Source: Actinomycetes bacterium (GTDB lineage Bacteria > Actinomycetota > Acidimicrobiia > Acidimicrobiales > Ilumatobacteraceae). From it: a stretch of 59,121 nucleotides of DNA. Below, in pieces: positions 1 through 59,121 of this stretch (position 1 is the first letter of the stretch; each line of letters opens with the position of its first letter). The notes under the pieces were generated by a model. The model saw only the letters and a list, made by a program, of their open reading frames with translations. It was not told where the DNA came from and searched no databases. A program made the position numbers and the translations under genes. The stretch lies in the NCBI GenBank assembly GCA_025359865.1, contig JANYDH010000161.1, positions 1-59,121 of the forward strand, given 5' to 3'.

Positions 1-99
1 TGTTTTGGTTGTTTTTTGTGGCTGCGCAAAACCCCACGACCAAAGCTGGAGGTGAGCGGGAAGAGCGGGACGAGTCGGCGTTCATGCCACGATGGGGAG

Positions 100-537
100 A
101 TGGCGACGATCCTGCTGCTCCATGGGCCAAACCTGAACCTGCTCGGCCAGCGAGAACCTCACATCTACGGCACGGCGACGTTGAACGACTATGTGGCCGC
201 GGCTGGCGCCATCGCGGACACGCACGGTCACGCTCTCGAAGCGTTCCAGTCGAATCACGAAGGTGCGCTCGTCGATGCGATTCATGGTGCCAGGGGGAGG
301 TGCGCGGCCATCGTGATCAACCCGGGCGCCTTCACGCACTACGCCTGGAGCATCCACGATGCGTTGGCCGCATTCGACGGGCCGATCATCGAAGTGCACA
401 TCTCCAATCCGAATGCTCGCGAAGCATGGCGGCACACGAGTGTGGTGAGCCCAGTGGCAACCGGCACGATCGTCGGCCTCGGCATCCACGGCTACGAACT
501 CGCTGTTGTTGCGGTAGCGCGCATGCTCGCCCCGTGA
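100..537 (+). CDS. aroQ: 3-dehydroquinate dehydratase, type II
   Basis: A 145-residue protein, the usual length for type II dehydroquinases, which convert 3-dehydroquinate to 3-dehydroshikimate in the cytosolic shikimate pathway. The N-terminal GPNLNLLGQREPHIYG motif carries the active-site Tyr and Arg; QSNHEG, NPGAFTHYAWSIHDAL and EVHISNPNAREAWRHTS are the other family motifs, with the catalytic His in SNHEG/HYAW. I chose the ATG at 100 because the family signature begins five residues later and a purine-rich GGGGAGA lies just upstream. Its stop overlaps the GTG start of the peptidase gene, so the two are probably co-transcribed. Identification is very secure. Confidence 0.96.
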   Translation: MATILLLHGPNLNLLGQREPHIYGTATLNDYVAAAGAIADTHGHALEAFQSNHEGALVDAIHGARGRCAAIVINPGAFTHYAWSIHDALAAFDGPIIEVHISNPNAREAWRHTSVVSPVATGTIVGLGIHGYELAVVAVARMLAP

Positions 538-1670
538 CACCGATCGACGTATCGGGCCGTGTGACGGGCATCGCGGACGGCCTGGCCGCGCTGGATGGCG
601 GTCGCGGTGTCGACGCAATCCTCGTCAGTGACCTCACGAACATCGGTTGGCTCACCGGTTTCAGCGGCTCGAATGGCTGGGTGATCGTCAAGCCCGATGA
701 ACTGGTGCTCGTCACCGATGGGAGATACGGCGCACAAGCCGAACGCCAACTCGACACTTCCGGTGCCGGTAGTGGACTGCCGACCCGCATCGAAGTGGGG
801 TCGTCGGGCGCCCAGATGCTGGCACTCGTCGGCGCGGCACTCGGTGGTGTCGGTCGGCTAGCGTTCGAGTCGGCACATGTCAGCCATCAACAGTTCGTGT
901 CGTATTCCGAGCAGTTCGCGGTAACGCTCGTCGCCACTGTCGGGGTGATCGAGCAGGGCCGTCGTCGCAAGACTCCTGCCGAGATCGAACGGATCGAGCA
1001 TGCCTGCGGCATCGCCGACCAGGCACTCGCCGACGTCGCGTCTTCCATCGTGGCGGGTGTCACCGAGGAGCAGGTACGCAACGTTCTCGAGATTCGGATG
1101 CGCGAACTTGGCGCATCGGGTCCGAGCTACGAGACGATCGTCGCCGCCGGCCCCGTCAACGCACCGTTGCCACATCACCGGCCAACCTCCACGCCACTCG
1201 AAGTCGGTCACACGGTGGTCATCGATGTCGGGGCCCTGTTCGACGGCTATCACAGCGACATGACCCGCACGTTTGTCATCGGGCAACCAACAGTGCTGCA
1301 ACAACAGGTTTACGACGTTGTTTTGGCCGCTCAGTGTGCGGGCGTGGCCGCTGTACACCCCGGCGTTGTCGCCCGCGATCTCGACACGGTTTGCCGCGGC
1401 CTCATCGCCGATGCCGGGTTTGGCCCGTGGTTCAGCCATGGCACTGGCCACGGCGTGGGGCTTCTCATCCACGAAGATCCCTTTGTCAATGCATCGAGCG
1501 AGGTGGAATTGCAGGTCGGCGACGTGGTGACAGTGGAGCCTGGCGTCTATCGTGGTGACTTCGGTGGTGTCCGGGTAGAAGATCTGGTCGAAGTGACCAG
1601 CACCGGGTGCCGCGTCCTCACCAGATCGCCCAAGGATTCTCTGTGCCTGCCATTACCACGAACGAATTGA
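534..1670 (+). CDS. Xaa-Pro aminopeptidase family (M24) metallopeptidase
   Basis: About 378 residues with the creatinase-like N-terminal domain (DAILVSDLTNIGWLTGFSGSNG) followed by the pita-bread M24 domain. Metal-binding residues are visible: VVIDVGALFDGYHSDMTRTF holds the two Asp ligands, HGTGHGVGLLIHEDP the His, and VTVEPGVY the Glu; a final Glu lies in GGVRVEDLVEV. Members remove N-terminal residues preceding proline. The GTG at 534 overlaps the aroQ stop, and the 3' end overlaps efp by 28 nt. The peptidase-efp pairing is common in bacteria. The open frame extends upstream through aroQ, but that stretch has no homology and is a shadow. PepP versus PepQ cannot be settled by eye. Confidence 0.93.
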   Translation: MTPIDVSGRVTGIADGLAALDGGRGVDAILVSDLTNIGWLTGFSGSNGWVIVKPDELVLVTDGRYGAQAERQLDTSGAGSGLPTRIEVGSSGAQMLALVGAALGGVGRLAFESAHVSHQQFVSYSEQFAVTLVATVGVIEQGRRRKTPAEIERIEHACGIADQALADVASSIVAGVTEEQVRNVLEIRMRELGASGPSYETIVAAGPVNAPLPHHRPTSTPLEVGHTVVIDVGALFDGYHSDMTRTFVIGQPTVLQQQVYDVVLAAQCAGVAAVHPGVVARDLDTVCRGLIADAGFGPWFSHGTGHGVGLLIHEDPFVNASSEVELQVGDVVTVEPGVYRGDFGGVRVEDLVEVTSTGCRVLTRSPKDSLCLPLPRTN

Positions 1671-2206
1671 AAAACGGAATCACACTCGAGCTCGACAACG
1701 GCCTGTTTCAGGTCATCGAGTTTCAGCATGTGAAGCCGGGCAAGGGCAGCGCCTTCGTGCGTACCAAGCTCCGCAACCTGCGCACAGGTAACGTGTTCGA
1801 CCGCACGTTCAACGCTGGTATCCGCGTCGAGCAGGCACTGCTCGAAAAGCGCGACATGCAGTTCCTGTATCGCGATGGTGACGAGTACGTGTTCATGGAC
1901 ACCAGCAACTACGACCAGATGAACGTTCCGCCGGTCGCTCTTGGCGATGCAGCGGACTACATGGTCGAGCAGTCGGTGGCGCAGATCGCGTTCCACAACG
2001 GCGAGATCGTCACGGTCGAGATCCCGGCGTCAGTCGAGCTCAAAGTGGCTGATACCGAGCCTGGGCTTCAGGGCGACCGTGTTTCCGGGGCCCGCAAATC
2101 AGCCACGCTCGAGACGGGCAAGGTGGTGCAGGTTCCGCTCCACATTGGTATCGGCGACAAGCTCAAGATCGACACCCGCACCGGCGACTACATCTCGCGG
2201 GCCTGA
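1643..2206 (+). CDS. efp: translation elongation factor P
   Basis: A 187-residue EF-P, full length, which relieves ribosomes stalled at polyproline stretches. The N-terminal KOW-like domain contains the exposed loop VKPGKGSAFVRTKLRN, whose Lys is the modified residue in many bacteria; the OB domains end with the family signature around GLQGDRVSGARKSATLETG and IDTRTGDYISRA. The GTG start at 1643 is chosen because AAGGA lies six bases upstream and VPAITTNELKNG matches the normal EF-P N-terminus. The gene starts inside the preceding peptidase and is followed after three bases by nusB, so translational coupling is likely. Confidence 0.97.
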   Translation: MPAITTNELKNGITLELDNGLFQVIEFQHVKPGKGSAFVRTKLRNLRTGNVFDRTFNAGIRVEQALLEKRDMQFLYRDGDEYVFMDTSNYDQMNVPPVALGDAADYMVEQSVAQIAFHNGEIVTVEIPASVELKVADTEPGLQGDRVSGARKSATLETGKVVQVPLHIGIGDKLKIDTRTGDYISRA

Positions 2207-2209
2207 GCG

Positions 2210-2665
2210 ATGTCCACTCGGTCGGATCGCCCCCGTCGACCCGACCTGCTCGGCGATCAACGCAGCGATTCGCGCGAAAAAGCACTCCTGCTCCTGTACG
2301 AAGCGCACACCAAGGGCATTACGCCGGGTGCCGTTCTCACCGGGCAGGTACTGCCCGCCGACCCGCTGACCCGGTCACTGGTCGAAGGGGTCGAAACCCA
2401 TCGTGAGCAACTCGATTCGCTCATCGCAGTTCACGCCAAGGGCTGGACGCTCGAGCGGATGCCGATCATCGACCTCACCGTGATGAGGATCGCCGGGTTC
2501 GAGTTGCTCGGCCGCCCCGATGTGCCTGTTGCGGTGGTGCTCGACGAGGCGGTGGAATTGGCGAAGCGGTTCTCCACCGACAACTCGGGCCGGTTCGTCA
2601 ACGGCGTGTTGTCGGCGTTGGTGGCCGAGCTCCGCCCGGTCACACCTTCGTCGACCGTTGGCTGA
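2210..2665 (+). CDS. nusB: transcription antitermination factor NusB
   Basis: A 151-residue NusB, which binds boxA RNA with NusE/S10 in rRNA antitermination complexes. SREKALLLLYEAHTKG, LEGVETHREQLDSLI-type helix, MPIIDLTVMRIAGFELL and the terminal VLDEAVELAKRFSTDNSGRFVNGVLSAL are the all-helical family motifs. It starts four bases after the efp stop, the common efp-nusB arrangement. The last codons run into a 21-bp tandem repeat whose first unit supplies the TGA stop. Confidence 0.95.
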   Translation: MSTRSDRPRRPDLLGDQRSDSREKALLLLYEAHTKGITPGAVLTGQVLPADPLTRSLVEGVETHREQLDSLIAVHAKGWTLERMPIIDLTVMRIAGFELLGRPDVPVAVVLDEAVELAKRFSTDNSGRFVNGVLSALVAELRPVTPSSTVG

Positions 2666-2722
2666 CGACGCGGATCTGTCGGCTGACGATGCGGATTTGT
2701 CGGCTGACCACGCGGATCTGTC
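2660..2722 (+). repeat. three 21-bp direct tandem repeats at the nusB 3' end
   Basis: Three contiguous 21-bp units (2660-2680, 2681-2701, 2702-2722) differ at only a few positions. The first contains the nusB stop. In the DUF2079 frame the units would encode a heptad beginning ADDADLS, so the array lies either in the intergenic leader or in an extended N-terminus of the downstream protein. Arrays like this vary in copy number by slippage. Confidence 0.9.
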
Positions 2723-2723
2723 G

Positions 2724-4214
2724 GTGTCGGCAACACTGCATCCCGTGACGTCCGAAACCCAGCCATCGCGGTTGCTGAGCTGGCTCACGCGCGTCACCTT
2801 GTGGCAGTGGGGGCTGGTGGCGGCGGTAGCGGCATACACCGCCTACTTCACCCGGGTCACGCTCGAGGTGCACCATGGTCTTGGCACCTCGGCGTACGAC
2901 TTCGGCCTGTACGACCAGGGGGTCTGGCTGCTCTCGCGGTTCAAGGCACCGTTCGTCACGCTGATGGGTCGCAATCTGTTCGGCGATCACACCTCGTTCA
3001 TCTTGATCCCGCTCGTGCCGATCTACTGGTTGTTCCCGAGCGCCGGAGTGCTGTTCTTCGCTCAATCACTCATGATCGGCCTCGGAGCAGTACCGGTGTT
3101 CTTGCTCGCCCGCAAGTTGCTCGACAACGAGGGATATGCGCTGGCGTTGGCAATCTGCTACCTGCTGCACCCCGCTGTCGGGTGGACCAATCGAGAGAAT
3201 TTTCATCCTGATTCGTTCATCGCCGTGTTCGTCGGTTTTGCCATCTATGCGGCCGTAGAGCGCCGGTGGCGGATGTATGTCGTGTTCGTCGTGCTCGCGT
3301 TGATGGTGAAAGAGGACGCATCGCTCGTGCTGGTACCACTCGGGCTGTGGGTCGCGCTCAAACGCGATCGGCGCATCGGCGTGCTGTCTATCGTCGGATG
3401 CCTCAGCTTCATGATGTTCGCAATGTTCGTGGTGGTTCGCGGCCTGATCGGTGTGCCAACGCGTAATGGGTGGCGGATTCCGTTCGGCGGCCCGGTCGGC
3501 TTCCTGAAGACAGTGTTCACGCGGCCCGACAAGGTGGCGCGTCATTACTGGAGCGATAGCCGCCCCTTCTACTTCTGGCAAATGACGATTCCGGTGGCGT
3601 GGGTGTTTCTCATCTCGCCCAGTGTTGCGATGATCAGCCTGGTGGTGCTTGCCACCAACATGCTCAGTACGTTTTGGTACCAGTACCAGATCCAGTATCA
3701 CTATGCGCTCGTAGCAGTCCCGGCAATCGTGATGGGCACGGTGTACGCGATCTCCAAGGTTGGGCGCCGGGCGCGCCCTGTGTTGGTGGCCCTTGTCGCC
3801 GTCACCTCGATCGGCTCGGCGTGGGCCTGGGGAGTCATGCCGTTCAGCCGCGACCTGCCGTTCTACTGGAGCCCGGATTTCCCGGTGGCGGCAGACGCTC
3901 GGGAGATCATCAGGGACATCCCCGGCGATGCTGTCGTCTCGGCGCACTACGCGGTGACCGCACAGATGGATCACCGCGTGGAGATCTACATGTTCCCGAC
4001 CCCGTTCTCGACCAGTCTGTATGGCCCCGATGATTCCCTGGGCGGAAAAACGCTTCCCGCTGCCTCGCGGGTGGAGTACGTCGTACTTCCGGCAACGATG
4101 GAGCCGAACCTCGATGTCATCTGGGCCAGGTTCAGTGCCGACTTCACCTTGATCGCTCAGAACTCCTGGTGGCGGCTGTTCCAGCGAACCTCTGAGATCG
4201 CTCCGGCCGGGTAG
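2724..4214 (+). CDS. DUF2079 family polytopic membrane protein
   Basis: About 496 residues, strongly hydrophobic, with roughly ten predicted membrane spans starting at WGLVAAVAAYTAYF. Family features are the early YDFGLYDQGVWLLSR motif, the GDHTSFILIPLVPIYWLFPS loop and the ENFHPDS motif, all typical of DUF2079 proteins, which resemble GT-C glycosyltransferases; the C-terminal third is a soluble domain (AHYAVTAQMDHRVEIYMFPTPF). The substrate is unknown. The start is uncertain: GTG at 2724 or GTG at 2745 both lie after the tandem repeat, and neither has a clear ribosome-binding site. It is separated from carA by a regulatory region. Confidence 0.85.
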   Translation: MSATLHPVTSETQPSRLLSWLTRVTLWQWGLVAAVAAYTAYFTRVTLEVHHGLGTSAYDFGLYDQGVWLLSRFKAPFVTLMGRNLFGDHTSFILIPLVPIYWLFPSAGVLFFAQSLMIGLGAVPVFLLARKLLDNEGYALALAICYLLHPAVGWTNRENFHPDSFIAVFVGFAIYAAVERRWRMYVVFVVLALMVKEDASLVLVPLGLWVALKRDRRIGVLSIVGCLSFMMFAMFVVVRGLIGVPTRNGWRIPFGGPVGFLKTVFTRPDKVARHYWSDSRPFYFWQMTIPVAWVFLISPSVAMISLVVLATNMLSTFWYQYQIQYHYALVAVPAIVMGTVYAISKVGRRARPVLVALVAVTSIGSAWAWGVMPFSRDLPFYWSPDFPVAADAREIIRDIPGDAVVSAHYAVTAQMDHRVEIYMFPTPFSTSLYGPDDSLGGKTLPAASRVEYVVLPATMEPNLDVIWARFSADFTLIAQNSWWRLFQRTSEIAPAG

Positions 4215-4323
4215 TGGGCGGCTAGTCTGGCGCCGCCGTGAAACGGGTCCAGTGAGGCTCGTACGGCGGGAGATCATCATGATTGTTCGAAACCTTGCAC
4301 TGTCCCTACCCGGCCTCTTGTCA

Positions 4324-4356
4324 CATGATCATGCAACTGACTGCATGATCATGCAG
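4324..4356 (+). promoter_or_regulatory. double palindromic operator upstream of carA
   Basis: CATGATCATG occurs at 4324-4333 and again at 4344-4353, exactly 20 bp apart, i.e. two helical turns. The second copy is the centre of a perfect 16-bp palindrome, CTGCATGATCATGCAG (4341-4356). The array lies 14-46 bp before the carA start. Paired dyads at helical spacing are what a dimeric repressor or activator binding cooperatively would need. Which regulator uses it cannot be told from this window. Confidence 0.6.
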
Positions 4357-4369
4357 TTAGGATCATCGC

Positions 4370-5545
4370 ATGATTCGTGAGGCAGCGCTCGTTCTGGCCG
4401 ATGGCAGCGTCTTCGAAGGCGAACTGATCGGTGCCGTACCGACCAGTGGCGTGTCATCGGGTGAAGTGGTCTTCAATACGGTGCTGTCCGGATACCAGGA
4501 GGTGATCACCGATCCGTCCTATGCGGGCCAGATCATTACGTTCACCACCCCGCACATCGGCAACTACGGTGTGAACGCCTCCGACTTCGAGTCGAGGCGA
4601 CCGTTCTGTCGTGGAGTCATCATCCGTGACCTGGCACGCAGGCAGAGCAACTATCGCTCCGAGGCATCACTCGAGGCGATGCTCGTACGGTACGAAATCA
4701 GCGGTATCACCGGGATCGACACCCGGCGACTGACCCGGTTGCTGCGCGACACCGGTGCCATGCCCGCAGCGTTCGGGACCACATCCGAGCACGAGTTGTT
4801 CGCTGCTGCGGTGGCCGAACCCGGTACCGACGGTATCGATCTGGTCGCCCAGGTGACGACGCCTCAGCCCTACACCGTCGGCATCGGCGAGCGACTGATC
4901 GTCGCCTACGACTTCGGGATCAAACACTCGATCCTGCGTGATCTCTGTGGCCTCGGCAGGGTCGAGGTCGTTCCTGCGTCCACGCCGGCAGCCGAGGTAC
5001 TGGGCAAGAAGCCAGCCGGCGTGTTCTTGTCGAACGGTCCGGGCGATCCGGCCGAGGTGGGGTACGCGGTCGAGGCGATCCGTGGCTTGCTGGGCGAGGT
5101 ACCGGTTTTCGGGATCTGTCTTGGCCACCAACTGCTCAGTCGAGCGATCGGCGGTGAGACGTTCAAGCTGCCCTTTGGCCACCACGGGGGCAACCATCCG
5201 GTGCAGCACGTACCGACGGGCAAGGTCGAGATCACGAGCCAGAATCACAACTTCTGTGTCGACCCCGCTTCGATCGCGGAGCGAGCGACCGTCACGCACC
5301 TGAACCTCAACGACAACACGGTAGAGGGCATGCGCGTCCGCGACGTACCGGCGTTCAGTGTGCAGTACCACCCAGAGGCGGGGCCAGGCCCACATGATGC
5401 GAAGTACTTGTTTGCGATGTTCTCCGCGATGATGCAGCAACCGCAGGACTGGGTATCCGGCCGACCGATCGGGGTGACGATGGGGTCCAACCTCATGGGG
5501 TACCGCGCGCCGGATCTCATCGAACCGGAACGTGGGGTGGCGTGA
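4370..5545 (+). CDS. carA: carbamoyl-phosphate synthase small (glutaminase) subunit
   Basis: 391 residues, normal for CarA, which hydrolyses glutamine and channels ammonia to CarB for carbamoyl phosphate (pyrimidine and arginine synthesis). The N-terminal domain carries [25 protein letters not shown]. The class I amidotransferase domain shows [19 protein letters not shown] with the nucleophilic Cys, and [12 protein letters not shown] with the catalytic His and Glu. Its TGA overlaps the carB ATG by one base, so the subunits are probably translated in a coupled fashion. Confidence 0.97.
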
Positions 5546-8500
5546 TGCCGAGGCGTGACGACATCCACTCGATTCTCATCATCGGGTCCGGGCCGATCGT
5601 GATCGGACAGGCGTGCGAGTTCGACTATTCCGGTACACAGGCATGCCGAGTCCTGAAAGACGAGGGCTACCGCGTGATTCTGGTCAACTCGAATCCGGCC
5701 ACGATCATGACCGATCCCGACTTTGCGCACGCCACCTACATCGAGCCGATCACGTGGGAGGTGGTCGCGCGGATCATCGAACGCGAACGCCCCGACGCCG
5801 TGCTGCCCACGATGGGAGGCCAGACCGGCCTCAACACGGCAATGGCGCTGTTCGAACGTGGAATCATCGGGGTGCCCGGCACTCCTGAGATGATCGGAGC
5901 AAACGCGCAGGCCATTGCTACCGCCGAGGATCGCGGTCAGTTCAAGCAGGCGATGATCGAGATCGGGCTGAACGTGCCACCGAGTGGCACCGCGCACACC
6001 ATGGATGAAGCGCGTACTGTCGTGATCGATGTCGGCCTGCCCGCCATCATCCGGCCCGCCTACATCCTCGGCGGCCACGGCACCGGTATCGCGTCCACCC
6101 CCGAGCAGTTCGAGCTCCTTGCAGCGAAGGGTCTTGCCGCGAGCCCGATCAGCGAGATCCTCATCGAGAAGTCGATTGCTGGTTGGAAGGAGTACGAGCT
6201 CGAAGTCATGCGCGACCACGCCGACAATTGCGTCATCATCTGTTCGATCGAGAATCTCGACCCGATGGGCGTGCATACTGGCGACTCCATCACCGTCGCT
6301 CCTGCGCAGACACTCAGCGATGTCGAGTATCAGCAGATGCGTGACGCTGCGTTCGCGTGTATCCGCCGCGTCGGTGTCGAGACCGGCGGCAGCAACGTCC
6401 AGTTCGCCGTGAACCCCGAAACCGGCGAGCAAGTCGTGATCGAGATGAACCCACGTGTCTCACGGTCTTCGGCACTGGCGTCGAAGGCCACCGGGTTTCC
6501 CATCGCCAAGATCGCGGCAAAGCTGGCGGTCGGTTACACCCTCGACGAGATCCCCAACGACATCACGCGGATGACCCCGGCCAGTTTTGAGCCGAGCATC
6601 GATTATGTGGTCACCAAGATCCCGCGGTGGGCGTTCGAGAAGCTGCCGGGCACAAGCGGCATCTTGGGTACCCAAATGCAGTCGGTCGGCGAAGTGATGG
6701 CCATTGGGCGAACGTTTCCGGAAAGCCTCCAAAAGGCCCTGCGATCGCTCGAGCAGGGCCGCTTCGGCCTGGGGTGCGACCCCGCCGAGCCGCAACTGGC
6801 GGGTCTCACTGACGATGAATTGTTGGCGCAGGCGGCGATCCCCACGGCAGACCGCATTCAGCAGGTCGGCGAACTGCTGCATCGCGGGGTGTCGATCGAG
6901 CGGGTACACCAGTTCACCAAGATCGATCCATGGTTCCTCGACCAGATGAGCCTGATCACCGAAGAGCGCGCCGTGCTCGACAAGGTCGGCGCACTTGGCA
7001 TGGACCGGCGGATGTGGCGCCGAGCGAAGCGGTTGGGCTTCAGCGATGCTCAACTCGGGTATCTGTGGGGCATCGATGAACTGGAGGTTCGTCAAGCACG
7101 TCTGGAGGCCGGTGTGGTGCCCACGTTCAAGACCGTCGACACGTGTGCGGCCGAGTTCGCCGCCGAGACTCCGTATCACTACTCGACATACGAAGACGAA
7201 GACGAGGTGCGCCCCAGCGCCCGTCCGCGCGTGATCATTCTCGGAAGCGGACCGAACCGCATCGGGCAGGGTATCGAGTTCGATTATTGCTGTGTGCACG
7301 CGTCGTTCGCGCTGCGCGATGCAGGGTTCGAGACGGTGATGATCAACTGCAACCCGGAAACGGTGAGTACCGACTACGACACCAGCGACCGGTTGTATTT
7401 CGAGCCGCTGACCCGTGAGGACGTGCTCAACGTGATTGCTGCAGAGACGCTGGCCAGCGGGGGAGTCGCTCCTCAGGTGATCGTGTCGCTGGGAGGACAG
7501 ACTCCGCTGAAGCTCGCCGGACTACTTCCGGCAGAACTCATCGCCGGAACCTCGCCCGCATCCATCGACCTCGCAGAGGATCGTGAGAAGTGGAACGTGC
7601 TGTGCGACGAGTTGCGTATTCCGCAACCACCCGGAGGCACGGCAACCGACCTGGAACAAGCACTACAGATCGTTGACCGGGTTGGGTTCCCTGTGCTCGT
7701 GCGGCCCAGTTATGTACTCGGCGGCCGGGGCATGCAGATCGTGCATGACCGCATTCATCTGGCGCGGGCGATGGCCGAGCTCACGGGTTTCGGTTCGTTG
7801 GGTAAAGAGGGCGGGCTGTCTGCCGAGCGACCGGTGCTCATCGACCGATTCTTGGAAGATGCCACCGAGGTCGACGTCGACGCGATCCGCGACCACACCG
7901 GCGAGGTACTTATCGGCGGTGTGATGGAACACGTCGAAGAGGCTGGCGTACACAGCGGCGACTCTGCCTGTGCACTACCGCCGCAGACGCTTCCGGCCTG
8001 GGTCGTCGAGGTGATCGAGGCGTATACCCGCTCGATCGCGGCAGCGCTCGACGTGCGGGGCCTGATCAACGTGCAGTACGCCGTGCTCGGCACAACGGTG
8101 TACGTCATCGAGGCAAACCCTCGGGCAAGCAGGACGGTGCCGTTCGTGGCTAAGGCCACCGGCGTGCCAATCGCCAAAGTGGCGACGAGAGTGATGCTCG
8201 GCGCCACACTTGCTGCCCTTCGAATTGAGGGTCTGCTGGTCCCGCCGTCGGACCACGGTCATGTCGCAATCAAAGAGGCCGTCTTGCCGTTCAGTCGCTT
8301 TCCGGAAGTCGATACCGCGCTCGGGCCCGAGATGCGCTCCACCGGTGAGGTGATGGGGATCGACCGCACGTTCGGTCTCGCGTTCTTCAAAGCCGAACTT
8401 GCCGCAGGCACCTTGCTGCCCACCAGCGGCACCGTGTTCTTGTCTCTCGCGGATGGCGACAAGCCGGCCGGCATCGTGGTTGCCAAGCGGCTGCGTGAGT

Positions 8501-8826
8501 TGGGACTCGGCATCGCCGCCACGGCAGGCACGGCCGCATACCTCGCGCGTTTCGACCAAGCGGTCGACATCGTTGTCGGCAAGGTCAGCGAGGGCGCCGA
8601 CGTGACTGCGGTCGACCTCATCGCCGATGGCAAGGTCAGCTTCGTCGTCAACACGCCCCAGGGGCGAGGTGGCCGTACCGACGGCGAACAGATCCGCAAG
8701 GCGGCAAACACGCACCGGGTCAGTTCGGTCACCACCGTCGAGGCCGCACTTGCCGCCGTGCAGGGCATGGCCGAGCAAGCCGGTCGCCCCATCGATGTGC
8801 GCTCGCTGCAGGAGTTCCACGCCTAG
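5545..8826 (+). CDS. carB: carbamoyl-phosphate synthase large subunit
   Basis: 1093 residues with the two tandem ATP-grasp halves of CarB. The N-terminal half begins [20 protein letters not shown]; the second half begins at about residue 561 with [19 protein letters not shown]. Both halves have the [13 protein letters not shown] metal-binding segments. The C-terminal MGS-like allosteric domain (from about residue 950) contains ATAGTAAYL and [12 protein letters not shown]. Start: the ATG at 5545 overlaps the carA stop as TGATG; a GTG three bases earlier is also possible. The stop overlaps the pyrD GTG. Confidence 0.97.
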
Positions 8827-9788
8827 TGGGCCGAGGGCGGCGCGGGTCACCGCAGGCGGTGCACGGCGAAGTCGACGGCCGTGTCCGGATCGGTTCTGTG
8901 GATCTTCCCAGCCCGATCCTGCTTGCCTCCGGCACGGCGGGCTATGGCGCCGAACTGGCCGCGTACATGGACCTCGCGTCGTTGGGCGCCGTCGTCACCA
9001 AGTCGCTCGCCGCCTTCGAATGGGCTGGCAACCCAGCACCACGGCTTCATCCCGCAGGGATTGGCATGGTCAACGCGGTTGGGTTGCAGGGCCCGGGTAT
9101 CGAGCATTGGTTGGTCGACCAACTGCCACAACTCCTCGACACCGGAGCAAGGGTGGTCGCGAGCATCTGGGGGCGCACGCTCGACGACTACCGCCGAGCT
9201 GCCGACATGCTCGGTTCAGCACCCGCGGGCGTGATCGCCGTTGAGGTCAACTTGTCGTGCCCGAACCTGGAGGGTCGGCATGGCATTTTCGCCCATGATG
9301 CAGTGTTGTCGGCCGACGTGATCGCAGCCACGGCCGGATGTGGCCGGCCCCGCTGGGCCAAGCTCAGTCCCAACACTGACCGGGTGGTCGAAGTTGCCGC
9401 CGCAGTGCGCGACGCCGGCGCCGAGGCGGTCACGCTCGTCAACACCCTGCTCGGCATGGTCATCGACCCGCAGTCGTTGGCACCGGCATTGGGTGCCGGC
9501 GGCGGCGGGCTCTCGGGGCGGGGAATCCATCCGGTCGCAGTGCGGGTCGTCCACGATGTGCACGCAGCGTTGCCGGGTCTGGCAATCGTCGGCGTCGGGG
9601 GAGTCTCGACCGGCTGGGACGCGGCGGAATTGATGCTGGTCGGGTCGAGCGCGGTGCAGGTCGGTACTGCCACGTTCGCTGAGCCCAGGGCGGCCGAACG
9701 AATCAGCGCTGAACTGGTCGTCTGGGCCGCTTCACGAGGTATCGAACGGATCGCTGACGTGACGGGAGACTTGCGCTCGCGTGGGTGA
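8826..9788 (+). CDS. pyrD: dihydroorotate dehydrogenase (class 1)
   Basis: About 320 residues of FMN-binding TIM barrel that oxidises dihydroorotate to orotate. The catalytic Cys is in VEVNLSCPNLEG, typical of class 1 soluble enzymes rather than Ser-dependent membrane class 2. GLSGRGIHPVAVRVV and GVGGVSTGWDAAELMLVGSSAVQVGT form the FMN phosphate site. The GTG start overlaps the carB TAG. Class 1B enzymes normally work with an electron-transfer subunit PyrK; none is adjacent. pyrF, often next in this actinobacterial cluster, is also absent between pyrD and mihF. Confidence 0.94.
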   Translation: MGRGRRGSPQAVHGEVDGRVRIGSVDLPSPILLASGTAGYGAELAAYMDLASLGAVVTKSLAAFEWAGNPAPRLHPAGIGMVNAVGLQGPGIEHWLVDQLPQLLDTGARVVASIWGRTLDDYRRAADMLGSAPAGVIAVEVNLSCPNLEGRHGIFAHDAVLSADVIAATAGCGRPRWAKLSPNTDRVVEVAAAVRDAGAEAVTLVNTLLGMVIDPQSLAPALGAGGGGLSGRGIHPVAVRVVHDVHAALPGLAIVGVGGVSTGWDAAELMLVGSSAVQVGTATFAEPRAAERISAELVVWAASRGIERIADVTGDLRSRG

Positions 9789-9827
9789 TGGCGCATCCGG
9801 CGCGCAGCCCGCCGCTAGGGTGGGCCT

Positions 9828-10139
9828 ATGGCTACACCTCCGACCCTCACCCCCGAACAGCGTGCGGCAGCGCTCGTCAAGGCAGCCGAAGCCCGCACCG
9901 CTCGCGCCGAACTGAAGAATCGACTCAAGCTCGGTTCGTTTAGCCTCGCCGAAGCTCTCGCCGACAAAGACGCAACCGTTGGCAAGCTCAAGGTCGTTTC
10001 GCTACTCGAGTCGCTCCCCGGCGTCGGCAAGGTGAAGGCCCGCAAGATCATGGAAGACATCGGCATTGCCGACAACCGGCGCGTGCAGGGTCTTGGCCAG
10101 CAGCAGAGAGCAGCGCTGCTCGATCAACTCGGAAAGTGA
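9828..10139 (+). CDS. mihF: integration host factor, actinobacterial type
   Basis: 103-residue basic DNA-binding protein, the actinobacterial mIHF/sIHF family, a nucleoid-associated protein unrelated to proteobacterial IHF. The conserved core LPGVGKVKARKIMEDIGIADNRRVQGLGQQQRAALLDQL is a helix-two-turn-helix; the N-terminal part is a long helix rich in Ala, Arg and Lys. It lies directly before gmk, as in most actinobacteria, and is one of the best phylum markers in the window. Confidence 0.95.
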   Translation: MATPPTLTPEQRAAALVKAAEARTARAELKNRLKLGSFSLAEALADKDATVGKLKVVSLLESLPGVGKVKARKIMEDIGIADNRRVQGLGQQQRAALLDQLGK

Positions 10140-10151
10140 GTTCGTGAGGCC

Positions 10152-10709
10152 ATGCCGGCCTCGGCGCAGCGGATCTTCATAGTCTCCGGCCCCGGTGGGG
10201 TCGGCAAAGGCACCATCGTTCGCGCCCTTGTCGAGCGCGACCCACGTCTTTGGCTGAGCCGTTCGTGGACGACCCGTGAGCGCCGCCCTGGCGAGGCGGC
10301 CGATGCGTACGTTTTTGCCACGACAGTCGAGTTCGAACAGCGGATCGAGCGTGGTGGATTCCTCGAATGGACGAACTTCCTTGGTAACTACTACGGCACT
10401 CCCACGCCCGACCCGACGCCGGGACGAGACCCGGTACTCGAGATCGAAGTCGATGGTGCACGGCAGGTAAAGACGCTCCACCCCGACGCCACCCTCATCT
10501 TCGTACTCCCGCCATCTCGCGAAGAGCAGGCGCGTCGCTTGCGCGGTCGTGGAGATCCCGATGACAAGATCGACCAACGAGTCCGCAAGGCAGAAGAGGA
10601 AGAACCGGTCGGTAGGGCACTCGCCGACTATGTGGTCGTCAACGACGATCTAGGGCGAACGGTCGACGAGATGGTGTCCATCATTCACGCATGCCGTCTG
10701 CGGGATTAG
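10152..10709 (+). CDS. gmk: guanylate kinase
   Basis: 185 residues, phosphorylating GMP to GDP. The P-loop is GPGGVGKGT (near residue 13), followed by SRSWTTRERRPGE, which binds GMP, GGFLEWTNFLGNYYGTP, and the lid region RLRGRGDPDDKIDQRV. The acidic GMP site LEIEVDGARQV is intact. It sits 12 bp after mihF and about 55 bp before rpoZ. Confidence 0.95.
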   Translation: MPASAQRIFIVSGPGGVGKGTIVRALVERDPRLWLSRSWTTRERRPGEAADAYVFATTVEFEQRIERGGFLEWTNFLGNYYGTPTPDPTPGRDPVLEIEVDGARQVKTLHPDATLIFVLPPSREEQARRLRGRGDPDDKIDQRVRKAEEEEPVGRALADYVVVNDDLGRTVDEMVSIIHACRLRD

Positions 10710-10764
10710 CAAGATCCGGGTTGAGTTCCGGTAGGCTGCGTCGCCCGATTGCTAGGAGATCACC

Positions 10765-11082
10765 ATGCAGCGTTCGTACGACACGATGATGAACCCACCG
10801 ATCGAGGAACTGCTCGACCGGGTCGACTCCAAGTTCAGTCTCGTCACGCTTGCTGCGCGACGAGCGCGCCACATCAACTCCTACTTCACCCATCTCGGTG
10901 ATGGTTTGGGCCAGATGGTGCCACCGCAGGTCAGTTCGGTGTCGCGCAAGCCGCTCAGCATCGGCTTCGAGGAAATTGCGGCCGACATGATCGTCCGCAC
11001 GGAGTGGCCCGACGAGGTTGCAGCCGACGCCGAGGTAGACGAAGTCGCTGCCCAAGCTTCCACCGCCGACACGCCCACCTGA
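10765..11082 (+). CDS. rpoZ: RNA polymerase omega subunit
   Basis: 105 residues. NPPIEELLDRVDSKFSLVTLAARRARHINSYF is the omega core that clamps the beta-prime subunit, and KPLSIGFEEIAADMI is the conserved C-terminal helix. An Ala/Asp-rich tail (EVDEVAAQASTADTPT) follows and is probably disordered. AGGAGATCACC directly precedes the ATG, giving a clear ribosome-binding site. The gmk-rpoZ-coaBC order is conserved in bacteria. Confidence 0.95.
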   Translation: MQRSYDTMMNPPIEELLDRVDSKFSLVTLAARRARHINSYFTHLGDGLGQMVPPQVSSVSRKPLSIGFEEIAADMIVRTEWPDEVAADAEVDEVAAQASTADTPT

Positions 11083-11128
11083 TACGCCTACGCCTACGCC
11101 CACGGGTACGAAACGTTCGGCGCTCTCG

Positions 11129-12331
11129 ATGCTCAGTGGTCGGCGGGTCGTCCTCGGTGTCACCGGTGGAATTGCTGCATACAAAGCGGTCGAGGTATGC
11201 CGCCGCCTTGTAGATGCTGGCGTGCATGTGGTGCCGGTGATGACCGCAGGTGCCGAGCATTTCATCGGCCGCACCACGTTGTCGGCGTTGGCCAGCGAGC
11301 CGGTGCAGACCAGTTTGTGGACTGAAACGAGCCCCATCCCGCACACGCTGCTCGGTCAGCAAGCCGATCTCATCCTCATCGTGCCGGCGACTGCTCGGTT
11401 GATCGGTGCCTATGCGGCCGGGCTGTCCACCGACCTGCTTACCAATGTGTTGTTGGCCACGCGGGCGCCGGTGGTCATCTGCCCGGCGATGCACACCGAA
11501 ATGTGGGAGCACCCAGCTGTCCAGCACAATCTCGCCACGTTGCGTCAGCGCGGCGTGTACGTGGTCGAACCCGACGAAGGTCGCCTTGCCGGTGGCGACA
11601 TCGGCCGGGGCCGTCTTGCTGCGCCGGAGCGAATCCTGGCCGAGGTCGAACGGGTCTTGGGCCCGCGAGATCTGTCCGGACTGCATGTCGTCGTCAGCGC
11701 AGGTGGAACGCGAGAGCCGATCGACGCGGTGCGTGTCATCGCCAATCGCAGCAGCGGTAAACAGGGGTACGCCATCGCCGCCGAGGCCTTGTCGCGAGGG
11801 GCGACCGTCAGCATCGTCAGCACGGTCGATCTACCAGTGCCTTGCGGTGCCGTTGTGGTGCGCGTCGACACCGCCGCCCAGATGCACACTGCCATCGCCG
11901 CGCTGGCCGACGACGCTGACATCATCGTGATGGCCGCTGCCGTGGCCGACTTCCGACCGGTGGCGGCCGTCGATGGCAAGATCAAGAAAGAAGCCGGCGT
12001 CCCACAAATCGTGCTCGAACCGACACCCGACATTCTCGCCGCATTGGGTGCCAATAAGCCGGCGGGACAAACCCTCGTCGGGTTCGCTGCCGAGACGAGT
12101 GATCTCCTCGCCAACGCGCAGTCCAAACTCCACCGCAAGCAACTCGATCTCATCGTTGCCAACGATGTCAGCCTGCCTGGCGTCGGTTTCGAGCATGACA
12201 CCAATGCCGTCACTCTGGTGTGCGCGGACGGCCACGTCAGTACGGTCGCGCTCACCGACAAGCGCGCCATCGCGCGTGCAGTGCTGGATAGCGTGTGCCG
12301 CATCCGCACGGGCAATGATTCGGCCGGCTGA
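11129..12331 (+). CDS. coaBC: bifunctional phosphopantothenoylcysteine decarboxylase / synthase
   Basis: 400 residues, carrying out two steps of coenzyme A synthesis: CTP-dependent joining of cysteine to 4'-phosphopantothenate (CoaB, C-terminal) and FMN-dependent decarboxylation (CoaC, N-terminal). The N-terminal flavoprotein domain has [19 protein letters not shown], the decarboxylase motif [13 protein letters not shown] and the [10 protein letters not shown] lid. The CoaB half has [33 protein letters not shown] and KIKKE. Confidence 0.96.
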
Positions 12332-12389
12332 TGCGCGATCGTTGCCCTGTGTTCCATTCATCCATGATCCACCGAGGAGACTCACCCCT

Positions 12390-13586
12390 GTGAGCGCGTA
12401 CACCTTCACATCCGAAAGCGTCACGGAAGGTCATCCCGACAAGATGGCCGATCAGGTCAGCGACGCGGTGCTCGATGCCATTCTCACCGAAGATCCGAAT
12501 GGCCGCGTCGCATGCGAGACGCTGCTCACCACCGGACTCTGCGTCGTCGCCGGCGAGATCACGACCACCGCGTATGTCGACATCCCAAAGCTTGCCCGCG
12601 AAGTGATCAACTCGATCGGCTACGACAACGCCCTGTACGGCTTCGACGGCAACACCTGCGGGGTCATCGTCAGCATCGACGAGCAGAGTCCCGACATCGC
12701 CCAGGGGGTCGACAAGAGCGAAGAGTTGCGTGGAGGCAAGGCGGGCGAAGACTTTCTCAATGGCCAGGGCGCTGGCGACCAGGGGATGATGTTCGGCTAT
12801 GCATGCGATGACACCCCCGACCTCATGCCGCTACCGATCTGGCTCGCCCATCGGTTAGCGGAGCGGTTGTCCGAGGTGCGCAAAGCTGGTTCCGTGCCAT
12901 ATTTGCGCCCGGATGGTAAGACTCAGGTGACGTTCGAGTACGTCGACGGCCGACCCGTCAAACTGGCGCATGTGCTGGTCAGTACGCAGCATCAAGATGG
13001 CATCGACCGCGACACGGTCATTAGGCCCGACCTCATCGAGCAAGTGATCCGGCCGATGGTGCCCGCCGCGTTTGCCAATGATGACTACGACGTCTATGTC
13101 AATCCCACCGGTAAGTTCGTCGTCGGTGGGCCCCATGGCGACACCGGCCTCACCGGCCGCAAGATCATTGTCGACACCTATGGGGGGATGGGCCGCCACG
13201 GTGGCGGCGCGTTCAGTGGCAAGGATCCGAGCAAGGTCGATCGCTCCGCTGCCTATGCCGCACGGTGGGTGGCCAAGCATGTGGTCGCATCGGGTGCCGC
13301 CACGCGCTGCGAGGTACAGGTCGCCTACGCCATCGGCATGGCCCACCCCGTCAGCATTCTGGTCGAGACGTTCGGTACCAACACCGTCGACCCAGAGCGC
13401 ATCGTGCAGGGTGTCCGCGACGTGTTCGACCTGCGACCTGCCGCCATTGTGCGCGACCTCGATCTGAAGCGTCCGATCTACCGCAAGACTGCCGCATATG
13501 GCCACTTCGGACGCGCCTTGCCAGAGTTCACGTGGGAGTCGGTGAATCGTCTCGACGCCTACAAGAGCGCCGTCGGCCTCGGCTGA
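12390..13586 (+). CDS. metK: S-adenosylmethionine synthetase
   Basis: 398 residues making SAM from methionine and ATP. Signatures include [19 protein letters not shown], the [12 protein letters not shown] loop, [33 protein letters not shown] and the second P-loop-like [22 protein letters not shown]. The GTG at 12390 is chosen because GAGGAGA lies about nine bases upstream and [10 protein letters not shown] matches the family N-terminus. Members of this operon supply ATP/GTP and methyl-donor metabolism. Confidence 0.97.
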
Positions 13587-13593
13587 TCCCGCG

Positions 13594-15348
13594 ATGCCAG
13601 GCGGTTCCGCGAACGCCGCCCCGCTGCTCACGGCAACGGTTCTGCCCGACCTGACCGGTCTCGACAAGACCTTCGACTACCTCATCCCCGAGACGCTACG
13701 CAGCCGTGTCGCTCCTGGTTCTGTGGTGCGCATCTCGTTGGCCGGCCGACGCATCGGCGGCTGGGTGCTGCGTGTCGGTGAACCGGCAAACGATGTTCCT
13801 CTCGAGCGACTCGTCGATCTGGCGTCCTGGTCGGGAATCGGTCCCGCGCCAGAGATCATCTCGCTTGCCAGGTGGGCGGCGATCCGTTGGGGTGTCGGCC
13901 GGTTGCGTCCGTTCCTCGTCAGTGCCGGCCCGCCGACCATGGTGCGTGCCCTCTCCGCGCCGCGAGTGCACGGGCCAATGGCACGCGCCGATGCAGATCA
14001 CGGCGCCCGGCGGTTGCTCGGCGATGGTGGCGGAGTCCTGCGAGTTCCGCCTAGTAGCGACTTGCTACCGGTAGTACTGGCTGCGGCCGAGCGCGGCAGT
14101 GTGCTCGTGATCCATCCGCACCACGGCGAGTCCCGGCTCCTGGCTGCAGCAGTGCGTGGTCGGGGTCTTTCTGTGGCTGTGTATCCGGACGACTGGGCGC
14201 TGGCGGCCGCCGGTGTCGACGTGGTGATCGGTGGCCGGTCTGCCGTCTGGGCGACATGTGCCCCTGCGTCGATCGTTGTACTCGATGAACACGACGAGGC
14301 GCTTCAGGAACAACGCAGCCCTACCTGGCATGCACGCGATGTTGCCATCGAGCGGGCAAGCCGGAAAGCGGTTCCCTGCCTGTTGGTATCACCATGTCCG
14401 ACGGTCTCTGCGCTCGCCTGGTCTGGGAAACGGTGGATGCGACCTGCAGCCGGGGTCGAGCGAGAAGGCTGGCCGATCGTCGAGGTGGTTGACCGTACCG
14501 ACGAAGAACCGTGGCGTCGGTCGCTACTCACCTCGTCGCTCATCGCGGCGTTGCGTGACCACACCAAGCGCGTTGTCTGCGTGCACAACACACCAGGGCG
14601 GGCCCGGCTGTCGGCGTGTCGTTCGTGTCGTTCGCTCATCGTGTGTGAACGGTGCTCTGCGTCGCTGCAACAGGTAGATGACGGATCGCTGGTCTGTCGG
14701 CGGTGCGGTACCGTTCGGCCGCCGGTGTGTCAGCGGTGTGGCAGCGGTGCATTGGCCACTGTGCGACCGGGGATCACGAGGTTGCGTGAGGAACTGCAAG
14801 CCGCGGCGAATCGTCCAGTTGTTGCGGTCACGGGGCGTTCCGACGATCAACTCCCGGCCGCCGACGTGTTCGTCGGCACCGAGGCAGTGCTGCATCGGGT
14901 ACACGAGGCCGATGTCGTGGCATTTCTCGACATCGATGCCGAACTGCTGGCACCGCGCTACCGAGCCGCCGAGCAGGCGTTCGCCCTACTCGTTCGGGCG
15001 GCCCGCCTGCTCGGCCCGCGACACCGCGGTGGTCGTTTGCTCGTGCAAACGTTCGTGCCCCATCATGATGTCATCCAAGCCGCGTTGTTGGCCGACCCGG
15101 GCCGGCTGGCAAAGACCGAGGCGGCGCGACGGCGCGATCTGTCGCTTCCGCCATTCGGTGCGCTTGCCGTGGTCAGCGGTGTGGGTGCAGACGAATTCGT
15201 TGGCGCAACGGGCCTCGCCTCGGCTCGAGATGGTGACGTGTTTCTCGTTCGAGCTGAGGACTGGTCGACGCTGGGTACGGCACTCGCCACAACGCCTCGC
15301 CTTAAGACCGCCCGCATTCGCGTCGAGGTCGATCCGCCCCGTCGCTGA
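13594..15348 (+). CDS. priA: PriA-type primosomal protein N' lacking helicase motifs
   Basis: 584 residues resembling PriA, the replication restart factor that recognises stalled forks. The N-terminal DNA-binding domain (DLTGLDKTFDYLIPE, VRISLAGRRIGGWVL) and the paired zinc ribbons (CRSCRSLIVCERC, CRRCGTVRPPVCQRCG) are intact. There is no Walker A P-loop and the DEAH box position reads VLDEHDEAL, so ATPase activity is unlikely. This degenerate form is usual in actinobacteria and is not a sign of decay. Confidence 0.9.
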   Translation: MPGGSANAAPLLTATVLPDLTGLDKTFDYLIPETLRSRVAPGSVVRISLAGRRIGGWVLRVGEPANDVPLERLVDLASWSGIGPAPEIISLARWAAIRWGVGRLRPFLVSAGPPTMVRALSAPRVHGPMARADADHGARRLLGDGGGVLRVPPSSDLLPVVLAAAERGSVLVIHPHHGESRLLAAAVRGRGLSVAVYPDDWALAAAGVDVVIGGRSAVWATCAPASIVVLDEHDEALQEQRSPTWHARDVAIERASRKAVPCLLVSPCPTVSALAWSGKRWMRPAAGVEREGWPIVEVVDRTDEEPWRRSLLTSSLIAALRDHTKRVVCVHNTPGRARLSACRSCRSLIVCERCSASLQQVDDGSLVCRRCGTVRPPVCQRCGSGALATVRPGITRLREELQAAANRPVVAVTGRSDDQLPAADVFVGTEAVLHRVHEADVVAFLDIDAELLAPRYRAAEQAFALLVRAARLLGPRHRGGRLLVQTFVPHHDVIQAALLADPGRLAKTEAARRRDLSLPPFGALAVVSGVGADEFVGATGLASARDGDVFLVRAEDWSTLGTALATTPRLKTARIRVEVDPPRR

Positions 15349-15389
15349 GCTGGCCTGCGGCGGTGTTAGAAGCGGGCTTGGTTCCCGCT

Positions 15390-15977
15390 TCAGTGAACGC
15401 GAAGGACGCGAAAACCCGCCCCGATTGCGACTCGATCGGTCGGGTGGCCGTGTTCGCTCAGCCAACGTTGCAGGGAATCGGCGCCAAGATGCTTCTGCAC
15501 CACGAGGTGTGCTTCTGCGCCCGGAGCGAGCCGTCCGAGCCAATTCAGGAGAAGTTCGTGGAGCGCAGGCTTGCCGATCCTGATCGGCGGATTGCTCCAC
15601 AGTCCCTGGAACGCCAGATCATCGGGCACATCTTCTGGTGCGACGACGCGCACATTGGTGATCGCGTTTCGCTCCGCGTTCGCCGTGCAGAGTTCACGCG
15701 CCCGGCGGTTCACATCGACCGCCCACACGGTGGCGTCAGGCGAGCGGCGGGCCATCGTGAGCGCGATCGCCCCGGTACCGCATCCGAGGTCGACTAGGTC
15801 CCCTTCGCAAGGCGGTGCCGGTGCGGAGATCAAAAGCAGCTTGGTGCCGCTGTCGACGCTGCCGTACCCGAACACACCGCGATCCGTCATCAGCCGGAGT
15901 TGCCCGTCGGGGAGCGACCAGACCACCTCGACCGGCTCAGAGGCAGTGGACGGATCGTGATCGAAGTAGTGCGTCAT
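15390..15977 (-). CDS. class I SAM methyltransferase, RsmC/RlmG-like
   Basis: 195 residues. LVDLGCGTGAIALTMARRSP is SAM motif I, WAVDVNRRARELCTANAERN motif II, and WSNPPIRIGKPALHELLLNW is the NPP catalytic motif of N-methyltransferases acting on guanine or adenine in rRNA. The YFDHDPSTASEP and GVFGYGSVDSGTKLLL segments match the single-domain RsmC/RlmG-type proteins. I placed the start at the ATG at 15977; the open frame continues far upstream over the acyl-CoA synthetase gene but is antisense to it. Probable substrate is 16S or 23S rRNA; exact base unknown. Confidence 0.88.
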   Translation of the reverse strand: MTHYFDHDPSTASEPVEVVWSLPDGQLRLMTDRGVFGYGSVDSGTKLLLISAPAPPCEGDLVDLGCGTGAIALTMARRSPDATVWAVDVNRRARELCTANAERNAITNVRVVAPEDVPDDLAFQGLWSNPPIRIGKPALHELLLNWLGRLAPGAEAHLVVQKHLGADSLQRWLSEHGHPTDRVAIGAGFRVLRVH

Positions 15978-16055
15978 CAGCCCGGCATCCTGCCAGATTG
16001 AGGGGTGCTGCGCCGTACGACGACACAGTTGAAGCGGTTGCCGTAGTCTACGACG

Positions 16056-17615
16056 ATGAAGGAACTCATCTACCACCGTCTGCTGCTGCCCGCCATCTCG
16101 CGCCATGCAGATCGGGCTTGCGCAACCAATGCCGTGTCCGGCGTGAGCACTACGTATGCGCAACACTTCGAGCGTGTGACCCGCCTGATCGGTGGCCTGC
16201 AGAGCCTGGGTGTGGGGCGCAGCGACCGGTTTGCGGTGATGACGCTCAACTCGCTCGAGTACCTCGAGCTGTATCACGCATCGTTTCTCGGCGGTGGTGT
16301 GATCAACCCGCTCAACCTGCGGTTCGCACCGAAGGAGCTTGCGTACGTCTTGCGTGATTCCGGCACCAAGGTGTGCTTCGTCGATGGCTTCTTCGCCGCG
16401 ATGATCGACTCGGTCAAAGAAGAATCCGGTATCGAGCACGTGGTACTCGTCGGGCAGGGCGATGTCGCGCACACCGTCACCTACGACGACCTGCTCGCGT
16501 CGGCGACTCCGGTGGTCCCTGATGAGGGTGAGGAGACCGACCCCGTCGTACTCATGTACACCGGCGGCACCACCGGGATGCCGAAGGGTGTGCTCCTCGA
16601 CCAGCGTGCTGAAACGCTCAACTTGTACCACGTGCTGATGACGCTGCAATTCGGCCGCGACACGGTCAACTTGTTGCAGACGCCGATGTTTCACGCGGCA
16701 TCGATGTTCGGAGTGCTCGGCGGACCGGCGATGGGTGCCCATACGGTGATCCAGCCGATGTTCGATCCGGTCGGGGTGATGAACACGGTCGAGGCATATC
16801 AGCCGACGATGACGGTGATGGTGCCCACCATGATCGGGCTCACCATGGCCCACCCCGAGTTTCGTCCGAGTGGGTTGGCGAGTTTCACCGACCTCGTCTA
16901 TGGGGCATCGCCGATGCCTCAGGCGCTGCTCGAAAAGGTGCTTGGTCTGTACCCGGAGATGAACATCTGGCAGGGCTACGGAATGACCGAGAGCTCGAGC
17001 GTGATCACGTTGCTCGGGCCCGACGAGCATCGCCGAGGTGGACCGTACCTGCGCTCGGCGGGCATGCCGATGCCGGGTGTGGTGCTCTCTGTCCAGGACG
17101 ACGCTGGAACCCTGCTTCCGGTGGGCGAGACAGGTGAGGTGTGCGTCCGGTCCGGTAACTACATGATCGAATACTGGAACAAGCCCGAGGCAACGACCGA
17201 GGTCTTCCGCGACGATTGGTATCACACCGGCGACGCCGGTTATCTCGATGCCGACGGCTACCTGTATCTCGTCGACCGTGTGAAGGACATGATCGTCACG
17301 GGCGGCGAGAATGTGTACTCGTCGGAAGTGGAGAACGCGCTTGCCAGCCATCCGGCAGTGCAACAGGTGGCGGTCATCGGGATTCCGAGCGAGAAGTGGG
17401 GCGAAGCGGTCCACGCGATCGTGGTGTTGAAGCCCAACGCGACAGCCACGGCCGATGAGTTGATCGAGCATGCACGTCAATCGATTGCCGGGTACAAGGT
17501 GCCGAAAGGCATCGACTTCCGAGCAGACCCGTTGCCGCTGTCGGGTGCGATGAAGGTGCTGAAGAAAGACCTCCGGGCACCGTTTTGGGCGGGACATGAA
17601 CGCAAGGTCAACTGA
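16056..17615 (+). CDS. AMP-dependent acyl-CoA synthetase / ligase
   Basis: 519 residues of the ANL superfamily. Core motifs: VLMYTGGTTGMPKGVLL (P-loop), the WQGYGMTESSS aromatic-TE motif, WYHTGDAGYLDADGYLYLVDRVKDMIVTGGENVYSSEVENAL (hinge and adenylation signature), and the C-terminal catalytic Lys region PLSGAMKVLKKDLR. It activates a carboxylic acid as acyl-AMP and then as the CoA thioester, most likely a fatty or aromatic acid. Divergently transcribed from the methyltransferase with about 80 bp between them. Substrate cannot be called. Confidence 0.92.
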   Translation: MKELIYHRLLLPAISRHADRACATNAVSGVSTTYAQHFERVTRLIGGLQSLGVGRSDRFAVMTLNSLEYLELYHASFLGGGVINPLNLRFAPKELAYVLRDSGTKVCFVDGFFAAMIDSVKEESGIEHVVLVGQGDVAHTVTYDDLLASATPVVPDEGEETDPVVLMYTGGTTGMPKGVLLDQRAETLNLYHVLMTLQFGRDTVNLLQTPMFHAASMFGVLGGPAMGAHTVIQPMFDPVGVMNTVEAYQPTMTVMVPTMIGLTMAHPEFRPSGLASFTDLVYGASPMPQALLEKVLGLYPEMNIWQGYGMTESSSVITLLGPDEHRRGGPYLRSAGMPMPGVVLSVQDDAGTLLPVGETGEVCVRSGNYMIEYWNKPEATTEVFRDDWYHTGDAGYLDADGYLYLVDRVKDMIVTGGENVYSSEVENALASHPAVQQVAVIGIPSEKWGEAVHAIVVLKPNATATADELIEHARQSIAGYKVPKGIDFRADPLPLSGAMKVLKKDLRAPFWAGHERKVN

Positions 17616-17646
17616 ACTCGGCTGCGACTCGAACAGCTGCGCTGAC

Positions 17647-17695
17647 TTTTGGCGTTGGGCTGTTGTCAACAGGTTGTCGCAATATGTGGGTGGGG
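17647..17695 (-). repeat. interspersed palindromic repeat, copy 1
   Basis: Reverse-oriented copy of the element also at 18086-18146 and 18437-18496. The shared core is GCGACAnCCTGTTGnCAACA followed by the block CCCAACnCCAAA. The TGTTG-N-CAACA dyad is at its centre. It begins about 30 bp past the acyl-CoA synthetase stop. Confidence 0.75.
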
Positions 17696-17823
17696 TTGGC
17701 GGTACCCGGTCCCGATCCCGATCCCGACCGTGCGGTGGCGCTGCAGCGTGAACGTTCGTTGCATGATAGGCGGGCGTGGTGGAAGTCTGCATCAGCGACC
17801 ACGACGGCTGTGCGGGCAGGATC

Positions 17824-17934
17824 GCGTCGAGTTTCATGTCGCCAGCGCCGATAACTCGACGCGACTCCTCCCGGGAAGGCGTGACGGGCAGGATCGCGTC
17901 GAGTTTCATGTCGCCGGCCCGGATAACTCGACGC
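17824..17934 (+). repeat. two tandem hairpin units, 72-bp period
   Basis: Each unit holds a perfect 10-bp inverted repeat GCGTCGAGTT...AACTCGACGC (17824-17833 with 17853-17862; 17896-17905 with 17925-17934), separated by a 19-bp loop that is itself nearly conserved. The units repeat at exactly 72 bp. Both could fold as DNA or RNA hairpins. Confidence 0.8.
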
Positions 17935-18085
17935 GACTCGGCAGCGCAACAACGGGTAGGCCCGGCGGGCGGGCTGTCAGTCGCCGATGTTGAGCCGACG
18001 TTGAGCCGACTTCTGCGGCACAACCATCAGTTCAGCAACGACCATGACACCGTTGCCGACAACACGACCAGACGGCCAACCTCAC

Positions 18086-18146
18086 CCACCACACCACCAC
18101 ACAGCATTGTGCGACAGCCTGTCGACAGCAGCCCAACACCAAAGAT
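18086..18146 (+). repeat. interspersed palindromic repeat, copy 2
   Basis: Forward copy, with GCGACAGCCTGTCGACAGCA followed by CCCAACACCAAAGATC. It is preceded by a CCACACCACCACACA-type stretch also seen before copy 3. Confidence 0.75.
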
Positions 18147-18322
18147 CGGGTAGTGCGACGTGGAGTCGCGAAGTGCAGAACGAGATGGCACTTTCGCGCG
18201 TTGTGTTCGTCACTTCGCCCGTGGCTGCACATCGGCGGGCTGAGGTGGTGGCACGCGCGGCTGAGAGGAAGTCAGCAGGGGACCGGGTCTACGCCGTGGC
18301 GAGGTCGAATCGCCGATCGCAA

Positions 18323-18394
18323 CGACACGTGGAGGCACGTGTCGCTACGTGTCGCTACGTGTCGCTACGTAGCCACACGTGACTCCACGTGTCG
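18323..18394 (+). repeat. 28-bp inverted repeat forming a very long hairpin, with 10-bp tandem repeats in it
   Basis: Arms 18323-18350 and 18367-18394 pair at 26 of 28 positions around a 16-nt loop. The 10-mer GTCGCTACGT occurs three times in tandem at 18341-18370, spanning the arm and the loop. CACGTG boxes recur in both arms. No T-tract follows, so it is not a standard terminator. Confidence 0.85.
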
Positions 18395-18436
18395 AGCTCG
18401 CCACACCACTCACATCAGCGAGGTCGGGCCGGGGTG

Positions 18437-18496
18437 CCGCCACACCACACCCATATTTTGCGACAGCCTGTTGGCAACAACCCAACGCCAAAGATC
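18437..18496 (+). repeat. interspersed palindromic repeat, copy 3
   Basis: Forward copy with GCGACAGCCTGTTGGCAACA then CCCAACGCCAAAGATC. It ends at the stop of the small minus-strand zinc-binding-like ORF, where it could act as a transcript end. Confidence 0.75.
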
Positions 18497-18728
18497 ACCC
18501 CTCTGCTGTGTCCTGCGCGAGGAGTGCCGTTGCCGGGTAGCGGCATGCTCCATGGTGGTAGGTCATCTTCTTGTCGACAAGAACTGAGGCGATCGGCTCA
18601 CCGACGGCGAACCGCTGACTGCAGGTGGCGCACGTACCGCTGTACTTCGCAGGCATCGTCGGTTCGGCGCCAACAGCACCAAAGTCGTCGTCGCCGCCTC
18701 GTGTTCGATTAACGTTCATCTTCGCCAT
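18495..18728 (-). CDS. small protein with putative zinc-binding Cys/His motif
   Basis: About 77 residues from the ATG at 18728. The C-terminal part MPAKYSGTCATCSQRFAVG...MTYHHGAC has CxxC and HHxxC spacing suggestive of one zinc site, resembling short actinobacterial treble-clef or PARP-type finger proteins. The N-terminal part is low complexity, rich in Gly and Asp. Function not recognised. The downstream palindromic repeat begins at its stop codon. Confidence 0.5.
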   Translation of the reverse strand: MAKMNVNRTRGGDDDFGAVGAEPTMPAKYSGTCATCSQRFAVGEPIASVLVDKKMTYHHGACRYPATALLAQDTAEG

Positions 18729-18816
18729 TGGCCAAGTCTTACACCACCCCACACCCCTTGTAAGACGCCACGTTGGTTGAGGATGGGAGCTCCGCGGCTG
18801 GGTCTAGATTGAGCTG

Positions 18817-19395
18817 GTGGTGACGCAGAGATCGACCGGGGCGCTCGACAGCGCAGCCTGGCCCGCGTTCGCAGACTTGGTGGAGCACTGCGACGCGTTC
18901 CCGAGTGGCTGCTGGTGCATGGCGTTCCATTCGGAGGGAGTCGCCAATGGAGCCGACCACGCCGCCGTCAACCGTGAGCGCAAGCAGGCCCGGGTGGTCG
19001 CAGGGACGGCGCACGCCGCGCTCGTGTTCGAGGCCGATGACTGTGTGGGTTGGTGTCAGTTCGGACAATCAGATGAGTTGCCGAGGATCAAGGGTCGAGC
19101 GGCGTACGAGCGGACACTCACGGGGTTGCCGGATTGGCGTATTGCTTGCTGCTTCGTGGCCAAGGGTCACCGCCGCCAGGGTGTAGCGAAGGCTGCTCTC
19201 GGGGGCGCCCTAGATCTGATTGCGGGGCTCGGCGGTGGAACGGTCGAGGGGTATCCCGAGCCCGCTGGTTCAGTTTCGGCTGGATTTTTGTTCAACGGGG
19301 CGTTGTCGACCTACGAGCAGCTGGGATTCACCCGGGACCGGATGATCGGGAAACATCGCTGGGTGGTCACTCGTTTCGTCGAACCGATCGACTGA
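18817..19395 (+). CDS. GNAT family N-acetyltransferase
   Basis: 192 residues from a GTG start. The acetyl-CoA site is visible as CCFVAKGHRRQGVAKAALGGAL (the R/Q-x-x-G-x-A motif), followed by YPEPAGSVSAGFLFNGALSTYEQLGFTR, the usual C-terminal beta strand and helix. The Cys-rich segment FPSGCWCMAFH near residue 30 is typical of a subfamily found widely in actinobacteria. Acceptor substrate unknown. First intact gene of the accessory island; no operon partner. Confidence 0.82.
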   Translation: MVTQRSTGALDSAAWPAFADLVEHCDAFPSGCWCMAFHSEGVANGADHAAVNRERKQARVVAGTAHAALVFEADDCVGWCQFGQSDELPRIKGRAAYERTLTGLPDWRIACCFVAKGHRRQGVAKAALGGALDLIAGLGGGTVEGYPEPAGSVSAGFLFNGALSTYEQLGFTRDRMIGKHRWVVTRFVEPID

Positions 19396-19688
19396 GGCGA
19401 GACCGACCTGTGTCGGCCCAAGCCGCACATCGCACGCACCGCCGGATCACTGCTGGAAGCGTAGGGAATATACGGCGCACAGCCTTGGACCTACGAGTTC
19501 AGGTCAAGGAGGTCGGCAATCACCGAACGCAACTGCGCAAGTGCTACTGCGCCATAGTCGAAGATGTAGCCCTTGTACCCATACGCATGAGTCTACCAGG
19601 GGGGTTCCGACCAGTCAGCAGGGCTCCGTACCGCATATCCGAAGCGCAACAGAGCACAGAACAGCAGTCCACCCATCCCAGTAGGGGT
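19396..19688. other. intergenic stretch
   Basis: About 290 bp with no gene I can support. Only the operator immediately before the VapBC pair stands out. Confidence 0.6.
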
Positions 19689-19705
19689 GGGTGCACTGTG
19701 CACCC
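19689..19705 (+). promoter_or_regulatory. palindromic operator of the VapBC module
   Basis: GGGTGCACTGTGCACCC is a perfect 17-bp odd palindrome ending 21 bp before the antitoxin ATG. Antitoxins of this class repress their own promoter by binding such dyads, so autoregulation is the natural reading. Confidence 0.65.
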
Positions 19706-19726
19706 AGTTGTGATGTCGTGGCGACT

Positions 19727-19969
19727 ATGTCCAGAGTGATCCAGATCCGAGACGTACCCGGCGACGTGCACGATGCTTTAGCTGACGCCGCCGAGGCCCA
19801 GGGACTTTCCCTGACCCGATACATGCTGCGCGAACTGGAACACCTGGCCAAACGCGCCCAGGCGGTGCACGCCAACGCCGCCGTGATCAGGCAAACGCAG
19901 GCGAAGGTGCGGGGCCATGTCGATCGAGACACAATCCTCACCGCGTTGCACGAGGGACGCGACGATTGA
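19727..19969 (+). CDS. FitA/VapB-type antitoxin
   Basis: 80 residues. The N-terminal SRVIQIRDVPGDVHDALADAAEAQGLSLTRYMLREL is a ribbon-helix-helix domain of the FitA type; the C-terminal half (QTQAKVRGHVDRDTILTALHEGR) would wrap the toxin active site. The ATG at 19727 is preceded by the palindromic operator. Its TGA overlaps the toxin TTG start. Confidence 0.85.
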   Translation: MSRVIQIRDVPGDVHDALADAAEAQGLSLTRYMLRELEHLAKRAQAVHANAAVIRQTQAKVRGHVDRDTILTALHEGRDD

Positions 19970-20343
19970 GAGTCGTCGACGCCGGCGTCATCGTTGAACT
20001 CGTCGCGAACGACCTTGACCCCGATCGTCTCGGCGACGGGGAACTCGCCGTTCCTCACCTCATCGACAGCGACGTGAGTAACGTCCTTCGGCGCCTCGTC
20101 GCCCAGAAGATCCTGACCGACAAGCAAGGCACATCCACCGTGGACGGCTTCATCCGCCTGGCCCTGACCCGGTTCCCCGCCGGCTGGCTCCGACCGAGAA
20201 TATGGGCACTCCGACACAATCTCAGCGCGTACGACGCGACCTACGTCGCCCTCGCCGAGATGACCGGCGCGACAGCCCTACTCACGACCGACTCCCGACT
20301 CGCCAACGCACCAGGCATCACCTGCCCGATCGAACTGCTCTGA
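19966..20343 (+). CDS. VapC-type PIN-domain toxin
   Basis: 125 residues with the PIN nuclease fold. Acidic residues expected to bind Mg are seen in RVVDAGVIVELV, LIDSDVSNVLRRL, LSAYDATYVALAEM and TTDSRLA. VapC toxins cut specific RNAs, often tRNAs, until neutralised by the cognate antitoxin. It uses a TTG start overlapping the antitoxin stop. Confidence 0.87.
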   Translation: MRVVDAGVIVELVANDLDPDRLGDGELAVPHLIDSDVSNVLRRLVAQKILTDKQGTSTVDGFIRLALTRFPAGWLRPRIWALRHNLSAYDATYVALAEMTGATALLTTDSRLANAPGITCPIELL

Positions 20344-20439
20344 TCACCAGCCCGCGGCGCGGGTCGACCAGACTCCCGGCCATCCCACCGCACAGAGCGT
20401 TACTCGACGAGGGCGTCTAGTTGTGTCGACGGCGAGTAG

Positions 20440-21252
20440 TCAGAGCCGTCGAGCGGTGTAGATCGCGGTGAGGAACGGTCGATCGACGCTGCCACCGAAC
20501 TTGGTGTCGATAAGTCGACCGACGGCATGCAAGAGATCCGTTCGCACGTTGGTTTCGAGAGCCATCCAGCTGGAGAAGGAACTGAGAAACTGCTGCATCT
20601 GATCGGCTGTCTGATTTTCCGTCCAAGGAATCAGTACATGCTCGACCGGCCCGAACTTGCCGTTGCTGTTGATCTCCTCCGTACGCGCGCCCGCGTCGAG
20701 CGCGTAGGGGTGGGCGCCGATGCCAACGGACCCGGCCAACTGGGGCGCGTGCTGCTCAAGCAGTGACTGCACGGCATCGCGGAACGGATCCAGACGATCT
20801 TGGTCCCCGAAGTGATTCCACCAGAGGGCGACCGATCCGCCAGGCTTGAGAACACGGGCGACCCGATCAAGACCCGGCTTGGGAGAGACCCAATGGAAGG
20901 AAGTGGCCGCGGCAACAAGGTCGAACGCGTCTGAGTCAAGATCAACGGTTTCGAACTCGCCCAGTCTCACCTCAAGTGGGCGGTTCTGGAATCGCGTTCG
21001 GAGATGCCGTCCAAACTCTTCTCCGATTTCGACAGCAAGCACCTCTGCACCTGCGTCGAGCAATGGACCTGTTGCCTGTCCAGTACCCGGACCGATCTCC
21101 AGGATCTGGCACCCGGGCCCAAGATTGCACGACGATCGAAGGTAGTCAAACACTGCCGCTGGATAGCCGGGGCGACCGTCTCCGTACTCCTCGGCATGAG
21201 CGCTGAACAGCGCACGGCGATGCTTGTCATCGAATTCCGATTCGTTTGTCAT
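20440..21252 (-). CDS. class I SAM-dependent methyltransferase
   Basis: 270 residues. FSAHAEEYGDGRPGYPAAVFDYL, ILEIGPGTGQATGPLLDAGAEVLAVEIGEEF (motif I and II), DAFDLVAAATSFHWVSPKPGLDRVARVLKPGGSVALWW (motifs III-IV) define the methyltransferase-11-like fold. Close family members include trans-aconitate and other small-molecule methyltransferases. Substrate cannot be assigned. Isolated gene. Confidence 0.88.
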   Translation of the reverse strand: MTNESEFDDKHRRALFSAHAEEYGDGRPGYPAAVFDYLRSSCNLGPGCQILEIGPGTGQATGPLLDAGAEVLAVEIGEEFGRHLRTRFQNRPLEVRLGEFETVDLDSDAFDLVAAATSFHWVSPKPGLDRVARVLKPGGSVALWWNHFGDQDRLDPFRDAVQSLLEQHAPQLAGSVGIGAHPYALDAGARTEEINSNGKFGPVEHVLIPWTENQTADQMQQFLSSFSSWMALETNVRTDLLHAVGRLIDTKFGGSVDRPFLTAIYTARRL

Positions 21253-21506
21253 CGGGGTCCATTAGAGCAGTCACAACCACATGCCACACAGCCACAGCCA
21301 CAGTCACAGGACCCGGTGCCAATCTTGTCGGCTCGCGGACCATCAGCCCACTCCTTGGCACGAGATCACCCGCGTGCCGACAACCACGCGTTCACTTTCC
21401 GACTCCGTCCGAGCAGGCTCCAAGCCCCTACCGCCTTCGCGTTTACTACACCCCGTAGTGGGGTAAGCCAGTACACACGGCTCGTTGAAGCTAAGAACGG
21501 AACGAC

Positions 21507-22046
21507 ATGAGATACCGAACCCCGGCGCTCTGCGCCACCACACTCCTACTCGTCGCAGGATGTGCCACCAACAGCAACAGGTCGAACTCGACCGCGTCTC
21601 CGTCTGGCACCTCTGCGGGCACCTTCGTCCTGAGCGAGTTCAAGATCACTCTCGACGGCACCATCCCAGCCGGGCCGGTCACCGTGGCGATCGACAACCA
21701 GGGTGGCGAAACGCACGAACTCGTCATCGTCGCTGCAGACAAAGTCGACGCCCTTCCAAGAAAGTCCGACGGCTCCGTGGACGAGGACAAGCTCGCCGAA
21801 GCAGACAAGGTCGGTGAGCGCGCAGACATCGCAGGCCGAACATCGACCACTGCGACCTTCACATTCGAACCGGGCACCTACGACGCGTTCTGCAACCTCA
21901 TCGACGACATGGGTATGTCTGGCGGCACGGAGGGCGATGGAAGCAACATGCCAATGGGGGGAAACACCAACGGCACCATGATGGACGTCGCCACCGGTCA
22001 CGTGCACTTCGCAGAAGGCATGTACGTGACCTTCACGGTCAAATAG
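21507..22046 (+). CDS. lipoprotein with cupredoxin-like domain
   Basis: 179 residues. The signal peptide ends in a lipobox (LLLVAGC), so the mature protein is probably lipid-anchored outside the membrane. A low-complexity Ser/Thr/Asn linker follows. The body resembles cupredoxins: IPAGPVTVAIDNQGGETHELVIV, then FTFEPGTYDAFCNL, with a Met/Gly-rich insert and GHVHFAEGMYVTFTV. His, Cys and Met residues could bind copper, but the insertion between Cys and the last His is unusual. Preceded by AACGGAACGAC, a weak ribosome-binding site. Confidence 0.75.
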   Translation: MRYRTPALCATTLLLVAGCATNSNRSNSTASPSGTSAGTFVLSEFKITLDGTIPAGPVTVAIDNQGGETHELVIVAADKVDALPRKSDGSVDEDKLAEADKVGERADIAGRTSTTATFTFEPGTYDAFCNLIDDMGMSGGTEGDGSNMPMGGNTNGTMMDVATGHVHFAEGMYVTFTVK

Positions 22047-22067
22047 CTGGTCTGAGGTTTGAGACTC

Positions 22068-22109
22068 AACAACAACTGGTGGACCTTCAGGGACGGCTTA
22101 CGAACCCCA
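22068..22109 (+). repeat. island repeat R1 (degenerate)
   Basis: Partial copy of the direct repeat found at 22205, 26483, 34332 and 35321. It keeps the TGGACCTTCAGGGACGGCTT and CGAACCCC block but has lost most of the upstream dyad. It begins about 20 bp past the lipoprotein stop. Confidence 0.75.
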
Positions 22110-22204
22110 GCGCGCGGTTGCCGTGATCACTCTGCAGCTGGTGGCCATCCTCGGTCGACCTCAGCGGGCCCGCCGCCCGCCCGTCACGACAACGACCCCG
22201 ACCG

Positions 22205-22257
22205 CGTTGTGAAATCGACAACAACGTGTGGACCATCAGGGACGGCTTTCGAACCCT
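22205..22257 (+). repeat. island repeat R2
   Basis: Copy with the dyad CGTTGTGAAATCGACAAC followed by GTGTGGACCATCAGGGACGG and CTTTCGAACCC. The remnant of a small HTH gene starts inside it. Same orientation as all other copies and as the tRNA-Val 3' end at 38499. Confidence 0.85.
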
Positions 22258-22446
22258 CCGCACCACTTCGGTCTGGCCATGGAGATCCTGCCCGACATCC
22301 TCGCCAGACGAAAGCGCCCAAATCGCGCTGCGGCCAACCTCCAACGGCAACGGCGACTGACCCGCTCCGAGGTCGACAACCTGGTCGACCTGTACGCCAC
22401 AGGCCACCTTCGGCCCGGCACTGCTCGAACACTGGGCACCCGATGA
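22228..22446 (+). pseudogene. truncated small HTH protein gene
   Basis: From a GTG inside repeat R2, the translation matches the intact HTH protein at 35345-35794 through HHFGLAMEILPDILAR and RLTRSEVDNLVDLYATG, then diverges and stops before the helix-turn-helix itself. It is the N-terminal third of that family. The missing middle part is represented by a separate fragment at about 24428. Confidence 0.7.
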
Positions 22447-22463
22447 AACCACCGACTGCCGAG

Positions 22464-23498
22464 TCAGATCGTCCGACAGAACCGAGCGATGCTGGCGGCG
22501 GTCTCGTGGCTGATGTCCGGGCACGCGAGCGAAAAGATCTCGGTTCCGTGGATTGTGCCCATCACCTGTCGGCACTGCGCGCCGGCGACTCCCGCCCGAA
22601 TCAGCAAGCGGTAGAACTCAACGCCTTCGTCGCGTAGTGGATCGCACTCGTTCACGCTGATCATCGTCGGCGGGAAGTCCTTCACATCATCTTCGGTGGC
22701 GAACGAGGGCCATGCGAGTGGGTTGCCCGACTCGAACGCCTCGATGCCGTACCCGATCTTCGCGGTGTTGTTGTGCAGGTCGAGCAGGATCCCATTGTTC
22801 TCCGTCGACGACGGGAACCGACTCTGCGGCCACTCACCAGCGATATAGGGACACAACGCGTACAGGCCGCGAATCAGGCCCATGTCACCGTCTGCCGCCA
22901 GCTGGAGCCCAGTCGCCAGGGTCAAGTTTCCCCCACCGCTCTCACCGGCCACGATCACGTGATCGGCATCGATGCCGAGATCACCTGCGTTGGCGATGAC
23001 GTACTTCAACCCGGAGACACAGTCGTTCAGCCCGGCCGGGAACGGCTCGACCTCAGGCGCCGACGACGGACTCACGCAGTTACGGAAGTCGACCATGGCG
23101 ACGGCAACACCCTGGTTGGCGATGATCCGACCCCACGACCGGTACATGCCGTTGAAACACGACATCGACGCCATGCCGCCACCGTGAATGTAATACACGC
23201 ACGCCACCTTCTCGTCGGACACCGGACGGATCATTTGGATCTTCACCGTGTTGCCGTCGGGCTGCGACGTGAACTCGACCGTGTTGATCTCGAGCCCACT
23301 CGACGGTGCGACCTCTTCACTGTCAAGCATGTCGAGCATCCGAACGAGCAGCTCCTGCGCGGCGCGAGCGTCGGGCTGATTCACGGCACGGAGCATCGCG
23401 TCGCGATCGGTCACGTCCTGCTGCACAGGAATCGGCATGGCTCCCATCACCGCCTTGATTCGCGGGTCGATCCTTGGATCCTCGACGATCTTGTTCAT
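22464..23498 (-). CDS. alpha/beta hydrolase, HSL-like carboxylesterase/lipase
   Basis: 344 residues. The oxyanion-hole motif YYIHGGGMASMS and nucleophile elbow VAGESGGGNLTLATGL are diagnostic of the hormone-sensitive-lipase group; the acid and His are expected in ISVNECDPLRDEGVEF and GTIHGTEIF. The N-terminal MNKIVEDPRIDPRIKAVMG cap helix is typical of this family. It hydrolyses carboxylic esters; natural substrate unknown. AGGAGCC lies just upstream of the ATG at 23498. Confidence 0.9.
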   Translation of the reverse strand: MNKIVEDPRIDPRIKAVMGAMPIPVQQDVTDRDAMLRAVNQPDARAAQELLVRMLDMLDSEEVAPSSGLEINTVEFTSQPDGNTVKIQMIRPVSDEKVACVYYIHGGGMASMSCFNGMYRSWGRIIANQGVAVAMVDFRNCVSPSSAPEVEPFPAGLNDCVSGLKYVIANAGDLGIDADHVIVAGESGGGNLTLATGLQLAADGDMGLIRGLYALCPYIAGEWPQSRFPSSTENNGILLDLHNNTAKIGYGIEAFESGNPLAWPSFATEDDVKDFPPTMISVNECDPLRDEGVEFYRLLIRAGVAGAQCRQVMGTIHGTEIFSLACPDISHETAASIARFCRTI

Positions 23499-23661
23499 GC
23501 TGGGCTCCTCGCTGATTCGCTGTTGGCCGACACCCTACGAGATTGCACCTGATCGGGCGTCAGGGAACCATAACTACGAGCGATAACCCGATGCGCTGGA
23601 AGGTTCGCCCCGCACGCTTCGGCCCGAGTCGAGCACGCGTTGATGACGCTCTCTCGTGCGG

Positions 23662-23681
23662 TGCATGCTGATCTGCATGCA
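23662..23681 (+). promoter_or_regulatory. TGCATGC direct/palindromic sites at the RHH-MazF start
   Basis: Two TGCATGC boxes lie about 12 bp apart across the likely antitoxin start. TGCATGCA in the second is itself palindromic. Autoregulatory binding by the antitoxin is plausible; its overlap with the start codon makes exact boundaries uncertain. Confidence 0.4.
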
Positions 23682-23871
23682 GAGCACGAGCGTTCGCATT
23701 GACGTCGGAACCCACGTAGAACTCAAGCGACTTGCGGCCGAACTGGACACGACCGTCGGCAACACCGTTGCTCTCGCCGTTCGGGCGCTGCGGCAGGACC
23801 ACATCGGCCACCAACTGCAGAGCGAACTCCGCAACGACGAGACCGCAGGGCTTGATGCAGAACTCGGGTGA
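23677..23871 (+). CDS. ribbon-helix-helix antitoxin (MazE-like role)
   Basis: 64 residues from the ATG at 23677; alternative starts exist at 23656 and 23665. STSVRIDVGTHVELKRLAAELDTTVGNTVALAVRALRQ is a compact RHH DNA-binding domain, and the acidic C-terminus (LRNDETAGLDAELG) is the likely toxin-binding tail. It overlaps the MazF gene by 17 nt. Confidence 0.8.
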   Translation: MQSTSVRIDVGTHVELKRLAAELDTTVGNTVALAVRALRQDHIGHQLQSELRNDETAGLDAELG

Positions 23872-24196
23872 CGTCGTCCACCTCGACCTCGGACAACCCG
23901 AAGGGCGGGAAGCTGGCGACCTTCATCCTGCCCTCGTCGTCACCGCCCAACGCATTCTCGACGGCGCACCCGCCGTGATCCAGGTCGTGCCGCTGACGAG
24001 CACGCTCCGAGGTTTCCATACCGAAGTCATCATCGAGCCGGACCCATCCAACGGGCTCGAGCAGTCGTCAGCTGCGCAATGCCAACATGTTCGTGCTGTC
24101 TCTCCGATACGCGTGGTTCGCACACGCGGCAACGTGGGTGCCGTGGCGTTGTCGCAGATCCGAGAGACGATCGCCGTCATCATCGACCTGCCCTGA
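23855..24196 (+). CDS. MazF/PemK-type endoribonuclease toxin
   Basis: 113 residues. SGDVVHLDLGQPEGREAGDLHPALVVT is the N-terminal SH3-like barrel start of MazF, VIQVVPLTSTLRGFHTEVII the central strands, and CQHVRAVSPIRVVRTRGNVGAVALSQIRETIAVIIDL the C-terminal helix. Such toxins cleave mRNA at short motifs. The start codon lies inside the antitoxin gene, so the pair is coupled. Confidence 0.88.
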   Translation: MQNSGDVVHLDLGQPEGREAGDLHPALVVTAQRILDGAPAVIQVVPLTSTLRGFHTEVIIEPDPSNGLEQSSAAQCQHVRAVSPIRVVRTRGNVGAVALSQIRETIAVIIDLP

Positions 24197-24427
24197 GCCT
24201 TCCGGCCGCCCACCACGACGATGCGGGAACGGCTCGACTTGGTAGCTCGTAGTCACGACCCGCCCACCGGTCGCCGCCACTGCACTCCGGCCCTTACCGA
24301 GTGCCCGGAGATCCCTGGGCCGACAGGGTGCCGAATCGTCCGCAGACCGCCGGTTCATCGGTAGTGCCCCATTTCAGCCTGGCGACACCCCTTCCGTCGT
24401 CTTTCGAACCCGACCCTGACCGAGGTA

Positions 24428-24531
24428 GGCGTTGAGGAATCGACAACACCAGCTCGCAGCCGCCTTCGGGATCAACTGTGACACAGCACTGCGACACCTC
24501 CAACGGCGAGACATCCCGAGTCGAACGTCCA
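24428..24531 (+). pseudogene. fragment of the small HTH gene (HTH part)
   Basis: QLAAAFGINCDTALRHLQRRDIPSR matches the first helix-turn-helix of the intact protein at 35345-35794 almost residue for residue. No start or flanking domains remain. It is followed by about 190 bp with an open frame that I do not recognise. Confidence 0.65.
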
Positions 24532-24751
24532 CCGACCAAGATGCCATCCTGCTCCTGCCCTACGTGTGCTGTGACGAAGCACTGATGGAGGCGGTTCTCG
24601 GCTCCGCCGGCGGTCGGGCCACTGGGCGGCGCCGCCTCGACCACGCGTGCGAGTGGGTCGAGCGCATCGAGCTTGCGAACTTCCTCCCCCGTATTGATCG
24701 GGTCGCCGCCAACCTGTGGGATTGAATTCGCTCGGGTGGCCAGGTCGCCAC

Positions 24752-25009
24752 TCAGCCGTAGTGGTAGCGAGCCTGCAGGATAACGATGTCGTCTCCTTCC
24801 ACGAGGTACACGAGCCGGTGTTCCTCGTCGATGCGACGCGACCAGGCTCCGGCGAGTGCGTGACGGAGTTGCTCGGGTTTCCCGATCCCTGCGAAGGGAT
24901 CACGGGCAACGTCATCGAGCAGGCGATTGATGCGCCTCAACGTAGCCCGGTCGGTCGCCTGCCAGAACGTGTAGTCCTCCCACCCGTGGGGCGTGAAGAC
25001 GAACCTCAT
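24752..25009 (-). CDS. yoeB: YoeB-type toxin, copy 1
   Basis: 85 residues of the RelE/YoeB fold: [57 protein letters not shown] and the C-terminal ILQARYHYG, which carries the catalytic His/Tyr region. YoeB cleaves mRNA in the ribosomal A site. Encoded 3' of its antitoxin with ATGA overlap. It differs from copy 2 (27867-28124) at only six positions. Confidence 0.93.
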
Positions 25010-25251
25010 CGGTCGAGTTCGTGCTGCTGCACCTTGCCAGCGCGGGCCTGATCCAGGCTCGCGAGGAGCCGCCGAACATTGGCCGGCGACCGCAGGAGGT
25101 GGGCGGTCTCCTCGAGAGCCCGGTAGTCGTCGATGCCGATGAGCACCGCATCACCGCGCTTGGACGTGATCTCGATCGGGGCGCGATCTTCGTTGACCTG
25201 CTGAATCAGGGGAAAGAGGTTCTTGCGTGCTTCGCTCGCAGTGATGGCCAT
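25006..25251 (-). CDS. yefM: YefM/Phd-type antitoxin, copy 1
   Basis: 81 residues. [22 protein letters not shown] and the [21 protein letters not shown] segment form the Phd/YefM DNA-binding domain; the C-terminal helices bind YoeB. Start chosen at the ATG at 25251, which is preceded by AAGGA. The conserved block GATATGGTACCACT (25278-25291), containing the palindrome TGGTACCA, lies upstream and recurs before copy 2. Confidence 0.92.
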
Positions 25252-25375
25252 AATGCGTTCCTTTTGAAGTCGTACTGGATATGGTACCACTACGGGTAGA
25301 GATGGCAACCGCTTGCGGTCGCGGCCGTAGCATCATCGCTATTCGAGGTCGGCCACATCGGTGGAGTTCTGTTCG

Positions 25376-26002
25376 TCATGGTTGTGCTCCTCGCGACGAA
25401 CGTCGTTGCGCTGCAGTTGATCGGCCGCTTGCTTTCCAGCGGAGTAGATGCCAGCCGTCCTCCTGGGGAGAAAGCGTGAATCGTGTGGCAGCGATGATGA
25501 TCGCGTAGATCGCGAGCATCATCGAAAGACCCGTCACGGTTCGCCACGACCACCCGAAGTTGTCGTGCAGATCGCTGGCAACGAAGATCACTGGGCCGGA
25601 GGCGACAACCAGCCAGATGCTGCGGGTGATCCAATGCCAATCGCCCCGCGCCCTGGCGAGCCCGGCCCCCAGGACGGTCGGCAACATCACTGCTCCGGCG
25701 GCGACGAACAGTTGCAGCATGAAGATGCCACCGAACACGCGAACGATGGTCAGCTTCCAACGGCGGGGTGACCGACGCCGCACTACAGCAACGATCGACT
25801 GCACGAAACCGAAGACAGTGAAGCCGATAACGATACCCAGCGTTCCGCCCCAGGTGAACTCTGGACTGCTGCTAATGAAGCGCATCCAGGCCCGGGACGC
25901 CACGCCCAGTGCGAAACCGCCGAACAGCCCGATTCCGACCGTCGGCAGTGTCCCTAAAGGTCGGCGGTGAGTATCTGTGCGTGCTTGTAGAAGTTCGGTC
26001 AT
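25376..26002 (-). CDS. hypothetical integral membrane protein
   Basis: 208 residues with about five hydrophobic segments: VGIGLFGGFALGVASRAWM, LGIVIGFTVFGFVQSIVAVV, FMLQLFVAAGAVMLPTVLG, SIWLVVASGPVIFVAS and VTGLSMMLAIYAIIIAATRF. The R-R-R-SPRR loop suggests the positive-inside side. I do not recognise a family. Stands alone between two accessory blocks. Confidence 0.65.
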   Translation of the reverse strand: MTELLQARTDTHRRPLGTLPTVGIGLFGGFALGVASRAWMRFISSSPEFTWGGTLGIVIGFTVFGFVQSIVAVVRRRSPRRWKLTIVRVFGGIFMLQLFVAAGAVMLPTVLGAGLARARGDWHWITRSIWLVVASGPVIFVASDLHDNFGWSWRTVTGLSMMLAIYAIIIAATRFTLSPQEDGWHLLRWKASGRSTAAQRRSSRGAQP

Positions 26003-26250
26003 GGCTCTACAGACGTATGTGGCGGCTTCGGGGGTGACCTACCTGTGTGTCGTCTAGCTGGCTTGTGTCGGCGGAGAGGGTCGCTCGCAAGAGGGCAAGG
26101 CGACCATCGAGAGCGACAGCGACCTAGGCCGCTCCTCATCGGCGATCACGGCTCCTCAGCGTCGTTGTTGTGGGGTCACGACGATCCCGGCCGGTTCCAC
26201 GATGATGGCAGTCGCCCCACCATCTCCGCAGCGTTCCCGCCAACGGGAGG

Positions 26251-26472
26251 GTGCCGGCTCGCGGTCTGGGAGCTGGCCCGCCCCACTGTGACGACTTCCA
26301 TGAGTTCGTCCGCAAGGTGCTCGCGCAGTGGGCCGACCCGGACGGTACCGGGATGCATCGCACTGCGACGCACGACTATCAGATCGTTCTCGAGGGCACC
26401 GTCGGCCTCGAACTCGACGACTGCGTCGAGGCAACACCACTTCCCGACGATAGGACGCCTTGTGCCACGTAG
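26251..26472 (+). pseudogene. cupin-domain protein remnant
   Basis: GMHRTATHDYQIVLEGTVGLELDDCVEATPLP looks like the metal-binding first half of a small cupin (the HxH...E motif region), but the frame runs into sequence unrelated to cupins at both ends and stops early. Probably a fragment left by insertion or deletion. Island repeat R3 begins 11 bp downstream. Confidence 0.55.
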
Positions 26473-26482
26473 ACCTGGGAAC

Positions 26483-26533
26483 CGTTGTCGAAACGACAAC
26501 GACGAGTGGACCATCAGTGACGGCTTACGAACC
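26483..26533 (+). repeat. island repeat R3
   Basis: CGTTGTCGAAACGACAACGA then GTGGACCATCAGTGACGGCT and TACGAACCG. The dyad GTTGTCG-AAA-CGACAAC is perfect here. No HTH gene follows this copy; a toxin-antitoxin pair begins about 100 bp on. Confidence 0.85.
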
Positions 26534-26637
26534 GCCTGCCGTCCTTCATCCAGGCGATCGTACTACTGCCTGTGTCCCGGCCTCATCTCCCGCCAGTCCA
26601 TCCAGGCGACCGACAATTCCGTGATACGTTAATCGGT

Positions 26638-26892
26638 GTGCTCAGCCACCGGTCTGCGTTCAAACACGGAATCACGATCCACCGCATCGAGCACGCCTAC
26701 GACCATGTCATCGTGGTCGCCGACCTCGACCCCGACTCCGACCCACCGAAGGTGCTACTCATCGGGCCTGATGCAGGGGGCAACCTCCTCGAACTCATCG
26801 CACTCGTCCTCGCTGGTGACGAATTGCTCATCATCCATGCCATGCCGCTCAGGCCGAGCTTCTACCCGCTTCTCCCAGACCCCACGGAGTGA
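26638..26892 (+). CDS. putative toxin of a toxin-first TA pair
   Basis: 84 residues from a GTG start. VLSHRSAFKHGITIHRIEHAYDHVIVV and VLLIGPDAGGNLLELIALVL plus LLIIHAMPLRPSFYPLLP match a small actinobacterial toxin-like family related in layout to BrnT/RelE proteins. It overlaps the antitoxin GTG/ATG region. TGATAC lies a short distance upstream of the start and could be part of a promoter. Mechanism inferred from size and partner only. Confidence 0.65.
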   Translation: MLSHRSAFKHGITIHRIEHAYDHVIVVADLDPDSDPPKVLLIGPDAGGNLLELIALVLAGDELLIIHAMPLRPSFYPLLPDPTE

Positions 26893-26894
26893 CC

Positions 26895-27167
26895 ATGACC
26901 TCGAACCACAGATACACCACCGCCTCCGGACGAGAGATTACCGATGACGAGATCGACGTCATCGCCAACGACGTGGCCACTCGCGAGTACGACATCGATG
27001 AGATCCCTCGCAGGGGTCGACCGACCCTCGGTACCGGACCCGCACAACTCGTTCCGGTCCGGATCGACCCCGAACTTCTGGATTCGCTTCGGAGCCGCGC
27101 CGCTCGCGACCACGCGACCAACAGCGAGGTCATCCGCGCCGCCCTGCGCGAGTATCTGGCCTCCTGA
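26895..27167 (+). CDS. ribbon-helix-helix antitoxin
   Basis: 90 residues. The C-terminal QLVPVRIDPELLDSLRSRAARDHATNSEVIRAALREYL is a clear CopG-type RHH domain; the N-terminal half (EITDDEIDVIANDVATREYDIDEI) is acidic and is the likely toxin-binding part, so the domain order is reversed compared with VapB. A GTG two codons upstream, overlapping the toxin stop, is an alternative start. Confidence 0.8.
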   Translation: MTSNHRYTTASGREITDDEIDVIANDVATREYDIDEIPRRGRPTLGTGPAQLVPVRIDPELLDSLRSRAARDHATNSEVIRAALREYLAS

Positions 27168-27263
27168 CCGAATGAGTCATTGTCCAGTCTGATCGACAAT
27201 GATCGGCGGCAGTACCGCACTCCGATCGCTGACCAGCATGACTTCTCGAATGATGGCCGCACC

Positions 27264-27758
27264 TCAAAACGATGGCGGCGGCGGAGTGCCACCGACGCCG
27301 ACACCCCACACGACGAGCACGACGAAGGCAAAGGTGACCGCTATTGCCATCGCGACCAACGAGAACTCGTAACCGCCCGACGACGCATTGCCGAACAGCC
27401 CGGCGTCCCACTGTGGCCCCAGCACGAACTGCACGATGATGCCGATGATGATCGCGGCACCGACCTGCGTCGCTGCCCCGAAGAGGATCGAGAGTCCGGC
27501 GACCAGCTCGCTGAGAGTGATCGTCCACGCAAGGAACCCGACCGACGAGTAGCCAAAGAACGTCAGCATGTCCTGCTGCGCGGAGATGCTGTTGGGATAC
27601 CCACCGCTGTCGAAGAGTCCGAACTTCTGCAAGCCGTGCCGCAGAAACACGATCCCGACAACTACCCGCAAAATCAGCAGACCGACGTCTGCCCCCGTGA
27701 GACAGCGTGCCTCTCTCAGGTCGGATGGAACAGCAGCAGATTCGCCGACAGTCGTCAT
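27264..27758 (-). CDS. DoxX family membrane protein
   Basis: About 164 residues, four membrane spans. VGLLILRVVVGIVFLRHGLQKFGLFDSGG is the DoxX hallmark (R...G..F..HG..K), followed by LAWTITLSELVAGLSILFGAATQVGA. Family members act in sulfur or redox metabolism or as generic quinone-associated membrane proteins; the specific role is unknown. Several in-frame ATGs exist; 27758 begins a short soluble N-terminus. Confidence 0.82.
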   Translation of the reverse strand: MTTVGESAAVPSDLREARCLTGADVGLLILRVVVGIVFLRHGLQKFGLFDSGGYPNSISAQQDMLTFFGYSSVGFLAWTITLSELVAGLSILFGAATQVGAAIIIGIIVQFVLGPQWDAGLFGNASSGGYEFSLVAMAIAVTFAFVVLVVWGVGVGGTPPPPSF

Positions 27759-27866
27759 GTCCATCACCCCCGCTTGATGCCGAGTCGCCAACATCAAGTC
27801 TCTGAGCGGGATGCTTCGCATAGCGTGGGCGCATGTCAAGGCTGGCTCGCCGCGTCCGATCGCCAG

Positions 27867-28124
27867 TCAGCCATAGTCGTAGCGAGCCTGCAGGATCACG
27901 ATGTCGTCCCCTTCGACGCGGTACACGTGCCGGTGTTCCTCGTCGATGCGACGCGACCAGGCTCCAGCGAGTGCGTGCCGAAGTTGCTCGGGCTTCCCGA
28001 TCCCAGCGAAGGGATCACGGGCCACGTCATCGAGCAGGCGATTGATGCGCTTCAACGTTGCTCGGTCGGTCGCCTGCCCGAACGTGTAGTCCTCCCACGC
28101 GTGGGGCGTGAAGACGAACCTCAT
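27867..28124 (-). CDS. yoeB: YoeB-type toxin, copy 2
   Basis: 85 residues, differing from copy 1 at six positions (among them W16G, L66H and H83D near the C-terminus). The H83D-type change falls in the C-terminal catalytic segment ARYDYG, so activity may differ. Overlaps its antitoxin by ATGA. Confidence 0.93.
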   Translation of the reverse strand: MRFVFTPHAWEDYTFGQATDRATLKRINRLLDDVARDPFAGIGKPEQLRHALAGAWSRRIDEEHRHVYRVEGDDIVILQARYDYG

Positions 28125-28366
28125 CGGTCGAGTTCGTGCTGGACGACCTTGCCTGCACGGGCCTGCTCCAAGCTCTCCAGGAGCCGCCGAATGTTGGCCG
28201 GCGACCGCAAGAGGTAGGCCGTCTCCTCCAGAGCCCGGTAGTCCTCGATACCGATGAGCACCGCATCACCACGCCTGGACGTGATCTCGACCGGCGTGCG
28301 ATCCTCGTTGACCTGCTCGATCAGGGGAACCAGGTTCTTGCGTGCCTCGCTCGCAGTGATGGCCAT
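28121..28366 (-). CDS. yefM: YefM/Phd-type antitoxin, copy 2
   Basis: 81 residues, about eleven substitutions from copy 1, mostly conservative. The upstream GATATGGTACCACT block (28392-28405) is identical to that of copy 1, so the two antitoxins may cross-regulate both promoters. Confidence 0.92.
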   Translation of the reverse strand: MAITASEARKNLVPLIEQVNEDRTPVEITSRRGDAVLIGIEDYRALEETAYLLRSPANIRRLLESLEQARAGKVVQHELDR

Positions 28367-28405
28367 CGTAGGTCCCTTCGGAACTGTACAAGATATGGTA
28401 CCACT

Positions 28406-28965
28406 CGGTGGTTGAGACGTCAACCGCGTGCGGTCGCAGCCATCGCATCACCGGGCACGGATCGATGACACAGTCCGGCATGCCGCCCGCCCGGCCGCGC
28501 CCGCCAGAAACTGTTCACTGCGACCAACAGACCCTCGGTCGCAGTGAACACTCACCGTGGTGGATTCCGAGGTTCGGCGCCCCCACGCGTCGCGTGTAAC
28601 CGGCATCGATAGGGGGCAACGCGAACCATGACCTGCGGCGCCGCGCTCCGATAGGTTCGCCGAGGTGCGGGTTTGCGGGTGGATCGGTCGGATCAGTCAG
28701 GCAGGCGAGGTTGTTGCACCGGGGCCGTGACGCGATCAGCGTGGCGGAGGCAAAGAACGATCAAGGACGTGCACGACAAGAACTCAGATCAGTTTGGCAT
28801 TGACCGCGACAGAAACCCAGAAGGACCGAGCGCCGTGGGCCTGGTCACAACAAGGGATTGCTCGGGTTCGCCGGTGAGGTCGGGTCGGCAGTGTTGAGTT
28901 CGTCGGCGTCGGTTCCTAGCGCCGACGCGTGTGTCCGTCGCGGGCGGATTGGAGGCAGGTAATCC
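28406..28965. other. gene-poor stretch
   Basis: About 560 bp between the second YefM-YoeB module and HicAB. No frame shows family resemblance. A CACTGCGACC-type near-palindrome around 28515-28555 is the only structure noted. Confidence 0.5.
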
Positions 28966-29319
28966 TCAGTGCGTGAGCTGACTGACCCTTTGGTGAGAGA
29001 TGCCCACCAGCTCGGCGACGTCCCGGGTACTCAACCCGTTCCTGCGAAGGACTTGGACGGCCTGGGCCGTTGAAACGGCGGCCTCGGCGGCGGCACGTTC
29101 GGCTGCCGCCCTCGCTGCCTTCGCCTGTTTGGCAAGCTCGGAGCCGGGGACCTCGACTTGTAGCACGATGTCGCCCGTGGCGATCGAACGCCCCGTCATG
29201 AGTTCGACGACCTCCTTCACGCGATCCGTGAGCTGGTCGAGTCGCTTAGCGAACGTGGCTCCGCCGCATTCCGGAATCGCCACCAAATTGTGGCCGTCGT
29301 GTTGCACTGTTGCGATCAT
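28966..29319 (-). CDS. HicB-like antitoxin with C-terminal HTH
   Basis: 117 residues from the ATG at 29319. The N-terminal MIATVQHDGHNLVAIPECGGATFAKRLDQL is a HicB-like partial RNase H fold; a long Ala/Glu helix follows, and the C-terminal NGLSTRDVAELVGISHQRVSQL is a helix-turn-helix for autoregulation. The start overlaps the HicA stop by ATGA, giving the toxin-first order usual for HicAB. Confidence 0.8.
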   Translation of the reverse strand: MIATVQHDGHNLVAIPECGGATFAKRLDQLTDRVKEVVELMTGRSIATGDIVLQVEVPGSELAKQAKAARAAAERAAAEAAVSTAQAVQVLRRNGLSTRDVAELVGISHQRVSQLTH

Positions 29320-29555
29320 TTCTGTAACTCCTTCTCCAACCACTTCGGTCCGAACTCTGCTTCGAACACGCTCTGAATGTTGCGTAGCAGACCCGGGCTC
29401 TGCGCGGCCTCGCCGCCTACGATGGTGTCCGACAAACCTCCGGGCGTCGTCCATATCTCGTGCGAGCCCTTCGCATCGATCTTCACGCATCCCCTGGCCT
29501 TGAGGATCTTGCGTACCTTCTTCGTGTCGACCAGCTTCAGCACATCAGTCCACAT
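29316..29555 (-). CDS. HicA-like mRNA interferase toxin
   Basis: 79 residues. VRKILKARGCVKIDAKGSHEIWTTPGG contains the dsRNA-binding-like fold with the essential His in GSHEIW. The C-terminus ENEA-type helix reads PGLLRNIQSVFEAEFG. The start was chosen at the ATG at 29555; the frame continues upstream but without resemblance. Confidence 0.82.
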   Translation of the reverse strand: MWTDVLKLVDTKKVRKILKARGCVKIDAKGSHEIWTTPGGLSDTIVGGEAAQSPGLLRNIQSVFEAEFGPKWLEKELQK

Positions 29556-30071
29556 GCTTGCCAGACAAAGTCCAATAGATAGACAGTCCTGGATGGAGGT
29601 CGAGTCGCTACGAGCCTCTACAGACGGCATTGCCGAGGCCTTGCCTGTAACCGCCCCCGGCGATGCCTGAGCACCACCGAATAGCGCTGGTGACAGCCCC
29701 AGCAGTTCGCTGCGCTCGTGCGAGGCGGATCGCCGAGCAGATCGGACAGCAGACGCCACCCAGTCAACCAGGTAGCTAAATCAGAACGACTGAAGCGGCG
29801 CCATCCAGTTTGACGGGTCGCTCCGAGCGACCGCTCGGCGCTATTTGTCCGACAGGTGTGGGGAGCGCATAACAACGGCTGCGAAGCGGCGTTCGATAGA
29901 ACCCAAGCCGTCGTTGTCAGATGAACGCTGACGCGTGGCATAGGCGCCGCATGGCAACGGTTCCTCGGATCAACACGGGACCGCGAAGCGTGGTTGCTGG
30001 CGAACAGGGCCGCGAGCTCGCGAGTGCCTCCAGGCCGACGATATACGGGTGATCCACGAGTTCTGGGGTGT
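29556..30071. other. gene-poor stretch
   Basis: No supported gene in about 500 bp. Short open frames occur on both strands without family motifs. Confidence 0.5.
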
Positions 30072-30105
30072 GATCATCGGAGCTTCAGGTTTAGCTCCGA
30101 TGATC
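30072..30105 (+). repeat. perfect 12-bp inverted repeat (hairpin)
   Basis: GATCATCGGAGC (30072-30083) and GCTCCGATGATC (30094-30105) pair perfectly around a 10-nt loop. CGGAGCT recurs just after. The hairpin covers the last codons of the truncated integrase frame, so it may mark a recombination or insertion junction or act as a terminator without a U-tract. Confidence 0.8.
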
Positions 30106-30373
30106 CCGTCGGAGCTAACCGCCGCTTGATCGTCGACACCGACAACCCCGCCCCACCATCAGAGATCCGCACCAGTCTCTCCGCTCCAGGCCGAGGTCGC
30201 TGCTGAGCGACAACGAACGCGAGCACGTCCCGCGACCTGACCTCGCCAGGATCCTTGCCAACGACGTCGAAGAACGCCTTCAGATCATGCGCATACGCCC
30301 GCACCGTGTTCGGCCCACACCGCCCAGCCGCGAACTCCAAGAACTCATCCACCAACTCGTTGCTGGTAGTCAC
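30074..30373 (-). pseudogene. tyrosine integrase, N-terminal fragment
   Basis: About 100 residues. VTTSNELVDEFLEFAAGRCGPNTVRAYAHDLKAFFDVVGKDP and GGAGLSVSTIKRRLA are the SAM-like core-binding domain of XerC/D-type or mobile-element integrases. The catalytic domain with the R-H-R-Y residues is missing; the frame ends in the hairpin at 30072-30105. GTG start at 30373 lies inside the P-loop gene on the other strand. Confidence 0.75.
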
Positions 30374-30884
30374 TGGACCGCCTGGCGCTGGGAAGTCGAC
30401 GTTGGCCGAGGCGATCGCTGGTCGGATGAACCCGAGCGTTCTCATCGAGGGTGACGCGTTCTTCGGGTTCCTGCGCAGCGGTGCGATCGCACCCTGGCTG
30501 CCCGAGTCGCACGATCAGAACTCTCTAGTCACGCAAGTCGCGGGCAGAGCTGCGGGAGGTTTTGCGCGGGGTGGCCATGAGACCGTGTACGACGGCATCG
30601 TCGATCCATGGTTCCTCGACGAGTTCCTGAGCGCATCCGGGTTGTCGTCGTTGGACTACGAGGTGCTCCTGCCTTCCGTCGAGACGTACATCAAGCGCGT
30701 GCTCTCTCAGGAGAACCACGGGCTCAGGGGTGAGTCGGCGGCCAGACACATGCACGACCATTTCGTTCGGCAGGCACCCGCAGATCGGTACATCATCAAG
30801 AACGTAGACCAATCGCCCGAAGAAATCTTGGCCTACATCCTCGATGCTCGCGGTCGCGGCGACCTGATTTACCCTTCTCGCTGA
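30360..30884 (+). CDS. P-loop NTPase, small kinase-like (AAA_33 type)
   Basis: About 174 residues. LLVVTGPPGAGKSTLAEAI is a Walker A motif right at the N-terminus, followed by LIEGDAFFGFLRSG, GHETVYDGIVDPWFLDEFL and DRYIIKNVDQSPEEILAYIL, the layout of small P-loop kinases of the gluconate-kinase or zeta-toxin-like group. Only a TTG (30360) or an unlikely far-upstream ATG (30255) is available as start, and its first codons overlap the truncated integrase on the other strand, so the native 5' end has probably been replaced by recombination. Confidence 0.7.
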   Translation: MLVVTGPPGAGKSTLAEAIAGRMNPSVLIEGDAFFGFLRSGAIAPWLPESHDQNSLVTQVAGRAAGGFARGGHETVYDGIVDPWFLDEFLSASGLSSLDYEVLLPSVETYIKRVLSQENHGLRGESAARHMHDHFVRQAPADRYIIKNVDQSPEEILAYILDARGRGDLIYPSR

Positions 30885-30958
30885 TGACAGCGCACGGCGC
30901 GCGACCTGAAGCCTCTGTCCGCCGTTCAGATCGGCGCTACCCGACAGCGGCTGGGGCG

Positions 30959-31915
30959 TCAAGGTTCAGCGTCGAGGACAGCGAGTCGTTCGAGGCTCAG
31001 CCCGCTGATCATCAGCCGCTCTTTGTTGTTCGACAGTAGAGCGCGAGTCCAGATGACGAGCCCACCGTCTGCGACTTCCACGTCCGCATCACGATGACCG
31101 ACGCTCAACTTGAAGCACAAGCCCGGGTAGTAGCCCCTCGCCGCGGTGCGCTCCGGCCATTCGTCAACGATGACGTTGCCGCCGCGCAGGTCATCGACAA
31201 GGTGTGCGATCACGTCGTGGTGTTGACCTCCGAAGTCGGTGAGCCGGATCGAGATCCGTTCGTAGCCCGACCGCTGACACACCAACACGAGCGCATCCAG
31301 GTGTTGTCGCAATAGTGCGCGTTCGAACGATCCGCTCCCGGTGTCGCGCCCTGCTGACACGAGGCCGACCAAGCTGAAATGGGCGAACGATCGCGATCCC
31401 TCGAACTGCTGCGCTCGCACGACGCGATCGACCGACGCGAGGTTGACAATCGTGCTGGATCGGTTATCCGTTACCAGGTAGCGGCGGCGGCGAAGTGCGG
31501 CCTCCAGCGCGAGCGAGTTCGTCAGATCGGCAGCGACCTCGCTGCCGCGAGTCGTGGTCACGACACGGTTCTGATGCACACCGGCGACCACTGAATGTGT
31601 GCCGAGCGGAACAAGTGGCGACGTTACGACGACCGCGAACCGCGTCGCGACCGTATCGAGGGCGATGCGTTCCAGATCCAGAAGACGACGTGGATCCGCG
31701 CTTGCGGGCTGCACGAACCGATCACGCTCGTACTGATCGAGAACCTGCGCCGCTGTCAGTTTCGACACACGTTGCTGCATGACTTCGAGCATCAATGAGG
31801 TGACTTCGGATCCGCTCAGTCGGCGGCCGAGAAGGTCCACCAGTTCCTCGCCCGTGTGCTCGCCAGACAAGCGGGCCACCGCCGGATGCAAGCGGCTCTC
31901 GTCCATACGCGCCAT
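30959..31915 (-). CDS. conserved hypothetical protein, possible class II aaRS-like fold
   Basis: 318 residues, intact. The segment TSPLVPLGTHSVVAGVHQNRVVTTTRGSEVAADLTNSLALEAALRRR is very characteristic and reminds me of proteins with a HisS/HisZ-like class II synthetase fold, but I cannot name the family. A second conserved part is SFAHFSLVGLVSAGRDTGSGSFE. Ends LERLAVLDAEP. Function unknown; no partner gene nearby. Confidence 0.6.
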   Translation of the reverse strand: MARMDESRLHPAVARLSGEHTGEELVDLLGRRLSGSEVTSLMLEVMQQRVSKLTAAQVLDQYERDRFVQPASADPRRLLDLERIALDTVATRFAVVVTSPLVPLGTHSVVAGVHQNRVVTTTRGSEVAADLTNSLALEAALRRRRYLVTDNRSSTIVNLASVDRVVRAQQFEGSRSFAHFSLVGLVSAGRDTGSGSFERALLRQHLDALVLVCQRSGYERISIRLTDFGGQHHDVIAHLVDDLRGGNVIVDEWPERTAARGYYPGLCFKLSVGHRDADVEVADGGLVIWTRALLSNNKERLMISGLSLERLAVLDAEP

Positions 31916-32205
31916 GGTATGCGACCTTCGACCATGCGGCCGACGAGTTTTGGACCCGGTGTCTTCTGGATTGCAGCGACGTCAGAGGCCGCCCCGATTG
32001 CCCTGGTATGGCGCTCCGGCGCAAGGCACCGTGGCGCGCAGATCACCCGATCTGCACTGCCCCCTACCGGTTCTGCGGATACCGGCGGTGGATCGTTCGA
32101 GCGCCGTTTCACCGCGCTGTGTGGCCGATGGGGTCCGCGGCAGTCGTGACCGTTCGGCACGTATGGGACGCGCCCTCAGCGCCAGAGGTGGGGTGTCATT
32201 CTGTC

Positions 32206-32500
32206 TGGTCGACCTGTACGCCACGGCATCAACGTTTGCCAACTTGCCGCGGCCTTCGGAATCAACCGGGACACAGCACTGCGACACCTCCAACGCCGAG
32301 ACGTCCCGAGTCGAGCGACTGTCCGCAAACTCACCGACGAGCAGCTCGCAGCGGCCGCGCGGCGGTATCTGGTAGGCGAACCGATGACACAGCTTTGCGG
32401 CGAGTTTGGCATCAACCCGACCACCATGCACCGCGCACTCACCAAGACCGGCATCCAGCTTCGCCGACCCGGCAGACCATCAACCCTCCGAGACGTGTAG
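32206..32500 (+). pseudogene. frameshifted copy of the small HTH gene
   Basis: The DNA aligns with 35500-35794 and codes for QLAAAFGINRDTALRHLQRR and TKTGIQLRRPGRPS, but the codons after VDLYAT lack one base compared with the intact gene (ACGGC instead of ACCGGC). The 5' part and the island repeat are absent. Decayed copy of a multi-copy element gene. Confidence 0.75.
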
Positions 32501-32630
32501 CTCACCCTGGCTCTCATTGTCGATGACGAAGTCGCTGGCCTCTGTAGGCGGGGCTCCAACACTTCGCCGGATACCGCTCGCCCATTTACTCGCGGTTGTG
32601 CGCGATTACCACGTGGGTTGACGGCTCGGC

Positions 32631-33035
32631 TCAGGGCAGAAGTGTGAGATCGCCGAGTCGTGATCGCACGACGGTGAAGTGTCGACGATCGAGCGTGGCG
32701 ATGTCTCGAATGCCGAGTCGTTCGGCTGTCGCGATCACCGAAGCGTCGGTCGTTCCGAGCGGGAGGTTGCGATAGGTGGCAACGAGTTCAGCTATTCGCA
32801 TCCAGTCACTGGCTGCGACCGATTCCGCAAGCAGGGTGCCTGCGGCGAGATCGCCGAGGAAACGCACTTCGGCGTCCGCGCCGAGGCGTGTGCCGAGGAG
32901 GTAGGTGACCTCGGTGATGACCAGTTTCGGCACGATGAGAGGCCCAGGGTGCGTCTCGAGGAGTTCCAGGCTGGCGGCATGGTGCCGGTCGTCGCGATCG
33001 ACGTAGGCGTAGAGGGGCCCGGCGTCGACGATCAG
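32631..33035 (-). CDS. VapC-type PIN-domain toxin
   Basis: About 134 residues. The N-terminus LIVDAGPLYAYVDRDDRHH carries the first PIN Asp, LVITEVTYLLG the Glu, and LGTTDASVIATAERLGI plus IATLDRRHF the remaining acids. No ATG, GTG or TTG precedes the PIN core in frame; a CTG at 33035 overlapping the antitoxin TGA is the only well-placed start, so initiation is either at CTG or the 5' end is altered. A GTG at 32933 would delete the active site. Confidence 0.75.
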   Translation of the reverse strand: MIVDAGPLYAYVDRDDRHHAASLELLETHPGPLIVPKLVITEVTYLLGTRLGADAEVRFLGDLAAGTLLAESVAASDWMRIAELVATYRNLPLGTTDASVIATAERLGIRDIATLDRRHFTVVRSRLGDLTLLP

Positions 33036-33265
33036 TGCGATGGCTGGACCTCGTTGGCGAGGATCTCTTCGATTCGCTCGGAGATGTCGTCGCGACCGCT
33101 TGCGCCCGCGCCAGCGGCGAGCAGTCGCCGTTTGCCGCGTTGGACTCCGAGCAGATTCTCGATGGCTTCGCGTGTGAGTGCTGACACGGTGCTTCCACGC
33201 CGCTGGGCCTCGTGGCGGAGGCGGGCATCGAGTTCATCTGGCAGTTTCACGGTCGTCCTCTGCAT
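33032..33265 (-). CDS. RHH-type antitoxin (VapB)
   Basis: 77 residues from the ATG at 33265. MQRTTVKLPDELDARLRHEAQRRGSTVSALTREAIENLL is an RHH domain, followed by a Gly/Ala linker and an acidic helix DDISERIEEILANEV that should bind the PIN toxin. ATG at 33277 is an alternative. Confidence 0.83.
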   Translation of the reverse strand: MQRTTVKLPDELDARLRHEAQRRGSTVSALTREAIENLLGVQRGKRRLLAAGAGASGRDDISERIEEILANEVQPSH

Positions 33266-33327
33266 GTATGCCAGCATACAACGCCGTTCGACAGTTGAAA
33301 CCTGTCCCGCCGCCTCGGGGGCGGACG

Positions 33328-34181
33328 TCAGGCGAGCGCGGCGAGTATCTGTCGCCAAAGTGTGACGGGGAACAAGTGCCCCTCACCGGGCAGGATCGTC
33401 AACGTCGAACCCGCGATCCCGTCTGCAAGGCACTCCGTGTCAACTCGCGGGACGAGGGCATCGCCGTCACCCCACCACAGATGAACCGGCCGCGCGACCT
33501 CCGACAACGAGAAACCCCACGGCCGCCAAGAAGCGATCGAGTCAGCGACCGCACCGGCTGTGCCCTGACGCGCTGCTTCTCGCACCTGTTCACGCAGTGG
33601 TTGCAGGATTTCATCGTGCTCCTTGAGCCGGTCGTCGGGGTTGACAGACTCGGGCTGCTCGCCGTCGGTTGCCCAGTTCGGCTCGAAGTCCGACTCCCAA
33701 TCCTCGAACCAACCGCATCGAACCCGAGTCGCCTCGACGCCCGCGAACGGATCTCCGCGCAACGACTCGACGTACGCCCTTGTCTCATCCGACAACGAGC
33801 CCCACCCATCGTGCAACTCGTCCAGAGGAGCATGGCCGGCCGCAACCCCCACCGACGTGACCCGAGCGGGCAACAAACAGCAACGGCCAGAGCGAACTGC
33901 CCACCGATTGACCACCCGACGACAGGACACGGGGGCAACCCGATGAGGTCGGCCCTTTCAACAAAGTCAGCGACCCAATCGACGACCCTCCTCCCCGGCA
34001 ATGGGCTCGACCATCCATACCCAGGCCGATCGATCGTGAACAGACGCACCCCTGCCGCCACGGTCTCTTCCAGGTCAGGGCACATCAACCGGGAGCCAGG
34101 ACAACCATTCACAAACACGACGGAGCGACCATCAGGCTGACCCCATTCGGCATACGAGACGATCCTTCCGTCGCCAAGCAA
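33328..34181 (-). pseudogene. alpha/beta hydrolase with one frameshift
   Basis: Two frames together give one hydrolase. The 5' part has VVFVNGCPGSRL (oxyanion region), FTIDRPGYGWSSP and the nucleophile elbow VVGWSIGGQFAL. The 3' part has VHLWWGDGDALVPR and LPGEGHLF, holding the Asp and His of the triad. The break is a single base near 33870, in a GCCCG stretch. The N-terminus starts at a TTG. All triad positions survive, so the loss is recent or is a sequencing error. Confidence 0.75.
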
Positions 34182-34331
34182 GGGTGACCAAGTGATCGGC
34201 GATCGGCGTCGAACTCGGCCAACCCATCAATGCCTCGCGGGGAGTTTGAGCAGGAGCACAAGGGTCTTGATCATGCCGGCAAGCATGACACAGCCGAGCC
34301 AACCGGCGTCTCACGCCCGCTACTGCTAGAA

Positions 34332-34386
34332 CGTTGTGAAATCGACAACGACGAGTGGACCATCAGGGACGGCTTTCGAACCCCCC
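34332..34386 (+). repeat. island repeat R4
   Basis: CGTTGTGAAATCGACAACGA then GTGGACCATCAGGGACGGCT and TTCGAACCCC. Nearly identical to R2; it heads the divergent HTH gene and the MNT-HepT module. Confidence 0.88.
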
Positions 34387-34615
34387 AGAGGCGCTTGCCG
34401 TGGTCACTCGGCGCCTGGGGGACATCCTCCGGCGGCCTCGGAGGCAGCGGCGCCCGCTTGTCACGCGCCAACTCCAGCGTCGACTCGACCACTCGAGTGT
34501 GGCGGTACTTCTCGAAGCGCGCTCGGCCGGGGCGACGATCGAAGAACTCGCTGCTCGGTTCGGGCTACATCGGACGACTGTGACCGCTCATCTCCATCGG
34601 AACACCACACGATGA
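34355..34615 (+). CDS. small HTH protein, recombinase-like HTH
   Basis: 86 residues from a GTG inside repeat R4. The C-terminal VAVLLEARSAGATIEELAARFGLHRTTVTAHLHRN is a helix-turn-helix of the kind found at the C-terminus of serine recombinases; no catalytic domain is present. The N-terminal MDHQGRLSNPP is shared with the other repeat-headed genes. Probably a DNA-binding accessory protein of a mobile unit. Confidence 0.6.
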   Translation: MDHQGRLSNPPEALAVVTRRLGDILRRPRRQRRPLVTRQLQRRLDHSSVAVLLEARSAGATIEELAARFGLHRTTVTAHLHRNTTR

Positions 34616-34624
34616 CGTCGTCGC

Positions 34625-34975
34625 CTACCCCGCGTCGTCGCCGAGGGAAACCAGCACAGTCTCGACGCCAGCGAGGAAGGACGGCAGGTCGTCACGCGCC
34701 GTTGCACTGAGGACCTCAAAGTCGACCGACCAGTAGCCGTGCACGATGCGGTTCCGTATCCGACTCGCGTCTGTCCACGGGACGGCCGGGTGTTCGGCTT
34801 TGAGGCCGGCGGAGAGTTGGCTGACCGCCTCGCCCAACACCGTAAAGTTCCAGAGGAGCGCGTCGCGGCTGTCGGGGGCAGCTTCGATCTCGGCCGCGGA
34901 CAATTCCACGGTGAGCTCGAGGATCCGTCCGACCGCGTTGACGATCTCGGCCAGCAGAACGGCGTCACGCCGCAT
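34625..34975 (-). CDS. hepT: HepT-like RNase toxin
   Basis: 116 residues, all-helical HEPN fold. The active motif R-x4-H-x-Y is present as RNRIVHGYW. HepT cleaves RNA and is inactivated by its partner nucleotidyltransferase MntA, which AMPylates the Tyr. The gene overlaps mntA by 11 nt. Confidence 0.88.
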   Translation of the reverse strand: MRRDAVLLAEIVNAVGRILELTVELSAAEIEAAPDSRDALLWNFTVLGEAVSQLSAGLKAEHPAVPWTDASRIRNRIVHGYWSVDFEVLSATARDDLPSFLAGVETVLVSLGDDAG

Positions 34976-35282
34976 ACAACGTCCGAGCCTCCGCAAGCAC
35001 GTTGTCGCGCAGCATCCGGTGGACCGCGCGCTTGGCGACAAGGTCGACTCGACGACCGAAGACCTCAGCGAGTTCATCCTCCAGCCGGTTGATCGCAAAG
35101 CCAAGCGAACACCCTGGCGCCATCACGTAGAGCAGGTCGACGTCACTCGTCGGAGTTGCCACTCCTCGAGCAACGGATCCAAAGACCGCGAGCTCGGCGA
35201 TCCCGTGCCGCTTGCAGACATCCGCGAGACGCGTCGCGTCAACTGCGAACTCTCCAACTACGTCGAGCGTGACCCGAGACAT
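34965..35282 (-). CDS. mntA: MntA-like nucleotidyltransferase antitoxin
   Basis: 105 residues. AVFGSVARGVATPTSDVDLLYV is the minimal nucleotidyltransferase signature GSx10DxD. It neutralises HepT by AMPylation in characterised systems. First gene of the pair; R5 lies just upstream on the plus strand. Confidence 0.88.
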   Translation of the reverse strand: MSRVTLDVVGEFAVDATRLADVCKRHGIAELAVFGSVARGVATPTSDVDLLYVMAPGCSLGFAINRLEDELAEVFGRRVDLVAKRAVHRMLRDNVLAEARTLYAA

Positions 35283-35320
35283 GGAGTCATTCTGCCACCT
35301 GGTGACCGGAACACGGAGAC

Positions 35321-35376
35321 CGTTGTCGAATTGACAGCGGTCCTGTGGACCTTCAGGGACGGCTTTCGAACCCCCC
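35321..35376 (+). repeat. island repeat R5
   Basis: CGTTGTCGAATTGACAGCGG then CTGTGGACCTTCAGGGACGG and CTTTCGAACCCC. Its right part is nearly identical to R2, continuing into the HTH gene over CGCACCACTTCGGTC. Confidence 0.85.
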
Positions 35377-35794
35377 GCACCACTTCGGTCGGGCCATGGA
35401 GATCCTGCCCGGCATCATCGCCAGGCCAATACGCCCGAATTGTGCGACGGCCACATTGCGACGACAGCGACGACTGACCCGCTCCGAAGTCGACAACCTC
35501 GTCGACCTGTACGCCACCGGCATCGACGTTCGCCAACTTGCAGCGGCCTTCGGGATCAACCGGGACACAGCCTTGCGACACCTCCAACGCCGAGATGTCC
35601 CGAGCCGAGCGTCCATTCGCAAGCTCACCGACGAGCTTCTCGCATCGGCCACATGGCGGTATCTGGCCGGCGAACCGATGACGAAGCTGTGCGACGATCT
35701 CGGCATCAACCCGACCACCCTGCGCCGGGAACTCACCAAGACCGGAATCCAGCTTCGCCGACCCGGCAGACCCTCAGCCCGCCGAGACAAGTAG
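35345..35794 (+). CDS. two-HTH small DNA-binding protein (intact family member)
   Basis: 149 residues from a GTG in repeat R5. Two helix-turn-helix units are visible: RSEVDNLVDLYATGIDVRQLAAAFGINRDTALRHLQRR and YLAGEPMTKLCDDLGINPTTLRRELTKTGIQLRRPGRP. They resemble resolvase/invertase HTH domains without a catalytic part. Full or partial copies occur at 22228, 24428 and 32206, and a divergent one at 34355. Function unknown; likely tied to the mobile units that the repeats delimit. Confidence 0.72.
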   Translation: MDLQGRLSNPPHHFGRAMEILPGIIARPIRPNCATATLRRQRRLTRSEVDNLVDLYATGIDVRQLAAAFGINRDTALRHLQRRDVPSRASIRKLTDELLASATWRYLAGEPMTKLCDDLGINPTTLRRELTKTGIQLRRPGRPSARRDK

Positions 35795-35835
35795 CTCGCC
35801 CCGGTTCTCATTGTCGACATCGGAGCCCTTGTCGG

Positions 35836-36153
35836 CTACGTCCAGTCGTGCCCCACGTCGATCTCGAGCGAATCCAGCTCGACCGCCACGTCTCGTCCCA
35901 GTTGGCCAACGACGGAGTAGGCATGCACAAGCACGCCGGTCGAGATGAGCACGCGGTAGTCGCGCCTCCCAGGGATGAGTTCGGCCAGATCATCGAAGCC
36001 GGTCGCGAAGCGTTCGACGATCTCCAGCAACTCGAACGTCTGGAAGTCGTTGGTCGATGGCTCGCCGCTCGGTCCGCGTTCACCGCGGAGTTGGCGATCA
36101 AGGTCCTGGAAGAACTCAAGCGTCGCGCGCACCTCGCGACGTTCACCACTCAC
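35836..36153 (-). CDS. hypothetical protein, probable toxin-like partner of a small TA pair
   Basis: 105 residues from a GTG overlapping the upstream gene stop. VRATLEFFQDLDRQLRGERGPSGEPSTNDFQTFELLEIVERFATGFDDLAELIPGRRDYRVLISTG and VLVHAYSVVGQLGRDVAVELDSLEIDV suggest a RelE-like compact alpha/beta fold; I recognise the type as a small actinobacterial protein paired with a short acidic partner. Role inferred. Confidence 0.6.
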   Translation of the reverse strand: MSGERREVRATLEFFQDLDRQLRGERGPSGEPSTNDFQTFELLEIVERFATGFDDLAELIPGRRDYRVLISTGVLVHAYSVVGQLGRDVAVELDSLEIDVGHDWT

Positions 36154-36327
36154 CCTCGCTGAGCCTCGGACTGAGCAATCCGCTCGTGAATCCTCGAACG
36201 GGTCCGCTCGATCAAGCCCCGGAGTGCCTGGTCGAGATCGGTCACGAGGCTGGCATCAAAAAGGGCGTGGCATTCGGCCGGGGCTGAGCCTCTCCAGTTC
36301 TGCTGCGGTCCAAACCTTCTGCTCCAC
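36150..36327 (-). pseudogene. short antitoxin-like gene with a frameshift
   Basis: Reading from GTG at 36327, VEQKVWTAAELERLSP continues, after one extra base in a CCCCGG run, as AECHALFDASLVTDL and IERTRSRIHERIAQSEAQRG, which stops overlapping the 105-residue gene. The AAELE.LSPAER-type start is a familiar antitoxin-like N-terminus. Frameshifted or mis-sequenced. Confidence 0.6.
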
Positions 36328-36356
36328 GCCCCGAACTGTACCTCGTTCGGCGAGCA

Positions 36357-36425
36357 GCGTCAGACCAGCGCAGCGAGCATCTGTCGCCAATGTGTGATGG
36401 GGAACAAGTGCCCCTCTCCAGACAG
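36357..36425 (-). pseudogene. fragment duplicating the hydrolase 3' end
   Basis: This stretch matches about 33325-33395, the last codons of the frameshifted alpha/beta hydrolase (ILAALA-type C-terminus and the GGAACAAGTGCCCCTC block), with few differences. Only the tail is duplicated. Confidence 0.7.
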
Positions 36426-36429
36426 TCCC

Positions 36430-36523
36430 TCCGCCACTCCAGCTTGCCCGGGACCGACAAAAGTCCAGCCGGTTTGTCCACGACCGTGACCTGATCATCC
36501 TGATGGATCACCGCCAGAGCCAC
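36430..36523 (-). pseudogene. RluA-family pseudouridine synthase, N-terminal fragment
   Basis: VIHQDDQVTVVDKPAGLLSVPGKLE is the N-terminal signature of RluA-type pseudouridine synthases. The catalytic HRLD region is missing; the frame enters the duplicated hydrolase tail. It lies 20 bp after the homocysteine methyltransferase stop on the same strand, so both may have come together from a donor genome. Confidence 0.65.
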
Positions 36524-36545
36524 CTCCGGCGGCCGTCAGTCGACA

Positions 36546-37445
36546 TCAAACAATCTCGTGTCCTGTGGCGCGCAACCGCCCGGCCAGACGGGCAATATGG
36601 GCCGGACCCACCTCGCAGCAGCCACCCACGATCGTCGCCCCCATCCCGACCCAATCCATTGCGAAGTCGCCATATTTCTCGGGCGTCAGGTCCTGGCGAT
36701 GGGTCAGTTCCTTGACCGTCGGCGCGTCCTTCAGGAAGTTGCTGCTGATATGCGTGAACCCGTTGGCGTAGGCCCCGAACGGCAGGCCCAGCCCGCTGAG
36801 CGCCTCCAGGGCCGCCGCCATCGCCTCGGGAACCGAGCAATTGGCCAGCACCGCCGCCACGGGATACCGCGCCACGATCCCGGCCAGATCCGCCACAGGC
36901 TCGCCGGACCGCAGTGTTGTTCCGTCCTGATCATCAACCGAAACCGACAGCCAGACGGGCTTGCCCGACGCCTGCGCCCCCTGCGCCACAGCCTCGGCCA
37001 TCGCCAGTGAGGCCATCGTCTCGCACAGGATTATGTCGACATGCGGCCCCAGAATCCGCGCCACCTCGGCATACTTCGGCGCGGCGACCTCTACTGGTTC
37101 GGCCAGATCGGGACGATAGCTCGCCTTCAGCGGCCCGATCGACCCCGCAATCCGCGCCACCCGCTTGCCGCGCGCCTCATGCGCTTCAGCCAATGCCCGC
37201 AAGTGAAGCGCCTGGAACAGATGGTCCAGATCGAACCGCTCCAGCCGGTCACGGTGGGTGGCATAGGTGTTGGTCGTGGCCACCGTCGCGCCTGCGGCGA
37301 AGTAATCCTCATGGATCGCCCGCACCATCCCGGGATGGTCGATCATCACCCGTGTCGCCCACAGCGACGTCGGCTCGTCGCCCGAGCGCGCCACCAGCTC
37401 TTGCCCCATTCCTCCGTCCAGAAGCGTGATCTTCGCCATCGTCAT
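36546..37445 (-). CDS. homocysteine S-methyltransferase family protein
   Basis: 299 residues. ITLLDGGMGQELVARSG, the zinc ligands in VLANCSVPEA and the C-terminal VGGCCEVGPAHI define the homocysteine/BHMT-type methyltransferase domain, which moves a methyl group from S-methylmethionine or betaine-like donors to a thiol. Residue choices (for example TPEKYGDFAMDWV) and synonymous-codon style differ from neighbours and look rhodobacterial. A low-GC leader (about 37446-37510) precedes the start; ATG at 37439 is an alternative. Confidence 0.88.
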   Translation of the reverse strand: MTMAKITLLDGGMGQELVARSGDEPTSLWATRVMIDHPGMVRAIHEDYFAAGATVATTNTYATHRDRLERFDLDHLFQALHLRALAEAHEARGKRVARIAGSIGPLKASYRPDLAEPVEVAAPKYAEVARILGPHVDIILCETMASLAMAEAVAQGAQASGKPVWLSVSVDDQDGTTLRSGEPVADLAGIVARYPVAAVLANCSVPEAMAAALEALSGLGLPFGAYANGFTHISSNFLKDAPTVKELTHRQDLTPEKYGDFAMDWVGMGATIVGGCCEVGPAHIARLAGRLRATGHEIV

Positions 37446-37689
37446 CTCCCTCTCGGCTTTGCCTTTATGTTTGTTAACGATGATGGCAATAGTTTGATCG
37501 GCTTGAAAGGTTTCTTCATCTCAGGTCGCCATGGTTCGCGAAGTTGTCCTCGAACGCGGCACGCACACCTTCGAACCCGGGCTCGGCGGTGCCGTGAACG
37601 GCGACGGCGGGTACATCCATGGGCGAAACGTACACGGCCTTGGACGGGCCCAGCGCCGGTTGACCACCACCGCGATCGATGCCTTGTGG

Positions 37690-37844
37690 CCGCACGCCAT
37701 GGCTGGGCAACTATCGACGGCCTCGCCCGACTGTTCGGCATTCACCGCACGACGGTGCTTGCCCACATGAAGCGAACCAGCGATCGCGGCTCAGAGCCGC
37801 CGAAGCAGGAAGCCGTCCTGCTCACTGAGTGTCGCCCGGGGTAG
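37690..37844 (+). pseudogene. HTH remnant, recombinase type
   Basis: WATIDGLARLFGIHRTTVLAHMKR is a resolvase-like helix-turn-helix, but no start codon or N-terminal domain matches it. Flanked on the left by the foreign methyltransferase block, so it may be the right-hand part of the host gene that the insertion interrupted. Confidence 0.5.
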
Positions 37845-37853
37845 TCTCGCGGC

Positions 37854-38039
37854 ATGGTTCGCCCAGCCCACATCGACTCGATGCCACCGATCGACATCGT
37901 CGACGACGGCCTCACCGACGCAGAGATCGCCGCGCGAGTCGCTGAGTGGCTCGACGACCTGAAAGCCGCGGCGCCGTTGGAACTGCCGGTGTCGGCAGCA
38001 GAGGAACTCGCCGCGGCACGGCGCGACGGCGATCTGTGA
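37854..38039 (+). CDS. small antitoxin
   Basis: 61 residues, acidic. PIDIVDDGLTDAEIAARVAEWLDDLKAAAPLELPVSAAEELAAARRDGDL has no RHH fold but is typical of short antitoxins that precede PIN toxins in actinobacteria. Stop overlaps the toxin GTG. Confidence 0.75.
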   Translation: MVRPAHIDSMPPIDIVDDGLTDAEIAARVAEWLDDLKAAAPLELPVSAAEELAAARRDGDL

Positions 38040-38434
38040 CGGAGCTCGTCCTCGACGCCTCAGCGGGCATCGAGATGATCACCAGAACTTTGACGGGTAC
38101 GCAACTCGCAGCACTCATCCCGCCAGCCGCGACGCTCTGGGTGCCTGATGGACTGTTCGACGTCGAGGTGCTCGCCGTGCTGCGTCGTTGGGATCTCAAC
38201 GCCGTCCTCTCCGAATCGGAGGTCGAGTCCAGTCGGATGCGCCTCGCCAACCTTCGGCTCCGGCGAGCGACCGTGGCAAGCCTTGCGAGCAGGGCGTGGC
38301 AGCTACGCCCCAACATCACGTTCCCTGATGCCTGCTACGTCGCACTGGCCGAAACGTTGGACTGCCCGCTCCTCACCGCAGACCACCGGCTCGCCGCCGC
38401 GCCGACGTTGCCCATCCGAACACTCCACCTCTGA
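38036..38434 (+). CDS. VapC-type PIN-domain toxin
   Basis: 132 residues. LVLDASAGIEMI, LFDVEVLAVLRRW, FPDACYVALAETL and LLTADHRLAAAP carry the PIN acidic residues. GTG start overlapping the antitoxin stop. It ends 64 bp before the tRNA-Val 3' end. Confidence 0.85.
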   Translation: MTELVLDASAGIEMITRTLTGTQLAALIPPAATLWVPDGLFDVEVLAVLRRWDLNAVLSESEVESSRMRLANLRLRRATVASLASRAWQLRPNITFPDACYVALAETLDCPLLTADHRLAAAPTLPIRTLHL

Positions 38435-38474
38435 CGACTCCACTCCAGATCCTGGAGCGTGAACCAGCGTCAAC

Positions 38475-38525
38475 CGTTGTCGAATCCACAACGACGAGTG
38501 GGCGCAGAGGGACTCGAACCCCCGA
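38475..38525 (+). repeat. tRNA-Val 3' end plus flanking dyad related to island repeats (R6)
   Basis: CGTTGTCGAATCCACAACGA followed by CGAGTGGGCGCAGAGGGACT and CGAACCCCC. The part left of the tRNA matches the first half of R3 and R4 almost base for base; the tRNA part matches the second half of the repeats at GTGG, AGGGAC and TCGAACCCC. Confidence 0.75.
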
Positions 38526-38572
38526 CACCTGCCTTGTAAGGGCAGTGCTCTAACCAACTGAGCTATGCGCCC
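38499..38572 (-). tRNA. tRNA-Val (anticodon UAC)
   Basis: The complement folds as a full cloverleaf: acceptor GGGCGCA/TGCGCCC with discriminator A, D-arm AGCTCAGTTGGTTAGAGC, anticodon stem CTGCC/GGCAG with loop CTTACAA (anticodon TAC), and T-arm with loop TTCGAGT. CCA is not encoded. It marks the right edge of the accessory island and is the likely insertion site. Confidence 0.96.
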
Positions 38573-38617
38573 GCATGGCGGGAGGCTGAATCCTATCGGC
38601 CGTCTCGTGATGACCTA

Positions 38618-39373
38618 TCACCCTTCAGGCCGGCTCATGATGCGGCGAGCGGCGAGCATCGGGTCCAACAACCCCGCGCTCGCTGCGGCCACCGGGGTGC
38701 GTCGGGCCTGATGGGTAATGGTGTACAACTCCCGATCCCACGCGTCGACGACAACCGCGCCCGCCTCGGCACAGATCAGCGCACCACCCGCGTAGTCCCA
38801 CACGCCATGAGCGTCGTTGATGCAATCGATATAACCGTCGAGCACTCCGGCAGCCACCAGGCACAGATCTAGCGCAACTGCGCCGAGCACTCGTGACTGC
38901 GCATAGCCCAAGTTGGCAGGCGGTAGACCGTTGAGGCCAACGATCGCGTCGCCGATCGACGAACACGCCGAGGGATGTAGCGGCACGCCGTCGCAGAATG
39001 CCCCGCCACCGCGCTCGGCCCAGAACCGAACGCCGCTGGCCTGATTGACCACCAACGCAACGGACGGTCCATCACGGTCGACGAGACAGAGCGAGGTCGC
39101 GTACCAGGGGATCCCGCGGCTGCAGTTCGTCGACCCATCGACCGGATCGATGATCACGATCTCGCCGGTTCCGTGGTCTTCGAGCCCGCTTTCTTCGGAC
39201 AGCACCCCGACCCCGGCGCTCCTGAGCACCGCCAGCGCAGCATCATCTGCGGTGAGGTCGAGAGCATACTGGCCGTCGCGACCACCCGACATACCCCAGT
39301 CGCGTTGCGTCCGAAGCGCAGCAGCAACAGCATCGGCCACATCACCCAACAACGACAATCGATCGGTCAGCAT
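38618..39373 (-). CDS. inositol monophosphatase family protein
   Basis: 251 residues. The metal-binding motifs SEESGLEDHGTGEIVIIDPVDGSTN and AHGVWDYAGGALICAEAGAVV are the WDxAxx signatures of IMPase/FBPase-like phosphatases. Substrates in this family include inositol-1-phosphate, histidinol phosphate and PAP. It is one residue shorter than usual at the N-terminus. Core-like gene. Confidence 0.9.
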   Translation of the reverse strand: MLTDRLSLLGDVADAVAAALRTQRDWGMSGGRDGQYALDLTADDAALAVLRSAGVGVLSEESGLEDHGTGEIVIIDPVDGSTNCSRGIPWYATSLCLVDRDGPSVALVVNQASGVRFWAERGGGAFCDGVPLHPSACSSIGDAIVGLNGLPPANLGYAQSRVLGAVALDLCLVAAGVLDGYIDCINDAHGVWDYAGGALICAEAGAVVVDAWDRELYTITHQARRTPVAAASAGLLDPMLAARRIMSRPEG

Positions 39374-39436
39374 CGACTTGCACGGTAGTGTCGACGGAAG
39401 TCATCCCGGGCACGCCGGTCGTCGAAAGGAACCTCG

Positions 39437-40003
39437 TTGGCAGTTATCGACGTCGCCGGCTTCGTCGCCGAACTGAAGAGCCACGCGATCGACCACGGGT
39501 TCCACGTTCACGACGAGCGACATTTCGTGGAGACCTACTCCTTGCGGCAACTCTGGGAGGTGGATCTCCACCCAGAAGAAGCGTGCAATGGGCCGATCGA
39601 TCTACACCTGTCGCTCGAGATCGATCCACGAGCGCTGCTGTCGTTCGAAGACAAAGTGCTGGAGATGGACGACCCCGACGACGATCCGCCCACTGGGTTC
39701 TCGTTTCCATTGCTGTTCACCTGGACGCTCCCACCACTACCTCAGGCGCCAGATCTACTTGTGCTCGCCACCGACATCGCTGGCGTCGGCGGGCTCGATT
39801 TACCAATCGATGTCTCAGCGATCGACTCGTTTGCCAGCGTCACCGATGCGCCGGAACGTAGCCTGACGATGGTTGCTCGGATAGCCGTCGACCTGGCCGA
39901 TGTATACACCGGCAACGAAGAGGCCTTCTGCGATACGCTTCTGCGCTGCCGCGACGTCAGCCTCTATTTACTTGACCGAGCCCCCGAATGGCTGGGTGAG
40001 TGA
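39437..40003 (+). CDS. hypothetical protein
   Basis: 188 residues from a TTG start with GAAAGGAAC six bases upstream. Contents are acidic, with HPEEACNGPIDLHLSLEIDPRALLSFED and LPIDVSAIDSFASVTDAPERSLTMVARIAVDL. No family recognised. Divergent from the IMPase gene. Confidence 0.7.
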   Translation: MAVIDVAGFVAELKSHAIDHGFHVHDERHFVETYSLRQLWEVDLHPEEACNGPIDLHLSLEIDPRALLSFEDKVLEMDDPDDDPPTGFSFPLLFTWTLPPLPQAPDLLVLATDIAGVGGLDLPIDVSAIDSFASVTDAPERSLTMVARIAVDLADVYTGNEEAFCDTLLRCRDVSLYLLDRAPEWLGE

Positions 40004-40060
40004 CATGTCAATGAGGCAGACTCCAGTCAGTACCGCCGCACCCTCTGAAAGGCACGAACC

Positions 40061-40387
40061 ATGCGAGTGAGCGAATTGATCGAGATCCTCCGCGATCAAC
40101 CACCCGACGCCGAAGTTGAGCTCGCCGTGGTTGCACCTGTCGACGATGATGGCGACGACATCACGGTCGACCGGTACAGCGTCGAGGGCATGCTGCCGTG
40201 GACCGACGACGACAGTGACGAAGTCGTGATCTGGCTCGTCGGCGGCGAGGAAGACGACGTCGACGCGTTTCTCGACGCGGTCGAAGACGAAGATGGCGAA
40301 GACGACGAAGATGGCGAAGATGGCGAAGATGGCGAAGGTGGCGACCATGAGGGTCACGACCATGAGGGACACGACCACAAACACTGA
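40061..40387 (+). CDS. small acidic protein with His-rich tail
   Basis: 108 residues. The N-terminal MRVSELIEILRDQPPDAEVELAVV resembles short actinobacterial regulators or chaperone-like proteins; the middle is a run of Asp/Glu/Gly encoded by repeats of GATGGCGAA; the last 15 residues alternate His, Asp, Glu and Gly (GDHEGHDHEGHDHKH). The tail is likely to bind Ni, Zn or Cu ions. Good upstream AGGCACG. Confidence 0.75.
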   Translation: MRVSELIEILRDQPPDAEVELAVVAPVDDDGDDITVDRYSVEGMLPWTDDDSDEVVIWLVGGEEDDVDAFLDAVEDEDGEDDEDGEDGEDGEGGDHEGHDHEGHDHKH

Positions 40388-40437
40388 CCTGGTATGGGTT
40401 CGGTGCCGGTTCACGGACGCGGCTCACCCGCGCCGGT

Positions 40438-41559
40438 TCAGGGCCCGATGTCGCCGAAACTGATCGCCATGTCTCGGGCAGTGAGCATGGTGTCGCACGT
40501 GAGTGATACCCGCTTGGTCCGCTCGGCTGCCTCGGACAGTGGTACGTAGTCGACTGTCGGCGGGTTCAGTGCGACCATGACGCCGTCGTATCCTTCGTCC
40601 AGCGCGCGTACAGCGGCGGCACCGAACCGGAGACCGAGAAGTCGATCGAACGATGTCGGAGTTCCACCGCGGAGTAGGTGGCCAAGAACGACAACGCGTG
40701 ACTCCTTGCCGGTGAGCGCTTCGAGTTGCTCCGCGACCTGAGCGCCTACTCCCCCGAGTCGTTCTGCCTGCCCTACCGTTTGGCCGATGATCGAAAAATG
40801 CCCTCCGACGGGTGCAGCACCTTCTGCAACCACGATGATCGAAAACTTTGCACCACGGCGCTCCCGCTCGCGAATCAATTCGGCGACGTTGTCGAGCTGG
40901 TAGGGAATCTCGGGAATCAGAATCGCGTGCGCCCCCGATGCGGTACCGGCATCCAGAGCGATCCAGCCGGCATATCGGCCCATAACTTCGACCACGATCA
41001 CTCGTCCGTGTGACGTAGCAGTGGCGAACAGCCGGTCAATGCATTCGGTGGCGAAGCTGACGGCGGTATCGAAACCGAATGTCGAGGTAGTTCCCTCGAT
41101 GTCGTTGTCGATCGTCTTCGGAACGCCGATGACACGCAGTCCAGCCTGGTGAAGGTGGTTGGCGATCGCGAGCGACCCATCACCACCGACGCTGATCAAT
41201 GCATCGATGCCGTGGGCGTTGAATCGTCCGATGAGTTCCTCGGTGCGGTCGATCTCGATCCACTCTCCGTCTGGTTGCTGCACCGGAAACCTGGTTGGGT
41301 TACCGCGGTTGGTCGTACCAATGATGGTGCCGCCTTGGTGGACGATGCCTCGAACGGAGTCCCGGGTGAGATCGATGATCCCACCGCGAGGGAAGTCATC
41401 CGGTGCCAAGATGCCGTTGAAGCCGTCACGGATGCCGACCACGTCCCACCCGCGTGACCGACCCGCCAAGGTGACCGCCCGGATGACTGCGTTCAAGCCT
41501 GGAGCATCGCCGCCCCCTGTACTGATAGCGATTCGCGAGATGGCGTTGTTCACCTGCAC
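40438..41559 (-). CDS. pfkA: 6-phosphofructokinase
   Basis: About 373 residues. ISTGGGDAPGLNAVIRA, SVGGDGSLAIA, GVPKTIDNDIEGT, GRYAGWIALDAGTA and LGHLLRGGTPTSFDRLLG are all PFK motifs. GGDGS (Gly in the position that is Asp in PPi enzymes) predicts ATP as donor, while PKTIDND places it in the mixed-substrate group III found in actinobacteria. Glycolytic enzyme in the cytosol. Start is ambiguous: GTG at 41559 or 41553, or TTG at 41577. Confidence 0.93.
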   Translation of the reverse strand: MQVNNAISRIAISTGGGDAPGLNAVIRAVTLAGRSRGWDVVGIRDGFNGILAPDDFPRGGIIDLTRDSVRGIVHQGGTIIGTTNRGNPTRFPVQQPDGEWIEIDRTEELIGRFNAHGIDALISVGGDGSLAIANHLHQAGLRVIGVPKTIDNDIEGTTSTFGFDTAVSFATECIDRLFATATSHGRVIVVEVMGRYAGWIALDAGTASGAHAILIPEIPYQLDNVAELIRERERRGAKFSIIVVAEGAAPVGGHFSIIGQTVGQAERLGGVGAQVAEQLEALTGKESRVVVLGHLLRGGTPTSFDRLLGLRFGAAAVRALDEGYDGVMVALNPPTVDYVPLSEAAERTKRVSLTCDTMLTARDMAISFGDIGP

Positions 41560-41714
41560 GACTGTACGAGATGGCAACGCCTTGACTCAACCACGGCGAC
41601 CCGATGCTCGCACTCGACGTGAATGCGAGTCCGGATCTTGCCTGCTGGCCCTTTCATGCGAGTGGGCAGCGTCTGCCAGGATTGACACTTCGGTACGATC
41701 AAGTAGGAGTTCGC

Positions 41715-42002
41715 ATGTCTGCATACATCCACGGCCAGATCACGGTGACGGATCCCGCTCGATACGAGGAGTATCGGCAGCGTGTTCCGGCAGTGATCGC
41801 CGCCCACGGTGGGCGGTATCTCGTACGCGGCGGATCCGTCGAGGTGCTCGAAGGAGAGAGCACTGCGACGCGGCAGGTGATTCTCGAGTTCCCCGACATG
41901 GATCATCTGCGCGGCTTCTACCAGTCACCCGAGTACCAGGAACTGCTGTCCATTCGCCAGGCGGCGAGCATCGGCACCCTGATCGCCATTGAGGGCGTCT
42001 GA
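41715..42002 (+). CDS. DUF1330 family protein
   Basis: 95 residues. YIHGQITVTDPARYEEYRQRVPAVIAAHGGRYLVRGG and ILEFPDMDHLRGFYQSPEYQELLSIR are the DUF1330 dimeric ferredoxin-like alpha/beta fold, common and usually of unknown function. ATG at 41715. Confidence 0.88.
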   Translation: MSAYIHGQITVTDPARYEEYRQRVPAVIAAHGGRYLVRGGSVEVLEGESTATRQVILEFPDMDHLRGFYQSPEYQELLSIRQAASIGTLIAIEGV

Positions 42003-42101
42003 CGACACGAATCCGCCAGATCGCAGCGTTGGTCGTGAGATGTCGCCGAGCAGGATCTCACGACCAAAGCTGCCCGTGATCGCGTCTGTAAGGTGCGGGA
42101 C

Positions 42102-43187
42102 ATGACGACCTGGACCGTGATCGATGAACAGCGAGTGCAGACGGTGGAGTCGGGAGACACCTTGTCGATCGACCCGAGCGTGCTCGGTTGGGAGCGCAAG
42201 CCCGAGGGGCTGTGTCGTGACGAAGTATGCGTACCGATTCCGCACACCGTGGCCCCGGGTCCGATCGATGCCGCCATGTTGGCGCGGCTCATCCAACGGC
42301 CGCTTGTGATCGATGCCGCGGAGTACGTCGCCTCGTTCGCGGCTCCCGCCGCTGAGCGCGCCAATGCGCTGCTCTCGGGCACCGCTCCAGACTTCGAACT
42401 GCCCGACGTCAACGGTCTGCTCCATTCACTCACCGACTTCCGCGGCAAGAAGGTGGTGCTGTACGCCTACGCGAGTTGGTGAGGCTGCCGCTATGACCTG
42501 CCCGTGTGGCAGGCGATCCACGAAGAACTTGGCCCCGACGGCGTGGTCGTTCTCACCATCGCGATCGACCGTTCAACCGACGACGCGCGTCCGTTCATCG
42601 AGCGGGCCGGCGCGACCCATCCGAGCCTGATCGACACCGAGCACCGCGTCGCTGACCTCTACAACATGGTCAACGTGCCAACGGTTGTGTGGATCGATGA
42701 GGACGGACGCATCGTTCGGCCACAGGACGTTCACTACGTGTCGAACGAGATCGCGAGCATCACCAAGTTCCACAACCGCAAACCCCTTGCAGCGCTTCGC
42801 GCGTGGGTGCGAGGCGAGGCACCGGCTTATCCGGGCGACGTACGTGCCGACACCAAGGTGCCCACCGAGGCCGACCAAGAGGCACGGGCCGCGTTCGCAC
42901 TCGGCTGGTGGCTCTCGCAACAAGGACGAGACGAAGCAGCCGAGCAGTGGTTCGTGCGCGCCGGCGAGTTGGCTCCACACGACTTCATGATCCGCCGTGG
43001 CTCGATGCCAATTCGCGGTATCGACCCAGCCGGGCCGGCGTTCTTCCAGATGGTCGGCGACTGGGCTGCGCAGGGCAACGCGTACTACCTGCCATTGTCG
43101 GATACCGCCACGTCGGCCGACGATTACGAGGCCGAGCCAATCGAAGAGATCGACTTCGCCGAGTTACGTCGTCGACTCGAAACGTAG
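42102..43187 (+). CDS. thioredoxin-fold redoxin with in-frame TGA: candidate selenoprotein
   Basis: Reading through one TGA at 42480-42482 gives a single 361-residue protein in one frame. Residues 1-90 are an unknown N-terminal domain; then GTAPDFELPDVNGLLHSLTDFRGKKVVLYAYASW leads to U127-G-C129, then RYDLPVWQAIHEELGPDGVVVLTIAID and VPTVVWIDEDGRIV, the thioredoxin/TlpA-like core; a C-terminal region of about 120 residues has FALGWWLSQQGRDEAAEQWFVRAGEL, a TPR-like helix pair. The TGA sits exactly where the first redox Cys is expected, and a 6-bp hairpin follows 14 nt downstream. Alternatives are a nonsense mutation or sequencing error. ATG at 42102; GTG at 42093 possible. Confidence 0.8.
42480..42513 (+). 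promoter_or_regulatory. putative bacterial SECIS element after the TGA codon
   Basis: TGA at 42480-42482 is followed after 14 nt by CCTGCC-CGTGT-GGCAGG (42497-42513): a perfect 6-bp stem with a 5-nt loop containing G and U. Bacterial SECIS hairpins lie within the coding sequence directly 3' of the UGA, with the apical loop some 16-37 nt away, which this fits. Confidence 0.6.
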
Positions 43188-43397
43188 GACGGGGTTGCCA
43201 ACGCTCAGCGGTAGTCGATGGCGATTCGAGCCTGGGACAATCGCGTGATGAGTACTCCCGAAGGACGACTCGGCAATCACCGGCATGGGCGATGCCAGTT
43301 GTCCGCGATGAGCGGCGACCAACTCGACGCAGTCATTGTGATGGTCTGAACGCCGATCAGAAGCCGAGAGCCAAATGTTGGTGTCAACGATCAGCAC
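43164..43397 (-). pseudogene. truncated VapC PIN-domain gene
   Basis: LIVDTNIWLSASDRRSDHHNDCVELVAAHRGQLASPMPVIAES is the first 40% of a PIN toxin. After that the frame continues into the 3' end of the redoxin gene on the other strand and lacks the remaining PIN acids. Toxin inactive. Confidence 0.7.
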
Positions 43398-43402
43398 GCG
43401 GT

Positions 43403-43657
43403 TTAGACAGATTCGCCGAGACGACGTCGCGCAGCGTCAGCGCGTAGGCCGTGAATGTCTCTGCTGGCCCACGAGGGGTCACCGGAGTCACCCGAACCGA
43501 AGAACTCATCGAGTGTCCCCGCTGCACGCTCGTGCTCGGCCGGAAGACCGGCAGCAAGTTCCGTGACAAGCTGGTCGACGGTGATTCCGCGACGCGTCGC
43601 CTCAGCTTCCAAGCGGGCCTGCGCCTCGGCTGGGAGTTCAAGGGTCACAGTCATCAA
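43403..43657 (-). CDS. antitoxin orphaned beside a truncated VapC
   Basis: 84 residues. TVTLELPAEAQARLEAEATRRGITVDQLVTELAAGLP is an RHH-like DNA-binding domain, followed by an acidic toxin-binding tail (TLDEFFGSGDSGDP). The partner PIN gene is broken, so this may persist only as a repressor. Confidence 0.72.
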   Translation of the reverse strand: MMTVTLELPAEAQARLEAEATRRGITVDQLVTELAAGLPAEHERAAGTLDEFFGSGDSGDPSWASRDIHGLRADAARRRLGESV

Positions 43658-43781
43658 CTAGTGTAATCGGCCCGGCAACGATCACCCGCTCGGCGAGGCT
43701 GAGTATCGCGTATCCGGGCGGGTGCTCATTTCCCAACAGTTCGTCGGAGTTCGGTACATCGACGAACCCCTACTCGGCCCC

Positions 43782-44378
43782 CTACAGCGGTGTGCCGGGG
43801 TCGCCGGACGTCCTCCAGCGGGAGACGAGGCCCACCTTACCATTGTCGACAAGTTCAGCGAGACGACGCAAGGCTCGATCGACTGAGGCTTCGTCGGCGC
43901 GACGTGCCATCTTGGCGACACGGGGATTCATGCCAGCGATGGCGGTGACGATCCGGCAGTGCACCGTCGTACCGTTTCCGTTTCCGTTTCCGTTTCCGTT
44001 GATGCGATAGCTGACGCTGCGTTGGTAGGCGCGACTCGGATCGAGCGACGCCGGAACTTGGTACGCCCGGTCGACGGCATCAGGTGCGACTCGGACGTTC
44101 TCACCGTCGAATGTTCCCGAGCCTCCTGCGCGAGCACCTGCGACAAACGCGAGGCGGAATACACATCCAGTACCGTCGGGCGCTCCGGATGTCAAGATAT
44201 CGATCCGGTCTACCCGGACCAGCCATTGCTTGAGGCGATCGATATCTCCCAGCCAGCTGGCTACTTCGTCAGCCCGGCCGTCGAGCGTGATGATGCGCTC
44301 AATCACGTACTCGATAGATGCAATTGCCACGATCTCCGACGCTACCGGTCGATCTGTGCGGGCACGGTCGTCGCCCAT
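43782..44378 (-). CDS. SRPBCC (polyketide cyclase-like) family protein
   Basis: 198 residues. SIEYVIERIITLDGRADEVASWLGDIDRLKQWLV is the N-terminal beta strand and helices of the START/SRPBCC fold, with CVFRLAFVAGARAGG following. A (Asn-Gly)5 run comes from a GTTTCC hexanucleotide microsatellite at about 43975-44000. Probably binds a hydrophobic ligand; function not known. Confidence 0.78.
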   Translation of the reverse strand: MGDDRARTDRPVASEIVAIASIEYVIERIITLDGRADEVASWLGDIDRLKQWLVRVDRIDILTSGAPDGTGCVFRLAFVAGARAGGSGTFDGENVRVAPDAVDRAYQVPASLDPSRAYQRSVSYRINGNGNGNGNGTTVHCRIVTAIAGMNPRVAKMARRADEASVDRALRRLAELVDNGKVGLVSRWRTSGDPGTPL

Positions 44379-44659
44379 TGGGGCGCGCAGGTTGATGCTG
44401 GCCAGTACGACAACGGTGCGCAGACCTTCAGGGGTGTCCGGCCAATGCTGTGCGGACGACGGAGCGGCATGACATTCGGGACGAGCCGCATGCCGTCGCG
44501 TAACCGGGGCCCGCCACGGACATTCCTCGCCTGTGCCAGCAACCCGGGGGTGATACGTCGACGTTCCAACCTCACGCCGTTGGGCGAGGCGAGGCGGGGC
44601 GAGGCACTAATGAGGAGCAATCCTGCTCGTCGGGTGGCGGCTCCGTTGAGCTAGTTGGC
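44379..44659. other. gene-poor boundary
   Basis: About 280 bp with no supported gene; it separates the SRPBCC gene from the start of the second accessory region. A GGCGAGGCGGGGCGAGGC short tandem occurs near 44583-44605. Confidence 0.5.
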
Positions 44660-45397
44660 GTGGAGGCTCGGACACTCCCCGATGCACCCAACCACCTGCC
44701 CAACGTGCAGACATTGCGGACCCTCGCTGACTGCCGCGCCATCGACCAGGAAATGACACGCGCCGACAGCATCGCGATCATCGGTGGGGGCTTCATCGGG
44801 TGCGAGGTCGCGACCAGCGCCCGCCACCGCGCCCTGACCACCACCATCATCATCGACATCTCCCCAACTTTGCTCGGTCACGCCATCGGCACCCGACCAC
44901 GCAACGAGTTCCACGTCGGCCTGGGCCTCGACCTCAGCGACGGTGTGCTCTGCGGCCCGACGTGCCATGTGATCGGTCTCGATGACGCCGTCGCAGCTGG
45001 CGACCGGGTCGAGCACTGGATCAACGCCGTCGAACACGCCCGAGCCGCCGCCGACGCACTCCTCGCCGGACCATCACAAGCCGAACCATTCGCGCCGATC
45101 CCACGATTTCAACCCGAACAACACGACATCAAAATCCAATCACTCGGGTTGCCCCGCCTCGCCGACCGGGTGACCCTCACCGAACGCGACCCACGCAGCC
45201 ACCGGACCATCGCCACCTACCACCGCGCCGAACAACTCGTCGGCGTCATCGCGATCGACGAACCACGCTGGCTTCTCGACTACACCCGCGAACTCACCAA
45301 CTCAATCGGCAAACCCATCATCACACAGGCTGCATCGCCGGATCCGTACTGCTCGGTGGGTCAAGCGATCGGCCAGCCGTCAGCATCACCGCACTGA
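44660..45397 (+). pseudogene. degenerate FAD/NAD-dependent ferredoxin reductase
   Basis: About 245 residues. LRTLADCRAIDQEM and SIAIIGGGFIGCEVATSAR are the NAD-binding half of a rubredoxin/ferredoxin reductase, and VEHWINAVEHARAAADALLAG the usual segment near the C-terminal domain. The N-terminal FAD-binding GxGxxG domain is missing altogether, and about 90 residues between LLGHAIG and the following DGVLCGPT segment have been lost. Not expected to be active. Confidence 0.7.
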
Positions 45398-46559
45398 CGA
45401 TCGCCGCGACCGACCCGGCAACAATGAGGGGGACCTGGCCTGTACCCGACCACGCCAGCCCAGCCCACATGCCGGCAACAATTGCGCCCGCGCCGGCCAC
45501 CGCGCCCTGCACACCGATCGCGCGCCCACGAGCCTCGGCGGGGGCGAGATCGACGATCCAGGCCTTGGTCACTCCGTCGGTCAACGCGGTGTACAACCCG
45601 TACACGGGGAACAGCACCCACACCCACGTCGACGTCGAGATGACACCCAACCCGATGTACGACAACGCAAAGATGACAAGACCACACCCGACCACAATCC
45701 GGCGCGGGATTTTGTCCGAGATGACACCGGCTGGGTAGCTCGCCAAGGCGTATGTGAGGTTGTACAAGCAGTACACCCCGATCACGCTGCCCACTCCTAG
45801 ACCCAGATGCTGGGCTCGGATCAGCAGCAACGCGTCAGAGAAGTTGACGAACGCGAACGCACCGAGCAACACCACCAGCCTCCAAAAACGGTCAGACAAC
45901 TGCGCCGGCGACACTGCGCGGACAGCGGGCGACGCTGCGACACGCGGTTTCTCGCGGACCAGAGACACGAGGCTCACACTCAGCAGCGCCGGGATTGCGG
46001 CTACCCACAGCACCGGGCGAATGTGATGATTCAACGCTTCGTACAGGCCGAGACCGATCAACGGACCCAGCACCGCGCCGAAGGTGTCGATGCTGCGATG
46101 CAACCCGAACGCTCGCCCACGATGCTTGGCATCAGTGCCGTCCGCGATCAGCGCGTCGCGTGGTGCCCCTCGGATCCCTTTGCCGATCCGGTCAGCAACA
46201 CGCGCGACCAACACCATCGGCCACACCACCGCCAACGCAACAATGACCTTTGCCATGGCCGCAAGGCCGTAACCGAAGGCAACCACCGGACGACGGCTAC
46301 GCCGATCCGACCAACGACCCGACACCAACTTCGTCAACGCCGCTGCACCGTCAGCCAGACCCTCGACCAAACCAACCACCGCAACCGGGGCACCGAGAAC
46401 ACCGACCAGGAAGATCGGCAAGATCGGATACAACAACTCCGACGCAGTGTCCTGAAACAGGCTCACCAGCGACAGCACCCGCAAATTGTGCGACAACCAC
46501 GGTTTCGACCCGGCGGCTTTGTCAGTGGGCACAGGCGTCCCTACTCGGCACCTCGCCAC
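45321..46559 (-). CDS. MFS transporter
   Basis: 412 residues, 12 predicted spans. VLSLVSLFQDTASELLYPILPIFLVGVLGAP, GLVEGLADGAAALTKLVSGRWSDRRSRRPVV (the A-motif loop) and GKGIRGAPRDALIADGT are typical of the DHA-type exporters often annotated as drug/H+ antiporters. The 3' end overlaps the decayed reductase on the other strand. Substrate not predictable. Confidence 0.88.
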   Translation of the reverse strand: MARCRVGTPVPTDKAAGSKPWLSHNLRVLSLVSLFQDTASELLYPILPIFLVGVLGAPVAVVGLVEGLADGAAALTKLVSGRWSDRRSRRPVVAFGYGLAAMAKVIVALAVVWPMVLVARVADRIGKGIRGAPRDALIADGTDAKHRGRAFGLHRSIDTFGAVLGPLIGLGLYEALNHHIRPVLWVAAIPALLSVSLVSLVREKPRVAASPAVRAVSPAQLSDRFWRLVVLLGAFAFVNFSDALLLIRAQHLGLGVGSVIGVYCLYNLTYALASYPAGVISDKIPRRIVVGCGLVIFALSYIGLGVISTSTWVWVLFPVYGLYTALTDGVTKAWIVDLAPAEARGRAIGVQGAVAGAGAIVAGMWAGLAWSGTGQVPLIVAGSVAAIVSAVMLTAGRSLDPPSSTDPAMQPV

Positions 46560-46674
46560 GATACCCGAGCGCGACCATCCGGGTCGACGGACTCTGCTTT
46601 CCGGCTGGCCTGTCAGCGAACTTCCCTATCGCACACGAGATCTTCCGCCGCGACGGCCGCATCCACGGCAACGG

Positions 46675-47013
46675 GTATACGTACTCCAAAGGGAGTTCCG
46701 GGCCTTGTTCTCCAGTCGCTTCGAAACCGGACCGTCCGGGTTGGTTTGTGTGCTCGAAGCGCTCGCCATCGGGCCACGATGCGCCAACGACGTACACGAC
46801 GCCGCCGACGCTCTCCGCAAAGGCGGTCGACTTACCGAAGTCGAGGCCACGGGACTCTGGCAGGCACTCGCCCTACTCGACACCCGGCGAAGCAGCATCC
46901 GTTCTCTCTGTCGGATTCTTCGACAACGCCCAGTGGCGAGTGACAGGCGAGTCGGGATCTACTGCACCGACTCCGGCGACTACGAAGGCCCCGGTGCACA
47001 GATGGACATCTGA
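46675..47013 (+). CDS. hypothetical protein fragment
   Basis: EFRALFSSRFETGPSGLVCVLEALAIGP and RCANDVHDAADALRKGGRLTEVEATGLWQALALLDTRR form a plausible helical domain, but no start codon or family is evident and the C-terminus runs into the repeat at 46983. Low-confidence call. Confidence 0.3.
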   Translation, partial: VYVLQREFRALFSSRFETGPSGLVCVLEALAIGPRCANDVHDAADALRKGGRLTEVEATGLWQALALLDTRRSSIRSLCRILRQRPVASDRRVGIYCTDSGDYEGPGAQMDI

Positions 47014-47019
47014 AGCCGC
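46983..47019 (+). repeat. 37-bp direct repeat, copy 1
   Basis: Contains GAAGGCCCCGGTGCACAGAT then GGACATCTGAAGCCG, with the dyad CAGATG-GA-CATCTG. An identical block is at 48717-48754. The 1.7 kb between holds only decayed TA genes. Confidence 0.8.
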
Positions 47020-47029
47020 CGCCCCGCGT

Positions 47030-47205
47030 CTTGCTGTGGACGACCACTCCGTCGTCGTCCACAGCAACCGGCGTGCCGGCGTGGGGCCAGCTGCTTATCC
47101 GCTTCGACGTGCCTCGAAGGCCGCCGAGAGCCGGTCGCCGGGTTCCAGGTTCTGCTGCTCCTACCAGGCCTGGGCAGCGAAGAACTCAGCCGCTGCAACC
47201 TTAAT
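47030..47205 (-). pseudogene. ParE/RelE toxin remnant
   Basis: The DNA is a close copy of 49520-49695, the middle of the intact ParE-type toxin gene, including the CTCCGTCGTCGTCCACAGCA block. The 5' and 3' parts are missing or changed. A remnant of a duplicated TA module. Confidence 0.75.
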
Positions 47206-47232
47206 GCCATCTATCAGGTGTTTGTCCGTGGG

Positions 47233-47697
47233 TCATGTCGTCGTGTCGCCGACCGGATGACCATCGACGAGATTCTGGCCGAGCATCCCGATCTCGGGAC
47301 CGACGACGTGATGCGACATCCGGGTTGTAGTGAGCCGAGAGACCCCGGGGGACACGGCGAACGTCGTCTCAGTCGGGGGTCGGAGCATGCGACGCGCGGC
47401 TGCGGCGAGAGGTGGCAGGTCGTGGACGATGGTGACGCGGGTGATGGCGTGGTCCGTGTCGAAGTAGCGGTGGGCGAGGTGATTGCGCATCGCTGCGATG
47501 TCGGTCCACGGGATGTCGGGCTCCAGTGCGAGCACGTCGACGCTGATGGCCTTGACGGCTTCGCCGATCTCGATGAGGCGGACCCTGACAGCGTCGAACA
47601 CGAGGCCGTCGTCGAGGCCACCGCGGGCAAGGTGACCGTGAATCGCGTCAGCGGCGACGACGATGTCGCTGAGCCACTACTCGTCGCGCCGGGTCAC
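47233..47697 (-). pseudogene. HepT-like gene with an amber codon
   Basis: From GTG at 47697 (overlapping the MNT stop as GTGA) the frame reads six codons, then TAG at 47677-47679, then WLSDIVVAADAIHGHLARGG, VFDAVRVRLIEIGEAVKA and DIAAMRNHLAHRYF with the R-x4-H-x-Y active site. The amber blocks the natural start; a GTG at 47601 would lack the first helices. Confidence 0.7.
47257..47330 (+). pseudogene. DUF433 fragment
   Basis: MTIDEILAEHPDLGTDDV matches the C-terminal half of the DUF433 protein at 51018-51248. It overlaps antisense the 3' end of the HepT-like pseudogene. Confidence 0.6.
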
Positions 47698-48217
47698 AGG
47701 GCGATGGCCTCGGCGAGGGCGGCGTCACGGACGGCTGGCTTGAGCGAGCTGGCGGGCACAACATCGATGTCAACACCGAGCAGGTCGTGGAGTTCCCGCG
47801 TCAGCCCAGCGAGACCGACGAGACCGACGGCAAGGTCGAGGTCGACCTGCAGATCGATGTCGCTGGTGTCGTGGTCCTCGCCTCGCGCGACGCTGCCGAA
47901 GACCCGGACGTTGCTCGCCCGCGTTGTTCACAGGTGGAGATGACGGCGCGACGGTGACGGCGGAGTCGCCGTCCGAGGAGGGTGTCAGGAAGCCCGAGAG
48001 GACGGTTGATCGCCCCGACGAGCTCCACGCGAAGGTGATTGCCGGTCGCTTCGACCAGCTTTCGAAGCATGTGGATCCCGGGTTCGCGGTGGTCGGATTC
48101 GTAGGCGCTGATCACCGACTGGGCGACGCCGGCGCGCCGGGCCAGTTCCATCTGTGACAGACGAGATCGACGGCGCGCGTCCCGCAGAATCGCTCCCGTG
48201 CTGACGAGTTCCACCAC
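47694..48217 (-). pseudogene. XRE-HTH / nucleotidyltransferase fusion with a frameshift
   Basis: The 5' part RRSRLSQMELARRAGVAQSVISAYESDHREPGIHML is an XRE-type HTH. After an extra base near 47918-47923 the other frame reads SNVRVFGSVARGEDHDTSDIDLQVDLDLA, the MNT signature, and continues to a TGA overlapping the HepT GTG. XRE-MNT with HepT is a known TA layout in actinobacteria; here both genes carry one lesion. Confidence 0.72.
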
Positions 48218-49190
48218 AGGAAAATATCACGGATCGTCGATATCGGAGGGATGGGCGTTGGAACACTTTCGTGACGCTGCAGCTCGGGCAACGACCAGAC
48301 GAACCTCAAGAAGTACGGCGAGCGACACACTCGGCCACACCCTCAACCGTACACCGTCAGACAACTAGAGGAGAATTTCGACGTGGCGCAGCTTGAGAGC
48401 GCCGAGCAAACTGACGAGCCGGTATTGCGTCGTGTCGCAGCGTGTTGGACTGCGCGTCTGTCGGTTGCATTGTCATCGGGCGAACAAACTGCAACGCCGA
48501 CGTTCGCTCGGGCGTCTGACTGGTCGTGGTTCGATTGGTTGTGGGCAACGAGCTTCCCGAGAAAGCATCGGGCAGTACGTACTACCGTCTGTCGATGCGT
48601 ATCGCCCTGTGTCAACCTGTCCGCAGCGACGCAGCGTCATCAGTTGTCGATGCCCGCGGTTGCGCCTGACGGGCAATCAGCGCAAAATGGCGGAGCCGGG
48701 GGCAGTCCCTGCGGAAGTCGAAGGCCCCGGTGCACAGATGGACATCTGAAGCCGGGGCTGACGCATCTCCACGGCTCGCCAGCGAGCACGACAAGCCTCG
48801 AGAACCACAGCGATCGCGACCAGTGATCGGATCGACCGGCCCCAGCGAAGTAGGCGGACGCCGTCGATGCCGCTGCGTCCGCAACCCACAACACTGGCGA
48901 TGCCGACTTGCTCACGAAGTTCAGCGTTGGCGCGGACGACACCTCGCCAGGTCGGTGGGCGTGTGGATCGCGTCGATGTCGCGCTGGTCGAGGTGCTCGC
49001 GTCGACCCTCGACCACCCACCGGACGCCCGGACCGCGATCGAACTCTGCAGGGAGCGCCAGCATGCACGCCGCTCGTGCCCGCGGGATCGACTGCATTCA
49101 GGTCGAAACAAAGGTCACGCGCGCCCGACCACCTGAGCCCGCGGGCACCTGCTCGGCACACGGCCTCGACCGTGGCGGTACTCTGTGCGT
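48218..49190. other. gene-poor stretch with repeat copy and possible SDR fragment
   Basis: About 970 bp without an intact gene. A segment near 48960-49040 reads VALVEVLASTLDHPPDARTAIELC, like the C-terminus of an NAD-binding epimerase, but nothing precedes it. The second 37-bp repeat copy is at 48717. Confidence 0.5.
48717..48754 (+). repeat. 37-bp direct repeat, copy 2
   Basis: Same sequence and orientation as 46983-47019, including the CAGATGGACATCTG dyad. The two copies are 1734 bp apart. Confidence 0.8.
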
Positions 49191-49382
49191 ATGGAAGTGT
49201 CCCGACCGAACCTCAGCCAGTACCCCGGTCGGTACGTCGCGCTCGACTTCGTGACCGACGAGGTGCTCACCGACGCAGCCACGATGATCGAGATCATCGG
49301 GATCGTCCGCTCGCGCGGACTCAAGGCCTCCTTCGTGCGTGCCCCGCATGAGGACGAACCCGTCCTCGTCGGCCTCGGTTGA
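49191..49382 (+). CDS. small hypothetical protein (DUF5678-like)
   Basis: 63 residues. MEVSRPNLSQYPGRYVALDFVTDEVLTDAATMIEIIGIVRSRG and ASFVRAPHEDEPVL have the layout of short DUF5678-type proteins found beside TA genes. A GTG two codons earlier is possible. Role unknown. Confidence 0.55.
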   Translation: MEVSRPNLSQYPGRYVALDFVTDEVLTDAATMIEIIGIVRSRGLKASFVRAPHEDEPVLVGLG

Positions 49383-49398
49383 TCGACCGCCTCCTTGT

Positions 49399-49716
49399 CT
49401 ACTGCTGGCGAGTCGTCCAGTAGTCCGGGCGGCGATGCTGGTGGAACACGGCGAGGACGATCACGATGTCACCCGCGACTTCGTAGCCCACCACCCAGGG
49501 AAATCCACCGACCAGCGTCTTCCTGTTGACTACCGCTCCGTCGTCGTCCACAGCAACCGGCGTGCCGGCGTGGGGCCCGCTGCTTATCCGCTTCAACGTC
49601 GCCTCGAAGGCCGCCGAGAACCGGTCGCCGAGTCCCACGTTCTGCTGCTCGTACCAGGCCTGGGCAGCGACGAACTCAGCCGCTGCAACCGGGTGGTACT
49701 CGACGCCGAAACTCAC
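49399..49716 (-). CDS. ParE/RelE-type toxin
   Basis: 105 residues from GTG at 49716, overlapping the antitoxin TGA. FGVEYHPVAAAEFVAAQAWYEQQNVGLGDRFSAAFEATLKRI and FPWVVGYEVAGDIVIVLAVFHQHRRPDYW are the ParE fold; ParE toxins poison gyrase, RelE relatives cut mRNA. A partial duplicate lies at 47030. Confidence 0.87.
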   Translation of the reverse strand: MSFGVEYHPVAAAEFVAAQAWYEQQNVGLGDRFSAAFEATLKRISSGPHAGTPVAVDDDGAVVNRKTLVGGFPWVVGYEVAGDIVIVLAVFHQHRRPDYWTTRQQ

Positions 49717-49961
49717 CGAGGGCTGCGGCTGGCAGCGACCTGCTCGAGCACCTCGCTCCAAGTCAAGGTCTTGGCTTCACCTGAGGCGATCTGCCGAGAG
49801 CGTCGAACCATCTCCTCGCCCCAGGCGAGGACAATCTCGGCAGGATCGTCCTCAGAGACGTCGTCATCGAGGCTGGCGAGCAGTTCGACCGCAAGTACGG
49901 CGCGTTCCTCAGTGGGAAGAGACAGGACTTCAGTCCGAAGGGCCGCAGACTTCGCGCTCAC
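49713..49961 (-). CDS. addiction-module antitoxin
   Basis: 82 residues. LRTEVLSLPTEERAVLAVELLASLDDDVSEDDPAEIVLAWGEEMVRRSRQIASGEAKTLTWSEV is the addiction-module component family (HigA/ParD-like partner of ParE-type toxins). First gene of the pair. Confidence 0.85.
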   Translation of the reverse strand: MSAKSAALRTEVLSLPTEERAVLAVELLASLDDDVSEDDPAEIVLAWGEEMVRRSRQIASGEAKTLTWSEVLEQVAASRSPR

Positions 49962-49970
49962 AGCCCCACA

Positions 49971-50757
49971 CTACTCCTGGCCGGCGCCCGGGCGTGGTGC
50001 GATCAGCGACGCGACGGCGGTCGCTAACGCCCTGTCGGTTTCGGTCACTCGTCCGCTGTAGTGCTTGGCGGCGATGCTCGGGTCATGGCCGGCTCGCATC
50101 GCGACCTGGGTGATGCTGAAGCCCATCTCCTGGCCGTAGGTCTCCATGAACTTGCGCAAGTAGTGGAAGTCGAGGTGGTCGAGGCCAATCCGCTTGCGCA
50201 TCCGCCCGAAGTACTGCGACACGGCGTCAGGCTTCCACGGCACCGAACCATCGGCGGAATCGGTGAAGATGTACGGATCGTCGATCAAATCGACTTTGGC
50301 GACCCGGGCGCGCTTCTCGACGTCGTTGATCTGTGCCCGCAGGATCGCTGCGGTCAAGTCGTCGATCGCGAGAATGCGCACGCGACGGTTCTTCGTCGGG
50401 ATCTCGCCGAGCGGCTGGTTCGCCAGGTTGACGATCGAGGCCGACACTCGGATCAGGCTGCGCTCGAAGTCGACGTCGCGCCGCCGCCGCAGCGCGCACA
50501 GTTCAGCGCGTCGCAACCCGGTCGTTGCAGCGACGAGGATCGCCCGCGCCATCTCGGGTCGCTTGCCCCGCTCGGCTTCCTCGATCAGCGCGCGCACCTC
50601 CTCGGGCGTCGGCACCACCGGCTCGACGTTCGGAATCGACGGCGGATCGGCCCACTGCGCCGGGCTCGACGCTCGCCACCCCCAACGGCAGGCCTGCGTG
50701 AACATCGCCGAAAGGCAGGCGTGGATTTGGTAGACGCTGCGCGTCGAAATCCGGCAT
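49971..50757 (-). pseudogene. tyrosine integrase lacking its N-terminal domain
   Basis: About 260 residues in frame: ISTRSVYQIHACLSAMFTQACRWGW leads into the catalytic domain with GLRRAELCAL (Arg I), DFHYLRKFMETYG (His-x-x-Arg), MRAGHDPSIAAKHYSG (His and nucleophile Tyr). All catalytic residues are present. The frame meets a TGA at 50757 just where the core-binding domain should continue, 19 bp from the tRNA-like repeat at 50776. The N-terminal 100 or so residues have been lost, or start is at the internal ATG at 50705. Confidence 0.8.
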
Positions 50758-50775
50758 CATGCCAGCTCAGTGATA

Positions 50776-50825
50776 GTGGGGCGGGTGGGTATCGAACCCA
50801 CGACCAAGGGACTATGAGTCGGCGT
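50776..50825 (-). repeat. tRNA 3'-half fragment, copy A (att-like)
   Basis: The complement reads as the last 46 nt or so of a tRNA with CAT in the anticodon position: anticodon-loop remnant, variable loop, T-arm GTGGG-TTCGATA-CCCAC and acceptor strand CCGCCCC. The 5' half is missing. 49 of 50 positions equal copy B. Such 3' ends are the attachment sites of tRNA-targeting integrases. Similarity continues to about 50941. Confidence 0.8.
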
Positions 50826-51017
50826 CGCTATGTCCGAGTGGTGCCGTGCAGTGTCGTTCACCAGTGCGCTGTTCGATCGTCGATCCCGATGCTGTTGCCC
50901 CGTGGTGCCGTGCGCCGACGAATTTGTTGGATGAAATGTTGTATCGGCGGAGACGACGGCTCTCGCCCGAGGCGACCGCAACGGAGCCTCCACGGCGCGC
51001 CGTAGTACATTGCTCTC

Positions 51018-51248
51018 ATGACTTTCTCGCGGATCACCGTGGATGCGACACGCATGGGTGGTGTGCCGTGTGTGCGCGACCTTCGGTTCCCGGTCGCATC
51101 GGTCGTGGCGATGATCGCCGACGGGATGACCGTGGATGAGATCCTGGCGGAGCACCCCGATCTCGAGGCGGACGACGTTGCCGAGAGCCTTCGCTACGCA
51201 GCGCTGGCCCTTCAGGAGCGGGAGCTCCCGCTGCGCCAACCGGCGTGA
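51018..51248 (+). CDS. DUF433 antitoxin
   Basis: 76 residues. DATRMGGVPCVRDLRFPVASVVAMIADGMTVDEILAEHPDLEADDVAESLRYAA is the DUF433 HTH-like domain (VapB45-like) that serves as antitoxin to PIN-like DUF5615 toxins. ATGs and stop overlap the toxin gene (GTGA). Confidence 0.88.
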   Translation: MTFSRITVDATRMGGVPCVRDLRFPVASVVAMIADGMTVDEILAEHPDLEADDVAESLRYAALALQERELPLRQPA

Positions 51249-51616
51249 GGTTCTTGCTCGACCAGAACCAGTCGCCTCGGCTGGTAGGGCTCCTCGAGGC
51301 GTCCGGTCACGACGTTGCGCATGTGCGCGATGTCGGTCTGGCAACCGCACCGGACGAAATCGTCGTGGAATTCGCGGTCGAGTCGAGCCGCGTCCTCGTC
51401 TCCAGCGATACCGACTTCGGCGAGCTACTCGCCCGGTCGAATGCCTCCTCACCGTCAATACTGTTGTTTCGTCGGCAAGGTCAGCGTCGAGCGCCTGAGG
51501 TCGCGGCGTTGTTGCTCGCAAACCTTCCGGCGATCGAGGGTGACCTGCTCGCCGGCGCGGTCGTCGTGTTCGACGACGACCGGATCAGAATCCGCAGCCT
51601 GCCCCTCAATCCCTGA
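51245..51616 (+). CDS. DUF5615 PIN-like toxin
   Basis: 123 residues. FLLDQNQSPRLVGLLEASGHDVAHVRDVGLATAPDEIVVEFA and LVSSDTDFGELLARS carry the Asp residues of the Mut7-C/DUF5615 PIN-like nuclease fold. Encoded between two att-like tRNA fragments, 16 bp from copy B. Confidence 0.88.
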   Translation: MRFLLDQNQSPRLVGLLEASGHDVAHVRDVGLATAPDEIVVEFAVESSRVLVSSDTDFGELLARSNASSPSILLFRRQGQRRAPEVAALLLANLPAIEGDLLAGAVVVFDDDRIRIRSLPLNP

Positions 51617-51631
51617 CCTCATCACTCCGTC

Positions 51632-51681
51632 GTGGGGCGGGTGGGTATCGAACCCACGACCAAGGGATTATGAGTCGGCGT
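51632..51681 (-). repeat. tRNA 3'-half fragment, copy B (att-like)
   Basis: Identical to copy A but for one base, same orientation, 856 bp away. The similarity extends for about 165 bp to the TTTGTTGGATGGAATGTTGG block at 51778-51799. No complete tRNA of this type lies in the window. Confidence 0.8.
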
Positions 51682-52524
51682 ACCGGCGTCCATCTGATGC
51701 CAAGTAGTGCCGTCTACCAGCAGTTCGTCCGCCAATGAGTCCGGCTGGTGATGACCCGTGACGCCCTGTATCGGCGAGTTTGTTGGATGGAATGTTGGAT
51801 GGCCCGTCATACTTCCTGCGATGAGCGACACGAAGGTCTCCTCGTCCGAGTCGCCCCTGCGCCGCCGTAAACGCTGGTTCAGCCGTTCGTCCAGCCGCGA
51901 TCGCCGTCGATCCGGTCGCACGCGTGGTGATCCTCACCGTCGCTGAACTCGATGACGGCCGAGCTCGTCGAGGCGCTGCACCAGCACCTCCGCTGGCGTA
52001 GCGGACTCGATGGCCGCAACGCTTCGACATTCGAACTCTCAGACCGACACGGGTGCCGCCGGGCTCGAAGTCGACCCCGCAAAGACAAGCCAATTGGTGG
52101 AAGAACGGCGAGCTGGTTGCGCGGTGTCGGCGGTGAGTCTTGAACCCTTGCGCGTGCCGTATCGGGCGTTGTCGTCCTGTGTCAATCAGTCCAGCTCAGG
52201 CAAGCAATTTAGGGAGCGTACCCGCCCGCCTTGTTGCGACCAGTGTCGACTTCTGTTGGCCTTTCCGTGACCATTCTGTGACCACCATCCCAGGACCAAC
52301 GGCTCGAGCGGACGGCAGCGAGTGGACGACGAGCACTGGGTCGCAGCCCTTCCTAGGCATTGGGGACGAGTAGGGCAAGCACCGGGCGCTATCCAACACT
52401 GGAGGGTGTGCCACCAAGACAGCACAACGTGGTCAAGCGACCACTTTTTGCGATCTCACCCCCTCAAAAGGTGGTACGGTCGGAAGCGCCGGTGAACACT
52501 GGCAACTACCACGAAGGAGAAGTC
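51682..52524. other. gene-poor region upstream of the peptide operon
   Basis: No intact gene I can support; a 41-codon Arg-rich frame at 51821-51946 is unsupported. Before the operon, TTTTTGCGA and, 20-odd bases on, TACGGT form a weak promoter candidate, with ACCCCCTCAAAAGGTGGT able to fold as a small hairpin between them (about 52445-52490). Confidence 0.45.
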
Positions 52525-52683
52525 ATGCCGCTAGATCTGCAAGAACGACTGATCGATCAGCTGATCGACGATCTGAACGAGGGTAAGCCGATGGAAGTCA
52601 GCGGGATCGCGTTGGGCTATGAGCAGACAGCTCAGGCCCAGTACCCCGGAATCGCGCTGCCCGAGGAGTGGGAGACAAGCTGA
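52525..52683 (+). CDS. putative RiPP precursor peptide
   Basis: 52 residues with a strong ribosome-binding site (GAAGGAGA, five bases before the ATG at 52525). The N-terminal MPLDLQERLIDQLIDDLNEG is an amphipathic acidic helix like many RiPP leaders; the C-terminal part GYEQTAQAQYPGIALPEEWETS carries Tyr, Thr, Pro and Trp and may be the core. It opens an operon whose other genes encode peptide-modifying enzyme families. No Cys, so no thioether or disulfide chemistry. Role is inferred from position, size and neighbours. Confidence 0.65.
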   Translation: MPLDLQERLIDQLIDDLNEGKPMEVSGIALGYEQTAQAQYPGIALPEEWETS

Positions 52684-52747
52684 TCCCATGGGCGGGTGGG
52701 TCGCGCCGCGCTCTACCCGCCCAACCGGGCGTCAAAGCTTTGCGATC

Positions 52748-53824
52748 ATGGATTCGACAACGACCGATGGACAACGCGCCTCCAAGGCGCTGACGGCAGG
52801 ACCATATGGTGATGCGGCGGCATTGGTCGAGAACTCGTCGCGCTTCGACGCTGGGTTTGAGCGGCTCCTGCAGACCATTGCCCAGTGTTCCTTTGAGTCT
52901 CCGGCGCGCCATTGCCTGGCTGGCCACATCTACTTCTCGGGCTGCCTCGGGGAAGCCCTCAAACTCGTCACAGCCGGCCAGTCCGACGAACTCGGCCGGT
53001 TCGCTCTGCAGGTGCGCGATGAACTCGAACAAGCCACAGCCGTCAAGTCGGTACCCGTCGGGGGTTGGGCGGTACTGCAACCGCACGACGACATCCTCAC
53101 GAACACGATCGTTGAACGCGCTTGGAGATCGATCTCCGAGGACGACGGCAGCCATCCGGAGCTCAACCTGCTCACGCCCTCCAGTCATGAGCTGAATGCC
53201 CTCGAGCAATCGCGAGACGTCCTCATTCGTGTGCTTCCTGAACTCGCAACAGGAACTCTCAGCACTGTCCGTGGAGTTGCTGTGCTCGGTGGCAACGTGG
53301 AGTCTGCCTTCTTCTGGACTACACCGGGCCTCGTCTTCATCAATCGGACCCGACTCGTTGATCCCCTGCTGGCGGCTGATTCGCTCTTTCACGAATGTAC
53401 GCATCAAAAAATGCTGTTCATCCGCTTGGTTCGTCGGATCCTGCGACCCGGATATGACGATTGGAGTGGTTTAACGATCCCCATTCCGTGGGGCGCGCAA
53501 CAGTTCCGAACGTTCACAACCGGGCGAGCCATCGCCGCGGCGCACGTGTATCTGCACCTAACGGCCTTTCATCTTCGACTGCTGGAGCTGTGGGATGACC
53601 TCGCCCTGGAAGGTCGAGCAGATGTGGAGATCCGACTGGGTCAGCGTGCGGCTCGGAGCACCTACCTACTGGAGGCGTTAGCTTCGCCCTACTATCGCGG
53701 CGAACTTGGGGCCGACGGCGAAGAGTTCCTGCAATGGATGCTTGCGATCAACACTCAAATGCTGCACGCATCGGCTGGGAGTCGCCGAGTGGGCGAACTT
53801 GCGTCGCTGCTCACCGACGGCTGA
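52748..53824 (+). CDS. HExxH-motif putative peptide-modifying enzyme (aKG-HExxH type)
   Basis: 358 residues. H215-E-C-T-H219 with a downstream H266 in AAHVYLHLTAF gives the metal triad of the HExxH family, which is known from RiPP clusters and in studied members hydroxylates beta-carbons of peptide residues with 2-oxoglutarate. Other family-like parts are AVLGGNVESAFFWTTPGLVFINRTRL before the motif and LLEALASPYYRGELGADGEEFLQWM near the end. ATG at 52748 is chosen; 52688 is possible, but the resemblance begins after it. Located 64 bp after the peptide gene. Confidence 0.8.
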   Translation: MDSTTTDGQRASKALTAGPYGDAAALVENSSRFDAGFERLLQTIAQCSFESPARHCLAGHIYFSGCLGEALKLVTAGQSDELGRFALQVRDELEQATAVKSVPVGGWAVLQPHDDILTNTIVERAWRSISEDDGSHPELNLLTPSSHELNALEQSRDVLIRVLPELATGTLSTVRGVAVLGGNVESAFFWTTPGLVFINRTRLVDPLLAADSLFHECTHQKMLFIRLVRRILRPGYDDWSGLTIPIPWGAQQFRTFTTGRAIAAAHVYLHLTAFHLRLLELWDDLALEGRADVEIRLGQRAARSTYLLEALASPYYRGELGADGEEFLQWMLAINTQMLHASAGSRRVGELASLLTDG

Positions 53825-53825
53825 C

Positions 53826-55043
53826 ATGACCAACACCATGGTCTATCGTAAGAGTTCGGCTCGCCACCGGTGGCCGTTGCTTGTTGCCCTATTGATCTCG
53901 CTCGTGGGTGACGAGTTCGCAGTCATCGCAGCCACCTTCTCGCTCGCCGAGCAAAGAGCCGCCGGCCTGATGGTCGGCCTTATGCTCCTCCTCCAAATCG
54001 GTCCGCGCATACTTCTCGGCAGGCGACTTGGCAGGCTTGTTGATCGCGTTGGCGCTTGGCGGGTACTACGTGTTGTTCTGCCTCTTGAGGCACTCGCCGC
54101 GGGCGCGCTGGTGGCGGCTCCAGACAACGCAGCGGTTCTGCTGTCCGGCATCGCAGCGCTTGCCGTTCTCGGTACGGCCACGCAGCCCGCCGTACTGAAG
54201 CTAGGAAGTCAGATTGCGACGAATCCTCAGCAACTAGCTCGCACGAACGCGCTACTCGAGGCCGTTGCGAACGCCTCCCTGCTGCTCGGACCCGCGCTGG
54301 GCGGTGTCGTAATCGAGCTCGCTGGAAGGCGCGCCGTCTTCCTCATCGACGGGTTCAGTTTTCTCGTCGCGTTCGCGGTCCTAGGAGCGATGCTGCCACA
54401 GCGGGCCCCTTTGGCAAAGGCTCATCCCCTCGACCCGCAGCGACGCAGCGAAGCAAATCGAGTCTCCATTTACGCCTTTGCGCCGCTGAGGCTTGCCCTG
54501 CCTGCGGTGTACGTCGCGATCGCCGCATCGTCAGCGACGAGCGTTGCATTCGTCTTTCTCGTCGAGCAACACTTCGGAAAGGGTGAACTGACATACGGTC
54601 TGCTCGCTGCCGCATGGGGTCTTGGCGCGCTCGGTGCCGCGTCCTTGGTAGCGCGACGGGGCGCCGGAACGCTTGCCCCACAACGGGTGACACTCCTCGC
54701 GGCAGTCGTTCTTGGGCTGTCGTTAGCATTTGCCGGTCTCACTACGAACGTTGCGTTAGTCGGCGTGGTGTGGGTCCTCGGCGGTGCGGCGAACTCGCTA
54801 CACAACATCGCTATTCGGCAGCTCATTTTCGACAGCGTCCACGAGGAGCATCGAGGAGAGGCCTTCGGTCAGCTAGGTAGCCACTCCAACGTATTCGTAC
54901 TTGTCGGTTTCGTCTTAGGAAGCGGCGTCGCAGCCCGATGGCCAGCTTTGACCTACGTCGTCGGCGGTGCCGTCGGTTCCACGATTGCGTTGGTTCGCCT
55001 CGTGTCGGCTGTCCGCCACTCGCCTCAACTCAGGAAGGTATGA
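53826..55043 (+). CDS. MFS exporter of the RiPP-like operon
   Basis: 405 residues, 12 predicted spans. WPLLVALLISLVGDEFAVIAATFSLAEQ is the first span, followed by GRRLGRLVDRVGAWRVLRVVLPLEAL (A-motif loop). The layout is like enterobactin/macrolide-type exporters. It starts one base after the HExxH stop and ends one base before the methyltransferase ATG, so it belongs to the operon and probably exports the modified peptide. Confidence 0.88.
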   Translation: MTNTMVYRKSSARHRWPLLVALLISLVGDEFAVIAATFSLAEQRAAGLMVGLMLLLQIGPRILLGRRLGRLVDRVGAWRVLRVVLPLEALAAGALVAAPDNAAVLLSGIAALAVLGTATQPAVLKLGSQIATNPQQLARTNALLEAVANASLLLGPALGGVVIELAGRRAVFLIDGFSFLVAFAVLGAMLPQRAPLAKAHPLDPQRRSEANRVSIYAFAPLRLALPAVYVAIAASSATSVAFVFLVEQHFGKGELTYGLLAAAWGLGALGAASLVARRGAGTLAPQRVTLLAAVVLGLSLAFAGLTTNVALVGVVWVLGGAANSLHNIAIRQLIFDSVHEEHRGEAFGQLGSHSNVFVLVGFVLGSGVAARWPALTYVVGGAVGSTIALVRLVSAVRHSPQLRKV

Positions 55044-55044
55044 C

Positions 55045-55918
55045 ATGAACTCAACGATCCCGGACGCCAGACTTGAAGCATTCCCGCAATTCTCGAGGAT
55101 AGCCCATGAGTTGGGCGCTGAACTGGATTCGATCGGGTTCTATGAGGGTGTGTTTCGTGAGTACGTGGATGATCTCAACCGTGGCGTGACGTGGGACGTC
55201 GACCTCGTTGAGACACATCTACGAGACCATCTTCAGCCCGTCAATTCGCTCATCGTCGATCTAGGCGGTGGCTCCGGGCGCCTCTCTCGCGCTCGCGCAC
55301 CGCGGATGGAACGTCGCCTTGATCGACAACTCAACGGACCAACTTCAAGCGGCCAAAGCCGCGGCCGGCGAACAGAACATCAAGCTGCTGGTAGTCGAAG
55401 CCTTCAGTTTAACGTCTGAGTGTCCGCCGCCGATCGCGGGGGCGGCGGCAGCGTTCACCTCTGCCGGGACACTGAACTGCTTCGTCACTGAGGAAGCGGT
55501 CGCCCACTTCCTCCGGTGTGCCTCCACGATCGTCGAGAGCAACGGTCACCTCTTCCTCCCCGTGTTCGACGATCCCGCCCTGCAGCGATTCGAGCGAACG
55601 ATGACAGGACAGATCTACTCCCATGTCCTTCGCCGGGGCGAGGAGACATCGGTCATCTGGACGGCCCTTTGCTTTGACTTGGCCTCAGCGATCCTGCGCC
55701 AACCCTGCTACACATCTACGGTCGCTGGCGATCGGTCGAAGCACTACATGTGTGTGAGCGAGGACCGGATCTGGACCCCCTCGGCGTTGATTCCCCTGAT
55801 CGAGCGTTCACCCTGGACATTGAAGCTGCTTTCATCTGCTGAGGTCCAAGGCGGAGGAGCGAGTGGCTGGCCGTTCAGGATGATGGTGCTAGCCAATGAC
55901 GGCGGATCGTCCCAATGA
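55045..55918 (+). pseudogene. SAM methyltransferase with one-base frameshift
   Basis: Frame one (ATG 55045) reads to SLIVDLGGGSG, SAM motif I; after one extra base near 55278-55282 (TCCGGGCGCC) the second frame continues ASLALAHRGWNVALIDNSTDQLQAAKAAAGEQNI, which is motif I to II of the same enzyme, then AFTSAGTLNCFV and HLFLPVFDDPAL. Joined it would be about 290 residues. Its end overlaps the PqqD-like ATG. Either a sequencing indel, a decay event or a programmed +1 shift; the rest is intact in sequence. Confidence 0.75.
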
Positions 55919-56211
55919 AAGGGTCCGCTTTCACAAGTCACGCGGCGGGACTCGAGATCGTGCCCCTGGTCGATCGCTCCGGGGCGTTCGTGTTCAGGCC
56001 AAACCCTCCGGGGGCGGTACTGCTCGCCCCCTACTCCTTGCTTGTGCTCCTCTCCTGCGAGGGCCGAACTTTGGACGACGCGCTTGTCGGGCTCCAGACA
56101 AGAATTCACTCCGAGGATAGCGTCAAGGTGCAACGCGCGTTCTGGCTCGCGGTCGGACAACTCGTCGACGAGGGCCTGCTTGAGATTGCTCGAGTGAGAG
56201 ACGCCACATGA
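55915..56211 (+). CDS. PqqD-like RiPP recognition protein
   Basis: 98 residues. VFRPNPPGAVLLAPYSLLVLLSCEGRTLDDALVGLQTRI and LAVGQLVDEGLLEIARV match the winged-helix layout of PqqD-type RRE domains (N-terminal strands, the GxTxxD helix start, and the final GLL strand), which bind leader peptides and hand them to modifying enzymes. ATGA overlaps at both ends couple it to the methyltransferase and the cupin. Confidence 0.72.
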   Translation: MKGSAFTSHAAGLEIVPLVDRSGAFVFRPNPPGAVLLAPYSLLVLLSCEGRTLDDALVGLQTRIHSEDSVKVQRAFWLAVGQLVDEGLLEIARVRDAT

Positions 56212-57092
56212 GCGGCGACAACGACTTGCTCGCCTCTGCGATCTCGGGTGCCCTTCGAAGCTTCGCGTCAGATCAGGGCTGGGAAAGGACAACGCACTCG
56301 GCCCACGATGATCGACTCGGCGATCTCTTCGGGTTGAAGGAACTACGAGAACTGCTTGCGAACGTTCGCGTTCCGACCGGAATGTTCCGAGTGCTCCGAG
56401 ATTCGGTGCCGCTTCCGCACAAGCCATTCACCGTGCCCGTGCTGTCCGACGGGCGGCACGTTTTCGACGCTCTAGACCCAGTGGTCGCCCTCCAGGCCGT
56501 GAGCGGAGGCTCGTCGCTTCTCCTCGCTTCGCTACACGAGTACTGGCCACGAGTGAGAACGCTTTGTGCGACACTCTCGGAGCAGACTGCCCTCAGCTGC
56601 GAGGCTTTCGCTGTAGTCAGCGGAGCTGACTCGCCAGGCTTTGCACCGCATTTCGACCCGAACGATCAACTGGTCGTGCAGTGTGCAGGAACCAAGCACT
56701 GGAAGGTCTTCGCCCAGGCAGGAGAGGTGCCGACCACGGGCGACCCTGTCGAGCTTGGGGACAAAGGCCCCCCCATGTTCGAGCGGGATCTCACTGTTGG
56801 CGACGTTCTGTACCTTCCGCGGGGCTGCCCACATTTTGCGCAGAGTGGACACTCGACCTCCGTCCACGTGACGATCATTATGCGACGGTTGACTCACTCT
56901 ATGGTCCTCGCAGACGCGTGGGATGCTGCTCTCGAGCGGCGGCGCCTTGCCGATCAGTCGCTGCCGCCATTTTGGACAGACGACGCCTCGAGCGCAGCGG
57001 CCGCAGTTCAGGACCTATGCAGAGAACTCCTCAGTGCGTTACCCGACCTCATTCGGACACGCCTCGGGATGGACGCTGCCCCATTGAGATAG
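56208..57092 (+). CDS. JmjC/cupin-4 type 2-oxoglutarate oxygenase
   Basis: 294 residues. H148-F-D150 in FAPHFDPNDQLVVQCAGTKHW and H209 in LYLPRGCPHF give the Fe-binding triad of the ribosomal-oxygenase-like JmjC family (YcfD, MINA). LTVGDVLYLPRGCPHFAQSGHSTSVHVTIIM is very typical. Characterised relatives hydroxylate Arg or His in ribosomal proteins; here the operon suggests the peptide as substrate. Final gene of the operon. Confidence 0.82.
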   Translation: MSGDNDLLASAISGALRSFASDQGWERTTHSAHDDRLGDLFGLKELRELLANVRVPTGMFRVLRDSVPLPHKPFTVPVLSDGRHVFDALDPVVALQAVSGGSSLLLASLHEYWPRVRTLCATLSEQTALSCEAFAVVSGADSPGFAPHFDPNDQLVVQCAGTKHWKVFAQAGEVPTTGDPVELGDKGPPMFERDLTVGDVLYLPRGCPHFAQSGHSTSVHVTIIMRRLTHSMVLADAWDAALERRRLADQSLPPFWTDDASSAAAAVQDLCRELLSALPDLIRTRLGMDAAPLR

Positions 57093-57208
57093 ACGTCAAG
57101 GCTGCCCGGACGCCCGAAGCGGCGCAGTCGAACAGAGTTGGCGAGGAGCGGACTCCGGTGTCGATCGGGTCTGCGTAGCACTGCCAATCGTGCGCGCCGG
57201 GCATGTGA
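57093..57208. other. intergenic gap between convergent genes
   Basis: 116 bp between the cupin and the relaxase-helicase stop. GGCGCGCAGCGCAAGGC-type GC-rich sequence near 57215 may form a hairpin; I see no certain terminator. Confidence 0.4.
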
Positions 57209-59121
57209 TCACAACTCGATGCCTTGCGCTGCGCGCCCCGTGATCGCCTGCGACTCAATCGGGCGGCGAACGGAGGTGACATAGCCATCTACCTCGATGC
57301 GGCTTGCAACGTAGGCACTCTTGTCGAGGATTCTGGGATGCGGCCCGAGTCCGTCGGCGATTTCGAAGGCGGCTTGGTGTTGGGCGAGCCGACCGGCGGC
57401 GGCATCCCATTGCCGAGCGGCCGGGCCGGGTGCTGGTCGGTCGCCGATGGTGTTGACGATCGCGTCCGGGGGTTCGAGACGCGTGATCCTGGTCCGGACT
57501 CGAAGGTCGTGGTCCAGCCGCTCGTCGATCGCGTTAATCTTCGTTTCGAGGTCGGGGCGTCGGCGTAGATTCGCTTTCGCTTGCGCCTCCGCATGTCGGA
57601 GGCGTTCGAGTGTGCTGACCGCGATGCTGAGTTCGCTTTCAGCCGCCTTCACGGCTGTTGGTGTTCGTTCGATGTCGACTCGTGCCGCAGTGATCTCGGT
57701 GGCGTGTTTGCGGCGGTGGAGTGGTCGGTCGTAGTTCGCCAGGACGTCCTCGGCGAGGTGGAACGCAGCGGTTATCTGGGTGATCGTCTTCTCGGCGGTT
57801 GCTTTGGTGCGCTCGGCCTGCTGGCGTTCGGCGGGTAGCCGTTGGAGGGTGTTCTCGGCTTGTTCGATCGTGGCGGCGACGTCGTAGCGCTGCTCGAGGA
57901 GTTCGCGGAGTTGGCTGCCGTCGAGAAGGCCTGGGCGGTGAGGTTGCTCGTCGCGGAGTTCTGCTCGTCGTGCGTGGGCGGGGAGGTCGATCCAGTCGGT
58001 GGCGATGGATTGGGCGAAGACGTCGACGGCGGTTTGTTCGCCGTTGACGACCATGAACGCTTCGTTGATGCCGGTACCGCGGGTCATCGCGACGTAGAGG
58101 TTGCGGACGTCGGTGGGCTTCTCGTAGAAGCTGACCCCGCCTTGGACATTGCGCCCCTGAGCACCCATCACGGTCCGTGCGTAGGCAAGCTCGACATGCT
58201 CGGCCACATAGTTGGCGGGAAGCCGGACAGTGCCGTTGTTGCCGGTCGCGGTGAGTGATCCGTCGGGGTGGATGTGGCCGACGGTCCACACGGCACGGTT
58301 GCGGACCATTTCACCCCGATCGGTGGTGAGCCACCGGTCGTTCTGACGGGTCGCGATCTCATCACGCGCGTGAACCTGGTAGACGCCAACGGTGAGCTGC
58401 CGGCCGTCGGAGTCGATCTCGCCCGCGTTGATGCGGGTTTGTTGGCAGCGTTGGTTGAGTCGTTCGGTTGCTTCGTTGGTCGGCGCCATCAGCAGGCCCT
58501 TGTTGCCGGCCTGGCGGCGTTCCCACCACGCGGCGACGCTGGCCCGTTCCATCTGATTCAGGGTGCCGGAGTGAAGTCGGCCGTGCTGCTCATAGACCTC
58601 GGCGACAGTGACATCACCGCGCCGTAGGCGCAGGCTGGCTTCGCGTTCCCATTCGTTGTCGAAGCGATGAACGCGGTCAAGTTCGATCGCGCCGAAGGTG
58701 TCGACGAGGAGATCGAACATGCCGCCACGACCGACGGCTGAGAACTGCAACGGGTCCCCGACCAGCGCGATCCGCCAACCCTTCACGTCGGCGAGATCGG
58801 CGAGTTCGGCGAGCTTGGTGGTCGGCAACATCCCGGCTTCGTCGACGATGACAGTGGCGCCGACGGGGAGGTCGTATCGGTGATCGGGCGGGCGGTTGAG
58901 GCGGTGCTCGATGAGCAGCTTGTCGAGCGTGTCAGCGACCAGCCCAGTCTCGTCGGACAGCACTTCGGCCGCGGTCGCCGACGGTGCGACACCGAACACG
59001 GCGCGCCCATCGGCACGTAGTTGGGCGACAGCTGGTGCGAGGGCGGTGGTCTTGCCGGTTCCGGCCGGGCCGACGACAAGCACGATGTCGGCGGTGCCGG
59101 CGACAGCTGCCGCGCCTTCGG
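57209..59121 (-). CDS. MobF/TraA-type relaxase, helicase and C-terminal part (5' end outside window)
   Basis: At least 637 residues; the frame remains open to the window edge. VVGPAGTGKTTALAPAVAQLRADGRAV is the first Walker A of the RecD-like helicase, VIVDEAGMLPTTKLAELADLADVKGWRIALVGDPLQFSAVGRGGMF Walker B and motif III, VELAYARTVMGAQGRNVQGGV and NLYVAMTRGT motifs V and VI. A long Gln/Arg/Ala coiled coil follows (EQAENTLQRLPAERQQAERTKATAEK). The N-terminal TrwC-like relaxase domain should lie beyond the window. Nicking and unwinding of transferred DNA in conjugation. Confidence 0.9.
   Translation of the reverse strand, partial: EGAAAVAGTADIVLVVGPAGTGKTTALAPAVAQLRADGRAVFGVAPSATAAEVLSDETGLVADTLDKLLIEHRLNRPPDHRYDLPVGATVIVDEAGMLPTTKLAELADLADVKGWRIALVGDPLQFSAVGRGGMFDLLVDTFGAIELDRVHRFDNEWEREASLRLRRGDVTVAEVYEQHGRLHSGTLNQMERASVAAWWERRQAGNKGLLMAPTNEATERLNQRCQQTRINAGEIDSDGRQLTVGVYQVHARDEIATRQNDRWLTTDRGEMVRNRAVWTVGHIHPDGSLTATGNNGTVRLPANYVAEHVELAYARTVMGAQGRNVQGGVSFYEKPTDVRNLYVAMTRGTGINEAFMVVNGEQTAVDVFAQSIATDWIDLPAHARRAELRDEQPHRPGLLDGSQLRELLEQRYDVAATIEQAENTLQRLPAERQQAERTKATAEKTITQITAAFHLAEDVLANYDRPLHRRKHATEITAARVDIERTPTAVKAAESELSIAVSTLERLRHAEAQAKANLRRRPDLETKINAIDERLDHDLRVRTRITRLEPPDAIVNTIGDRPAPGPAARQWDAAAGRLAQHQAAFEIADGLGPHPRILDKSAYVASRIEVDGYVTSVRRPIESQAITGRAAQGIEL

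Follow-up and report, generated by a model that had tools for sequence, protein, structure and literature searches.

A candidate RiPP operon with an HExxH enzyme and a JmjC oxygenase in a member of the Ilumatobacteraceae

A six-gene operon on contig JANYDH010000161.1 of an Ilumatobacteraceae draft genome (here the window is the whole 59,121-nt stretch that was analysed) probably encodes a RiPP pathway, a reading to which we assign a probability of roughly 70%. In this pathway, a short precursor peptide would be docked by a PqqD-like protein, hydroxylated by both an HExxH and a JmjC enzyme, methylated where the methyltransferase is intact, and exported by an MFS protein. The gene layout, the enzyme families, the predicted fold of the HExxH enzyme, and one related locus were directly observed, while the substrate, the modified residues, the order of the steps, the docking role, the export, and the product are what we infer. 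The central claim of the original prediction, a RiPP pathway with two different Fe/2OG enzymes, is supported by structure, profiles, and relatives.

Gene layout and enzyme families

The operon is real: genes for the peptide, HExxH enzyme, MFS protein, methyltransferase, PqqD-like protein, and JmjC enzyme, as read from their open reading frames, together occupy positions 52525-57092, all on the forward strand (Table 1). The MFS and methyltransferase genes (starts at 53826 and 55045) each follow their upstream neighbour after a 1-nt gap, and the junctions of the PqqD-like gene with the methyltransferase end and of the JmjC gene with the PqqD-like gene are both ATGA overlaps. The single-strand, tightly coupled arrangement described originally thus stands for the layout and for these junctions but not for the 64 nt that separate the peptide ORF from the HExxH gene, inside which a hairpin lies, nor for the methyltransferase, which is split. 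A phage origin was considered and rejected, one of four proteins having matched PHROGs (the JmjC protein only, in two families of unknown function), as was a defence origin, with matches to PADLOC for 0 of 5 proteins.

Table 1 Features of the operon, with positions given in the window
Feature	Position	Strand	Basis
Precursor-like peptide, 52 aa, no Cys, contains EQTAQAQYPGIALP	52525..52683	+	ORF after AAGGAG site
RNA hairpin between peptide and HExxH genes	about 52689..52723	+	folding of 52680-52750
AlphaKG-HExxH-type enzyme, 358 aa, HECTH at residues 215-219	52748..53824	+	TIGR04267, PDB, predicted fold
MFS exporter, 405 aa	53826..55043	+	PF07690 (MFS_1) E 1.3e-29
Class I methyltransferase, N-terminal part, frame 1 (split gene)	55045..55419	+	alignment to Glutamicibacter methyltransferase
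Class I methyltransferase, C-terminal part, second frame	55265..55918	+	alignment to Glutamicibacter methyltransferase
PqqD-like discrete RiPP recognition element candidate, 98 aa	55915..56211	+	homologue in L173, profile-profile comparison
JmjC/cupin-4 Fe/2OG oxygenase, 294 aa, HFD at 148, distal H at 209	56208..57092	+	PF08007

The HExxH assignment is firm on the predicted fold. The protein matched TIGR04267 at E 5e-7 over positions 5-176 of 177 (29.8 bits, below the curated cut-off of 40) and PDB 8s5f at E 0.0025 in a sequence search, and its predicted fold resembles ChlB-HExxH and SjiH. Foldseek returned 8s5f (E 3e-7) and 22ob (E 2e-5) with nothing else below 0.001, and the model aligned to 8s5f_A with a VIA Z of 19.2 (262 residues, rmsd 4.0) and to 22ob with a Z of 19.6, the next structure reaching 7.8. 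The fold alignment took in 10 of the 12 HExxH loci from a scan of genome contigs. Viral contigs yielded no HExxH relative with either the single protein or alignment A2 as the query, and a literature search for SjiH returned papers that were, by their titles, all unrelated.

HExxH enzymes hydroxylate Gln (PMC12636437) and Pro (PMC13060819), and their chemistry in a given cluster is at present unpredictable (PMC13060819). Two members of this family, PflC and PosC, cleave the backbone oxidatively at the Ala of a C-terminal ARMD motif (PMC12636437). The HExxH enzyme might act in this way and thereby release or amidate the product, which would account for the missing protease gene: profile scans of the operon proteins matched no protease family, and the core has an Ala after Gln (AQAQ). 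The peptide sequence contains no ARMD motif, however, and the extension to the HExxH subfamily at hand would be by analogy, and we regard cleavage as improbable relative to hydroxylation.

The JmjC/cupin call of the original prediction was confirmed, the protein having matched JmjC_2 (PF08007) at E 1e-17 with 64.3 bits against a cut-off of 22 and its HxD...H iron ligands lining up with those of its relatives. Its PDB relatives NO66, MINA, and L16 arginine hydroxylase are enzymes that modify cellular proteins, and it might likewise act on such a target (a ribosomal protein, for example), leaving the HExxH part alone to concern the peptide. Against this stand the ATGA overlap that places the JmjC gene in the same operon as the PqqD-like gene, the acidic leader-like short ORFs that adjoin JmjC relatives at 14 of 39 places versus 5 of 899 control ORFs (by a rule set post hoc, after earlier data had been seen), and the action of BipG and PbsQ on RiPP peptides (PMC12707348; PMC12257519); we consider a cellular target very unlikely.

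Both parts of the methyltransferase align to one homologue from Glutamicibacter that is a single intact reading frame, the N-terminal part to residues 4-72 (E 5e-5) and the C-terminal part to residues 127-263 (E 8e-10). The C-terminal part also matched Methyltransf_25 at E 0.009, below the cut-off, and the N-terminal part alone had no family match in the profile scans. The methyltransferase of the original prediction is recognisable by homology but spans two frames and is not a single ORF, a frame change within 55265-55419 breaking it in this assembly, and methylation of the peptide is uncertain because of this split.

The broken gene is also what would be expected of a formerly functional RiPP operon in decay, losing genes beside mobile-element genes, whose peptide would not be fully matured or not be made. 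The HExxH gene is rare among relatives, the neighbours include an integrase, toxin-antitoxin-like pairs, and a TraI-like helicase, and a tRNA-end-like sequence is duplicated at 50776 and 51632. The other genes are nevertheless open, with their ATGA or 1-nt coupling preserved, and the frame change, seen as it is in one draft genome, might stem from faulty assembly; we find decay conceivable but on the unlikely side.

The PqqD-like protein and the precursor-like peptide

The PqqD-like protein had no Pfam or NCBIfam match in the profile scans, was not found at E 10 when its own genome was searched with PF05402, and scored only 3.7 bits in HMMER against a PqqD profile built in this analysis (from whose alignment 4 of 30 loci were dropped by a length filter). 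Compared alone with PqqD in hhalign, it reached a probability of 27 and an E of 7e-4, above 200 of 200 shuffles. Its homologue at locus L173, which adjoins the HExxH gene there, matched it pairwise at E 3e-6, and a two-sequence profile of the pair matched PqqD domains with a probability of 81 and an E of 1.3e-5; the PqqD-like protein of a further locus, L178, exceeds the PF05402 cut-off. A single-sequence model was poor (mean pLDDT 44) and has three strands followed by two helices, where the winged helix of a PqqD-like recognition element has three of each. When the PDB was searched with a profile of three PqqD-like proteins, only weak matches to other proteins came up (best E 0.33), and the protein had no match in plasmids. 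Of the HExxH and PqqD calls of the original prediction, it was the PqqD call that direct profile searches missed; it was reached only by way of a homologue and by comparing profiles with each other.

Long JmjC relatives have a C-terminal domain (36 sequences with more than 60 residues in that region), but we do not claim it as the source of the PqqD-like protein: the hhalign matches were short, covering 14 and 17 columns with probabilities of 8 and 13, the 14-column match scoring 19.4 against a maximum of 17.7 in 100 shuffles.

The peptide has no Cys, in line with the original prediction, which saw no cysteine-based chemistry, and a search of the source genome with it recovered nothing else. 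It has the 6-mer AQAQYP in common with a short ORF of the Glutamicibacter locus L006, an equally long common run having occurred in 8 of 20000 shuffles. The homologous short ORF that was predicted to lie beside related enzymes elsewhere was therefore found, if thinly, at one locus and by one common 6-mer, and the apparent resemblance of precursors across loci comes from that one other peptide. The N-terminal half is acidic and, as judged by eye, helical.

Downstream, the segment 52680-52750 has a folding energy of -34.8 kcal/mol (z -3.0), a stability reached by 1 of 200 shuffles, and the hairpin is a possible attenuator. No T run was seen by eye.

Such a hairpin, together with a single similar peptide alike in six residues, would also suit a spurious ORF or a regulatory leader ORF, with the enzymes modifying some other substrate. 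We give this little credence, given the AAGGAG ribosome-binding site, a third-position G+C (0.717) within the range of the operon genes measured (0.66 to 0.742), and a position that corresponds to short ORFs in loci L006 and L073, and we retain the peptide as the candidate precursor.

Related loci and described pathways

The nearest counterpart of the operon is locus L006 on the Glutamicibacter nicotianae plasmid pGnpA106, where the AQAQYP-bearing short ORF is accompanied by homologues of the HExxH enzyme, methyltransferase, and MFS protein and by a second putative Fe/2OG oxygenase. It differs in gene order, in that no PqqD-like gene was detected there, and in that its second oxygenase has an HxD...HxR motif and is not of the JmjC type; this protein had no profile match and nothing at E 1 in a PDB search, and its putative assignment comes from the invariant motif only. 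HExxH and HxD...HxR-type oxygenases also occur together beside a precursor with a duplicated LTRRLDHSVPDGDFAP motif at 16 of the loci retrieved, and the same combination is present on one named Streptomyces plasmid.

The closest HExxH relative found, that of L173, lies beside the PqqD-like gene, but no precursor was recognised at that locus and matches to the JmjC, methyltransferase, and MFS proteins were absent. The HExxH gene served as a tracer: of 198 genomes of the order one contained it, and of 396 of the phylum two did. A search within the genus of the closest relative recovered that genome only (1 of 35). Across the order, phylum, and genome-contig searches, the full gene set was seen in the source genome only. 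The 12 HExxH loci that came from the genome contigs (the neighbouring genes of five were listed) had no MFS or methyltransferase relatives (tblastn, E 0.5), and one of them, L023, had a weak JmjC match (E 0.007).

The earlier view that no described pathway has this set does not hold for two oxygenases with an exporter. Biphenomycin clusters are bip/bpm in Streptomyces and pbs in Peribacillus. The bip cluster encodes an MFS transporter, the JmjC gamma-Orn hydroxylase BipG, and the HExxH hydroxylase BipH (PMC12707348; PMC12257519), and it resembles the operon in a short precursor, an MFS protein, and JmjC and HExxH hydroxylases that work on one and the same peptide (PMC12707348). HExxH, JmjC, and MFS genes in one RiPP cluster are thus already known, while the gene set and the peptide of the operon differ. 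Absent from the operon but present in bip are an MNIO and its partner protein, a B12 radical SAM enzyme, an arginase, a TldD-type protease, and an FRF core (PMC12707348). The pbs cluster is without an HExxH gene (PMC12257519). In place of these bip features the operon encodes a methyltransferase and a PqqD-like protein. Its seven reading frames (52525-57092) gave no match to MNIO, radical SAM, or arginase families and the peptide sequence has no FRF core motif; membership of the biphenomycin type was rejected on the absence of the key enzymes and this core.

Other clusters are alike in part. In pfl/pos, an alphaKG-HExxH enzyme (PflC, PosC) acts on a RiPP precursor with Gln as the substrate, but with an MNIO-nitroreductase fusion partner, a nitrile-hydratase-like leader, and the C-terminal ARMD (PMC12636437). 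The nitrilobacillin pes cluster has the alphaKG-HExxH enzyme PesO and Pro hydroxylation, but also an MNIO, an asparagine-synthetase-like nitrile synthetase, and M16 peptidases (PMC13060819). RRE-JmjC (PF08007) fusions likewise combine a JmjC with a recognition domain and have bacterial homologues in RiPP-like surroundings (PMC12710340), whereas the operon encodes its candidate recognition domain in a gene of its own and has a short JmjC protein of 294 aa.

Proposed pathway and its wider meaning

In the proposed pathway, the acidic N-terminal half of the 52-aa peptide would serve as the leader, docked by the small PqqD-like protein, and the C-terminal half around EQTAQAQYPGIALP as the core. The HExxH enzyme would use Fe/2OG chemistry to beta-hydroxylate at least one core residue, with Gln and/or Pro of AQAQYP as the likeliest targets, and a second kind of residue would be hydroxylated by the JmjC enzyme, an Fe/2OG oxygenase of unrelated mechanism. 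Where the gene of the class I methyltransferase is intact, this enzyme would add a methyl group to the product, the leader would be removed by a protease encoded outside the operon, and the MFS protein would export the product.

More broadly, there is perhaps an even chance that an HExxH enzyme with a second, unrelated Fe/2OG oxygenase is a recurring RiPP design of the Actinomycetota, free of MNIO, radical SAM, and Cys chemistry, in at least three versions. These would be HExxH with JmjC and an AQAQYP peptide in the source genome, HExxH with the HxD...HxR oxygenase and an AQAQYP peptide in Glutamicibacter, and HExxH with the HxD...HxR type and the duplicated LTRRLDHSVPDGDFAP precursor on Streptomyces plasmids and their kin. 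If true, the products would carry hydroxyl groups on side chains of two kinds, and those of the first two versions would then be methylated. With its short Cys-free peptide, two different Fe/2OG enzymes, and candidate docking protein encoded apart from them, the operon offers a small system for studying how the residues of one peptide are shared out between two oxygenases. AQAQYP, being common to two loci, points to residues worth examining, and the duplicated-motif precursors, as a conserved family, may lend themselves to testing more readily than the operon itself.

Operon layout and surroundings

The original prediction of six genes on one strand within 4.6 kb was borne out (table). The tight packing claimed for them holds from the HExxH gene through the JmjC gene, with 1-base spacing at HExxH/MFS and MFS/methyltransferase and ATGA overlaps at methyltransferase/PqqD-like and PqqD-like/JmjC, but the peptide ORF is separated from the HExxH gene by 64 nt, a gap containing a hairpin (z −3.0) whose stability was equalled in 1 of 200 shuffles. 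The peptide has 52 aa and no Cys, and a search of its own genome returned only itself. The MFS protein matched PF07690 (E 1.3e-29), and G+C was 0.613 in the operon and 0.634 in the window. The draft genome comprises 219 contigs, of which the window is number 194. The operon is real, and is probably a RiPP operon.

A phage-type integrase gene adjoins an 89-nt direct repeat (copies 82% identical), the first part of which resembles by eye the 3′ end of a minus-strand tRNA gene; ARAGORN called no tRNA at the repeat, and the copies may be integration ends. Two toxin-antitoxin-like pairs were also observed. The TraI-like helicase, whose TraI-associated domain scored slightly below its cut-off, suggests that a conjugative element adjoins the operon.

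Coordinates of features in the window and in loci fetched around relatives (L numbers)
Feature	Position	Strand	Content
Operon	52525-57092	+	peptide ORF, HExxH, MFS, methyltransferase, 98-aa PqqD-like, JmjC
Methyltransferase, frame 1	55045-55419		
Methyltransferase, second frame	55265-55918		open from 55265
Stretch open in both frames	55265-55419		
Toxin-antitoxin-like pair	49399-49961		antitoxin-like protein/ParE-like toxin
Integrase gene	49971-50705		phage-type
Direct repeat copies	50776-50864, 51632-51720		
Toxin-antitoxin-like pair	51018-51616		DUF433/DUF5615
TraI-like helicase	57209-59121	minus	AAA_30; frame still open at contig end
Duplicated-motif operon	L073:5514-8030; L156-L170; L176; L195:2520-5028 (Streptomyces plasmid)		short ORF (two LTRRLDHSVPDGDFAP-like motifs), HExxH, TPR-containing HxD...HxR oxygenase (no oxygenase match in L176)
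Mycobacteroides chelonae plasmid locus	L007:4209-8017		short ORF, YcaO, HExxH, MFS in row
HExxH loci	L178:5889-12151; L175:6158-12582		radical-SAM-like genes (by eye)

Enzymes and the putative recognition element

Under profile search, the HExxH protein matched TIGR04267 over the whole domain (E 5e-7) but missed the curated cut-off, and its best PDB relative by sequence was ChlH (8s5f, E 0.0025). The call was upheld by fold: with a predicted model built on ten relatives in the alignment (pLDDT 76, pTM 0.80), Foldseek returned five chains below E 0.001, four from 8s5f and the other 22ob (SjiH-Ni), and VIA-align gave Z scores of 19.2 (8s5f) and 19.6 (22ob), the next being 7.8.

The JmjC protein matched PF08007 (E 1e-17), has HFD at 148 and H at 209, is related to NO66, MINA and L16 arginine hydroxylase in the PDB, and matched 58 of 396 phylum genomes (E 1e-10). 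By a rule picked after an initial look at the JmjC loci, JmjC was preceded at 14 of 39 places in 40 fetched loci, and at none of the other 25, by a short acidic ORF whose start motif is DEDI-like; among the remaining long open frames of these loci, non-coding frames included, 5 of 899 had one. S. clavuligerus has a similar short acidic ORF. This supports peptides as the substrates of this JmjC group. Fusions of recognition domains to PF08007 have been reported, as has a RiPP-like gene context of bacterial homologues (passages of PMC12710340). In L054, L057, L058, L060, L061, L062, L064, L067, L069, L071, L077, L078, L081 and L091, the gene immediately before a longer JmjC (PF08007) protein encodes a repeat peptide that is Asp-rich or Gly/Asp-rich and carries a DEDI-like start motif; none of the three peptides searched had an NCBIfam match above cut-off.

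The PqqD call failed direct searches. The 98-aa protein had no direct profile or PDB match, was not found by PF05402 in its own genome at E 10, and scored only 3.7 bits in HMMER with an alignment of 26 PqqD domains from other genomes; against the same domains, hhalign aligned 66 columns (probability 27, E 7e-4) with a score exceeding 200 of 200 shuffles. The call gained support once a homologue was added. The locus of the closest HExxH relative found (L173; 33% identity, E 6e-39) encodes a 100-aa counterpart (pairwise E 3e-6) whose ORF ends inside the start of the HExxH ORF and which alone had no PF05402 match. Comparing the pair with the PqqD profile gave probability 81 and E 1.3e-5, at a score of 31.3 where 100 column shuffles reached at most 17.9. 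The pair also matched a protein of L178, another HExxH locus (E 3e-4), and this protein scores above the PF05402 cut-off (25.1 vs 23.4). A predicted model of the window protein alone was too poor for fold. The 98-aa protein is probably a discrete recognition element.

The predicted methyltransferase is homologous to that of a Glutamicibacter locus, but occupies two frames rather than one. The frame-1 part aligns to residues 4-72 of the intact Glutamicibacter protein (E 5e-5) and the second-frame part to residues 127-263 (E 8e-10); therefore this is one gene whose frame changed within the stretch open in both frames, by eye near its start. It is broken in this assembly, by a natural or assembly-made frame change.

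Counterparts on plasmids

The HExxH query matched 1 of 198 genomes of its own order (itself), 2 of 396 in the phylum (its own genome and G529) and five plasmid records. DNA of G529 is up to 98% identical to Streptomyces plasmids, and since G529 is listed in the same phylum, the source of the window is taken to be an actinobacterium. The nearest counterpart, on Glutamicibacter plasmid pGnpA106 (L006), comprises a 40-aa ORF ending in AQAQYPR, a 212-aa protein, HExxH (E 6e-11 to the window's), methyltransferase (E 0.008 and 1e-7 to the two parts) and MFS (E 5e-8). When the two peptides were shuffled 20000 times, a common run of six residues such as AQAQYP arose 8 times. Residues H, D, H and R are invariant between the 212-aa protein and one encoded by G529 and related genomes; from this HxD...HxR motif we take the 212-aa protein to be an Fe/2OG oxygenase, and profile searches gave no match.

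HExxH matches (E 1e-5) were present in 39 of 249 genomes from the family to which G529 belongs. Among 21 loci with G529-type HExxH (E 1e-30 or better), 17 carried upstream a 51-59 aa ORF with a LTRRLDHSVPDGDFAP-like motif; in 15 of these the motif occurs in two good copies, and in L168 and L176 one copy is diverged. The motif was absent from L155, L171, L172 and L177. The HxD...HxR oxygenase was present in 16 of the 17, L176 being without it. Four Streptomyces plasmid records match the L156 operon copy over 80-92%, and in the Streptomyces sp. NBC_01244 record the annotation shows, in a row, a 52-aa ORF containing the two motifs, a hypothetical protein and the oxygenase. Thus, the window is not the only place where HExxH is paired with a second oxygenase next to a precursor. 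This arrangement has the look of an HExxH-type RiPP family, and the L073 peptide matched no NCBIfam model.

The YcaO-containing locus L007 is likely another RiPP cluster. L178 has a discrete PqqD protein, and an MFS-like gene lies near the HExxH and radical-SAM-like genes of L178/L175.

Proposed pathway and its novelty

From the enzyme families and locus observed, we infer binding, hydroxylation sites, methylation and export as follows. The PqqD-like protein would bind the peptide's N-terminal half and present it to both oxygenases; the HExxH enzyme would hydroxylate Gln and/or Pro of AQAQYP and the JmjC enzyme a different residue; the methyltransferase, if intact, would act next, and the MFS protein would export the product. 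Among HExxH enzymes, PflC and PosC perform Gln beta-hydroxylation and backbone cleavage (passages of PMC12636437), and PesO hydroxylates Pro, earlier substrates being His, Asp, Phe and Gln (passages of PMC13060819). HExxH enzymes are known to act on Gln and on Pro, and it is suggestive that these residues fill half of AQAQYP, the only motif shared with the counterpart peptide.

The claim that the pathway is undescribed is weakened because biphenomycin has BipG, BipH and, as in the window operon, an MFS gene; BipG (JmjC) performs Orn gamma-hydroxylation and BipH (HExxH) hydroxylates at a later step (passages of PMC12707348, PMC12257519). Searches of open PMC papers brought up no description of HExxH, JmjC, methyltransferase and PqqD-like protein occurring as a set. 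The kind of pathway is already known, and the window operon would be a new variant within it.
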